Virus record (IMG/VR): IMGVR_UViG_3300037517_000619
Location: 1 to 31,183 of that record
Direction: 5' to 3' (one strand)
DNA length: 31,183 nt
DNA from: a virus
The first letter of the stretch is position 1, and the number at the start of each line of letters is the position of its first letter. Shown piece after piece: positions 1-31,183 of this stretch. Both the position numbers and the translations under genes were made by a program. The notes below the pieces were generated by a model, which worked only from the letters and a program-made list of their open reading frames with translations, did no database searches and was not told the DNA's origin.

Positions 1-249
1 GTGCTCAAGATCAACAGCATCTTCTGCGCCAACGTCGATGGCGTGAACGCCGCCGACATCAGCGTGAGCATCTACGACGGCACCACGGATCGCTACATCG
101 CCAGAACGATCTCAGTACCCGCTGATGCCACGCAAGTGCTCAGCACCAAGGAGACGTATTTCTACCTAGAGGAAGGCGACAGCATCCGCGCCTTGGCGTC
201 TGCTGCCAGCGACCTTGAACTTGTCATCGGCTACGAGGAAATCAGCTAA
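1..249 (+). CDS. Phage beta-rich structural protein, 5'-truncated by window edge
   Basis: The reading frame is open from the first base and ends at TAA 247-249, giving 82 residues. The first codon is GTG, but the sequence enters directly at a VLKINSIF-type strand that in similar phage proteins I remember lies after an N-terminal stretch, so I think the true start lies upstream of the window. The residues are a run of short beta strands (DISVSIYDGTTDR, ISVPADATQVL, YLEEGDSIRA) with no catalytic motif, as in small decoration, neck or tail-accessory proteins of marine and freshwater phages. The last base of its stop codon is the first base of the next gene's ATG, so the two are probably translated together. 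A virion role is inferred from position and fold style only. Confidence 0.6.
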   Translation: MLKINSIFCANVDGVNAADISVSIYDGTTDRYIARTISVPADATQVLSTKETYFYLEEGDSIRALASAASDLELVIGYEEIS

Positions 250-1898
250 TGAGACTCGGACTGATTGGTGGCACCGATAGCAAGCGCACCGCAGGCGTTT
301 ATCAGCCCGAAGATGTGGTGGCGCTGCAGGATGCCAAGAAATACGTCAGTCGCTTTGGCTACGACGGCGTGTTTAATGCACTGGCAAGCTCTGGCACCGA
401 AGAGGGCTTTGATGTCAGCCGCGACGGACGCTATGTCTACGTCGCAGTGCGTGGCACCAGGACGACGGCCACCATCTTTCAGTACGAGTGCTCAACTCCC
501 TGGAATCTTTCGACGATCACCTATTCCAGCAAGAGCCTCGTGGTCGGTGACTGGGATACCAACTGCAACGGTGTTGCAATTAGCGACGACGGCACGCGGC
601 TGTTTTTTACTGGGTATCACGGCGACACAGTTTGGTCTTGCACGTTATCCACGCCTTATGACCTTGCTACGGCCACGGTTGATGTAAAGAGGGTCTACGT
701 CGGCACGCAAGATGCAACACCTAACACCCCCATCTTTGGCGATAGCGGCACCAAGATGTACGTGATTGGCGTCACCACTGACACGGTTTATCAGTACACG
801 CTCAGCACTGCTTGGAACGTCAGCACAGCCACTTACGCCAGCAAAAGTTTTAGCGTCACCACGCAAGATGCCACACCGCAAGGCATTTTTTTCAAGAGTG
901 ACGGACTGACCTTTTACATGGTCGGGCAAACAAACGACACCGTTTACCAGTACACGCTGAGCACTGCTTGGGACATTAGTACTGCAAGTTACGCCAGTAA
1001 AAGTTTTAGTGTTACAGGTCAAGAAGCTAACCCACGCGCATTATTCTTCAAGCCTGACGGACTAAAGATGTACGTCATGGGCACTACTGGTGACGACGTT
1101 AACGAATACGACTTGAGCACGGCTTGGGATGTGAGCACCGCAAGTTTCCTGCGTGTCTCTGCCGCCGTGGGAGAAGGAACTCCAACTGGCTTGTGGTTCA
1201 AGGATGACGGCACCAAGATGTACGTCACGGGCCAAGCAAATGACACCGTGCGCGAATTTACGCTGTCTACAGCTTGGAACGTCTCAACAATATCTTTCTC
1301 CAAGTCGCTTTCGATTGGCTTTGACAACTCTCCTACAGGCGTCACGTTCAAAGATGATGGCACGGAACTGTATGTTTCAGGGCAGACGAATGATTGCGTT
1401 TACGAGATATTGCTTGGAACTGCTTGGGATGTCGGCACGGCCAAGGGATTTATTTTCGTTGGCGGCAACGAACCAATTCCAAGGGGTATTCACATCAACA
1501 GCGACGGAACGCTGTTATTCCTTCTGGGAAACAGCAACAACAACATTCGTAAATACACTCTTTCTACAGCTTACGAATTAGGCACCGCAACACTATCTCA
1601 AAGTTTTTCATTGTTTGATGGTCTTGGCGTGCATGTCACGGCTGATGGTTTGCGGATTTACGTTACCCTTGACCAAAGTGGAGCACTCGGTGGCCGTCAA
1701 GTCAGACAAATCACGATGACTTCTCCCAATGATCTTTCCACTGCAACACTTAGCAGTGTTGAGCTAATTCCTACGTACGGTTTAACCGGCACAAGTTCTA
1801 GCCCATGGGGTGTTCGCGTTTCCCCTGACGGAACGCGCATGTTTGTGTTGTCCGATGCTGTCCAAGGCATGTATCAATTCTCGCTGAGGTTTGCGTGA
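249..1898 (+). CDS. Ten-repeat beta-propeller-like virion protein
   Basis: This 549-residue protein is built almost wholly from ten imperfect repeats of about 47-55 residues. Each carries a DG-x-x-x-Y/F-V element (for example KSDGLTFYMVG, KPDGLKMYVMG, KDDGTKMYVTG) followed by a strand and a STAWDVSTA-like turn. The unit resembles a propeller blade. No signal peptide or catalytic site is seen. At DNA level the two copies near 780 and 940 are 156 bases apart and largely identical, which points to recent duplication. Base composition is visibly poorer in GC than the tail genes downstream. Such repeats occur in phage tail and receptor-binding proteins, so a surface or adhesion role is plausible, but position before the tail terminator rather than after J is unusual. 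ATG overlaps the previous stop by one base. Confidence 0.75.
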   Translation: MRLGLIGGTDSKRTAGVYQPEDVVALQDAKKYVSRFGYDGVFNALASSGTEEGFDVSRDGRYVYVAVRGTRTTATIFQYECSTPWNLSTITYSSKSLVVGDWDTNCNGVAISDDGTRLFFTGYHGDTVWSCTLSTPYDLATATVDVKRVYVGTQDATPNTPIFGDSGTKMYVIGVTTDTVYQYTLSTAWNVSTATYASKSFSVTTQDATPQGIFFKSDGLTFYMVGQTNDTVYQYTLSTAWDISTASYASKSFSVTGQEANPRALFFKPDGLKMYVMGTTGDDVNEYDLSTAWDVSTASFLRVSAAVGEGTPTGLWFKDDGTKMYVTGQANDTVREFTLSTAWNVSTISFSKSLSIGFDNSPTGVTFKDDGTELYVSGQTNDCVYEILLGTAWDVGTAKGFIFVGGNEPIPRGIHINSDGTLLFLLGNSNNNIRKYTLSTAYELGTATLSQSFSLFDGLGVHVTADGLRIYVTLDQSGALGGRQVRQITMTSPNDLSTATLSSVELIPTYGLTGTSSSPWGVRVSPDGTRMFVLSDAVQGMYQFSLRFA

Positions 1899-2239
1899 TG
1901 CTTTATTCCTTCAATGGCTGCCGTCCAGAGCCCCTTCCCTTCCGTATCACGCTGCCCAACGGCTTCACCCGCACCGATCCGAGCACCTTCACCGAGGCTG
2001 AGATCACGGCTGCAGGTTTCACTGGTCCTTACGCCGAGCCTGGCTATGACCCCGCCACGCAGCAGCTTGACTGGGTGGATGGTGCGCTCGTGGTCGTTAC
2101 CAAGCCACCGGCACCGCCTGAGTCTGAGCCGCTGGACCTGACCGCAACAGCTAACGGCATCCTTGCCGCTGCTGCGACGGCTGATGCGGAGTTACTGGCG
2201 GGGCTGTTGAATGATCTGGTCATGGCAGCAAGACAATGA
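1898..2239 (+). CDS. Small proline-rich protein beside the propeller protein
   Basis: The product is 113 residues from ATG 1898, which shares a base with the preceding stop (TGATG). GAGG at 1886-1889 lies 8 bases before this ATG; GTG 1895 is an in-frame alternative. The N-terminal part contains a FTEAEITAAGFTG segment that I associate with small fibre-linked proteins. The middle is proline-rich (TKPPAPPESEP) and the end is an alanine-rich helix. It has no membrane segment or known catalytic motif. Because it directly follows the repeat protein, it may assist folding or attachment of that protein, as small fibre-assembly proteins do, but this is inference. It overlaps the tail terminator gene by four bases (ATGA). 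Confidence 0.6.
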   Translation: MLYSFNGCRPEPLPFRITLPNGFTRTDPSTFTEAEITAAGFTGPYAEPGYDPATQQLDWVDGALVVVTKPPAPPESEPLDLTATANGILAAAATADAELLAGLLNDLVMAARQ

Positions 2240-2664
2240 CAACCCGCCGTGAAAACATCCTTGCCGCAGTACGCACGGCGCTGACGAACACCACCGGCGT
2301 CGGCACGCGGATCTACCGCAGCCGCGTGGAGCCGATGGCACGGGCGGAGAGCCCGGCGATCGTTGTGGAGCCCATCAGCGATACCGCCGAGCAGAACACC
2401 AGCCTGCCCACGCTTGACTGGAGCCTGACGGTGCGGGTGGCTGTGATCGTTCGCGGCGCGATCCCTGATCAGCAGGCAGACCCGATCGTTCAGGACATGC
2501 ACTCCAAGCTGATGGCAGATCTGACGCTTGGCGGCTACGCGATTGACATCCAGCCGCAGAGTGTGAACTTCGAGATGGTGGAAGCAGATCAGCCCGCTGG
2601 CGTGATCAGCTGCGACTACCTGATCCGCTATCGCACCAGTGTGACTAATCTGGCTGCAGCGTGA
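2236..2664 (+). CDS. Tail terminator / tail completion protein (lambda gpU-type position)
   Basis: This 142-residue protein sits immediately before the tail tube gene, the place of lambda U and similar tail-terminator proteins, which cap the tube and join it to the head. The sequence reads as an alpha/beta protein: an N-terminal helix (RRENILAAVRTALTN), a strand with a conserved SPAIVVEPISD-like turn, a long central strand (LDWSLTVRVAVIVRG), a helix (IVQDMHSKLMADL) and a closing strand (CDYLIRYRTSV). That is the usual order for the family. The ATG is embedded in the previous stop (ATGA), and its own stop overlaps the next small ORF by one base. Assignment rests on fold pattern and synteny, not on a sequence search. 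Confidence 0.65.
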   Translation: MTTRRENILAAVRTALTNTTGVGTRIYRSRVEPMARAESPAIVVEPISDTAEQNTSLPTLDWSLTVRVAVIVRGAIPDQQADPIVQDMHSKLMADLTLGGYAIDIQPQSVNFEMVEADQPAGVISCDYLIRYRTSVTNLAAA

Positions 2665-2831
2665 TGGCTACGATGGTGGACGAATACCACGGGCAAGGCG
2701 GGACCTACCTGCTCGACCCCAAAACCGGCAAACGGAAGCTCATCGAGCGGACAGAGCCGGCCAATCCCTCACAACCCCCAACAGAGGTAGAGAGCGATGG
2801 CTCTGACACGCAAAAGACTGATCCAGGTTAA
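2664..2831 (+). CDS. 55-residue conserved-looking small protein between tail terminator and tail tube
   Basis: A short frame runs from ATG 2664, sharing a base with the terminator stop (TGATG), to TAA 2829-2831. The 55 residues begin MATMVDEYHGQGGTYLLDP and continue with a basic stretch (KTGKRKLIERT) and a polar, proline-rich tail. ATG 2673 is a second possible start. The frame overlaps the tail tube start by 35 bases. It fills the only gap between two tail genes, and the tight coupling suggests it is translated. No function can be given; a small tail-assembly factor is possible. Confidence 0.55.
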   Translation: MATMVDEYHGQGGTYLLDPKTGKRKLIERTEPANPSQPPTEVESDGSDTQKTDPG

Positions 2832-3726
2832 GAAGGAAGCCACCTACGGCACTGACAGTACGCCTGCCGGTACTGATGCCCTGCTGGTGCGGAACCTTGA
2901 GATCACCCCGATCGAGGCTGATGTGGTCAGCCGTGATCTGATCCGCAACTATCTGGGCAACAGCCCCCAGCTGCTGGCCAACACCCGCGTCAGCATCACC
3001 TTCCAAGTGGAGCTGGCCGGCTCCGGCACCGCTGGCACCGCACCCCGTTACGGCGCGCTGCTGCAGGCTTGCGGCCTGTCTGAGACGATCGTGGCCAGCA
3101 CCTCGGTGACCTACGCCCCGGTGAGCGCGGCGTTCTCGAGCGCCACCATCTACTTCAACAACGACGGCATCCGCCACATCCTGACCGGCTGCCGCGGCAC
3201 CTTCACGCTCACCGGTGAAGTGGGCCAGATCCCCACAATCGACTTCACGATGGTGGGCGTCTACAACGCACCAACCGACACGGCGCTGCCCACGACCACC
3301 TACAGCCAACAGGCCAGCCCGCTGATCTTCAAGCAGGGCAACACCTCAGCCTTCCAGTTCTTCAGCTATGCCGGCTGCCTCCAGTCGGTCAGCTTCGACA
3401 TGGCCAACGAGACGGTCTATCGCGAGCTGGTGGGCTGCACCAAAGAGATCCTGATCACCAACCGCGCGCCCAGCGGCACCGTGGTGATCGAGGCACCTGC
3501 CCTAGCCACCAAGGACTATTTCAACATTGCCCAGACCGAGACCACAGGGAACCTCACCTTCCTGCATGGCACTGCTGCCGGCAACCGTGTCACCTTCACG
3601 GCTGGCCAGTGTGACATCACCAACCCGACCTACGCGGATCAGGATGGCGTGCAGATGCTAAGCATCCCCTACGTTGCGGTGCCGACCACGGCCGGCAATG
3701 ATGAGCTGAGTCTCGCTTTCACCTGA
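2797..3726 (+). CDS. Major tail tube protein (lambda gpV-type)
   Basis: The 309-residue product has the standard opening of siphovirus tube proteins (MALTRKRLIQVKKEATYGTD), then an alternating pattern of long beta strands and loops with few charged helices, ending SLAFT. Tube proteins of this class polymerise as hexameric rings around the tape measure to form the non-contractile tail. The gene follows the terminator candidate and precedes the frameshifted chaperones, which is the canonical order. GAGGTAGAGAG before ATG 2797 supplies a ribosome-binding site inside the preceding small ORF. At about 310 residues it is longer than the core fold needs, so the C-terminal third (after about residue 200) may be an extra surface domain. 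There is no sign of truncation. Confidence 0.85.
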   Translation: MALTRKRLIQVKKEATYGTDSTPAGTDALLVRNLEITPIEADVVSRDLIRNYLGNSPQLLANTRVSITFQVELAGSGTAGTAPRYGALLQACGLSETIVASTSVTYAPVSAAFSSATIYFNNDGIRHILTGCRGTFTLTGEVGQIPTIDFTMVGVYNAPTDTALPTTTYSQQASPLIFKQGNTSAFQFFSYAGCLQSVSFDMANETVYRELVGCTKEILITNRAPSGTVVIEAPALATKDYFNIAQTETTGNLTFLHGTAAGNRVTFTAGQCDITNPTYADQDGVQMLSIPYVAVPTTAGNDELSLAFT

Positions 3727-3738
3727 TAGGAGCCCTGC

Positions 3739-4098
3739 ATGGCGTTTGTTCTCAAGCAGTCCGACACCTACATCTGGCCGGTCACATTTGACGTTCCCGT
3801 CGATGGCGGCCGGCATGAAAAGCAGACGTTTGACGGCGAGTTCAAACGCCTACCGCAGAGCAAGATCGGGCCAATGGTGGCCGAGATGATGAAGCTGGAA
3901 GATCTAAACGATCTTGACAGGCTGACCGAGATCGCAGGCGATGTGCTGGTGGGATGGTCAGGTGTCACCGGCGACGACGGCAAGGCGATCCCCTATAGCC
4001 AGAAGGCGCTCGAGCAGTTGCTGGAGGTGCCATTTCTCGCCGTAGCGGTGCTGAAGGCTTACATGGACAGCATCAAGGGAGCTAAGCGAAAAAACTGA
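3739..4098 (+). CDS. Tail assembly chaperone, zero-frame product (lambda gpG-type)
   Basis: This 119-residue protein starts MAFVLKQSDTYIWPVTFDVP, a beta-strand opening shared by many gpG-like proteins, and continues with helices rich in charged residues (MVAEMMKLEDLNDLDRLTEIAGDVLVGW, ALEQLLEVPFLAVAVLKAYMDSI). AGGAG lies about 7 bases before the ATG. In lambda-like phages G and its frameshifted form GT bind the tape measure protein and recruit tube subunits; they are not in the finished tail. The gene ends in an A-rich slippery stretch and TGA at 4096-4098, and the next reading frame has no start of its own. Position directly before the tape measure gene supports the call. Confidence 0.85.
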   Translation: MAFVLKQSDTYIWPVTFDVPVDGGRHEKQTFDGEFKRLPQSKIGPMVAEMMKLEDLNDLDRLTEIAGDVLVGWSGVTGDDGKAIPYSQKALEQLLEVPFLAVAVLKAYMDSIKGAKRKN

Positions 4099-4127
4099 TT
4101 GAGGCCGCTGAGCACTGGGCCAGCGGC
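4089..4127 (+). other. Programmed -1 ribosomal frameshift site with downstream stem-loop
   Basis: Bases 4089-4095 read A-AAA-AAC in the chaperone frame, a canonical X-XXY-YYZ slippery heptamer. The zero-frame stop follows at once (4096-4098). After an 8-base spacer a perfect 7-bp stem forms between GCCGCTG at 4104-4110 and CAGCGGC at 4121-4127 with a 10-base loop. Spacer and stem are in the range known to stimulate frameshifting in bacteria. The frame entered by a -1 shift is the T-like extension. Confidence 0.85.
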
Positions 4128-4412
4128 GGCGTGGTGGACGAAACGGATGCAGACGCGGCAGCCCTTGGCATCGTGATGCCGGAGCAGCCGCCGGAGGATT
4201 TTGAGGTGTTCGAGGAGAACTGGCCGGTCGTGGAGATGTTCCTGCGTTTGCAGACGCAGTGGCGCACCACGATGAACGGCCTGCTTGGCCTCGATTATGG
4301 AGCCGTGGCATGGCTCCTTAGACTGTATGAAGTGAAAGACCCGCGTGCACTGCTGGAGGATCTGCAGGTGATGGAGGCCGCGGCGTTACTGATCATTAAC
4401 AGGAGCAGCTGA
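4095..4412 (+). CDS. T-like extension of the tail assembly chaperone, reached by -1 frameshift
   Basis: This frame is open from 4095 in the -1 phase relative to the gene before it and stops at TGA 4410-4412. It has no convincing start of its own: the first in-frame GTG is at 4131 without a ribosome-binding site, while sensible coding sequence (LIEAAEHWASGGVVDETDAD) runs back to the slip site. A slip at AAAAAAC would fuse about 105 residues to the 119-residue chaperone and give a protein of about 224 residues, the gpGT equivalent. The extension is acidic at first, then helical (WPVVEMFLRLQTQWR, GAVAWLLRLYEV). In lambda the T part contacts tail tube subunits. The tape measure ATG follows after one base. 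Confidence 0.85.
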   Translation: MIEAAEHWASGGVVDETDADAAALGIVMPEQPPEDFEVFEENWPVVEMFLRLQTQWRTTMNGLLGLDYGAVAWLLRLYEVKDPRALLEDLQVMEAAALLIINRSS

Positions 4413-4413
4413 C

Positions 4414-6606
4414 ATGGCGATGAACATGGATGCGATGCTCCGCATCAAGGCGGACGTTCAGGGCGAGAACAACATCCGCCGGCTTGGCAACTCGATGCAG
4501 GGCCTGCAGGGGCAGGTGAAAAACGCGGCCGCAGGCTTCAGCAGCCTGAAGGGCGCCGTGGGTGGGTTCGCTGCTGCGATCGCTGGCAGCGCCATCGTGG
4601 GTGGCCTGACAGCTGTGGTGAAGCGTTCGATCGACGCAGGCGATGAGCTGTTCAACCTGCAGGCCAAGACCGGCGTTGCAGCAAACGCGCTGATCGGCAT
4701 CGGCAACGCAGCCAAGTTAGCTGATGTAGACATGGCCACGCTCGGCAAGGGTTTGGGCAAGCTCAACATCAACCTGGTCAAGGCTGCCGAGGGCAACGAC
4801 GATCTAGCGCGCAAGTTCCAAGCGCTAGGCGTCAATGTCAAGGATGCGAACGGCCAAGTGGTGCCGGCTGATCAAGCGCTGAAGCAAATCGCTGATCGCT
4901 TTGCGGACATGCCAGACGGCGCGCAGAAAGCTGCTGCGGCTGTGGCGTTGTTTGGCAAGGCAGGCGCCGATCTGATTCCGCTGCTCAATGAAGGCGCTGC
5001 AGCGATGGATGAGTTCACCTACAAGGTGAGCGATGACTTTGCGGCGCGATCTGACCTGTTTAACGACACGATCACGGAGCTTGGTATCAAGGCGCAGGGC
5101 TTCGGCATGGAGCTGACTGATGCGCTGCTGCCGGCGCTGCAGTCCATCTTGGAAGTATTTGGCGATCTGTTCGACACCGACCAAGACTGGACCGCATTGT
5201 TTGATGTGATCAAAGGAGGGATGCGCGCCGTTGCCACGGTGATATATGCCACAATCAAGTTGGTAGACGTGGCTATCAAGAACGTTGTTTCATACCTGCA
5301 AGCCGTTGGAGAAGCCTTGCGAGGCAACTTCTCGGGCGCTGCTGACATTGTGCAGAACAGGATCGGCAACTTGCTTGAGCAAGCCAAGCGAGATTTTGGC
5401 CAGATTCAGAAGATCTGGACTGATTCCCCTTCGCCCGGCACGGGAATGCGCCGCGGCGGCCGCAACATGGCGCTGGACACAAGCGAAGCCGATCGCGAGC
5501 GTGACGCAGCAGCTCGCAAAGCAGCAGCTGAGGCGAAGCGGGCAGCAGCAGAGCAGGAGCGGCTAGAGCAGCGGCGGCGTGATCTGGGCCAGCGTGCGCT
5601 CGACATGCAACAGAAGCTGCGCGAAAGCTTGGAAGATCTCAATGCCGCCTACGCAGGTGTCGGCGCTAACGAGTTTGAGACGCTGGTGCTGCGTCGCAAT
5701 GAGGCGATCACCGAAAACAACCGCCTGGTCGATCAGTTGACCCGCGACGTGGTTCAGCTGGCTGTGGAGATTAACGCCGCTGGCGGTCAGATCGACATCA
5801 AACCGTTTGAAGATCTGATCAACAAGATCTCGGAGGGCAACGTTGCACTAGCTGATAAGGAGTACGAACAGGGCTTAAAGGCAATCGGTGACGAAGCCGC
5901 ACAAGCTGCCATCGGCGCGATGGAGTTTGTTGATGCCATCGAACTGCAAAGCCAAGCCATTCAAGGCGCGAAAGGCGGCATCAGCTCCTATCTGGAAGGC
6001 ATCGGCAGCCTGAGCGAGAACATCAGCAACATCGCGCTGAACGCTTTCAAGGGGCTGGAGGATGCAATCGTGAACCTGACGATGACGGGTAAGTTCAGCT
6101 TTAAGGACTTTGCGCTGTCGGTAATTGAGGATCTGACCCGGATGGTGACGCGGATGCTGATTATCGCGCCCATCCTGCAGTTCATCCAAAGCCTGATCCC
6201 AGGCGGTGGTGCGCTCAGCGGCACCAAAGCGCTATCACCCACCCAGTTGTACCCCGGCGGAGCTTTCGCCAACGGCGGCAGCTTCGCCAACGGCATCCAG
6301 CCGTTCGCGTCTGGTGGCATCGTCAACAGCCCGACGCTGTTCAAGTTCGCCAATGGTGGCGCAATGCGAAACGGTCTCATGGGCGAGGCTGGCCCTGAGG
6401 CGATCATCCCGCTGAAGCGCGGCCGCGACGGCAAGCTAGGAGTGGCAGGTGGTGGCGGCACCAGCGTGGTGGTCAACGTGGACGCCAAGGGCAGCAGCGT
6501 GCAGGGCAACAGCGGCCAAGGCGAGCAGCTTGGACGTGCCATCTCGCAGGCGGTGCAGGCAGAATTGATCAAGCAACGCCGACCCGGCGGCCTGTTGGCG
6601 GCGTAA
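4414..6606 (+). CDS. Tail tape measure protein (lambda gpH-type)
   Basis: This is the second longest gene of the tail module (730 residues). The tape measure protein sets tail length and lies inside the tube. The start ATG 4414 has AGGAG at 4401-4405. The N-terminal region (about 1-40) is helical, followed by a glycine/alanine-rich hydrophobic stretch at about 45-70. The centre is long and helical with a strongly charged Ala/Arg/Glu coiled-coil region at about 355-415. Near the C-terminus come FANGGIVNSPTLF and GLMGEAGPEAIIPLKRG, a signature seen at the end of many tape measure proteins, then a terminal helix ending GGLLAA. A second hydrophobic patch lies at about 575-595. At 730 residues it implies a tail of roughly 110 nm by the usual 0.15 nm per residue rule. 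Confidence 0.92.
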   Translation: MAMNMDAMLRIKADVQGENNIRRLGNSMQGLQGQVKNAAAGFSSLKGAVGGFAAAIAGSAIVGGLTAVVKRSIDAGDELFNLQAKTGVAANALIGIGNAAKLADVDMATLGKGLGKLNINLVKAAEGNDDLARKFQALGVNVKDANGQVVPADQALKQIADRFADMPDGAQKAAAAVALFGKAGADLIPLLNEGAAAMDEFTYKVSDDFAARSDLFNDTITELGIKAQGFGMELTDALLPALQSILEVFGDLFDTDQDWTALFDVIKGGMRAVATVIYATIKLVDVAIKNVVSYLQAVGEALRGNFSGAADIVQNRIGNLLEQAKRDFGQIQKIWTDSPSPGTGMRRGGRNMALDTSEADRERDAAARKAAAEAKRAAAEQERLEQRRRDLGQRALDMQQKLRESLEDLNAAYAGVGANEFETLVLRRNEAITENNRLVDQLTRDVVQLAVEINAAGGQIDIKPFEDLINKISEGNVALADKEYEQGLKAIGDEAAQAAIGAMEFVDAIELQSQAIQGAKGGISSYLEGIGSLSENISNIALNAFKGLEDAIVNLTMTGKFSFKDFALSVIEDLTRMVTRMLIIAPILQFIQSLIPGGGALSGTKALSPTQLYPGGAFANGGSFANGIQPFASGGIVNSPTLFKFANGGAMRNGLMGEAGPEAIIPLKRGRDGKLGVAGGGGTSVVVNVDAKGSSVQGNSGQGEQLGRAISQAVQAELIKQRRPGGLLAA

Positions 6607-6609
6607 CCG

Positions 6610-6945
6610 ATGGCGACCTTTACCTACACCCCCAGCTTCGAGGCCACCGAGAGCAGCGCCCCTCGGGTGCGGCGATTCCAGGCTGGCGATGGCTACGAGC
6701 AGCGCATTCGCTTTGGCCTGCACACTGATCCGAAAGAGTGGACGCTGATGTTTGCCAACCGCACCGACACTGAGCGCAACAACATCACGGCGTTCCTAGA
6801 AGCCCGCGGCGGCGTGGAGAGCTTCGACTGGACACCACCACGCGGCACTGCCGGCAAGTATGTCTGTGAGGAGTGGCAAGTGACGCTGAGCAACTGCAAC
6901 AACAACCAGATCCAAGCCACCTTCCGCGAGGTGTTTGAGCCCTGA
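6610..6945 (+). CDS. Minor tail protein M-like
   Basis: The 111-residue product matches the lambda gpM pattern: a start of MATFTYTPSFEAT, a conserved RRFQAGDGYEQRI segment, a W in KEWTLMFANRT, an aromatic SFDWTPPRG loop, then YVCEEWQVTLSN and a final ATFREVFEP strand. These proteins form part of the ring complex at the end of the tail tube, next to gpL. Length is right for the family. The gene begins four bases after the tape measure stop and its own stop shares a base with the next ATG. There is no obvious ribosome-binding site, so translation is probably coupled to the upstream gene. Confidence 0.88.
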   Translation: MATFTYTPSFEATESSAPRVRRFQAGDGYEQRIRFGLHTDPKEWTLMFANRTDTERNNITAFLEARGGVESFDWTPPRGTAGKYVCEEWQVTLSNCNNNQIQATFREVFEP

Positions 6946-7625
6946 TGGCTGTCCCCGTCTCCGATCTTCAGGCGATCGCGCCCAGCGCCGTCATTGAACT
7001 GTTCCAGCTGGAGCTGAACGTGTTGCAGCACGGCGTGAACGATACCTATCGCTTCCACGCCGGCACCAGCCTGAACAGCAACGGAGAGCTGATCTGGAAC
7101 GGGCAGAACTACCTGCGCTTCCCGATTGAGGCGGACGGTTTTGAGTACAGCGGCAACGGCCAGCTGCCCCGGCCGAAGATCCGTTGCAGCAACATCATGG
7201 GCACCATTACGGCGCTGTTGCTGACGCTGCCCGACGGCTTGGAGGGTGCGAAGGTGTCGCGAATCCGCACGCTGGCCCGCTACATCGATGCTGGCAACTT
7301 CCCCGGCAGCATCAACCCCTACGGCACCCCAGACCCCACGGCGGAGTTTCCGCGCGAGATCTACTACATCGATCGCAAGACCACCGAGACCCGCGACGTG
7401 GTGGAATTTGAGCTGGCGGCAGCGTTCGATCTGGCTGGCGTGCGTGCCCCGAAGCGGCAGTGCATCGCCAACATCTGCCAGTGGCGTTACAAGTCGGTGG
7501 AGTGCAGCTACACCGGCGCTCTGCCGACCTGCGATAAGACCCTGGACGCCTGCAAGGCGCACTTCGGCGAGACGGCTGAGCTGCCCTTCGGTTCCTTCCC
7601 CGGCATCGGGACCTACACCGTATGA
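6945..7625 (+). CDS. Minor tail protein L-like, probable iron-sulfur cluster tail-tip protein
   Basis: This 226-residue protein occupies the lambda L position between M and K. The last third holds five closely placed cysteines: C173, C178, C187, C196 and C203, with [20 protein letters not shown] typical for this family. Lambda gpL is known to bind a 4Fe-4S cluster through four cysteines in this C-terminal region; the C178-x8-C187 and C196-x6-C203 pairs match that layout, so cluster binding here is likely. The N-terminal part (about 1-165) is beta-rich and would form the tail-tip ring. The gene shares one base with M and overlaps K by four bases. The fifth cysteine (C173) may be a spare ligand. 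Confidence 0.9.
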
Positions 7626-8320
7626 GCTGGCGCACCGAAGCACTGGAGCACGCAAAGGCCGAGGATCCACGCGAAGCGTGCGGGCTGCTGGTGGTCGTCA
7701 AAGGCCGTGAGCGCTACTGGCCCTGCAAGAACTTGGCGGCCGGCACCGAGCAGTTCATGCTCAACCCAGACGACTATGCAGAGGCTGAGGATGCTGGCGA
7801 GGTCGTCGCGGTCATCCACAGCCACCCGATCACACCGCCGATGCCTAGCCAGGCCGATCTGATCAGCTGCGAGCGCAGCGGGCTGCCATGGCACATCGTC
7901 AACCCCAGAACCGAGACATGGGGCAGCTGCGAGCCGTGCGGCTATCGGGCGCCGCTGATCGGCCGGTCATGGGTGTGGGGCGTTACTGACTGCTGGACGC
8001 TGGCGCGTGACTGGTACGCAGAAAACGGCCTGCAGCTGCGCGACTGGGACCGACCCCTAAATCCCGACGCATTCTTGGCGGATCCGATGTTTGACCGGTG
8101 CTGGAAAGCAACCGGCTTTCGCGAGCTGGACGAAGAGGAGCAGCTGGAACCTGGCGACCTGTTGCTGATGAGCATCAGCAGCCTTGGCCTCAACCACTGC
8201 GCTGTTTACCTCGGCGAGCAGACGGTGCTTCACCACCTGCAGGGCCGCCTTTCGTCGCGTGATTTGTACGGCGGCTGGCTCCTAAAATGCACAGGAAGGA
8301 GGCTGCGCCATGCTTCGTAA
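7622..8320 (+). CDS. Tail assembly protein K-like: JAMM metallopeptidase plus NlpC/P60 peptidase
   Basis: The 232-residue protein contains two enzyme domains. Residues 1-100 form a JAMM/Mov34-type metallopeptidase with E18 and the HSHP...PSQAD motif (H66, H68, D79), which are the zinc ligands. Residues 115-225 form an NlpC/P60 cysteine peptidase with DCW (C124), LNHCAVYL (H192) and a second histidine pair at 204-205. This pairing is typical of lambda K homologues, thought to cut peptidoglycan locally or to process the tail tip. Both active sites look intact. ATGA overlap with L and an 11-base overlap with the next gene place it firmly in the tail-tip operon. Confidence 0.9.
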
Positions 8321-8888
8321 GATCCGCCTCTATGGCCGGCTCGCCAAGTTCATCGGGCGACGGGTGCTCGAGGCCGAGGTGGCCAGCGCAGCTGAGGCGG
8401 TGCGCTTCCTGCTGGCCAACTTCCCGCAGCTGGAGCGGCACATGGCTGACCAGCACTACCGGGTGAGCGTGGGCAGTTATGACCTAGATGAGGGCGAGCT
8501 GCACGATCCGGCAGGCCAGCAGCAGATCAAGATCGTGCCCGTGCTCCAAGGGGCTGGTGCTGTGGGCCGGATCATCGCCGGCGTTGCATTGCTGGCCGCC
8601 TCCTTTGCGATCCCCGGTTTTGCTGCATGGGCTGGCCCTACGGCTTACTCGCTGATCATTGGCGTCGGCGCCAGCCTGGTACTTGGCGGCGTGGCTCAAC
8701 TGCTCACGCCAGTGCCAACGATGAACAGCGGCAAAGATTCTGAGAAGGATCCGCGTAAGTCCTACAGCTTCTCAGGCATCCAGCAGACCAGCCGCCAAGG
8801 CGTGCCCGTTCCGGTCGTCTACGGCGAGACGCTGGTGGGCTCGGTTGTGATCTCGGCTGGCATCGACACAGTGCGGGTGAAAGGCTGA
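8310..8888 (+). CDS. Tail assembly protein I-like, membrane-segment containing
   Basis: This 192-residue protein follows K and precedes J, the place of lambda I. The first 80 residues form a ubiquitin-like alpha/beta domain ([19 protein letters not shown], then [19 protein letters not shown]). Two hydrophobic segments follow at about 84-105 and 112-134, separated by FAAWAGP. The tail after residue 140 is polar. Homologues are needed for tail-tip assembly but are not kept in the virion in lambda. A strong AGGAGG at 8296-8301 lies within the K gene, 8 bases before ATG 8310, so this start is well supported. The stop shares a base with the J start. Confidence 0.85.
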
Positions 8889-11800
8889 TGACGCAGATCT
8901 ACGGCGCTGGCGGTGGTGGCAAGGGTGGTGGCGGAAGCCAGAGCACACCCAAAGAGGCAGACGACAACCTGAACAGCAGGCAGTACGCAACCGTACTAGA
9001 CCTAATCAGTGAAGGCGAGATTCAAGGGCTAAAGAACGGCTTTCAGTCGATCTATCTGAACAACACCCCAGTTCAGAACCCGAACGGCAGCTTTAACTTT
9101 AAAAACCTCGACGTGGAGGTGCGCTACGGCACGCAAACACAGGACTACATCGCTGGCAATAATGCGATTGAGGATGAAACGCCTGTTGGCGTTGAGGTAC
9201 AAAAAGCCACCCCCATCACTCGCACAATCACCGATCCAAACGTAGATGCTGCGCGGATCACAATTACGGTTCCGCAACTGCAGGAGATCACCAAAAATGG
9301 TGACATCGTAGGGGCTCGGATACGGCTGCAAATCGCGGTGCAGTACAACGGCGGCGGGTTTGCAACAGTTATCGCTGACGTTATCTCCGGACGCACAGCC
9401 GATGCATACCAGCGCGACTATTTAATCAACCTCTCTGGTGCGTTCCCGGTAGACATCCGTGTGACGCGGGTAAACGATGACAGCGATAGCGCCAAGCTGG
9501 CCAATGCGTTCAACTGGACCAGCTACACAGAGATCACTTACGCCAAGCTGCGCTATCCCAACAGCGCGCTGATCAGCTTGCGGGTGGATGCTGAGCAGTT
9601 CTCAAGCATTCCGGTTCGGTCCTATCTGATCCGCGGCATCAAAGTTCGGATTCCATCGAATGCGACGGTGGATGGCAACAATGGCCGGCTGGTCTACAGC
9701 GGAATCTGGGACGGAACGTTTGGCGCGGCGCAATGGTGCTCTGATCCAGCGTGGATCCTGTGGGATCTACTCACCTCCACTCGCTACGGGTTCGGCGATC
9801 ACATCCAGGCTGCACAGCTCGACAAGTGGGCATTCTTCGCCGCAAGCCAGTACGCCAGCGAGCTGGTGCCCAACGGTTTCGGCGGCCAAGAGCCGCGCTT
9901 CTCCTGCAACGTCAACATCCAGACGGCTGAGGAGGCGTACAAGCTGATCAACGACATGTGCTCGGTGTTCCGTGCCATGCCGTACTGGAGCACCGGCGCG
10001 CTCACGATCAGTCAGGACCGGCCGGCTGACTCGGCCTACCTGTTCACGCTGGCGAACGTCTCTGAGGAGGGCTTCAGCTACCAGGGCAGCAGCCGCAAGA
10101 CGCGGCCAACGGTTGCCGTGGTGAGCTACCTCGACCTGCCCAGCCGCGACATCGCCTACGAGGTGGTGGAGGACCAGGCCGCGATCACCAAGTACGGCGT
10201 GGTGACCACGCAGATCAGCGCTTTTGCCTGCACCAGCCGCGGCCAGGCATCACGGATCGGGGAGTGGCTGCTCTACTCCGAACAGTACGAGAGCGAGGTG
10301 ATCAACTTCACCGCATCGATCGATGCCGGCGTGGTGGTGCGGCCCGGTCAGATCATCGAGGTGGCAGATCCAACGCGAGCCGGTGCAAGGCGTGGTGGGC
10401 GGATCACCTCAGCCACCACCACAGCGGTCACGGTGGACGATGCCACGGGGTTGACCTTCAGCGCAGGCGCCACCCTCTCGGTAATCCTGCCCACCGGCAT
10501 TGTGCAGACCCGCAACGTGACGGGGATCGCCGGCAGTGTGATCAGCTTGGCTGAGCCGCTCACCGCAGCGCCCAACGCCAACAGCGTGTGGATCTACCAG
10601 ACCAGCAACATTCAGACCTCAACTTGGCGGGTGTTGTCGGTACAGGAACAGGATGGTGCGCAGTACGCGATCAGCGCGCTGGCCTACAACGCCAGCAAGT
10701 ACGGCTACATCGAGCGCGGTGCCCCCCTCCAGCGGCGCGATGTCAGCGACCTGAACATCATTCCGCCAGCGCCCACCAACCTGCAGGCTGCTGAGGTGCT
10801 TTATGAAAACAACGGCCAAGCGTTGTCCAAGCTGATCGTTAGCTGGCAGCCGGTGCTTGGCGTCAGTGAGTATCGGATCAGCTGGCGGCAGCAGGATGGC
10901 AACTGGACAACCACCACTCAGGCACGGCCGGATTACGAGATCCTCAACACCGCAGGCGGGACCTATGAGGTGGAGGTCTACAGCCTCAGCGCTGCGCTGC
11001 GGGCATCGATTGAGCCGGCCCAGCTCACCGTGCAGGCATTCGGCAAGACAGCCCCGCCCCTGTCGCCCACCGGCGTGTCGCTCATCCCGATCGATGAAGC
11101 CAGCGCCGTCATCAGTTGGGATCGCTCCACTGAGTTAGACGTTGTGCTCGGCGGCAAGGTGCTGATCCGTCACAACGTGCTGATGACCGCCGCGACGTGG
11201 GAGGACAGCCAGGAAATTGTCTCTGCTGCAGCTGGAAGCCAGACACAGAAGCAGGTGCCGCTGCTCGGTGGCACCTACCTGTTGAAATTCGAGGATGACA
11301 CCGGCAACCGCTCGACATCGGCAGCCTCTGTGGTCGTCGGCTTGCCCACCCCACAGCCTCGCCTCCTGGCGCAGAGCTACCGGGAGGATCAGGAGACCCC
11401 GCCGTTCTCCGGCAACTTCACCGACATGTTCTACAGCGCCGAGCTAGACGGCGTGGTACTGAGCACAGGCGAGAACGTGGACAGCATGGCCACAGACGGC
11501 GACTGGGATGCACTTGGCACGGTCGATGCAGTCGGTGGCGTGCTCGCATCCGGCGAGTATGAGTTCGGCAGCACGCTGGACCTTGGCGGGATCTTTGATC
11601 TCAACATGACCCGGCACTTCGTCACACGGCCGTTCCTGCCAGGATCGCTGTGGGATGACAAGCCGGGCGACATCGACATCTGGCCCGAGATCGATGAGAA
11701 CAACCTCGATGCAGTGAACGCGCTGCTCTATGTGCGCACCACCGAAGATGACCCGGCCGGCACACCAACTTGGGGAGCATGGCGCGAGTTCAGCAACGCG

Positions 11801-12145
11801 ATCACCCGCGGCCGTGGCTTTCAGTTCAAGACGATCGCCACCAGCTCAGACCCGGCGCAGAACATCATCATCGACGAGCTTGGCTGCCAGCTTGAGCTGC
11901 AGCAGCGCACCGAGCAGTCCGCAACTCTCACGACCGGTACCGCGACCTACTCGGTGGTCTTTCAAAACCCCTTCTTCGAGGCGCCGAGCGTTGGTATCAC
12001 TGGTTTCAACATGGGCACCGGCGACTACTTCACCATCGCATCCGTGACGCGGGCTGGATTCGAAGTAACATTCAGGGACAGCGCAGGCGGTGCCGTCAGC
12101 CGCCAGTTCACCTACACCGCCATCGGCTTCGGCCGGGAGATCTGA
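8888..12145 (+). CDS. Host specificity / tail tip protein J-like
   Basis: At 1085 residues this is the largest gene in the window. It begins with a glycine-rich leader (GAGGGGKGGGGS) and a NSRQYATVLDLISEGEIQGL segment that is diagnostic for the lambda J family. The centre (about 250-620) is the conserved hub and tail-tip region, including an EAYKLINDMCSVFRAMPYWSTG stretch interrupted only by loops. From about 630 to 830 two fibronectin-III-like units follow (PPAPTNLQAAEVL; PPLSPTGVSLIPI). The end (about 830-1085) is beta-rich and should reach the receptor. J proteins build the central tail spike and, in lambda, bind the host receptor. The start shares a base with the I stop (TGATG). Confidence 0.92.
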   Translation: MTQIYGAGGGGKGGGGSQSTPKEADDNLNSRQYATVLDLISEGEIQGLKNGFQSIYLNNTPVQNPNGSFNFKNLDVEVRYGTQTQDYIAGNNAIEDETPVGVEVQKATPITRTITDPNVDAARITITVPQLQEITKNGDIVGARIRLQIAVQYNGGGFATVIADVISGRTADAYQRDYLINLSGAFPVDIRVTRVNDDSDSAKLANAFNWTSYTEITYAKLRYPNSALISLRVDAEQFSSIPVRSYLIRGIKVRIPSNATVDGNNGRLVYSGIWDGTFGAAQWCSDPAWILWDLLTSTRYGFGDHIQAAQLDKWAFFAASQYASELVPNGFGGQEPRFSCNVNIQTAEEAYKLINDMCSVFRAMPYWSTGALTISQDRPADSAYLFTLANVSEEGFSYQGSSRKTRPTVAVVSYLDLPSRDIAYEVVEDQAAITKYGVVTTQISAFACTSRGQASRIGEWLLYSEQYESEVINFTASIDAGVVVRPGQIIEVADPTRAGARRGGRITSATTTAVTVDDATGLTFSAGATLSVILPTGIVQTRNVTGIAGSVISLAEPLTAAPNANSVWIYQTSNIQTSTWRVLSVQEQDGAQYAISALAYNASKYGYIERGAPLQRRDVSDLNIIPPAPTNLQAAEVLYENNGQALSKLIVSWQPVLGVSEYRISWRQQDGNWTTTTQARPDYEILNTAGGTYEVEVYSLSAALRASIEPAQLTVQAFGKTAPPLSPTGVSLIPIDEASAVISWDRSTELDVVLGGKVLIRHNVLMTAATWEDSQEIVSAAAGSQTQKQVPLLGGTYLLKFEDDTGNRSTSAASVVVGLPTPQPRLLAQSYREDQETPPFSGNFTDMFYSAELDGVVLSTGENVDSMATDGDWDALGTVDAVGGVLASGEYEFGSTLDLGGIFDLNMTRHFVTRPFLPGSLWDDKPGDIDIWPEIDENNLDAVNALLYVRTTEDDPAGTPTWGAWREFSNAITRGRGFQFKTIATSSDPAQNIIIDELGCQLELQQRTEQSATLTTGTATYSVVFQNPFFEAPSVGITGFNMGTGDYFTIASVTRAGFEVTFRDSAGGAVSRQFTYTAIGFGREI

Positions 12146-12148
12146 CGC

Positions 12149-13573
12149 ATGGCCCAAGGAGATCTCAACGTCGCCAACCAATCAGGTGCCGCCTTCCGCG
12201 CGGACCTGAACAACCAGCTGGCGGCTCTTGGGACGCTGCAGAGCGGCGCCAGCGCACCCAGCACCACGTTCGCCTACATGCTGTGGGCCGACACCACCAC
12301 CGGCATCCTGAAGCTGCGCAACGCAGCGAACAGCGCGTGGATCAATGTCGGCACGCTAGCCAGTACCAACCTCGGTCTAGCGCTGGCTGCCAGCCCAACA
12401 TTCACCGGCACCGCCACCTTCACCGGTGACATCACGATGAGCGGCACCGGGTTCCTTGATGTCCCGGTTGGCACGACAGCGCAGCGGCCTGCATCGCCCA
12501 CGTCGGGCATGGTGCGGTTCAACACCACCACGGCGCAGTTCGAGGGTTACGGCACCGCCGCTTGGTCGCAGCTCGGCAACACCGCATTGAGCGGCAAGAA
12601 CCGCATCATCAACGGGGACATGCGGATTGATCAGCGGAATGCTGGGGCGGCGGTGACGATCAACGCAAGTTCTATTACTTACTCGTTAGATCGCTGGGCT
12701 GGCTTCGGGATGGCTACTGCCGGAGTCTTTACCCTAAACCGTTCAACTACCGCTCCTAGTAATTTTATCAATAGTTTGGCAGCATCATGCACTACAGCTG
12801 ATGCATCGCTTGCATCAACTGACAGGTATTTTATTAGCCAACCTGTTGAAGGCAACAATACGGCTGACTTAGGATTTGGTACAGCAACAGCAAAGACGTT
12901 AACAGTTTCTTTCTGGGTGCAGTCGTCCTTAACTGGTACTTATTGCGTTGCGCTGGCCAATGGCGATGCCAATAGATCTTATGTGACTGAATACTCAATC
13001 AATGCTGCAAATACTTGGGAGTACAAAACTATCACCATTGCGGGCGACACAGCTGGCACATGGCTGACCGACACTTCTATTGGCGTGAGCCTGCGTTTTG
13101 CACTTGCAGCAGGCACCACTTTTCAAACAACAGCTAATAACTGGGCTGGCGGCAACTTTATTGCTACAGCCAATCAGGTCAACTGGATGAGCAGCAACAC
13201 GAGCCGCACATTCCGAATCAGCGGCGTTCAAATGGAAACCGGAACCGTCGCTACCCCGTTTGAGCTTCGCAGCCACGGGGAGGAGTTGGCGTTGTGTCAG
13301 AGGTATTACCAAAGCCTGCCAGGGAACTTCTCTGGTTACCTTCTCCAAAATGACTCGATCTTTTGGGCCATTCCTTTTGCTGTCACTATGAGATCCACGC
13401 CGACGGTGGCTTTCTCAGGCTACACTTACAGTCCTGCGACCACGAATCTCTCTGCTACGGCGATTTCATCGACAGGATTCACTGTAAACGTTAACTCGGG
13501 GGCGTCGGGCACTACAACGCCAGGAAGGCATTTCGCTACTGGTGGTTTATACACTGCAACTATCGAGCTGTAA
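12149..13573 (+). CDS. Tail fibre protein with exchangeable C-terminal domain
   Basis: This 474-residue protein starts three bases after the J stop. Residues 1-75 form a conserved-looking attachment segment (QGDLNVANQSGAAFRADLNNQ, then FAYMLWADTTTGILKLRN). Residues 85-150 carry fibre-like repeats (TFTGTATFTGDIT, a GTTAQRPASPTSGMVRFNTT segment). Around residue 155 the sequence changes to a NRIINGDMRIDQRN segment followed by a beta-sandwich of about 200 residues, a type often seen as a sugar-binding tip. The DNA changes with it: from about 12660 to 13560 it is clearly poorer in GC and uses more A/T-ending codons than the first part. That pattern fits a fibre whose tip was swapped by recombination. 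It probably contacts the host surface. Confidence 0.82.
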   Translation: MAQGDLNVANQSGAAFRADLNNQLAALGTLQSGASAPSTTFAYMLWADTTTGILKLRNAANSAWINVGTLASTNLGLALAASPTFTGTATFTGDITMSGTGFLDVPVGTTAQRPASPTSGMVRFNTTTAQFEGYGTAAWSQLGNTALSGKNRIINGDMRIDQRNAGAAVTINASSITYSLDRWAGFGMATAGVFTLNRSTTAPSNFINSLAASCTTADASLASTDRYFISQPVEGNNTADLGFGTATAKTLTVSFWVQSSLTGTYCVALANGDANRSYVTEYSINAANTWEYKTITIAGDTAGTWLTDTSIGVSLRFALAAGTTFQTTANNWAGGNFIATANQVNWMSSNTSRTFRISGVQMETGTVATPFELRSHGEELALCQRYYQSLPGNFSGYLLQNDSIFWAIPFAVTMRSTPTVAFSGYTYSPATTNLSATAISSTGFTVNVNSGASGTTTPGRHFATGGLYTATIEL

Positions 13574-13576
13574 CTC

Positions 13577-13810
13577 ATGGCCTACCAACTCACCACCGGC
13601 GACTGCATCCTCCGCATCGCGGACAACGCCTTTATCCCACCCGACCCCGCCAATACCGACTACGCTGCCTATCTGGCGTGGCTGGAGGAAGGCAACACCC
13701 CTGAACCCGCCCCACAGCCTGCACCTGCCCCAGTGCTCACGCCAGCCGAGAAGCTTGCAGCCTCCGGCCTGACCGTGGCTGAGCTGAAGGAACTGCTGGG
13801 ACTCGACTGA
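13577..13810 (+). CDS. Small fibre-companion protein
   Basis: The 77-residue product follows the fibre gene by three bases. It starts with short strands (YQLTTGDCILRIADNAFIPPD), has a YAAYLAWLEEG helix, a proline/alanine-rich linker (PEPAPQPAPAPVLTP) and a closing helix (AEKLAASGLTVAELKELLGLD). I have seen proteins of this plan behind fibre genes of cyanobacterial phages, where they may serve as fibre chaperones or tip subunits. No enzymatic motif is visible. Its stop shares a base with the next small ORF. The proline-rich linker followed by a short helix recalls the other small protein at 1898-2239, which also sits behind a large surface protein. Confidence 0.65.
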   Translation: MAYQLTTGDCILRIADNAFIPPDPANTDYAAYLAWLEEGNTPEPAPQPAPAPVLTPAEKLAASGLTVAELKELLGLD

Positions 13811-13947
13811 TGGCAGTACGCGCCAAGGCCGGCACCGGTCGGATCGACCACCAGCCCGGACCGCCGAAGCTCACCTCACAGGGACAAGGCCAACATTCGC
13901 GGCCACGGCGTAGAGGCCGCAAGAAACTCCGGGGACAGGGCCGCTAA
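13810..13947 (+). CDS. Very small, strongly basic protein
   Basis: A 45-residue frame opens at ATG 13810, overlapping the previous stop by one base (TGATG), and ends at TAA 13945-13947. More than a quarter of its residues are Arg or Lys, concentrated in the C-terminal half (SRPRRRGRKKLRGQGR). The GQGQHSRPR...RGQG pattern is one I associate with tiny basic proteins of cyanophages whose role is unknown. It could bind nucleic acid or an acidic virion partner. Translational coupling supports that it is real; function cannot be assigned. Confidence 0.55.
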   Translation: MAVRAKAGTGRIDHQPGPPKLTSQGQGQHSRPRRRGRKKLRGQGR

Positions 13948-13970
13948 CTCCCGCTTGCCATCACCACGAT

Positions 13971-13990
13971 GAGGCGGCACCGTCCGCCTC
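13971..13990 (+). other. Short GC-rich hairpin between fibre and lysis genes
   Basis: GAGGCGG at 13971-13977 and CCGCCTC at 13984-13990 form a perfect 7-bp stem with a 6-base loop in the 73-base gap before the holin-like gene. No run of T follows, so it is not a standard terminator. It might protect transcript ends or slow read-through between the structural and lysis genes. Confidence 0.35.
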
Positions 13991-14020
13991 GTTACGATGT
14001 GATCGACGCAGGGCGCCCCG

Positions 14021-14254
14021 ATGGTGGACGAACCTAAAACCGTCGGCGGCGTGTTCGCTGCTTCCCTCCCGGCAGCACTCGGAGCCGGCATGTTTGCCAT
14101 CGGCGCCCTGCTCATCTCAATGCAGGTGCAGTTCGCGCGCGTAGAAGCCACCGTTCAGCAGATGGTGCGCGCAGTCGAAGAGCTGAAGAACGACAGCAAG
14201 GCTGAGCTCACCCTGCTCGACCAGCGGGTGCGCGCCCTTGAAATGCGCAAGTAG
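14021..14254 (+). CDS. Holin-like single-span membrane protein with coiled coil
   Basis: The 77 residues contain one hydrophobic helix at about 9-34 (GGVFAASLPAALGAGMFAIGALLISM region) followed by a long charged amphipathic helix (about 36-75) with heptad-like spacing (VEATVQQMVRAVEELKN). The short N-terminus is polar. Small proteins with this plan next to an endolysin often act as holins or holin partners, which permeabilise the inner membrane at lysis. The gene starts with ATG 14021; the next membrane-protein gene begins 15 bases after its stop. The role is inferred from topology and neighbourhood. Confidence 0.6.
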   Translation: MVDEPKTVGGVFAASLPAALGAGMFAIGALLISMQVQFARVEATVQQMVRAVEELKNDSKAELTLLDQRVRALEMRK

Positions 14255-14269
14255 CCTGAGGGCATCGAC

Positions 14270-14464
14270 GTGCTGAACATGGACCGGATCGCTGATTACA
14301 TCGCGCTGGCGGTGGCCATCCACGGTCTCGCGCTGGTGATCGTCAACCTCACCCCAACCCCCAAGGACAACGAAGCGCTGGGCAACTTCTCCCGCGTGGT
14401 GGTCAGGGCCTATCGCGCGATCGAGATCCTCGCCGGCATCGTCTCACCTCTCGCCAAGCGCTGA
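14270..14464 (+). CDS. Second small membrane protein of the lysis cassette
   Basis: The product is 64 residues from GTG 14270, or 61 from ATG 14279. GAGGG at 14258-14262 is 7 bases from the GTG and 16 from the ATG, so GTG is favoured. A hydrophobic helix spans about residues 8-28 (IALAVAIHGLALVIVNL), followed by a polar loop with TPTPKDNEALGNF and a second, weaker amphipathic helix near the end. It sits between the holin-like gene and the endolysin, three bases before the endolysin start, so it could be the holin, an antiholin or a spanin-like part. I cannot decide which. Confidence 0.55.
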   Translation: MLNMDRIADYIALAVAIHGLALVIVNLTPTPKDNEALGNFSRVVVRAYRAIEILAGIVSPLAKR

Positions 14465-14467
14465 GCA

Positions 14468-15550
14468 ATGGCCAACCCGGCACCGATCACCCTTGATCAG
14501 CTGTTTCGGTTCTACAAGGCGCTGCCCCATCAGGCGGCCGCGATTCAGCAGCTCGAGCAGGATCTGGCCGTGAACGGCTACCAGGCAGCGATGCGCAGGG
14601 ACCGGGCGTGGTTCAACACATGGAGCCAGGACGGCAAGCAGGCGGATCTGGCAGCAGCCCTGGCGCTGATCAAGTCGTTCGAGGGTTGTCACCTCGACGC
14701 CTACCCAGATCCGCTGAGCGGCGGCGCACCGTGGACGATCGGCTACGGGACAACGCGCTACAGCGACGGGCGCGCCGTCAGCAAAGGCGACAGGATCAAC
14801 GCGGTCGAGGCTGACATGCTGCTGCGGCTGGAGGTGGACAAGATCGCTGCCAAGCTCCGCAGCGCCGTTCCCTTCTGGATCGAGATGACAGACGCGCAGA
14901 AGTGCGCGCTGATCTCCTTTGCCTACAACCTCGGCGCTGGCTTCTACGGCGCCAAGGGCTTCGAGACCATCAGCCGACGGCTGCGCGAAAAGGACTGGCC
15001 GGGCGTGCCCGATGCCCTGTTGCTGTACCGCAACCCCGGCACCAACGTGGAGGCCGGCCTCAAGCGGCGCCGCATCGCAGAGGGCGATCTGTGGGGCCGT
15101 GACAAGCAGACCACCGGGCCGGTCTCCGCGATGTTCACGCCGGAGTCGCCGTTCAGTCAGAAGATCACGCCGCACATCACCGCGGGTGAGTTTGCGATCG
15201 GGCAAGAGGCGCGACGGTTCGATCATCAGCATCAGTGCGATACGGCGCTGAAGCTGGCGCAGTTCTTGGAGAAGGTGCGCGCGCAGTTCGGTGGCCGGCC
15301 GATCGTGATCACCTCCGGCTATCGGCCAGCAGCGATCAACCGGCAGGTGGGTGGCGCCAGCGGTAGTGAGCACCTCTACGACGGCATCGGTGTGGGTGCG
15401 GTGGACTTTTTCGTTGATGGCGCGGACATCAACGCCGTGCAGGCATGGTGCGACAAAAACTGGCCGTACTCGCTCGGCTACGGCGCACCTAAAGGTTTCG
15501 TGCATTGCGGCATCCGCAAGGGCAGCCCTAGGGTCCGGTGGGACTACTGA
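14468..15550 (+). CDS. Two-domain endolysin: GH24 lysozyme plus M15 peptidase
   Basis: The 360-residue enzyme should cut both the sugar and the peptide parts of peptidoglycan. After an N-terminal helical part (about 1-60), residues 62-210 are a GH24 (T4-type) lysozyme: SFEGCHLDAYPD supplies the catalytic E72 and D81, spaced as E-x8-D, with WTIGYGTT downstream and ISFAYNLGAGFYG in the second lobe. Residues 232-360 are an M15-type zinc peptidase with SGYRP, H302, D313 (AVDFF) and H346 (FVHCGIR), the expected zinc ligands. There is no signal peptide, so export depends on the holin. Most phage lysozymes of this type have only the first domain. ATG is three bases after the membrane-protein gene. 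Confidence 0.92.
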   Translation: MANPAPITLDQLFRFYKALPHQAAAIQQLEQDLAVNGYQAAMRRDRAWFNTWSQDGKQADLAAALALIKSFEGCHLDAYPDPLSGGAPWTIGYGTTRYSDGRAVSKGDRINAVEADMLLRLEVDKIAAKLRSAVPFWIEMTDAQKCALISFAYNLGAGFYGAKGFETISRRLREKDWPGVPDALLLYRNPGTNVEAGLKRRRIAEGDLWGRDKQTTGPVSAMFTPESPFSQKITPHITAGEFAIGQEARRFDHQHQCDTALKLAQFLEKVRAQFGGRPIVITSGYRPAAINRQVGGASGSEHLYDGIGVGAVDFFVDGADINAVQAWCDKNWPYSLGYGAPKGFVHCGIRKGSPRVRWDY

Positions 15551-15557
15551 GTAACCT

Positions 15558-16073
15558 GTGCCCCTTCCTGACTACGACATCCACGAGCTGTGCAAGCGCC
15601 ACGCGATGGTGGTGCCGTTCGATCCTGATCTGGTCAACCCGGCCAGCATCGATGTGCTGCTGGGCGATCGGATCATGATCGAGGTGGCGGAGAGCCGCGA
15701 CCTGCAGATCCACGGCATCAGCGGCCACACCGCAGAGGATCCCTACTGGCTGCAGCCGGGTGAGTTCTGCCTCGCCGAGACGCGCGAGATCTTCAACCTG
15801 CCGGACTGCATCGCCGCGCAGTTCGTGCTCAAGTCCAGCCGCGCACGCGAGGGCCTGGAGCACCTGCTGGCCGGCTGGTGTGATCCGGGCTGGCATGGCA
15901 GCCGCTTGACGCTGGAGCTGAGCAACGCGCGCAAGATGCACCCGGTTGCGATCTGGCCCGGCATGAAGATCGGCCAGATGGTGTTCCACAAGATGGAGGG
16001 CATCCCCGGCCGCAGCTATGCGGTCACCGGCCGCTACAACGGCGATCTGGCGGTGACCGCCAGCAAGGGCTAA
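15558..16073 (+). CDS. dcd: dCTP deaminase-like nucleotide enzyme
   Basis: The 171-residue protein carries the dCTP deaminase/dUTPase trimeric fold pattern: VNPASIDVLLGD near residue 30, FVLKSSRAREGL (S93, S94, R97) that binds the phosphates, CDPGWHG (109-114) and LTLELSN with E120 in the place of the catalytic glutamate, then PGMKIGQMVF. The enzyme would turn dCTP into dUTP, feeding dTTP synthesis. All key residues seem present. Start GTG 15558 lies 7 bases after the endolysin stop, with no clear ribosome-binding site. It is the last gene of the rightward late block, followed by a terminator. A regulatory dUTPase-like role is possible but less likely. Confidence 0.88.
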   Translation: MPLPDYDIHELCKRHAMVVPFDPDLVNPASIDVLLGDRIMIEVAESRDLQIHGISGHTAEDPYWLQPGEFCLAETREIFNLPDCIAAQFVLKSSRAREGLEHLLAGWCDPGWHGSRLTLELSNARKMHPVAIWPGMKIGQMVFHKMEGIPGRSYAVTGRYNGDLAVTASKG

Positions 16074-16102
16074 CCTGACGCCGGAGAGTCCTGGTGGACT
16101 GC

Positions 16103-16135
16103 AGCCCCGGTTCAGCCAGCCGGGGCTTTTATTTG
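16103..16135 (+). terminator. Rho-independent terminator after the late gene block
   Basis: AGCCCCGG at 16103-16110 and CCGGGGCT at 16120-16127 form a perfect 8-bp GC-rich stem with a 9-base loop, directly followed by TTTTATTT. It lies 29 bases after the deaminase stop and ends rightward transcription before a block of leftward genes. There is no T run on the other side, so it should act in one direction. Confidence 0.9.
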
Positions 16136-16164
16136 CGCCGCCATCAGCTGACGCCATTCGCGCA

Positions 16165-16359
16165 CTATTCGCGCACCTTCATCGGATGCCGCAGCTCAGC
16201 CATCCGCATCCGGTGGATCCTGCCAGGCGCCTCAGCCGGATCATCGAGCGGGATCATCGTGTAATCGTCACAGCCATGGCGCTCTGCCCAGTGCTGCGCG
16301 CCGATGTGGGTGGGGAACGGCCCGACGTGCCACGGGCCGATGCGGAGGATGTATGTCAT
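16165..16359 (-). CDS. Small conserved-looking protein, unknown function
   Basis: The 64-residue frame begins MTYILRIGPWHVGPFPTHIGAQHWAERHG and continues CDDYTMIPLDDP. The pattern of a short strand, a GPF turn and an Ala/Trp helix resembles small accessory proteins in cyanophage early regions that I remember only as hypothetical. There is no membrane segment and only one cysteine. It lies seven bases downstream of the tiny membrane protein gene at 16367-16546 and converges on the late terminator. The reading frame is probable because it is compact and fills the gap exactly; function is unknown. Confidence 0.55.
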   Translation of the reverse strand: MTYILRIGPWHVGPFPTHIGAQHWAERHGCDDYTMIPLDDPAEAPGRIHRMRMAELRHPMKVRE

Positions 16360-16366
16360 GGCGGGA

Positions 16367-16546
16367 TCAGGCTGCGGTGGTGATGTGGGTCAAAAAGGCG
16401 GCAACTGCGAGGGCATACACCGCAAGGCCAGCCACTGGCCCAGCCCACACGACAGCGACGCCGGCAGCTAGGTGAACGGCGATGACAACAAAGAAGGACG
16501 CCACCACCAGCCTGAGGCTGGCCAGAAAACGGCGGATGTAGGTCAT
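16367..16546 (-). CDS. 59-residue membrane protein
   Basis: A short frame starts at ATG 16546 and ends at TGA 16367 on the minus strand. After MTYIRRFLASLR come two hydrophobic stretches, about residues 13-31 (LVVASFFVVIAVHLAAGV) and 32-52 (VVWAGPVAGLAVYALAVAAFL), leaving only a short polar tail. The charged N-terminus suggests it stays inside. Two spans in 59 residues fit a small phage membrane protein such as a superinfection-exclusion or envelope-modulating factor, but no family is recognised. It lies between two other leftward genes with small gaps. Confidence 0.55.
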   Translation of the reverse strand: MTYIRRFLASLRLVVASFFVVIAVHLAAGVAVVWAGPVAGLAVYALAVAAFLTHITTAA

Positions 16547-16584
16547 AGGTGGAGGTTAGGGGCGCCGGAGCGCCCCGGTAGGGG

Positions 16585-16860
16585 TCAGACCAGCGCCCGG
16601 TTGGCGAGCATTGTGTCGGCAGTAGTCAGGCGCTGCATCAGCTGGGGAAGGATGTGGAAGTGGCGCTCGCGCTTGGCAGTTTCGATCATGTCGAGGGTCT
16701 CGGCGCGGAACTCTTGCCACTCTTGGCGCTGGGATTTGCGGGCAGGCTTGGCGGCGGCGGTGATGATCACCGGAGCGCCGGTCTGCTTGCGGTTGTTTGC
16801 TTTCCATGCGGCCAGCTCGGCGGCGGTCATGTTGTCGGTGATGGAGGGGCGACGGGTCAT
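16585..16860 (-). CDS. Small charged helical protein, unknown function
   Basis: From ATG 16860 the frame gives 91 residues starting MTRRPSITDNMTAAELAAWK. The region is helical and rich in Arg, Lys and Ala (AAWKANNRKQTGAP, RKSQRQEWQEFRAETLDMIETAKRERHFHILPQLMQRL). An upstream extension is open but reads as low-quality sequence, so the internal ATG is chosen. It may bind nucleic acid because of its positive helices, but no motif proves that. It is the first gene of the small leftward block and starts divergently from the gene at 16997, with a shared control region between. Confidence 0.5.
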   Translation of the reverse strand: MTRRPSITDNMTAAELAAWKANNRKQTGAPVIITAAAKPARKSQRQEWQEFRAETLDMIETAKRERHFHILPQLMQRLTTADTMLANRALV

Positions 16861-16943
16861 CGGTCGGGTGGCTGTCGATGTGTGAACTATACCCCGCCAA
16901 CGGGGCACCCTGCCTATCCGGTGCAGCCCGTTCACAATCCGTC

Positions 16944-16960
16944 ACAGTGCCTGTCACTGT
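16944..16960. promoter_or_regulatory. Candidate operator palindrome in a divergent intergenic region
   Basis: ACAGTG at 16944-16949 and CACTGT at 16955-16960 are a perfect 6-bp inverted repeat around five bases. GTCAC is also repeated directly at 16941 and 16953, twelve bases apart. The site lies in the 136-base gap between the leftward gene starting at 16860 and the rightward gene starting at 16997, where a repressor or activator could control both. On the minus strand TATAGT at 16885-16890 could be a -10 element but lacks a good -35. Confidence 0.35.
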
Positions 16961-16996
16961 TCCCGTCGCTACCGTGTGCCAAGCGGCGGTCAGCCC

Positions 16997-17182
16997 ATGC
17001 GGGCGTTCTACCTGGAAATCTCCGCCAAGCTCATCGTCCGATCCAACGCCGACCCCGACGACCTGCCAGCTGAGGTTTACTCACGCATGGCCGAGTTCAT
17101 CCCATCCGATGAGGACATCATCGACATCGAGGTGAACGCTGTCCCCTTGCCGCCGGACCTCTGTGGATCAGCACCACATTGA
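16997..17182 (+). CDS. Small acidic protein before the HNH nuclease
   Basis: The 61-residue product from ATG 16997 starts MRAFYLEISAKLIVRSN, then turns acidic (ADPDDLPAEVYSRMAEFIPSDEDIIDIEVNAVPLPPD). A strand-helix-strand plan is likely. GTG 16976 is an upstream alternative but adds an unstructured stretch. The gene overlaps the HNH gene by 20 bases, so the two may be translated together. A small acidic partner beside a nuclease could be an inhibitor or a DNA mimic, but this is speculation from charge and position. Confidence 0.55.
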   Translation: MRAFYLEISAKLIVRSNADPDDLPAEVYSRMAEFIPSDEDIIDIEVNAVPLPPDLCGSAPH

Positions 17183-17468
17183 TGAGACGCGCCTCGTCAC
17201 CCGGCGGTCGGCGCGTGACCAGATCCACCTCCGATGGGGGTACAGGTGCGCCTACTGCGGCGATCCGCTTGGCCGCAGCCCGACCCTCGATCACGTTGTG
17301 CCCAAGGTCCACGGAGGGCTCACCGTGCGTCAAAACCTTGTTTCCTGCTGCTTGATGTGCAACAGCCAGAAAGGGCACAAGCCGTGGGTGGACTGGTACA
17401 GAGCCCAGCCGTTCTGGTCAGAACTCGGCGAGTGGGCAATCGTGCGCTGGGTTGCTGGTGAAAACTAG
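17163..17468 (+). CDS. HNH endonuclease
   Basis: The 101 residues contain a full HNH/zinc-finger pattern: RCAYCGDP (C29, C32), LDHVVPKVHGG (D43, H44), QNLV (N58) and CCLMCNSQKGHK (C63, C66, N67). HNH enzymes of this size cut or nick DNA; in phages they help packaging, act as free-standing homing nucleases, or cut competitors. Here the gene is far from the packaging end of the map and sits between leftward blocks, so a homing or moron-type nuclease is as likely as a packaging helper. GTG 17163 is the start; the stop converges with the leftward peptide gene ending at 17465. Confidence 0.88.
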   Translation: MDQHHIDETRLVTRRSARDQIHLRWGYRCAYCGDPLGRSPTLDHVVPKVHGGLTVRQNLVSCCLMCNSQKGHKPWVDWYRAQPFWSELGEWAIVRWVAGEN

Positions 17469-17551
17469 GGCAAGATCCTGCTGCACACCCACAGCGCGAT
17501 CCAGCAGGTCACCCAATACTCCACGATCAGGATCAGCACATCGCGGAGCAT
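17465..17551 (-). CDS. 28-residue hydrophobic peptide
   Basis: ATG 17551 shares its A with the stop of the gene upstream (TGATG) and the frame ends at TAG 17465. The 28 residues are mostly hydrophobic with three tryptophans and two cysteines (VLILIVEYWVTCWIALWVC), enough for one membrane span. Coupling to the upstream gene suggests it is expressed, but such a short frame can arise by chance. Confidence 0.35.
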   Translation of the reverse strand: MLRDVLILIVEYWVTCWIALWVCSRILP

Positions 17552-17724
17552 CAGCGGCCGAGCAGGTGGTCCAGGTACAGCTCGGCCTGCCACAGGTCTG
17601 AGCTGTAGCGGCAGGTGCCACCGACGCAGCTGCGGTAGTACAGCTCGCCGCCACCATCAGGCTCGAGCGTCTCGATCCATCCGCCGTCACGATTAGTGCG
17701 GCTGATCACCTTCGGCTGGCTCAT
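17551..17724 (-). CDS. 57-residue small protein, unknown function
   Basis: The frame from ATG 17724 gives MSQPKVISRTNRDGGWIETL and a short beta-rich body with two cysteines (YYRSCVGGTCRYSS) and a terminal helix (DLWQAELYLDHLLGR). A longer frame from upstream exists but overlaps more of the previous gene. The CVGGTC pair could form a metal knuckle or a disulfide. It overlaps the upstream gene by 32 bases and the downstream peptide by one. No family recognised. Confidence 0.5.
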   Translation of the reverse strand: MSQPKVISRTNRDGGWIETLEPDGGGELYYRSCVGGTCRYSSDLWQAELYLDHLLGR

Positions 17725-18034
17725 AGATCTCGCATCTGACAGCAAAGCGGCCACCGCTCTGCTTTGATTCTGGCAACCCCATCTCGCACCGGCTTCGGCT
17801 CGTGTCCCAGTGCAGACAGTCCCAGCACATCCGCTGGCCGCCAGCTGGCCGCATGGTCAGCATTGCTGCCTCATAGATCTTCTGCGCCCGCAGAAATGCC
17901 TCCGACAGATGCACGGTGCCGGTGTCAGCTTCCAGCTGGTGCTCCGGCTTCGGTCCAAGGATCACCCGCGCGTGCCAGTTTCGGTCGGAGCGGCTGCACA
18001 CCAGCAGCAGGCGGCCGGCGTGCAGTCTAATCAT
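17693..18034 (-). CDS. Cys-rich small protein, possible zinc binder
   Basis: The 113-residue product has a beta-rich N-terminal half (MIRLHAGRLLLVCSRSDRN, then ARVILGPKPEHQLEADTG) and a helix (LSEAFLRAQKIYEAAML). The C-terminal part has four cysteines: MCWDCLHWD, then RCEMG and VRCEIYEP, a C-x2-C...C...C arrangement that could hold zinc. The ATG overlaps the upstream stop by four bases (ATGA). It belongs to the leftward run of mini-genes and has no recognised family; a nucleic-acid or protein-binding zinc module is a fair guess only. Confidence 0.65.
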   Translation of the reverse strand: MIRLHAGRLLLVCSRSDRNWHARVILGPKPEHQLEADTGTVHLSEAFLRAQKIYEAAMLTMRPAGGQRMCWDCLHWDTSRSRCEMGLPESKQSGGRFAVRCEIYEPAEGDQPH

Positions 18035-18264
18035 TCTTCCTCGCCGTAACTGGGCTGGTGGTAGAGGCGCTCAAGCTGCATTGATGCAGGCTCCGGTTCA
18101 CCGCCGGTGACGTGTGCCGCCAGCGGATCTTCAGGGTTCGCCGCGGTAAACACTGCCGGCCAATGCAGTTCTTTCACCACCACCAGGCTGGTGCGGGGGC
18201 TGCGCACCAAGATCCACAGCGCAAAACGCTCGATCAGGCTGAAGCCGGGGAGGTAACGCATCAT
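18031..18264 (-). CDS. Small protein, unknown function
   Basis: Starting at ATG 18264 the frame gives 77 residues (MMRYLPGFSLIERFALWILV...). A hydrophobic helix near residues 8-20 is followed by strands (TSLVVVKELHWPAVFTAANP) and an acidic end (YGEEE). The start overlaps the stop of the DUF3310 gene by four bases (ATGA), which argues for this ATG rather than the longer upstream frame. The function is unknown; the helix is too short and interrupted to claim a membrane anchor. Confidence 0.6.
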   Translation of the reverse strand: MMRYLPGFSLIERFALWILVRSPRTSLVVVKELHWPAVFTAANPEDPLAAHVTGGEPEPASMQLERLYHQPSYGEEE

Positions 18265-18473
18265 GCCTCCAGTTTGCCGAGTAGGCGGCGAAGATACCAA
18301 GCGGCTTTAGCAAGCGACACCGCCTCACCCTTGTGACGCTCGCGCCAGGTGTATTTGATGATGTTGCCCTTGCAGTAGCCGCGGAACTCCTCGGGCGTCA
18401 GGGCAGCCTCAATCGCATCGATGCACTCAATGCCACCCTGCCGGTAGTGGTCCGGGTTGATCTGGTCGCTCAT
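18261..18473 (-). CDS. DUF3310 family protein
   Basis: The 70 residues match the DUF3310 pattern well: NPDHYRQGGIECIDAIEA, then EEFRGYCKGNIIKYTWR and a final AAWYLRRLLGKLE helix. DUF3310 proteins are small helical proteins found in many phages, often in early regions next to nucleotide metabolism or recombination genes; their biochemical role is not established. The ATG 18473 start, coupled to the upstream stop by ATGA, makes MSDQINPDHY the N-terminus, the usual beginning for the family. An upstream extension of ten residues would add only a poor-quality leader. Confidence 0.88.
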   Translation of the reverse strand: MSDQINPDHYRQGGIECIDAIEAALTPEEFRGYCKGNIIKYTWRERHKGEAVSLAKAAWYLRRLLGKLEA

Positions 18474-18673
18474 GCCGCCACCTGCTGCTCTGCGTTCTTC
18501 CACTTCTTGCGCCGCACGATGTCGGAAACGTGCTGCACACTGATGCCGTAGGTGATGGCGATCATCAGCATGGTCTCGCCACCAGCGTGGAGCTGACGGA
18601 TCTCAACCGCGTTTTGTGGCGTCAGCACGGCAGTGCCTGGGATGTGGCCAGCCTTAAAGGTGCTCACTTCCAC
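18470..18673 (-). CDS. Small helix-turn-helix protein
   Basis: The 67-residue protein contains a clear helix-turn-helix: LTPQNAVEIRQLHAGGETM, then IAITYGISVQHVSDIVRRKKWK, where GIS is the turn and the following helix would lie in the DNA groove. This is the fold of many resolvase-type and sigma-like DNA-binding modules. It lacks any other domain, so it may be a phage transcription regulator or simply a DNA-recognition helper. ATG 18673 lies inside the end of the upstream gene (10-base overlap); GTG 18667 is an alternative. It could control its own operon. Confidence 0.7.
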   Translation of the reverse strand: MEVSTFKAGHIPGTAVLTPQNAVEIRQLHAGGETMLMIAITYGISVQHVSDIVRRKKWKNAEQQVAA

Positions 18674-18957
18674 TTATCTCCCAGCAGCTGCGCACCGCAG
18701 ACCTGGATCGCCTGCTGCGCGTTCTTCTGCGTCATCACCGACTCCGTGGCATCCATGGCGCGCACCACCTTCGCCAGCAGCTCGGGGTATTCCGTATCGC
18801 GGAAGTTGGCGGCCAGATCGTGGCAGAACTCATCCCAGAGCCCGGTATAGGTGGAGCGCAACGGGTGACCGTAAGGCAGCTGATCGCGGCCGCTGCGCTC
18901 GTAGAGCGCGTCCATTATGTCGGCGCGTTGCTGATCCAGAAATGTGGCAGGCGTCAT
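18664..18957 (-). CDS. 97-residue helical protein, unknown function
   Basis: The product starts MTPATFLDQQRADIMDALYE and is nearly all helix, with a RSTYTGLWDEFCHDLAANF centre and a final AQQAIQVCGAQLLGDKWK. I recall similar proteins in cyanophage and marine phage early regions without a known role. Start and stop overlap the neighbours by four and ten bases. There is no membrane segment and no catalytic pattern. Confidence 0.65.
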   Translation of the reverse strand: MTPATFLDQQRADIMDALYERSGRDQLPYGHPLRSTYTGLWDEFCHDLAANFRDTEYPELLAKVVRAMDATESVMTQKNAQQAIQVCGAQLLGDKWK

Positions 18958-19142
18958 GTGTCGAGTAAGTGGCGGACGTGAAGCAGCTCAGCGCAGAGCA
19001 GCTCGGTGCGTGGAACGGTGCGGAGCTGGTCGATTCTGATGTCAATCAGCTGCTGCAGCCGGTGGCGTTCATCATGGCGACCCTGTTGGTAGGTGCCGCT
19101 GTCGGTCAGCAGCTGGTTCACCCGTTCGCGGATCTCGCTCAC
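18954..19142 (-). CDS. 62-residue helical protein, unknown function
   Basis: The frame is open further upstream, but that part is a shadow of the neighbouring gene. GTG 19142 overlaps the upstream stop by four bases (GTGA) and begins a good helical sequence: VSEIRERVNQLLTDSG, RHRLQQLIDIRIDQLRT, ELLCAELLHVRHLLDT. It would form two or three short helices with heptad-like leucines, so it could be a small oligomerising protein. Function not recognised. Confidence 0.55.
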   Translation of the reverse strand: MSEIRERVNQLLTDSGTYQQGRHDERHRLQQLIDIRIDQLRTVPRTELLCAELLHVRHLLDT

Positions 19143-19375
19143 GCCACCTCCACCGCAGCACCCGGCCAGCGGGCCTGAGCGTATTTGATGGCGTGCCGCT
19201 TTGATTCCGCGCGCGTGATCCAGGTCATGGGGCGGGACCCCTGCGGGTAGATCAGCAGCCTGAACTCCTTGGTGCGCGCCTTCGGCTTCGGCCGGCTGAT
19301 GCCGTCGCCGTGCTTGCTGGTGGGCTCCTCCTCGCGCCACTGCCACGGCAGCATGGCGCCAACAACTTCAGGCAT
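19139..19375 (-). CDS. 78-residue small protein, unknown function
   Basis: The 78 residues begin MPEVVGAMLPWQW, are basic in the middle (SRPKPKARTKEFR) and end with strands and a helix (RLLIYPQGSRPMTWITRAESKRHAIKYAQARWPGAAVEVA). The final segment, with TRAESKRHAIKYAQARWPGA, is a pattern I have seen in small phage proteins of unknown function. It overlaps the upstream gene by eight bases and the next by four. A nucleic-acid binding role would fit its charge but is unproved. Confidence 0.65.
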   Translation of the reverse strand: MPEVVGAMLPWQWREEEPTSKHGDGISRPKPKARTKEFRLLIYPQGSRPMTWITRAESKRHAIKYAQARWPGAAVEVA

Positions 19376-19541
19376 GGCAGTTCGGGTCAGTGACGGTTTC
19401 AGGGTTCAGCCATTCGATCTCAGACCACCAAGGCAGCCATGAATCGGCGGCGATCAGCTTGGCCTCGGTGAGGCTGTGAGCGGTGATGCACTCGACCACG
19501 TTGGCGGCCTTGATCTGGAAGTAGAAGCGGCGTTCAGTCAT
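19368..19541 (-). CDS. 57-residue small protein, unknown function
   Basis: A short frame runs from ATG 19541 to TGA 19368-19370, filling the gap between two clear genes and overlapping each by eight bases. The protein starts MTERRFYFQIKAANVVECIT, continues AHSLTEAKLIAADSWLPWW and ends with a polar tail. A strand-helix-strand plan (FYFQIKAANVVE / SLTEAKLIAADSWL / SEIEWL) is visible and resembles the end of the next gene in the run, so both may belong to one small-domain family. The exact fit in the operon supports translation. Confidence 0.6.
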   Translation of the reverse strand: MTERRFYFQIKAANVVECITAHSLTEAKLIAADSWLPWWSEIEWLNPETVTDPNCHA

Positions 19542-19875
19542 CGAGTTGCTCCAGTGCGCGGCGAAGTGGTTCGATGATGTTGGGGTCTGTTGTTCGCTGT
19601 TTCACTGATTCCAGTGCATCCAGCGCCTGCTCCTTCAAGCTCGGCGGCTTGGGGCGGCGGGCGGCGCGGAGTTCATCGACATCCTCTGGCTCCCATTGAG
19701 CGCAGCGCACCAGATACTCACAGCACGCTTCAAGCTCCTGGTCGGCGCCCCATTGGGCGGCTTTAGTTGCAAGGTCAAGAACGTAATCCACGCTCCCCTC
19801 TGAATGATGCCTGGCGCTGAAGCCGGTCCACATGGCTACCAGCTCCGGCGGTGGGGTGATGGGATGCTCAGTCAT
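19534..19875 (-). CDS. 113-residue conserved-looking phage protein, unknown function
   Basis: The N-terminus MTEHPITPPPELVAMW and the QWGADQELEACCEYL and ARRPKPPSLKEQALDALE blocks form a pattern I recognise from many cyanobacterial phage and prophage genomes, always as hypothetical proteins. It is helical and has two adjacent cysteines. It overlaps the upstream tiny membrane-protein gene and the downstream 57-residue gene by eight bases each. Its frequent occurrence in such genomes is my main sequence hint for the host group. No function is known to me. Confidence 0.75.
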   Translation of the reverse strand: MTEHPITPPPELVAMWTGFSARHHSEGSVDYVLDLATKAAQWGADQELEACCEYLVRCAQWEPEDVDELRAARRPKPPSLKEQALDALESVKQRTTDPNIIEPLRRALEQLDD

Positions 19876-19999
19876 GCCGCACCACCTGCTGCGTGCCGGA
19901 ATGGGTGGGCTGGTGGTGTGCGCCGGATTCGATGCCGATCATTGCGAACACGGCCGCGGCGATCAGCAGGCAGATGGCGTTGTTGATGCGGTTGATCAT
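19868..19999 (-). CDS. 43-residue single-span membrane protein
   Basis: ATG 19999 overlaps the upstream stop by four bases (ATGA). The 43 residues have one hydrophobic helix near the N-terminus (NNAICLLIAAAVFAMIGI) and a histidine-rich polar tail (SGAHHQPTHSGTQQVVRHD). A small membrane protein is certain in topology if translated, but its role is unknown. Together with the next gene it makes a pair of tiny membrane proteins at the head of the operon. Confidence 0.55.
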   Translation of the reverse strand: MINRINNAICLLIAAAVFAMIGIESGAHHQPTHSGTQQVVRHD

Positions 20000-20160
20000 G
20001 GATAGAGACGCTGAACTAGCGCAGAGAGTGTGTTGTTGGTGCGATGAAGCCAGACGCCGAGCGTGAACCCGGCAACGTAAAACCACACTGCAATGGATGC
20101 GAGCTGATGCGCCCACACGTACAGATGCGGCCCCCAGTCACTCGTTAGTGCTTGTTTCAT
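19996..20160 (-). CDS. 54-residue single-span membrane protein, first gene of the leftward operon
   Basis: The frame from ATG 20160 starts MKQALTSDWGPHLYVWAHQL and has one hydrophobic segment (ASIAVWFYVAGFTLGVWL), then a polar end. A longer frame from 20187 exists, but its first codons lie within a stem-loop and have poor coding quality. The AACAGG stretch before ATG is the only ribosome-binding candidate and lies partly in that stem. A promoter candidate lies about 140 bases upstream. Function unknown. Confidence 0.55.
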   Translation of the reverse strand: MKQALTSDWGPHLYVWAHQLASIAVWFYVAGFTLGVWLHRTNNTLSALVQRLYP

Positions 20161-20213
20161 GGGCCTGTTTTGGTGGTGCCGGGCCAACCGGCAGCGCGGG
20201 CTTATTCAGGCCC
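20161..20213 (-). promoter_or_regulatory. Nested stem-loop in the leader of the leftward operon
   Basis: GGGCCTG at 20161-20167 pairs perfectly with CAGGCCC at 20207-20213. Inside lies a second perfect stem, TGCCGG 20177-20182 with CCGGCA 20188-20193, closed by a 5-base loop. In the leftward transcript the outer arm touches the start codon at 20160 and covers the AACAGG ribosome-binding candidate. The structure could limit translation of the first small membrane protein until it is opened. No known riboswitch class is recognised. Confidence 0.45.
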
Positions 20214-20299
20214 TGTTGCGCTCGGGTTTTACGGCCTCGTGTGCGCTGTTCGGCCGGCGGTTGAGTTTTGCGAGTGGACCGCTCCCCTCGTGATCACAT

Positions 20300-20328
20300 A
20301 TTACACCGCCCGCGGTTCACCCCGCCAA
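20300..20328 (-). promoter_or_regulatory. Candidate sigma70-type promoter for the leftward operon
   Basis: Read on the minus strand, TTGGCG at 20323-20328 and TGTAAT at 20300-20305 are separated by exactly 17 bases. The -35 has four and the -10 five matches to consensus. It starts about 16 bases after the stop of the zinc-ribbon gene and would begin a transcript near 20293, giving a leader of about 130 bases before ATG 20160. The -35 overlaps an 11-base motif also found at 16891-16901. Confidence 0.5.
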
Positions 20329-20344
20329 CCGTTGTGACAGTTCT

Positions 20345-20572
20345 TCACACGGCGTTGCTGCCCACGGCCAGCTCCACCGGCACACGCAGCACCGGCATGG
20401 ACTTGCCCCGCCCACGCGACCAGCCGATCACCGCCACGCTCACAGGCAGTTCCACCGTGTACCAGACATGCCCGCACCCCACGCACCGACGCTGCCGTGT
20501 GATCTGATGCGATTCCTTGCCGTTCGTACACAGCGCCCTGATCACATCACCACCGCAGCGCGGGCAGTCCAT
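20345..20572 (-). CDS. NrdR-like zinc ribbon protein
   Basis: The 75-residue protein begins MDCPRCGGDVIRA and has RQRRCVGCGHVWYTVE, so C3, C6, C30 and C33 form a four-cysteine zinc ribbon very like the N-terminal part of NrdR, the repressor of ribonucleotide reductase genes. The ATP-cone domain that follows in NrdR is absent; instead there is a short beta-rich tail (VSVAVIGWSRGRGKSM). It may bind DNA and act as a small regulator, perhaps on host or phage nucleotide genes. The longer upstream frame reads poorly, and ATG 20572 with this classic start is preferred. It diverges from the gene at 20609 with 36 bases between. Confidence 0.72.
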   Translation of the reverse strand: MDCPRCGGDVIRALCTNGKESHQITRQRRCVGCGHVWYTVELPVSVAVIGWSRGRGKSMPVLRVPVELAVGSNAV

Positions 20573-20608
20573 AGGTATGCTTGGAATGTACACCGCCACG
20601 GTAGCACA

Positions 20609-20833
20609 ATGAACTTCGGGCAGTGGATGGCGGTGGAGCTCTCGCCGGAGCAGCAGTTCGAGATCGAAAAACAAGCCCGCGCCTTGCTTCAGAGCAAAGA
20701 CGCGGGCGCTTTGGCTGCAGCTCTCCTCAAACAGACCTGCTACCAGCAGCAGCTGCTGCAGCAGGCCGTTAACGAGATTGCGCGCCTTGAATGCGAGCTG
20801 ATGGGCTTCCCTAGAACAGATCCGCCTCAGTGA
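20609..20833 (+). CDS. Lone rightward small helical protein
   Basis: The 74-residue product from ATG 20609 starts MNFGQWMAVELSPEQQFEIE and is helical, with QQQLLQQAVNEIARLECELM forming a likely coiled coil. An upstream extension in the same frame is low quality and covered by the opposite gene, so the internal ATG is chosen. It is the only rightward gene within 6 kb of leftward ones. Its end overlaps the leftward gene that stops at 20811 by 23 bases. Small helical proteins with this shape can be antirepressor-like or structural; no function can be fixed. Confidence 0.6.
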   Translation: MNFGQWMAVELSPEQQFEIEKQARALLQSKDAGALAAALLKQTCYQQQLLQQAVNEIARLECELMGFPRTDPPQ

Positions 20834-21137
20834 ACTCGCTCACCACGCCATCAGTCGCCGCGGCAAGGCTGGCGGCTGCGCTCTGAGCAGTGGCAGGCGG
20901 CACCCAGTCACGCGGCGGCTGCGCCACGGCGCTCACATAGTTGAGGCCGCTGCGCGCCTGCTTCTTCCAGCCGCTGATGGGCACCTGCACGCTGCCGTAC
21001 TGATCCGGCGTCTGGCTCATCACAAACGCACAGAAGGCGTCCAGCTCCTCGACCTTCACGTTCAACATGCCGGAAAAGTCAACCTTGCTCTCGGGCTTGG
21101 TGCTTTTGAAGATGCTCAGGTTCAGTTTGAAAGTCAT
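20811..21137 (-). CDS. Small protein at the end of the recombination operon
   Basis: The 108 residues start MTFKLNLSIFKSTKPESKVDF and have a beta-strand/helix pattern (MLNVKVEELDAFCAFVM, YGSVQVPISGWKKQARSGLNYVS) followed by an Ala-rich linker and an acidic-hydrophobic end (SEFTEADLF). The end looks like the C-terminal tip of single-stranded-DNA-binding proteins, which recruits partners. It lies three bases from the excisionase-like gene and behind the RecT-like gene, so a single-strand-DNA-linked accessory role is reasonable. No known domain is certain. Confidence 0.6.
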   Translation of the reverse strand: MTFKLNLSIFKSTKPESKVDFSGMLNVKVEELDAFCAFVMSQTPDQYGSVQVPISGWKKQARSGLNYVSAVAQPPRDWVPPATAQSAAASLAAATDGVVSEFTEADLF

Positions 21138-21140
21138 CGA

Positions 21141-21326
21141 TCAATCGTGGGTAATGGTGTTGGCCTGTTCGTATTGCTCCACCTCGGCCACGGGGTAGAG
21201 CACGAATCCAGGCGTGCGGAAGTAGGTCGGACCTTTGCCCGCCTTGCGCCATCGCATTAGCGTGTCAGGGTGCAACCCCCAGCGCTTTGCCAGTTGAGGC
21301 GCTGTCAGATACTCAGAAGAGCTCAT
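21141..21326 (-). CDS. Excisionase/MerR-like helix-turn-helix protein
   Basis: The 61-residue product from ATG 21326 has the winged-helix pattern of excisionase-like and AlpA-like proteins: YLTAPQLAKRWGLHPDTLMRWRKAGKGPTYFRTPG, followed by VLYPVAEVEQYEQ. The first helix pair reads the DNA and KGPTYFR makes the wing. Such proteins direct site-specific recombination or act as transcription regulators. No integrase is seen in this window, so a regulatory role is as likely. The gene begins within the last 14 bases of the RecT-like gene. Confidence 0.82.
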   Translation of the reverse strand: MSSSEYLTAPQLAKRWGLHPDTLMRWRKAGKGPTYFRTPGFVLYPVAEVEQYEQANTITHD

Positions 21327-21990
21327 CCTTATCAACCTCTTCTGTGACAACAACAGGCGTAGGAGCTGGCGCCGGTTGAGCAATGGCAGCATTCAGATCG
21401 GCCACGCTGGTTTCGGTCACCGTGACGGGCTCCACGTCGACCACTTCCTCTTGGCTTTGCATCCCGAGCAGCATGTCGCTGGCATACAGGCGACCCCAAA
21501 AGGCCGCGGCCCGGTAGCGGATCATCAACTCGGGCATCGTCACCCACTTTGATCCCGATTTCGTGGCCCAGCCCTCTTTGCGGGCCATGGCCATCGTGAT
21601 GGTTGGCCCCTTCAGCTCTTGCTGGCTGGCCAGGTCGGTCGCGACGGCATAGCAGGCAAGGCTGTCGCCTTCTCCGCTGATCTCAAATCGCAGCGGGCTG
21701 AACCGGCCGCAGCCGTTCACCATCGCAATGATGAAGCTGCTTGACCAGCTGGGTCGGCCGTGAATCACGTGCAGATGTTGCATCGCCAGGAAGGGCGAGA
21801 TGCCCATCCGGTTGGCAATCTCAAGCGCCACTAGGCAGTTGGCAAAGCCCTGCTGCCCTTGAAACTGAGGCGGAATCAGCGTGCTGCTGGCCAGCGCCTT
21901 GGCAATCCGTTGGGCGTCCTCAAATGCCTGGATGCCGCTGAACACTGAGCCGGTGGGCTGGGTGGCGGCTAGGGCTGATGATTTGGTCAT
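21313..21990 (-). CDS. recT: RecT-like single-strand annealing protein
   Basis: The 225-residue product from ATG 21990 has the RecT pattern: a helical N-terminal part (AFEDAQRIAKALASS), then CLVALEIANRMGISPFLAMQHLHVIHGRPSWSSSFIIAMV split over two helices, a central beta region and MPELMIRYRAAAFWGRLYASDMLLGMQSQEEVVD. RecT-type proteins anneal complementary single strands in phage recombination, working with an exonuclease that resects ends. The C-terminus is a Pro/Val linker ending EVDKDELF, an acidic tip. A TTG start upstream would overlap the neighbouring gene, while ATG 21990 lies just after that gene's stop. The RecE-like gene lies upstream in the same operon. Confidence 0.85.
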   Translation of the reverse strand: MTKSSALAATQPTGSVFSGIQAFEDAQRIAKALASSTLIPPQFQGQQGFANCLVALEIANRMGISPFLAMQHLHVIHGRPSWSSSFIIAMVNGCGRFSPLRFEISGEGDSLACYAVATDLASQQELKGPTITMAMARKEGWATKSGSKWVTMPELMIRYRAAAFWGRLYASDMLLGMQSQEEVVDVEPVTVTETSVADLNAAIAQPAPAPTPVVVTEEVDKDELF

Positions 21991-21991
21991 T

Positions 21992-22360
21992 TCAGTGTTG
22001 ATTGGTTGAAAAATTGATGCACTGAACAGCGATAATCCATTCGTTAAAGGCGTCAATTGAACCGCGAACTGTCACCTTTCTGACTTGATCACGAGTGATC
22101 GGGTGACGGCAATAGGACCATCCGTCATGCCAGTGATGCCAAGGGGCTTTGCCGATGATGTCGATCCAAGTTCCATCTGACAAGACGAAGGAAGCGGCTC
22201 TAGGTGATTTGCCACCGCTATATTTAGCACCGTTGGGCAGGTCATGAGTTTGGCCAATTCCTTGATTCATCTCGGCCGCATTCCATTTCTTTACAAAGTC
22301 CTGCTGAATCAAACACAAAGCGTCAACGAGTGCGGGATCGGAGATATCAGTTTTTTTCAT
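21992..22360 (-). CDS. AT-richer inserted gene between RecT- and RecE-like genes, unknown function
   Basis: The 122-residue product from ATG 22360 (MKKTDISDPALVDALCLIQQ) has a good ribosome-binding site, AGGAG, 8 bases upstream. The sequence is poor in the GC-rich codons that dominate its neighbours. It has a beta-rich centre (AASFVLSDGTWIDIIGK), a histidine/tryptophan cluster (APWHHWHDGWSYCRHP) and an end with a strand and helix (VRKVTVRGSIDAFNEWIIAV). The cluster may bind metal or a small ligand. The gene splits the RecE/RecT pair and starts just two bases from the RecE-like stop. The composition suggests late acquisition. Confidence 0.7.
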   Translation of the reverse strand: MKKTDISDPALVDALCLIQQDFVKKWNAAEMNQGIGQTHDLPNGAKYSGGKSPRAASFVLSDGTWIDIIGKAPWHHWHDGWSYCRHPITRDQVRKVTVRGSIDAFNEWIIAVQCINFSTNQH

Positions 22361-22362
22361 AA

Positions 22363-23202
22363 TCAAAACTCCTGAATGGTTTCTGTGGTCTGTGTGCTGC
22401 CCGGCTGGCCCGTCATCCATGCCGGCAGGCTGATGGTCTCGATCTGATCGCTGTAGCTCGGCCAGCTATCAGCAGCGCGGCAGGTGGCCAGCTTGCCTAG
22501 ATCAAACATGGCCTGTTCATAGCCGCGCTCGATCATTTCGGCATCTGCGGCGTACACAGCAACCGCGTAAGGCGCAGTGGATTCCACACAGATGAAGATG
22601 AACTGGTCGGGTCGCTTGCCGGTGGCAGCTTGGACCCCGTGCATGTACCAGCCGGCTTGCACGTGGTACCGGTAGTCGCCAATGCTGCGCCTGAAGCCAC
22701 GCGGGCTGGCGTCGCGGGTGGTTTTGAGATCCACCATGATGCTGCCGTCATCCGTCAACCAGTCGGGGCGACACTTGCACTCCACCCCATAGGTGGCGTC
22801 CGTCCACATGTGCGTAGTTTCTGCCTTGCCTTGGAGGCCCAGCAGCATGGCCGCACCGGGATGGCGCATGATGCTGCGGCCCATCGCCATCACCGTTTCT
22901 GCCTCGTCGGCTGTAATCACGGTTTTGCGCTTGGCAGCAGCCTCAAAAGCTGCCCATTGCTCCTTGCCTTCCTTGGTGCGGCGGTTGATATCGCCAGGCG
23001 CCACAGCAATCTGATTGTCCCATTGGTCCAGCTCAAGCACATGGGTGTGCAGTGCCGTACCAAGACGCATGGCAGGCGTTGGCTCAGGCCAGACGCGGTT
23101 CGGATCTAGATAGCGAGCCCAGTAGTGCAGAGGGCTTTTGGCGATCTGATCAAGGCCGGACTTGCTGACCGCATAGTGTCGGTGGTAGTCGGCGTTTTGC
23201 AT
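22363..23202 (-). CDS. RecE-like PD-(D/E)XK exonuclease
   Basis: This 279-residue protein starts MQNADYHRHYAVSKSGLDQI, where SKSGLDQIAKSPLHYWARY is typical of RecE C-terminal/PDDEXK-like phage nucleases. GTALHTHVLELD carries H52; CKCRPDWL (D147) and MVDLKTT (D158, K160) form the nuclease core, with YRYHVQAGWYMHG as the following helix. These enzymes digest one strand from double-strand ends and hand the tail to RecT. ATG 23202 has AGGAG only 3 bases upstream; GTG 23235 is another possible start. The acidic tail (TTETIQEF) ends in phenylalanine. It is the first gene of the leftward recombination operon. Confidence 0.85.
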   Translation of the reverse strand: MQNADYHRHYAVSKSGLDQIAKSPLHYWARYLDPNRVWPEPTPAMRLGTALHTHVLELDQWDNQIAVAPGDINRRTKEGKEQWAAFEAAAKRKTVITADEAETVMAMGRSIMRHPGAAMLLGLQGKAETTHMWTDATYGVECKCRPDWLTDDGSIMVDLKTTRDASPRGFRRSIGDYRYHVQAGWYMHGVQAATGKRPDQFIFICVESTAPYAVAVYAADAEMIERGYEQAMFDLGKLATCRAADSWPSYSDQIETISLPAWMTGQPGSTQTTETIQEF

Positions 23203-23279
23203 GATCTCCTGCGAGTTGCCACCAGATACTAGCACTTGCGCCTAGATGCTGCTAGGTTCGGCTGGCCACGGCAAAGCCC

Positions 23280-24596
23280 ATGCGCCACTACCTCGAACAA
23301 TCCGTGTACGACGCCGCCATAGAGCGGCTGGATTTCATCTTTGCCCACTTCACCCGCGTCTACGTCTCCTTCTCTGGTGGCAAGGACAGCGGCGTTCTCC
23401 TGAATCTCGTTTGCGACTACATACGAGAGCGGCAGCTACCGGTCAAAGTCGGCGTCCAGATCATGGACAACGAAGCCAACTACAACCACAGCGAGGAGTT
23501 CATGCACCGGATCCTCGAAGTCAATCGGGACATCCTCGACATCTATTGGTGCTGCCTGCCTATCACGCTGCCCTGCACCGTCAGCTCCTACGAGATTGAT
23601 TGGCAGTGCTGGGGTGAACAGGACCGGCACCGCTGGATCCGGCCCATGCCGCAGCAGGATTACATCGTGAACCTGCAGAACCACCCCTTTGGCGATCTGT
23701 TCATTGAAAACATGGACTACGCCACCTTTTGGGATATGTTCGCGGAGTGGTACAGCCAAGGTGAGCCCTGCGCCAACCTAATCGGCATTCGCACCGTTGA
23801 ATCGCTCAACCGTTTCCGGGCCATCCTGAATCAGGACAAGGAAACCATGCTTGGCCGCATGTGGACCAAAAAAAACACGGCGCATACCTACAACTGCTAT
23901 CCGATCTACGACTGGCGCACGGAGGACATCTGGACGGCTAACGCCAAGTTTGGATGGGATTACAACAAACTCTATGACGTGTTCTACATGGCTGGTATCC
24001 CCATCAAAAAGATGCGGGTTGCCTCGCCGTTTATGTCAGAGTCCAAATCCAGCCTCGCCATGTATCGGGTAATCGACCCGCAGATCTGGGCGAGGCTTTG
24101 CGCCAGGGTTGGCGGTGCCAACTTTATGGCCACCTATGGTAAGCAGCTTGATTACAAATCCTTCAGGCTGCCGCCCGGCCACACTTGGAAATCCTTTGTG
24201 AAGTTCCTGCTGGCCACATTGCCGGATCAATCGAGCGCAAATTTTAAGCAGCGCTTCATCCAATCAATCCGCTACTGGGGCAGGGTGGGGCGCGGTCTTC
24301 CTGAGGCCATCATTGAAGCTCTTGGCCGTATCGGCATCCGCTTCTACATCAATGGCACCACTCGCCACGGTGGCAACAACCTCCGCCGTGTCGTGATCAA
24401 GGTGCCACCTGATCATCTCGATGATCTCCCGTGCCACAACAGCATGGTCACATCGTGGAAGCGCTTCGCCATCACGGTTCTAAAGAACGACCACACCTGC
24501 AAATACTTGGGTTTGGCGCCAACGCAAGAGCAGCAGCGCCGCCAAAAGTCAATCCAACGCAAGTACAGCCAAGTCCTTAACCGCTCAGCCAAATGA
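23280..24596 (+). CDS. PAPS-reductase-like ATP pyrophosphatase, IbrA/DUF3440 type
   Basis: The 438-residue protein has the PP-loop SFSGGKDSG (residues 31-39) of the adenine-nucleotide alpha hydrolase family, then QIMDNEANYNH near 60 and a long cysteine-containing middle (YWCCLPITLPC). PTRIESL-like segments appear as GIRTVESLNRF, followed by NCYPIYDWRTEDIW, a hallmark of the IbrA-like DUF3440 group. PAPS reductases reduce activated sulfate; IbrA-like proteins lack proof of that reaction and are known in Escherichia coli as partners of IbrB in controlling eib genes. Start ATG 23280 lies 44 bases from the divergent possible recE start. It overlaps the next gene by ATGA, so the two are coupled. 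Confidence 0.85.
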   Translation: MRHYLEQSVYDAAIERLDFIFAHFTRVYVSFSGGKDSGVLLNLVCDYIRERQLPVKVGVQIMDNEANYNHSEEFMHRILEVNRDILDIYWCCLPITLPCTVSSYEIDWQCWGEQDRHRWIRPMPQQDYIVNLQNHPFGDLFIENMDYATFWDMFAEWYSQGEPCANLIGIRTVESLNRFRAILNQDKETMLGRMWTKKNTAHTYNCYPIYDWRTEDIWTANAKFGWDYNKLYDVFYMAGIPIKKMRVASPFMSESKSSLAMYRVIDPQIWARLCARVGGANFMATYGKQLDYKSFRLPPGHTWKSFVKFLLATLPDQSSANFKQRFIQSIRYWGRVGRGLPEAIIEALGRIGIRFYINGTTRHGGNNLRRVVIKVPPDHLDDLPCHNSMVTSWKRFAITVLKNDHTCKYLGLAPTQEQQRRQKSIQRKYSQVLNRSAK

Positions 24597-25534
24597 AGAT
24601 CCTCAACGCCGCCCAACTCCCCTCCGACCGCGTTGTGCAATGCCCACGCGGTGGTTTCACCAGCCATCGCTTGCTCACGGAAGACGACGGCATGGGATAC
24701 AGCATGACAAAAACCATCGTGCATCCTGGCAAGCCGCACCGCTGGCACTATCAGCACCACCTTGAAACGTGCTACTGCGTCAGCGGCAAAGGTCTGCTGA
24801 TCAACGAGGCAACCCAAGAGATCCACGCCATCGCGCCTGATGTGACCTATGTGCTCGACAAGCACGATGCTCACACGTTTGAAGCTCTGGAGCCCACCAC
24901 GCTGATCTGTGTATTTAACCCACCCCTCAAAGGCGATGAACTCCATGACGCGAACGACTCTTACCCTTGGCGATCCCCGGTCTACTCTGTCCGCAGTATT
25001 CCTATCGAGAAAGTTACCGCCAACGATTACAACCCCAATTCTGTGGCGCCGCCTGAAATGGCACTACTCGAAACATCAATTTGGGAAGATGGCTACACAC
25101 AGCCTGTCGTTGTCGTGCATGATGCCGAACGCGACCTATATGTGGTCGTTGACGGTTTCCACCGTTATCTAACCCTGAAGAACAGCCAGCGTATCCGCGA
25201 ACGCGAAGGCGGCAGACTGCCGGTGGTTGTGCTGCGCAAGGAGCTACACGACCGGATGGCTTCCACCATCCGTCACAACCGCGCCCGTGGTTCGCACAAC
25301 ATCGAACTGATGAGCGTGATCGTTGCCGAGCTGATCGAAATGGGTAAAGGCGACGCATGGATCTGCAAGCACATCGGCATGAGCCCTGATGAGCTGTTGC
25401 GCCTTAAGCAAGTCACCGGGTTGGCGTCGCTGTTCCTTGGCAAAGATTTCAGCAAGGCATGGGACGTGGATCAGATCGACAACATCACGGAGGATCTCGA
25501 ACGTGAAGCTCAAGAGGATCTGGTTGCCCATTGA
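24593..25534 (+). CDS. Fusion of ectoine-synthase-like cupin and ParB/IbrB-like domain
   Basis: Residues 1-125 read as an EctC-type cupin: HYQHHLETCYCVSGKG, YVLDKHDAHTFEA and CVFNPPLKGDELHD-x-x-DSYP follow the family order. From what I remember of the Paenibacillus lautus enzyme, its iron ligands Glu57, Tyr85 and His93 correspond to E58, Y86 and H94 here, with the same spacing. Residues 130-313 form a ParB/sulfiredoxin-type domain as in IbrB: SIPIEKVTANDYNPNSV, ISIWEDGYTQPVVV-like strand, YVVVDGFHRYLTL, then a STIRHNRARGSH segment and helical tail. EctC closes a ring on a diamino acid; ParB-like proteins bind nucleotides, some cut DNA. The gene is coupled to the PAPS-reductase-like gene by ATGA. 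What the fusion does is not known to me. Confidence 0.82.
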   Translation: MKILNAAQLPSDRVVQCPRGGFTSHRLLTEDDGMGYSMTKTIVHPGKPHRWHYQHHLETCYCVSGKGLLINEATQEIHAIAPDVTYVLDKHDAHTFEALEPTTLICVFNPPLKGDELHDANDSYPWRSPVYSVRSIPIEKVTANDYNPNSVAPPEMALLETSIWEDGYTQPVVVVHDAERDLYVVVDGFHRYLTLKNSQRIREREGGRLPVVVLRKELHDRMASTIRHNRARGSHNIELMSVIVAELIEMGKGDAWICKHIGMSPDELLRLKQVTGLASLFLGKDFSKAWDVDQIDNITEDLEREAQEDLVAH

Positions 25535-25928
25535 CGCCTGGGAGGAGATCCACTTCAACATGTGGGGCGATGTGCCAAATCGACGCATTGCCCTGTATCG
25601 CGCACAGATCTTCACCGGCAATCACCGGCTCTACGGGCGCTACATGCAGCGGGTCACCGTGGAATGGCCCAACAGCTGCATCAATGCACTAACCGACTAC
25701 AACCTCAACCGCAAAGCATGGATCGGCCACGCTGCCTGCGCCCTTGCGTTGCGATGCCCTGAGGACATTACCCGCCAAGCATGGGGACTTCTGACTGATG
25801 AGCAACGGACATTGGCGAACCGACAAGCGGATCGAGCCATTCGCGCCTGGGAGATGCGCTACCGCGAGAGTCTCGGAATACGTGCAGACGTGGAAAGCCC
25901 GCTGTTATTCGCACGAGATCCCCGATGA
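25503..25928 (+). CDS. Small protein of the IbrA/ParB cassette, unknown function
   Basis: From GTG 25503, 32 bases inside the fusion gene, the frame gives 141 residues. The frame is open further upstream but only as a shadow of the fusion gene. The protein has an EEIHFNMWGDVPNRR start, a VTVEWPNSCINALTDYNLN block and a RKAWIGHAACALALRCPEDITRQAWG block ending in ANRQADRAIRAWE. I associate proteins with this pattern with IbrA-like PAPS-reductase genes in other phages and bacteria, but only from memory. It is helical, with no known catalytic site. Its last 131 bases are shared with the next gene in another frame. Confidence 0.72.
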   Translation: MKLKRIWLPIDAWEEIHFNMWGDVPNRRIALYRAQIFTGNHRLYGRYMQRVTVEWPNSCINALTDYNLNRKAWIGHAACALALRCPEDITRQAWGLLTDEQRTLANRQADRAIRAWEMRYRESLGIRADVESPLLFARDPR

Positions 25929-26130
25929 AGTGCCAGTGAAGGTTGCAGCGTCAGGCCGGGCGCCATCGTGGCGTGCAGTAGCCGTGGCATTGCTGCAGAA
26001 CGATCTGCACCTCTATCAACTCGGGTATGCACGACCTGCATACGACCAGCAACGCCGCGCTGTAACCATGGCTCAAATCGCCATGCATGGTGCTCCCGCA
26101 GATGGCACGCAGTTGGAGTTGCCGCTGTGA
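25798..26130 (+). CDS. Small DUF-type protein of the same cassette
   Basis: The 110-residue product from ATG 25798 contains VSEYVQTWKARCYSHEIPDEVP and GRAPSWRAVAVALLQNDLHLYQLGYARP, a compact helical pattern often found beside IbrA-like PAPS-reductase genes, again from memory. The protein proper may begin nearer to residue 24, with the first part existing because of the long overlap with the gene before. It ends with a polar tail (GTQLELPL). The stop overlaps the helicase start by four bases (GTGA). Its steady company with the preceding genes suggests a role in the same pathway, possibly as an adaptor. Confidence 0.7.
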   Translation: MSNGHWRTDKRIEPFAPGRCATARVSEYVQTWKARCYSHEIPDEVPVKVAASGRAPSWRAVAVALLQNDLHLYQLGYARPAYDQQRRAVTMAQIAMHGAPADGTQLELPL

Positions 26131-27503
26131 ATCTGCGGGATTACCAGCAACAAGCAATCAGTGATCTGCGCTCCGCCATGCAGCAGGGCGCCAGGGCACC
26201 GCTGCTATGCCTGCCTACAGGTGGCGGCAAAACCGTGATCCTGGCCACCATCGCCGCACAAGCTGCAGCACGCGGGCGGCATGTGCTGATCCTTGTGCAT
26301 CGCCGTGAGCTGATCCATCAGACCGCCAGCAAGCTGCAATGGGCTGGCCTCGACCACGGCATCATTGCCGCGGGCCATCCCGCATCCGATCACGCGGTGC
26401 AGATCGCATCGGTGCAAACGCTCGTGCGCCGGCTGTCGCGCATGGACTGGGCGCCAACGCTGGTGATCATCGATGAGGCCCACCACGCAGCAGCTGGCAG
26501 CTGGCGCCAGATCCTCGAGCACTGGCCTGATGCTTATCGGCTTGGCGTCACCGCCACGCCATGCCGGCTCGATGGCCGCGGCCTCAGCGAGGCATTTGAT
26601 CATCTGGTGAAGGGCCCCAGCGTTGCTGATCTGGTGTTCTGGAAATTCCTATCCCCGGCCCGCATCTACGCGCCGCCAGTGGTGGCTGATCTGTCGGGGG
26701 TGAGGCGCCGCGCTGGTGACTACGCCAACGATCAGGCAGCAGCTGCTATGGATCGGCCAACAGTCACCGGTGATGCCATCGCGCACTATCAGCGCCTGGC
26801 CGCTGGACAGCAGGCCATCGCGTTCTGCTGCAATGTCACCCATGCCGTCTCAGTGTGCGACGCATTTAAGACGGCTGGGATCAGCGCAGCCCTGCTGTTG
26901 GGTGGGACTGGTGACCGCGATCAGGTGGTGGCTGATTTTGCCGCCGGCATCTTGCGCGTGCTCGTGACGGTGGACGTGGTCAGCGAGGGCTTCGATGTGC
27001 CAGCCGCCAGCTGCGCAATCCTGCTGCGTCCAACCCAATCACTCGGGCTTTACCTGCAGCAGGTAGGCCGCGTGCTGCGCCCGGCGCCCGGCAAGGATGC
27101 AGCCCTGATTCTTGATCACGTTGGCAATGTCACCCGCCATGGCTTTCCCGATGATCCGCGGGAGTGGTCGCTAGCTGAAGGCATCGTGCGCGGTGGCCGC
27201 GGCACACCAGCGCCATCAGTCCGCACATGCCCCGAGTGCTACGCAGCGTTTAAGCCAGCACCGATCTGCCCGGTTTGTGGTGCGCAGTGTGCGCCGGTGA
27301 AATCACGCGCGATCCGCCAACTCATGGGCGAACTGAAAGAACTGAAGCGCGAATCAGTCCAGCAACGCATCGCAGAACGCGACAGGGCCAAACGTCAACG
27401 CCAAGCAGCCCGCACCCTGTCCGAACTCCTCGCCCTAGCAAAGGAACGCGGTTACAGTCCCGGCTGGGCGTATCGGATCCATCAGGCACGTGGCCAACGC
27501 TGA
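26127..27503 (+). CDS. SF2 DEAH-box helicase with C-terminal zinc ribbon
   Basis: From GTG 26127 (GTGA overlap) the protein has 458 residues. Motifs are in the SF2 order: RDYQQQAI (Q-like motif), PTGGGKT at 30-36 (Walker A), DEAH at 116-119, TAT at 142-144, a second RecA-like domain with DVVSEGFDVPAA near 283-294, and QQVGRVLRP at 311-319 (motif VI). A four-cysteine zinc ribbon follows (CPEC at 368-371, CPVC at 381-384), then a basic helical end. Such helicases unwind or remodel DNA in phage replication and recombination. The next gene, a VRR nuclease, overlaps by 14 bases, a frequent phage pairing. Confidence 0.92.
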   Translation: MNLRDYQQQAISDLRSAMQQGARAPLLCLPTGGGKTVILATIAAQAAARGRHVLILVHRRELIHQTASKLQWAGLDHGIIAAGHPASDHAVQIASVQTLVRRLSRMDWAPTLVIIDEAHHAAAGSWRQILEHWPDAYRLGVTATPCRLDGRGLSEAFDHLVKGPSVADLVFWKFLSPARIYAPPVVADLSGVRRRAGDYANDQAAAAMDRPTVTGDAIAHYQRLAAGQQAIAFCCNVTHAVSVCDAFKTAGISAALLLGGTGDRDQVVADFAAGILRVLVTVDVVSEGFDVPAASCAILLRPTQSLGLYLQQVGRVLRPAPGKDAALILDHVGNVTRHGFPDDPREWSLAEGIVRGGRGTPAPSVRTCPECYAAFKPAPICPVCGAQCAPVKSRAIRQLMGELKELKRESVQQRIAERDRAKRQRQAARTLSELLALAKERGYSPGWAYRIHQARGQR

Positions 27504-27840
27504 GACGGATCTACAGCAACGCATCCGCCTCGCACTCGGCACCCGCTCCGATCTTCGCCTCTTCCGCAATCAAGTGGGCCAGCTGCCCGACCCACGCACC
27601 GGCCGGCCCGTGCAGTTCGGCCTTGCCCGAGGCTCCGCCGACCTGATCGGCTGGCGCACGATCACCGTCACCCCAGAGATGGTGGGCCAACGCATCGCCG
27701 TCTTCACCTCTATAGAAGTGAAAACTGAACGGGGCCATGTGCGGCCAGAGCAGCACGCATGGCAGCGCACTGTATCGGCCGCAGGTGGCATCGCAGGCAT
27801 TGCCCGCTCAATCCAAGACGCAAACGATTTGGTGAGATAA
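27490..27840 (+). CDS. VRR-NUC domain nuclease
   Basis: The 116-residue protein from GTG 27490 is a stand-alone VRR-NUC domain: LRLFRNQVGQ, then GLARGSADLIGW with the conserved aspartate, FTSIEVKTERG with the E-x-K pair, and EQHAWQRTVSAAGGIAGIARS. This is a PD-(D/E)XK type nuclease as in FAN1 and many phages, where it may resolve branched DNA. Length and all core residues fit. It follows the SF2 helicase with a 14-base overlap, suggesting that the two act together on junctions. Confidence 0.9.
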   Translation: MANAETDLQQRIRLALGTRSDLRLFRNQVGQLPDPRTGRPVQFGLARGSADLIGWRTITVTPEMVGQRIAVFTSIEVKTERGHVRPEQHAWQRTVSAAGGIAGIARSIQDANDLVR

Positions 27841-27893
27841 CTGGCAACCTGCCAACCTATCCGCCAAACTCTGTTAGCCTCTCACCCCTCCAT

Positions 27894-29933
27894 GTGGTAG
27901 CCGATCTTCTCCAGCAGCTCTCTCAACTCCCTGATAACTGGGCACTGGTAGCTGTAGGCAACGACAAGCGCCCCTATCAGCCCGAGTGGCAGAAAAACGC
28001 CATCTCCCGCGTCGATCTCACCGCTGAGATCACCGCAGGCCGCGCCGTTGCAATCGGTGTGATCGCAGGCCCGCAATCCGGCGGGCTTCTCTTTGTCGAT
28101 CACGATGGCCTCGGCGCCTCAGAGGTGCTCGAGCAGATCGGCGCACCCTTGCGCGATCTCCCCAAATCTTGGGCCGTCACATCCGGCCGTGATGGCCGCC
28201 TCCAGATCATCTACAGCGTCCCAGAGCCCTTCTGGGCCACCATCAAGACCACCAAGCTCCGATCCTCGATCAAAGGCGAGCAGCTCGAGCTTCGCTGGGC
28301 TGGCTGCCAGTCCGTCGTCGCTGGCGCTCACCCCATCACCGGCGCCTACCGCTGGATCAAGGGCCGCTCACCTGCAGATCTGCCCATTGCAGAGGCGCCG
28401 TCAACCCTGCTGCAGCAGATGCAGCGCCACCAGCCCGATCCGGCACCGCTGCTCCGCCTCCCCGAAACCGACACCAGCCGCGCCCGTGAGTTCCTCGAGC
28501 GCATCCCCGCTGCAGAGTCTGACGACTACGACACCTGGGTGAAGGTCGGCATGGCGCTTCACAGCGTCGGTGATGACAGCCTCCTCCAGGACTGGATCCA
28601 GTGGTCTGCCATGTCCGGCAAGTTCGAGCCGGGCGTCTGCGAGGCCAAGTGGCGCACCTTCAACGCCTCAGCCGGTGGCGTCAGCCTTGGCACCCTCGCC
28701 CATATGGCCGGCCATGAAAAGAGCCGCCCAGCCTCCAGGTCCGAGCGGCCTCAGTCATCCCACCCACTGGGACAGGACAAGCCTATGGCCAAGCCCGACA
28801 AGCTGCTGAAGCTCGAGTCCAATGAGCTGCTCCAGCTGCTCCGCCAGCAGCTCGGTGAACGCATCCGCTGGAACATCTTCACCAAGGCGATCGAGCTGGA
28901 CCAGAAGCCCATCGAGCACATCGAGCATTTCTACCTCCAGCTTTCACAGCAGGGCGTCAAGGTCACCAAAGACCTCGCAGCTGATGCCGTCCACGTCGTC
29001 GCACTTGAGAATCCCCACGATCCAGTCCGCGAATACCTCGAGCACGTCGCCGATCACGTCTCACCCGTGCCGATCGATCACCTCGCCACAGCCTATCTGC
29101 GCCCCACAGACAAGCCCGGCAGCCTCTACGACGCCATGCTTAAGGCCACACTCGTGGCCGCTGTACGACGCATCTTTGAGCCCGGCTGTAAACACGACTC
29201 AGCCTGCGTGCTCATGGGCCCCCAGGGCTGCGGTAAGTCCACCTTTTGGCGAAACCTTGGCGGCCTGTGGTTCAGCGATGCCCTGCGCGACATCGGCAGC
29301 AAGGACGACCTGATGGTGCTCCACCGCTCATGGCTCATGGAGTGGGCCGAGCTGGATCACATCACCGGCCGCAAGCACGCTGGCCAGATCAAGGCATTCC
29401 TAACCCAGCAGACCGACCTATTCCGCGCCCCCTATCAGCGCGCCACCGAGTCCTACCCGCGGCGCTCGATCATCGTGGGCTCCACCAACCGCGACACTGG
29501 CTTCCTAGTCGATGACACGGGTAACCGGCGCTTCTGGGTGATCCCCGTCACCGCTGCCCCGCACATCCCCGTCGATGGCCTGCTGCTGGAGCGTGATGCC
29601 ATCTGGAGCGCAGCGGTTGCCGCTTACCGCGCAGGCGCGCCCAACCACCTCACCCGCGACCATGCCGATCAGGTGGACCAGGAGAACCAGACCTACCTCG
29701 TGGATAGCCCATGGCAATCGGCCATCGAGGAGTGGCTCAGCAACCATCGCAGGACCCTGCGACCCATCACCAGCGAGCTGCTGCTGACCGAGGCGATTGG
29801 CAAGCCGGTGGAACGCCAGGGGCGTGCCGATCAGATGCAGGTCGCGTCCATCTTGCGAGGGCTGGGATACGAAAAGAAGCGCGCATGGTTGGAAGGTAGG
29901 AACAAATGGGTGTTTGTCCAACCTGCTGGATGA
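27894..29933 (+). CDS. Prim-pol / PriCT / VirE-type primase-helicase
   Basis: The frame extends back into the nuclease gene, but GTG 27894 is the first reasonable start after its stop and gives 679 residues. Residues 10-170 form a prim-pol domain: GLLFVDHDG with D69 and D71, TSGRDGRLQIIY, and ELRWAGCQSVVAGAHPITGAYRW nearby (split by loops). Residues 205-275 match a PriCT module (YDTWVKVGMALHSVG, then FEPGVCEAKWRTF). After a linker with a charged helix, residues 415-560 form a VirE/D5-like ATPase with GPQGCGKST at 442-450 and SWLMEWAELDHI downstream. This is a phage replication initiator with primer synthesis and unwinding in one chain. The non-coding island after it may be its origin. Confidence 0.9.
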   Translation: MVADLLQQLSQLPDNWALVAVGNDKRPYQPEWQKNAISRVDLTAEITAGRAVAIGVIAGPQSGGLLFVDHDGLGASEVLEQIGAPLRDLPKSWAVTSGRDGRLQIIYSVPEPFWATIKTTKLRSSIKGEQLELRWAGCQSVVAGAHPITGAYRWIKGRSPADLPIAEAPSTLLQQMQRHQPDPAPLLRLPETDTSRAREFLERIPAAESDDYDTWVKVGMALHSVGDDSLLQDWIQWSAMSGKFEPGVCEAKWRTFNASAGGVSLGTLAHMAGHEKSRPASRSERPQSSHPLGQDKPMAKPDKLLKLESNELLQLLRQQLGERIRWNIFTKAIELDQKPIEHIEHFYLQLSQQGVKVTKDLAADAVHVVALENPHDPVREYLEHVADHVSPVPIDHLATAYLRPTDKPGSLYDAMLKATLVAAVRRIFEPGCKHDSACVLMGPQGCGKSTFWRNLGGLWFSDALRDIGSKDDLMVLHRSWLMEWAELDHITGRKHAGQIKAFLTQQTDLFRAPYQRATESYPRRSIIVGSTNRDTGFLVDDTGNRRFWVIPVTAAPHIPVDGLLLERDAIWSAAVAAYRAGAPNHLTRDHADQVDQENQTYLVDSPWQSAIEEWLSNHRRTLRPITSELLLTEAIGKPVERQGRADQMQVASILRGLGYEKKRAWLEGRNKWVFVQPAG

Positions 29934-29940
29934 GGTTGGA
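29917..29940. repeat. Inverted repeat across the primase-helicase stop codon
   Basis: TCCAACCT at 29917-29924 and AGGTTGGA at 29933-29940 are perfect 8-base inverted arms around eight bases. GGTTGGAA also occurs at 29887 and at 30062, and AGGTTGGCAGG at 30070 and, inverted, at 27848-27858, so the same core flanks the gene. There is no T run, so a standard terminator is not supported. Confidence 0.5.
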
Positions 29941-29970
29941 AGGCCGAGAACCCCTGCCCTGCAGCCCTTT

Positions 29971-29994
29971 TACTAACTATACTAACCTACTAAC
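29971..29994. repeat. Three TACTAAC repeats
   Basis: TACTAAC occurs at 29971-29977, 29980-29986 and 29988-29994, nine and eight bases apart, in a short AT-rich stretch between GC-rich blocks. TATACT at 29978-29983 could serve as a -10 element, but no -35 is visible. The last copy also forms an inverted repeat with TTAGTAG at 30007-30013. Such short tandem repeats beside a replication initiator gene resemble iterons. Confidence 0.6.
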
Positions 29995-30015
29995 TAAGGG
30001 AATACTTTAGTAGAA

Positions 30016-30060
30016 GGGGGGGAGGGTGCAGGGAAATCCCCCCTAAGGCCAGCTAGGGGG
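30016..30060. other. G-rich run with competing hairpins in the non-coding island
   Basis: A run of seven G at 30016-30022 is followed by GGG at 30024 and GGG at 30031, which satisfies the usual four-tract G-quadruplex pattern on the plus strand. CCCCCC at 30038-30043 can pair with the G run, or CCCCCTA at 30039-30045 can pair with TAGGGGG at 30054-30060 in a perfect 7-bp stem. These structures exclude each other, so the stretch could switch. The whole 29934-30117 interval has no plausible gene. Confidence 0.5.
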
Positions 30061-30117
30061 AGGTTGGAAAGGTTGGCAGGCGGCCTATGGTGTTGCTGTA
30101 TTGCAATGAGGCTACGG

Positions 30118-30399
30118 ATGGGCGCGTTTCACGAAGTCGAGGGGCAGACTGTTTGGATCGGGCGCAAGACCTACCCGAAGCCGGACTGGCCCCTGCGTGA
30201 CTTGGAGCCCGGCGGTTCGTTCCTGGTCCCCATGACAGATGGCGTTGACGCCACCGGAAGAACGGAGCCTGTGATCCGCGCCTACATCACCCGCTACTCC
30301 AAAACGACCTACACAAAGCACCACGTCCATCGGGTTGACGGTGGACTCTTGGTTATGCGAAGCACATCACCTCACATTCGTCTCACACGCCTACGGTGA
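30118..30399 (+). CDS. 93-residue protein, unknown function
   Basis: From ATG 30118 the product starts MGAFHEVEGQTVWIGRKTYPK and continues with LEPGGSFLVPMTDGVDATGR and VIRAYITRYSKTTYTKHHVHRVDGGLLVMRST. GAGG at 30108-30111 lies 6 bases upstream; ATG 30106 is an alternative start without spacing. It is a small beta-rich, basic protein. The GGSFLVP-type turn and RAYITRYSKTT strand with basic residues could be a DNA-binding surface as in short phage regulators, but I do not recognise a family. It is the first gene after the non-coding island. Confidence 0.62.
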   Translation: MGAFHEVEGQTVWIGRKTYPKPDWPLRDLEPGGSFLVPMTDGVDATGRTEPVIRAYITRYSKTTYTKHHVHRVDGGLLVMRSTSPHIRLTRLR

Positions 30400-30403
30400 A
30401 TCC

Positions 30404-31072
30404 ATGGCAACCCTCACCCTCGACATCCAGTCAGAGCTGCCCAAGGCCATCCGGTGGACCGACACCATGACCAAGCAGCTGCCCTTCGCCATCAGCCAGG
30501 CGCTGAACAAGGTGGGCTTTGACGCCAAGGATGCGCTCAAGGGCGCCTCACGCCAATACTTCGACAACCCCACCCCGTTCATCCAGAACGCATGGCGGGT
30601 AGACAAGAGCACCAAGCGCAGCCTTGTGGTCACCCTGTTCCCTGAAGCCAAGCGTGAGCCCTACCTGCGCGCCAACATCACGGGCGGCAGACGTGGCACC
30701 AAACCATTCGAAGCCAAGTTCCTGGGGCAGGCCAGCAGCGCCATCCCGAGCGACAGCAAGCTCATCCCTGCCGCGATCAAGCGCAACGCTGCGGGGAACG
30801 TCTCTCTGAGCGCCTTGAAGCGCATTCAGCAGCAGATCGGGGGTCAAGGGCGCGGCGGCGTGTTTGTGGGCACCCCAGCGGGCACAGGGCGGCCTCCTGG
30901 CGTCTACCAGCGCATGGCACGCGGAAAGCTCAAGCCCCTGTTCGTTGCCGTGTCAGCCGCCACCTATCGCCCGATTTTCCCCATCACCGAGATCGGCACC
31001 AAGGTTGCTGAGCGTCGCTTCGGTAACTACCTCCGCACCAGCCTCGAGAAGGCGGTGGCATCGGCCAAGTGA
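30404..31072 (+). CDS. Putative virion completion protein (gpZ-like, low certainty)
   Basis: The 222-residue product from ATG 30404 begins MATLTLDIQSELPKAIRWTD, has a helical part (KQLPFAISQALNKVGFDAKDAL), a SRQYFDNPTPFIQNAWRVD segment, strands (SLVVTLFPEAKREPYLRANITGG) and a basic C-terminal half with RRGTKPFEAKFLG. PFAISQALN-type helices followed by a beta domain recall minor tail Z and other head-tail completion proteins of siphoviruses. It lies at the edge toward the likely packaging genes, apart from the main tail block. I cannot exclude an unrelated structural protein. A longer upstream frame is rejected because it covers the previous gene. Confidence 0.55.
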   Translation: MATLTLDIQSELPKAIRWTDTMTKQLPFAISQALNKVGFDAKDALKGASRQYFDNPTPFIQNAWRVDKSTKRSLVVTLFPEAKREPYLRANITGGRRGTKPFEAKFLGQASSAIPSDSKLIPAAIKRNAAGNVSLSALKRIQQQIGGQGRGGVFVGTPAGTGRPPGVYQRMARGKLKPLFVAVSAATYRPIFPITEIGTKVAERRFGNYLRTSLEKAVASAK

Positions 31073-31183
31073 CAGCACATCACGCAAGCGTTATGCGCGC
31101 ACATGGGTGAGGTCCGAGATCCCCTGCGCCGCAACGGATCTCGCGGGTCCCTCCGGCCCAAAAGCTCGGGGGTGATCGCAGAC
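31073..31183. other. Possible cos / terminase boundary region at the window end
   Basis: No complete gene is seen after 31072. CGAGATCC at 31115-31122 and GGATCTCG at 31136-31143 are perfect 8-base inverted arms around 13 bases. GCGGGTCCCTCCGGCCC follows at 31143-31159, a motif I loosely associate with sequence before terminase genes of cos-type phages. A frame open from ATG 31103 to the end encodes only 27 residues and cannot be judged. The position after the last replication-side gene fits a packaging start site. Confidence 0.3.

Follow-up and report, generated by a model that had tools for sequence, protein, structure and literature searches.

The open reading frame at positions 24593-25534 (+ strand) of the window, by which we mean the whole 31,183-nucleotide stretch of viral DNA that was analyzed, encodes an ectoine synthase (EctC)-type cupin fused to a ParB/Srx-like domain of the IbrB type. 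The explanation we prefer, although with rather less than even confidence, is that this protein serves as IbrB in a phage IbrA-IbrB cassette and has acquired its cupin as an iron-dependent enzyme with a new substrate, perhaps a nucleic acid or a nucleotide. As judged from alignments and a predicted structure, the cupin is intact, is under purifying selection, and retains the iron ligands and most of the ligand contacts of EctC. The architecture itself is already annotated. The sequence-only reading of this DNA held that EctC has no known link to ParB proteins, but GenBank names Mycobacterium phage Gaia gp104 'ectoine synthase/ParB multidomain protein' and gives the same name to both the cupin and the ParB genes of Pseudoalteromonas phage XCL1123. 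Full-text literature searches found no paper analyzing the EctC-ParB architecture.

Domain Composition of the Fusion Protein

The fusion frame has an ATG start and no internal stop and encodes 313 amino acids. Residues 1-126 (24593..24970, + strand) were assigned to the EctC-type cupin from Pfam, NCBIfam, and PDB matches and from an AlphaFold model, and residues 127-313 (24971..25534, + strand, stop codon included) to an IbrB-type ParB/Srx-like domain with C-terminal helices. An EctC cupin followed by a ParB/IbrB-like domain had been proposed in the sequence-only reading, and the profile comparison that it suggested was significant: residues 11-126 matched the Pfam family Ectoine_synth (PF06339) at 4.7e-37 with 127.5 bits against a cut-off of 27, and residues 74-307 matched the phage ParB-like family PHROG_2159 at 3.8e-78. 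The protein also scored 136 bits against the NCBIfam ectoine synthase model PRK13290 (cut-off 128), and the best PDB sequence match of the cupin was EctC of Sphingopyxis alaskensis (5.3e-25). In the AlphaFold model the cupin part has pLDDT values mostly of 80-96 and superposes on EctC, the top fold match being 5bxx (TM 0.93 over the target, 1.4 Å).

The ParB half is predicted with moderate confidence (pLDDT about 60-85), and its fold matches were masked by EctC. It resembles Noc and ParB proteins, with a weaker likeness to the free serine kinases SbnI and SerK. Residues 133-196 gave a weak match to ParB_N (1e-4, 22.7 bits, below the cut-off of 26.3), and the TIGR00180 score of 18.6 was likewise below its cut-off of 58.45; on these profiles the protein would not be classed as a partition-type ParB. 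Instead, it carries the DGFHR and RHNRARG motifs kept in IbrB proteins. In DGFHR (residues 187-191, 25151..25165, + strand), the D, G, H, and R are invariant and the F nearly so among 15 aligned IbrB proteins.

Cassette Partners and Distribution

Directly upstream of the fusion lies a gene for a 438-residue IbrA protein (23280..24596, + strand), which combines a PP-loop/PAPS-reductase-like domain with DUF3440 (DUF3440 1.3e-53, PAPS_reduct 8.6e-9, phrog_2302 3.2e-108) and whose stop overlaps the fusion start codon in the sequence ATGA. Its PP-loop motif SGGKDS (residues 32-37, 23373..23390, + strand) is invariant or nearly so in 18 IbrA proteins, and its nearest PDB profile matches are FAD synthase, PAPS reductase, and CysD/sulfate adenylyltransferase. 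Overlapping the 3' end of the fusion is the fourth cassette gene (25503..25928, + strand, likely GTG start), which encodes a small all-helical protein of 141 residues. The motif pattern WEE...NALTD...KAWIGHAACALA...PED is found in this protein and in those of contigs L091 (5907-6317), L146 (5004-5375), and L147 (5001-5366). Its AlphaFold model has a mean pLDDT of 90.8, and searches of Pfam, PHROG, and PDB folds gave no match. Pseudomonas phage Amjad_SA and Microcystis phage Mwe-JY13 also have the small protein, encoded between ParB and IbrA (order ParB, small protein, IbrA), and no cupin was detected in their cassettes. Because it occurs in phages without the cupin, the small protein belongs to this branch of IbrAB rather than to the cupin.

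The cassette is surrounded by recombination and replication genes, namely RecT, a RecE-type exonuclease, helicase, and primase in the window and exonuclease VIII, SSB, and RuvC-type genes in XCL1123. The frame that follows the cassette (window 25798-26130) has a weak likeness to the C-terminal end of the IbrA DUF3440 (Pfam 0.052, phrog_15645 0.0014) and looks like a detached IbrA tail turned into a separate gene.

Viral contigs were scanned with the fusion and with the cupin alone, and the best 80 loci from each scan were pooled to give 79 distinct contigs; since both scans list best matches first, the sample leans toward close relatives of the window. IbrA and ParB are each present in 78 of the 79 contigs listed, and 75 have the small gene. 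Missing partners are mostly explained by contig ends, but L088, the one bacterial MAG contig of the 79, has no detectable small gene. The cupin is accompanied by IbrA and ParB in every listed contig that has room for them, bar one, L141, that looks rearranged. In a set of 50,697 phage records, the only isolate phages with a phage-type cupin were Gaia, Nebkiss, and XCL1123, and IbrA was present in 215 records. A count of carriers, proposed earlier as a check, therefore gives at least 79 contigs and, among isolates, three phages. Phages, prophages, and plasmids widely carry genes of the IbrA/IbrB type. Most phages with IbrA/IbrB have no cupin, which makes the cupin dispensable for the core function of these proteins and counts against our preferred explanation.

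Gaia (gp103-gp104; KJ567043, AID58922, AID58923) and Nebkiss (gp103-gp104) likewise encode IbrA, an EctC-ParB fusion, and the small fourth protein. Their fusion is 68% identical to that of the window over residues 1-291. They differ from the window in having a cupin of another lineage and an extra gene after the fusion and ahead of the fourth gene, GIY-YIG-like in the Nebkiss annotation. GIY-YIG-type endonuclease-like genes are inserted at two different sites within the cassettes: in contig L074 (2532-2852) such a gene separates IbrA from the fusion, and in Gaia and Nebkiss (gp105) it separates the fusion from the small gene. This placement resembles the behavior of homing elements in conserved targets.

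XCL1123 (MN313256, QGJ84328-QGJ84330) has the components of the window in the same order, except that cupin and ParB are two genes. In this phage and in contigs L091 and L092, the cupin gene has its own stop ahead of a separate ParB start. As the two genes are separate yet adjacent in one subclade, the cupin is a subunit of the system, with a link to ParB that is functional beyond the covalent one. The phage cupins form a single clade (support 95/100) apart from 41 bacterial EctCs, and the three split members group together inside it; fusion first and splitting later is thus the simplest reading of this midpoint-rooted tree. The IbrA proteins of divergent cupin cassettes are 66-80% identical to the window IbrA, and the best other IbrA is about 40% identical. 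Among 299 genomes from the phylum of genome G001, no EctC match lay in a fusion-sized frame (largest frame 223), and the cupin query matched no M. abscessus prophage. One apparent standalone phage EctC (L144, MT835761.1, named as a bacteriophage) was rejected as an ordinary ectC; an aminotransferase-like frame lies just upstream of it, and the record therefore looks like bacterial DNA.

In E. coli (ybdN/ybdM) and Streptococcus phage CHPC1148, as in the window, a DUF3440 protein adjoins a ParB-type protein. The CHPC1148 proteins are 63.9% (IbrB part) and 39.4% (IbrA) identical to those of the window. Neither system has a cupin; enteric and some other forms carry a short N-terminal extension instead. 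Alignments that begin at residue 65 or 86 had raised the idea of a remnant cupin in enteric IbrB, which was discarded as the extension is short and has no cupin motifs. The E. coli homologues ybdNM have been described as a CitR-repressed operon. In more distant actinophage versions (L145 3386-7585; L195 3284-6114), the gene for a PAPS-reductase-like protein is accompanied by two or three ParB-like genes and by a methyltransferase gene, close to that for the terminase. The position of actinophage IbrA-ParB beside terminase, sometimes with a methyltransferase, would fit a role on phage DNA but is no proof of one.

The Cupin Active Site

The iron ligands of P. lautus EctC are Glu-57, Tyr-84, and His-92 (PMC6344544). 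Their predicted counterparts in the fusion are E58 (24764..24766), Y86 (24848..24850), and H94 (24872..24874, all + strand), each invariant in 18 phage cupins. The sequence-only reading had picked out the same three residues and is upheld on that point; it had also stressed their unchanged spacing, but this is not a fixed feature of EctC, for the spacing varies among true EctCs and that of P. lautus is one residue shorter between the first two ligands. S24, R26, T39, T41, Y53, and C106 are also invariant in the 18 phage cupins, and published active-site positions are enriched among the invariant ones (9/11 versus 25/124 overall, p 6e-6). The pocket retains the residues that in EctC contact the amine and the amide of an amino acid-like substrate.

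The phage cupins thus share with EctC (5bxx, 5onm; PF06339) the fold, the iron ligands, and most of the ligand contacts but differ in four respects: they have lost Trp-21, have no ectAB in the eight virus records searched, are fused or linked to ParB, and form a clade of their own. Trp-21 has been reported to be fully conserved in 437 EctCs from ect clusters, and the W21A variant of P. lautus EctC keeps 9.7% activity (PMC6344544). In our bacterial set, 33 of the 41 EctCs have Trp at this position. The window protein has F22 (24656..24658, + strand) in place of this essential residue; Phe occupies the position in 15 of the 18 phage cupins and the residue is absent in the remaining 3. The loss could also mean that catalysis has been lost, which counts against our preferred explanation. 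W51, two residues before Y53, is conserved in the fused phage proteins (15/18 phage cupins, 0/41 bacterial EctCs), and may fill the pocket in place of Trp-21. The substrate contact Asn-38 of EctC is replaced by Thr in all 18 phage cupins; this position is variable among EctCs too, given that 30 of the 41 bacterial sequences have His.

Solitary bacterial EctC-like proteins (e.g. L184-L189) resemble the phage cupins in having Cys at position 60 and no Trp at the canonical position. However, they carry, two residues upstream, a Trp that is missing in the phage cupins, mostly have Cys where the phage cupins have Thr at the Asn-38 position, and fall outside the phage clade. The barrel cysteine C60 was considered as a phage-specific sign of sulfur chemistry and was set aside, as it is common to the solitary bacterial EctCs.

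Comparison with 15 relatives gave dN/dS values of 0.03-0.2 for the cupin. Those of the ParB half are mostly lower, making the cupin the faster-evolving part, and this too counts against our preferred explanation.

Possible Functions of the Cassette

The combination of a PP-loop-like IbrA, a half resembling Noc, ParB, SbnI, and SerK, and a pocket with amine and amide contacts suggests an ATP-using system for an amino acid-like group, perhaps on nucleic acids or nucleotides. In the mechanism that we propose, the cupin would be an active iron enzyme with EctC-like chemistry, probably performing a water-eliminating ring closure between an amine and an amide, or the reverse, on an amino acid-like group other than N-gamma-acetyl-diaminobutyrate. 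Its partners might contribute as follows: IbrA could use its PP-loop for ATP-driven activation of the substrate, the ParB/Srx-like domain could bind a nucleotide or nucleic acid and present the substrate, and the product might be a modified nucleotide or nucleic acid for the phage replication module. Two further points count against this explanation: we know of no reaction or substrate for any IbrA/IbrB pair, and no modification of Gaia or XCL1123 virion DNA is documented in the literature found. The literature searches likewise found no paper assigning a reaction to IbrA/IbrB-type genes. The sequence-only interpretation, in which the cupin would make or remove a group on a substrate handled by the ParB-like part, perhaps a nucleotide or DNA end, survives in part; it overlooked that an upstream IbrA is obligatory, that a fourth gene is conserved, that Trp-21 has been lost, and that some phages encode cupin and ParB separately.

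The strongest competitor, for which we see a smaller but real chance, is that the cupin is a non-catalytic sensor that binds a small amino acid-like metabolite and gates NTP-dependent DNA binding by the ParB part. Cupins are frequent as sensing domains on DNA-binding proteins, and two cupin-type DNA-binding regulators (6b8w, 1y9q) are among the fold matches of the window protein. Phage annotators call IbrA/IbrB co-activators of prophage gene expression, and the Trp needed in EctC catalysis is the one that the phage cupins have lost. Nevertheless, the invariant iron triad and the amine- and amide-handling residues exceed the needs of ligand binding, and a cupin that is a separate protein in some phages would not be directly coupled to ParB.

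Within enzymatic readings, a more specific proposal makes the cupin an iron-dependent cyclodehydratase of EctC origin. With IbrA and IbrB as partners, it would install a cyclic group, for example of the amidine type, on a nucleotide or on the DNA or RNA of the phage; in this precise form we consider the proposal unlikely. Only slightly more doubtful is the idea that the cassette is a module for counter-defense or superinfection exclusion and that its cupin protects or disguises phage DNA or alters a host signal. ParB/Srx proteins are known in Dnd and Dpd systems (PMC12839542), and PADLOC found IbrA weakly similar to the phosphorothioation enzyme DndC (4.9e-7). However, IbrA is not a DndC orthologue (20.2 bits against an NCBIfam cut-off of 290.4), and PADLOC matched neither the fusion nor the small protein.

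An osmoprotective auxiliary metabolic gene, that is, a real ectoine synthase acting on N-gamma-ADABA made by the host, is improbable. The profile scores in Pfam and NCBIfam do place the cupin in the family, solitary ectC genes exist in bacteria, one of which, from P. syringae, is able to complement a mutant in ectC (PMC5924519), and a virome paper of 2026 interprets a viral ectoine synthase as osmoprotective (PMC13079714). Against this stand the loss of Trp-21 from all phage cupins, their separate clade, and their fixed linkage to IbrA and ParB. In addition, eight virus records held no match to the EctA class (GNAT acetyltransferase) or the EctB class (class III aminotransferase), which makes an ectoine-producing auxiliary gene unlikely, and we rejected that assignment. 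The earlier view that the cupin acts with the ParB-like part and not in osmoprotection is supported. The rarity of the fusion in isolates (3 phages in 50,697 records) might suggest a remnant without function or an error of assembly. Both readings are refuted by recurrence of the arrangement in at least 79 distinct contigs and in three isolates (fused in Gaia and Nebkiss, as two genes in XCL1123), by purifying selection, and by the invariant active site.

For the IbrA/IbrB family, an added enzyme domain whose chemistry is known and whose structure has been solved provides a handle on the target, which is most likely amino acid-like, with an amine and an amide. Matches to 'ectoine synthase' in viral metagenomes need not imply osmoprotection, an assumption made in at least one recent study (PMC13079714), and surveys of EctC should set the phage cupin clade apart. 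If the cyclodehydratase proposal is true, the ectoine synthase family would for the first time have a role unrelated to osmolytes, and phages would have a modification pathway of a new kind.
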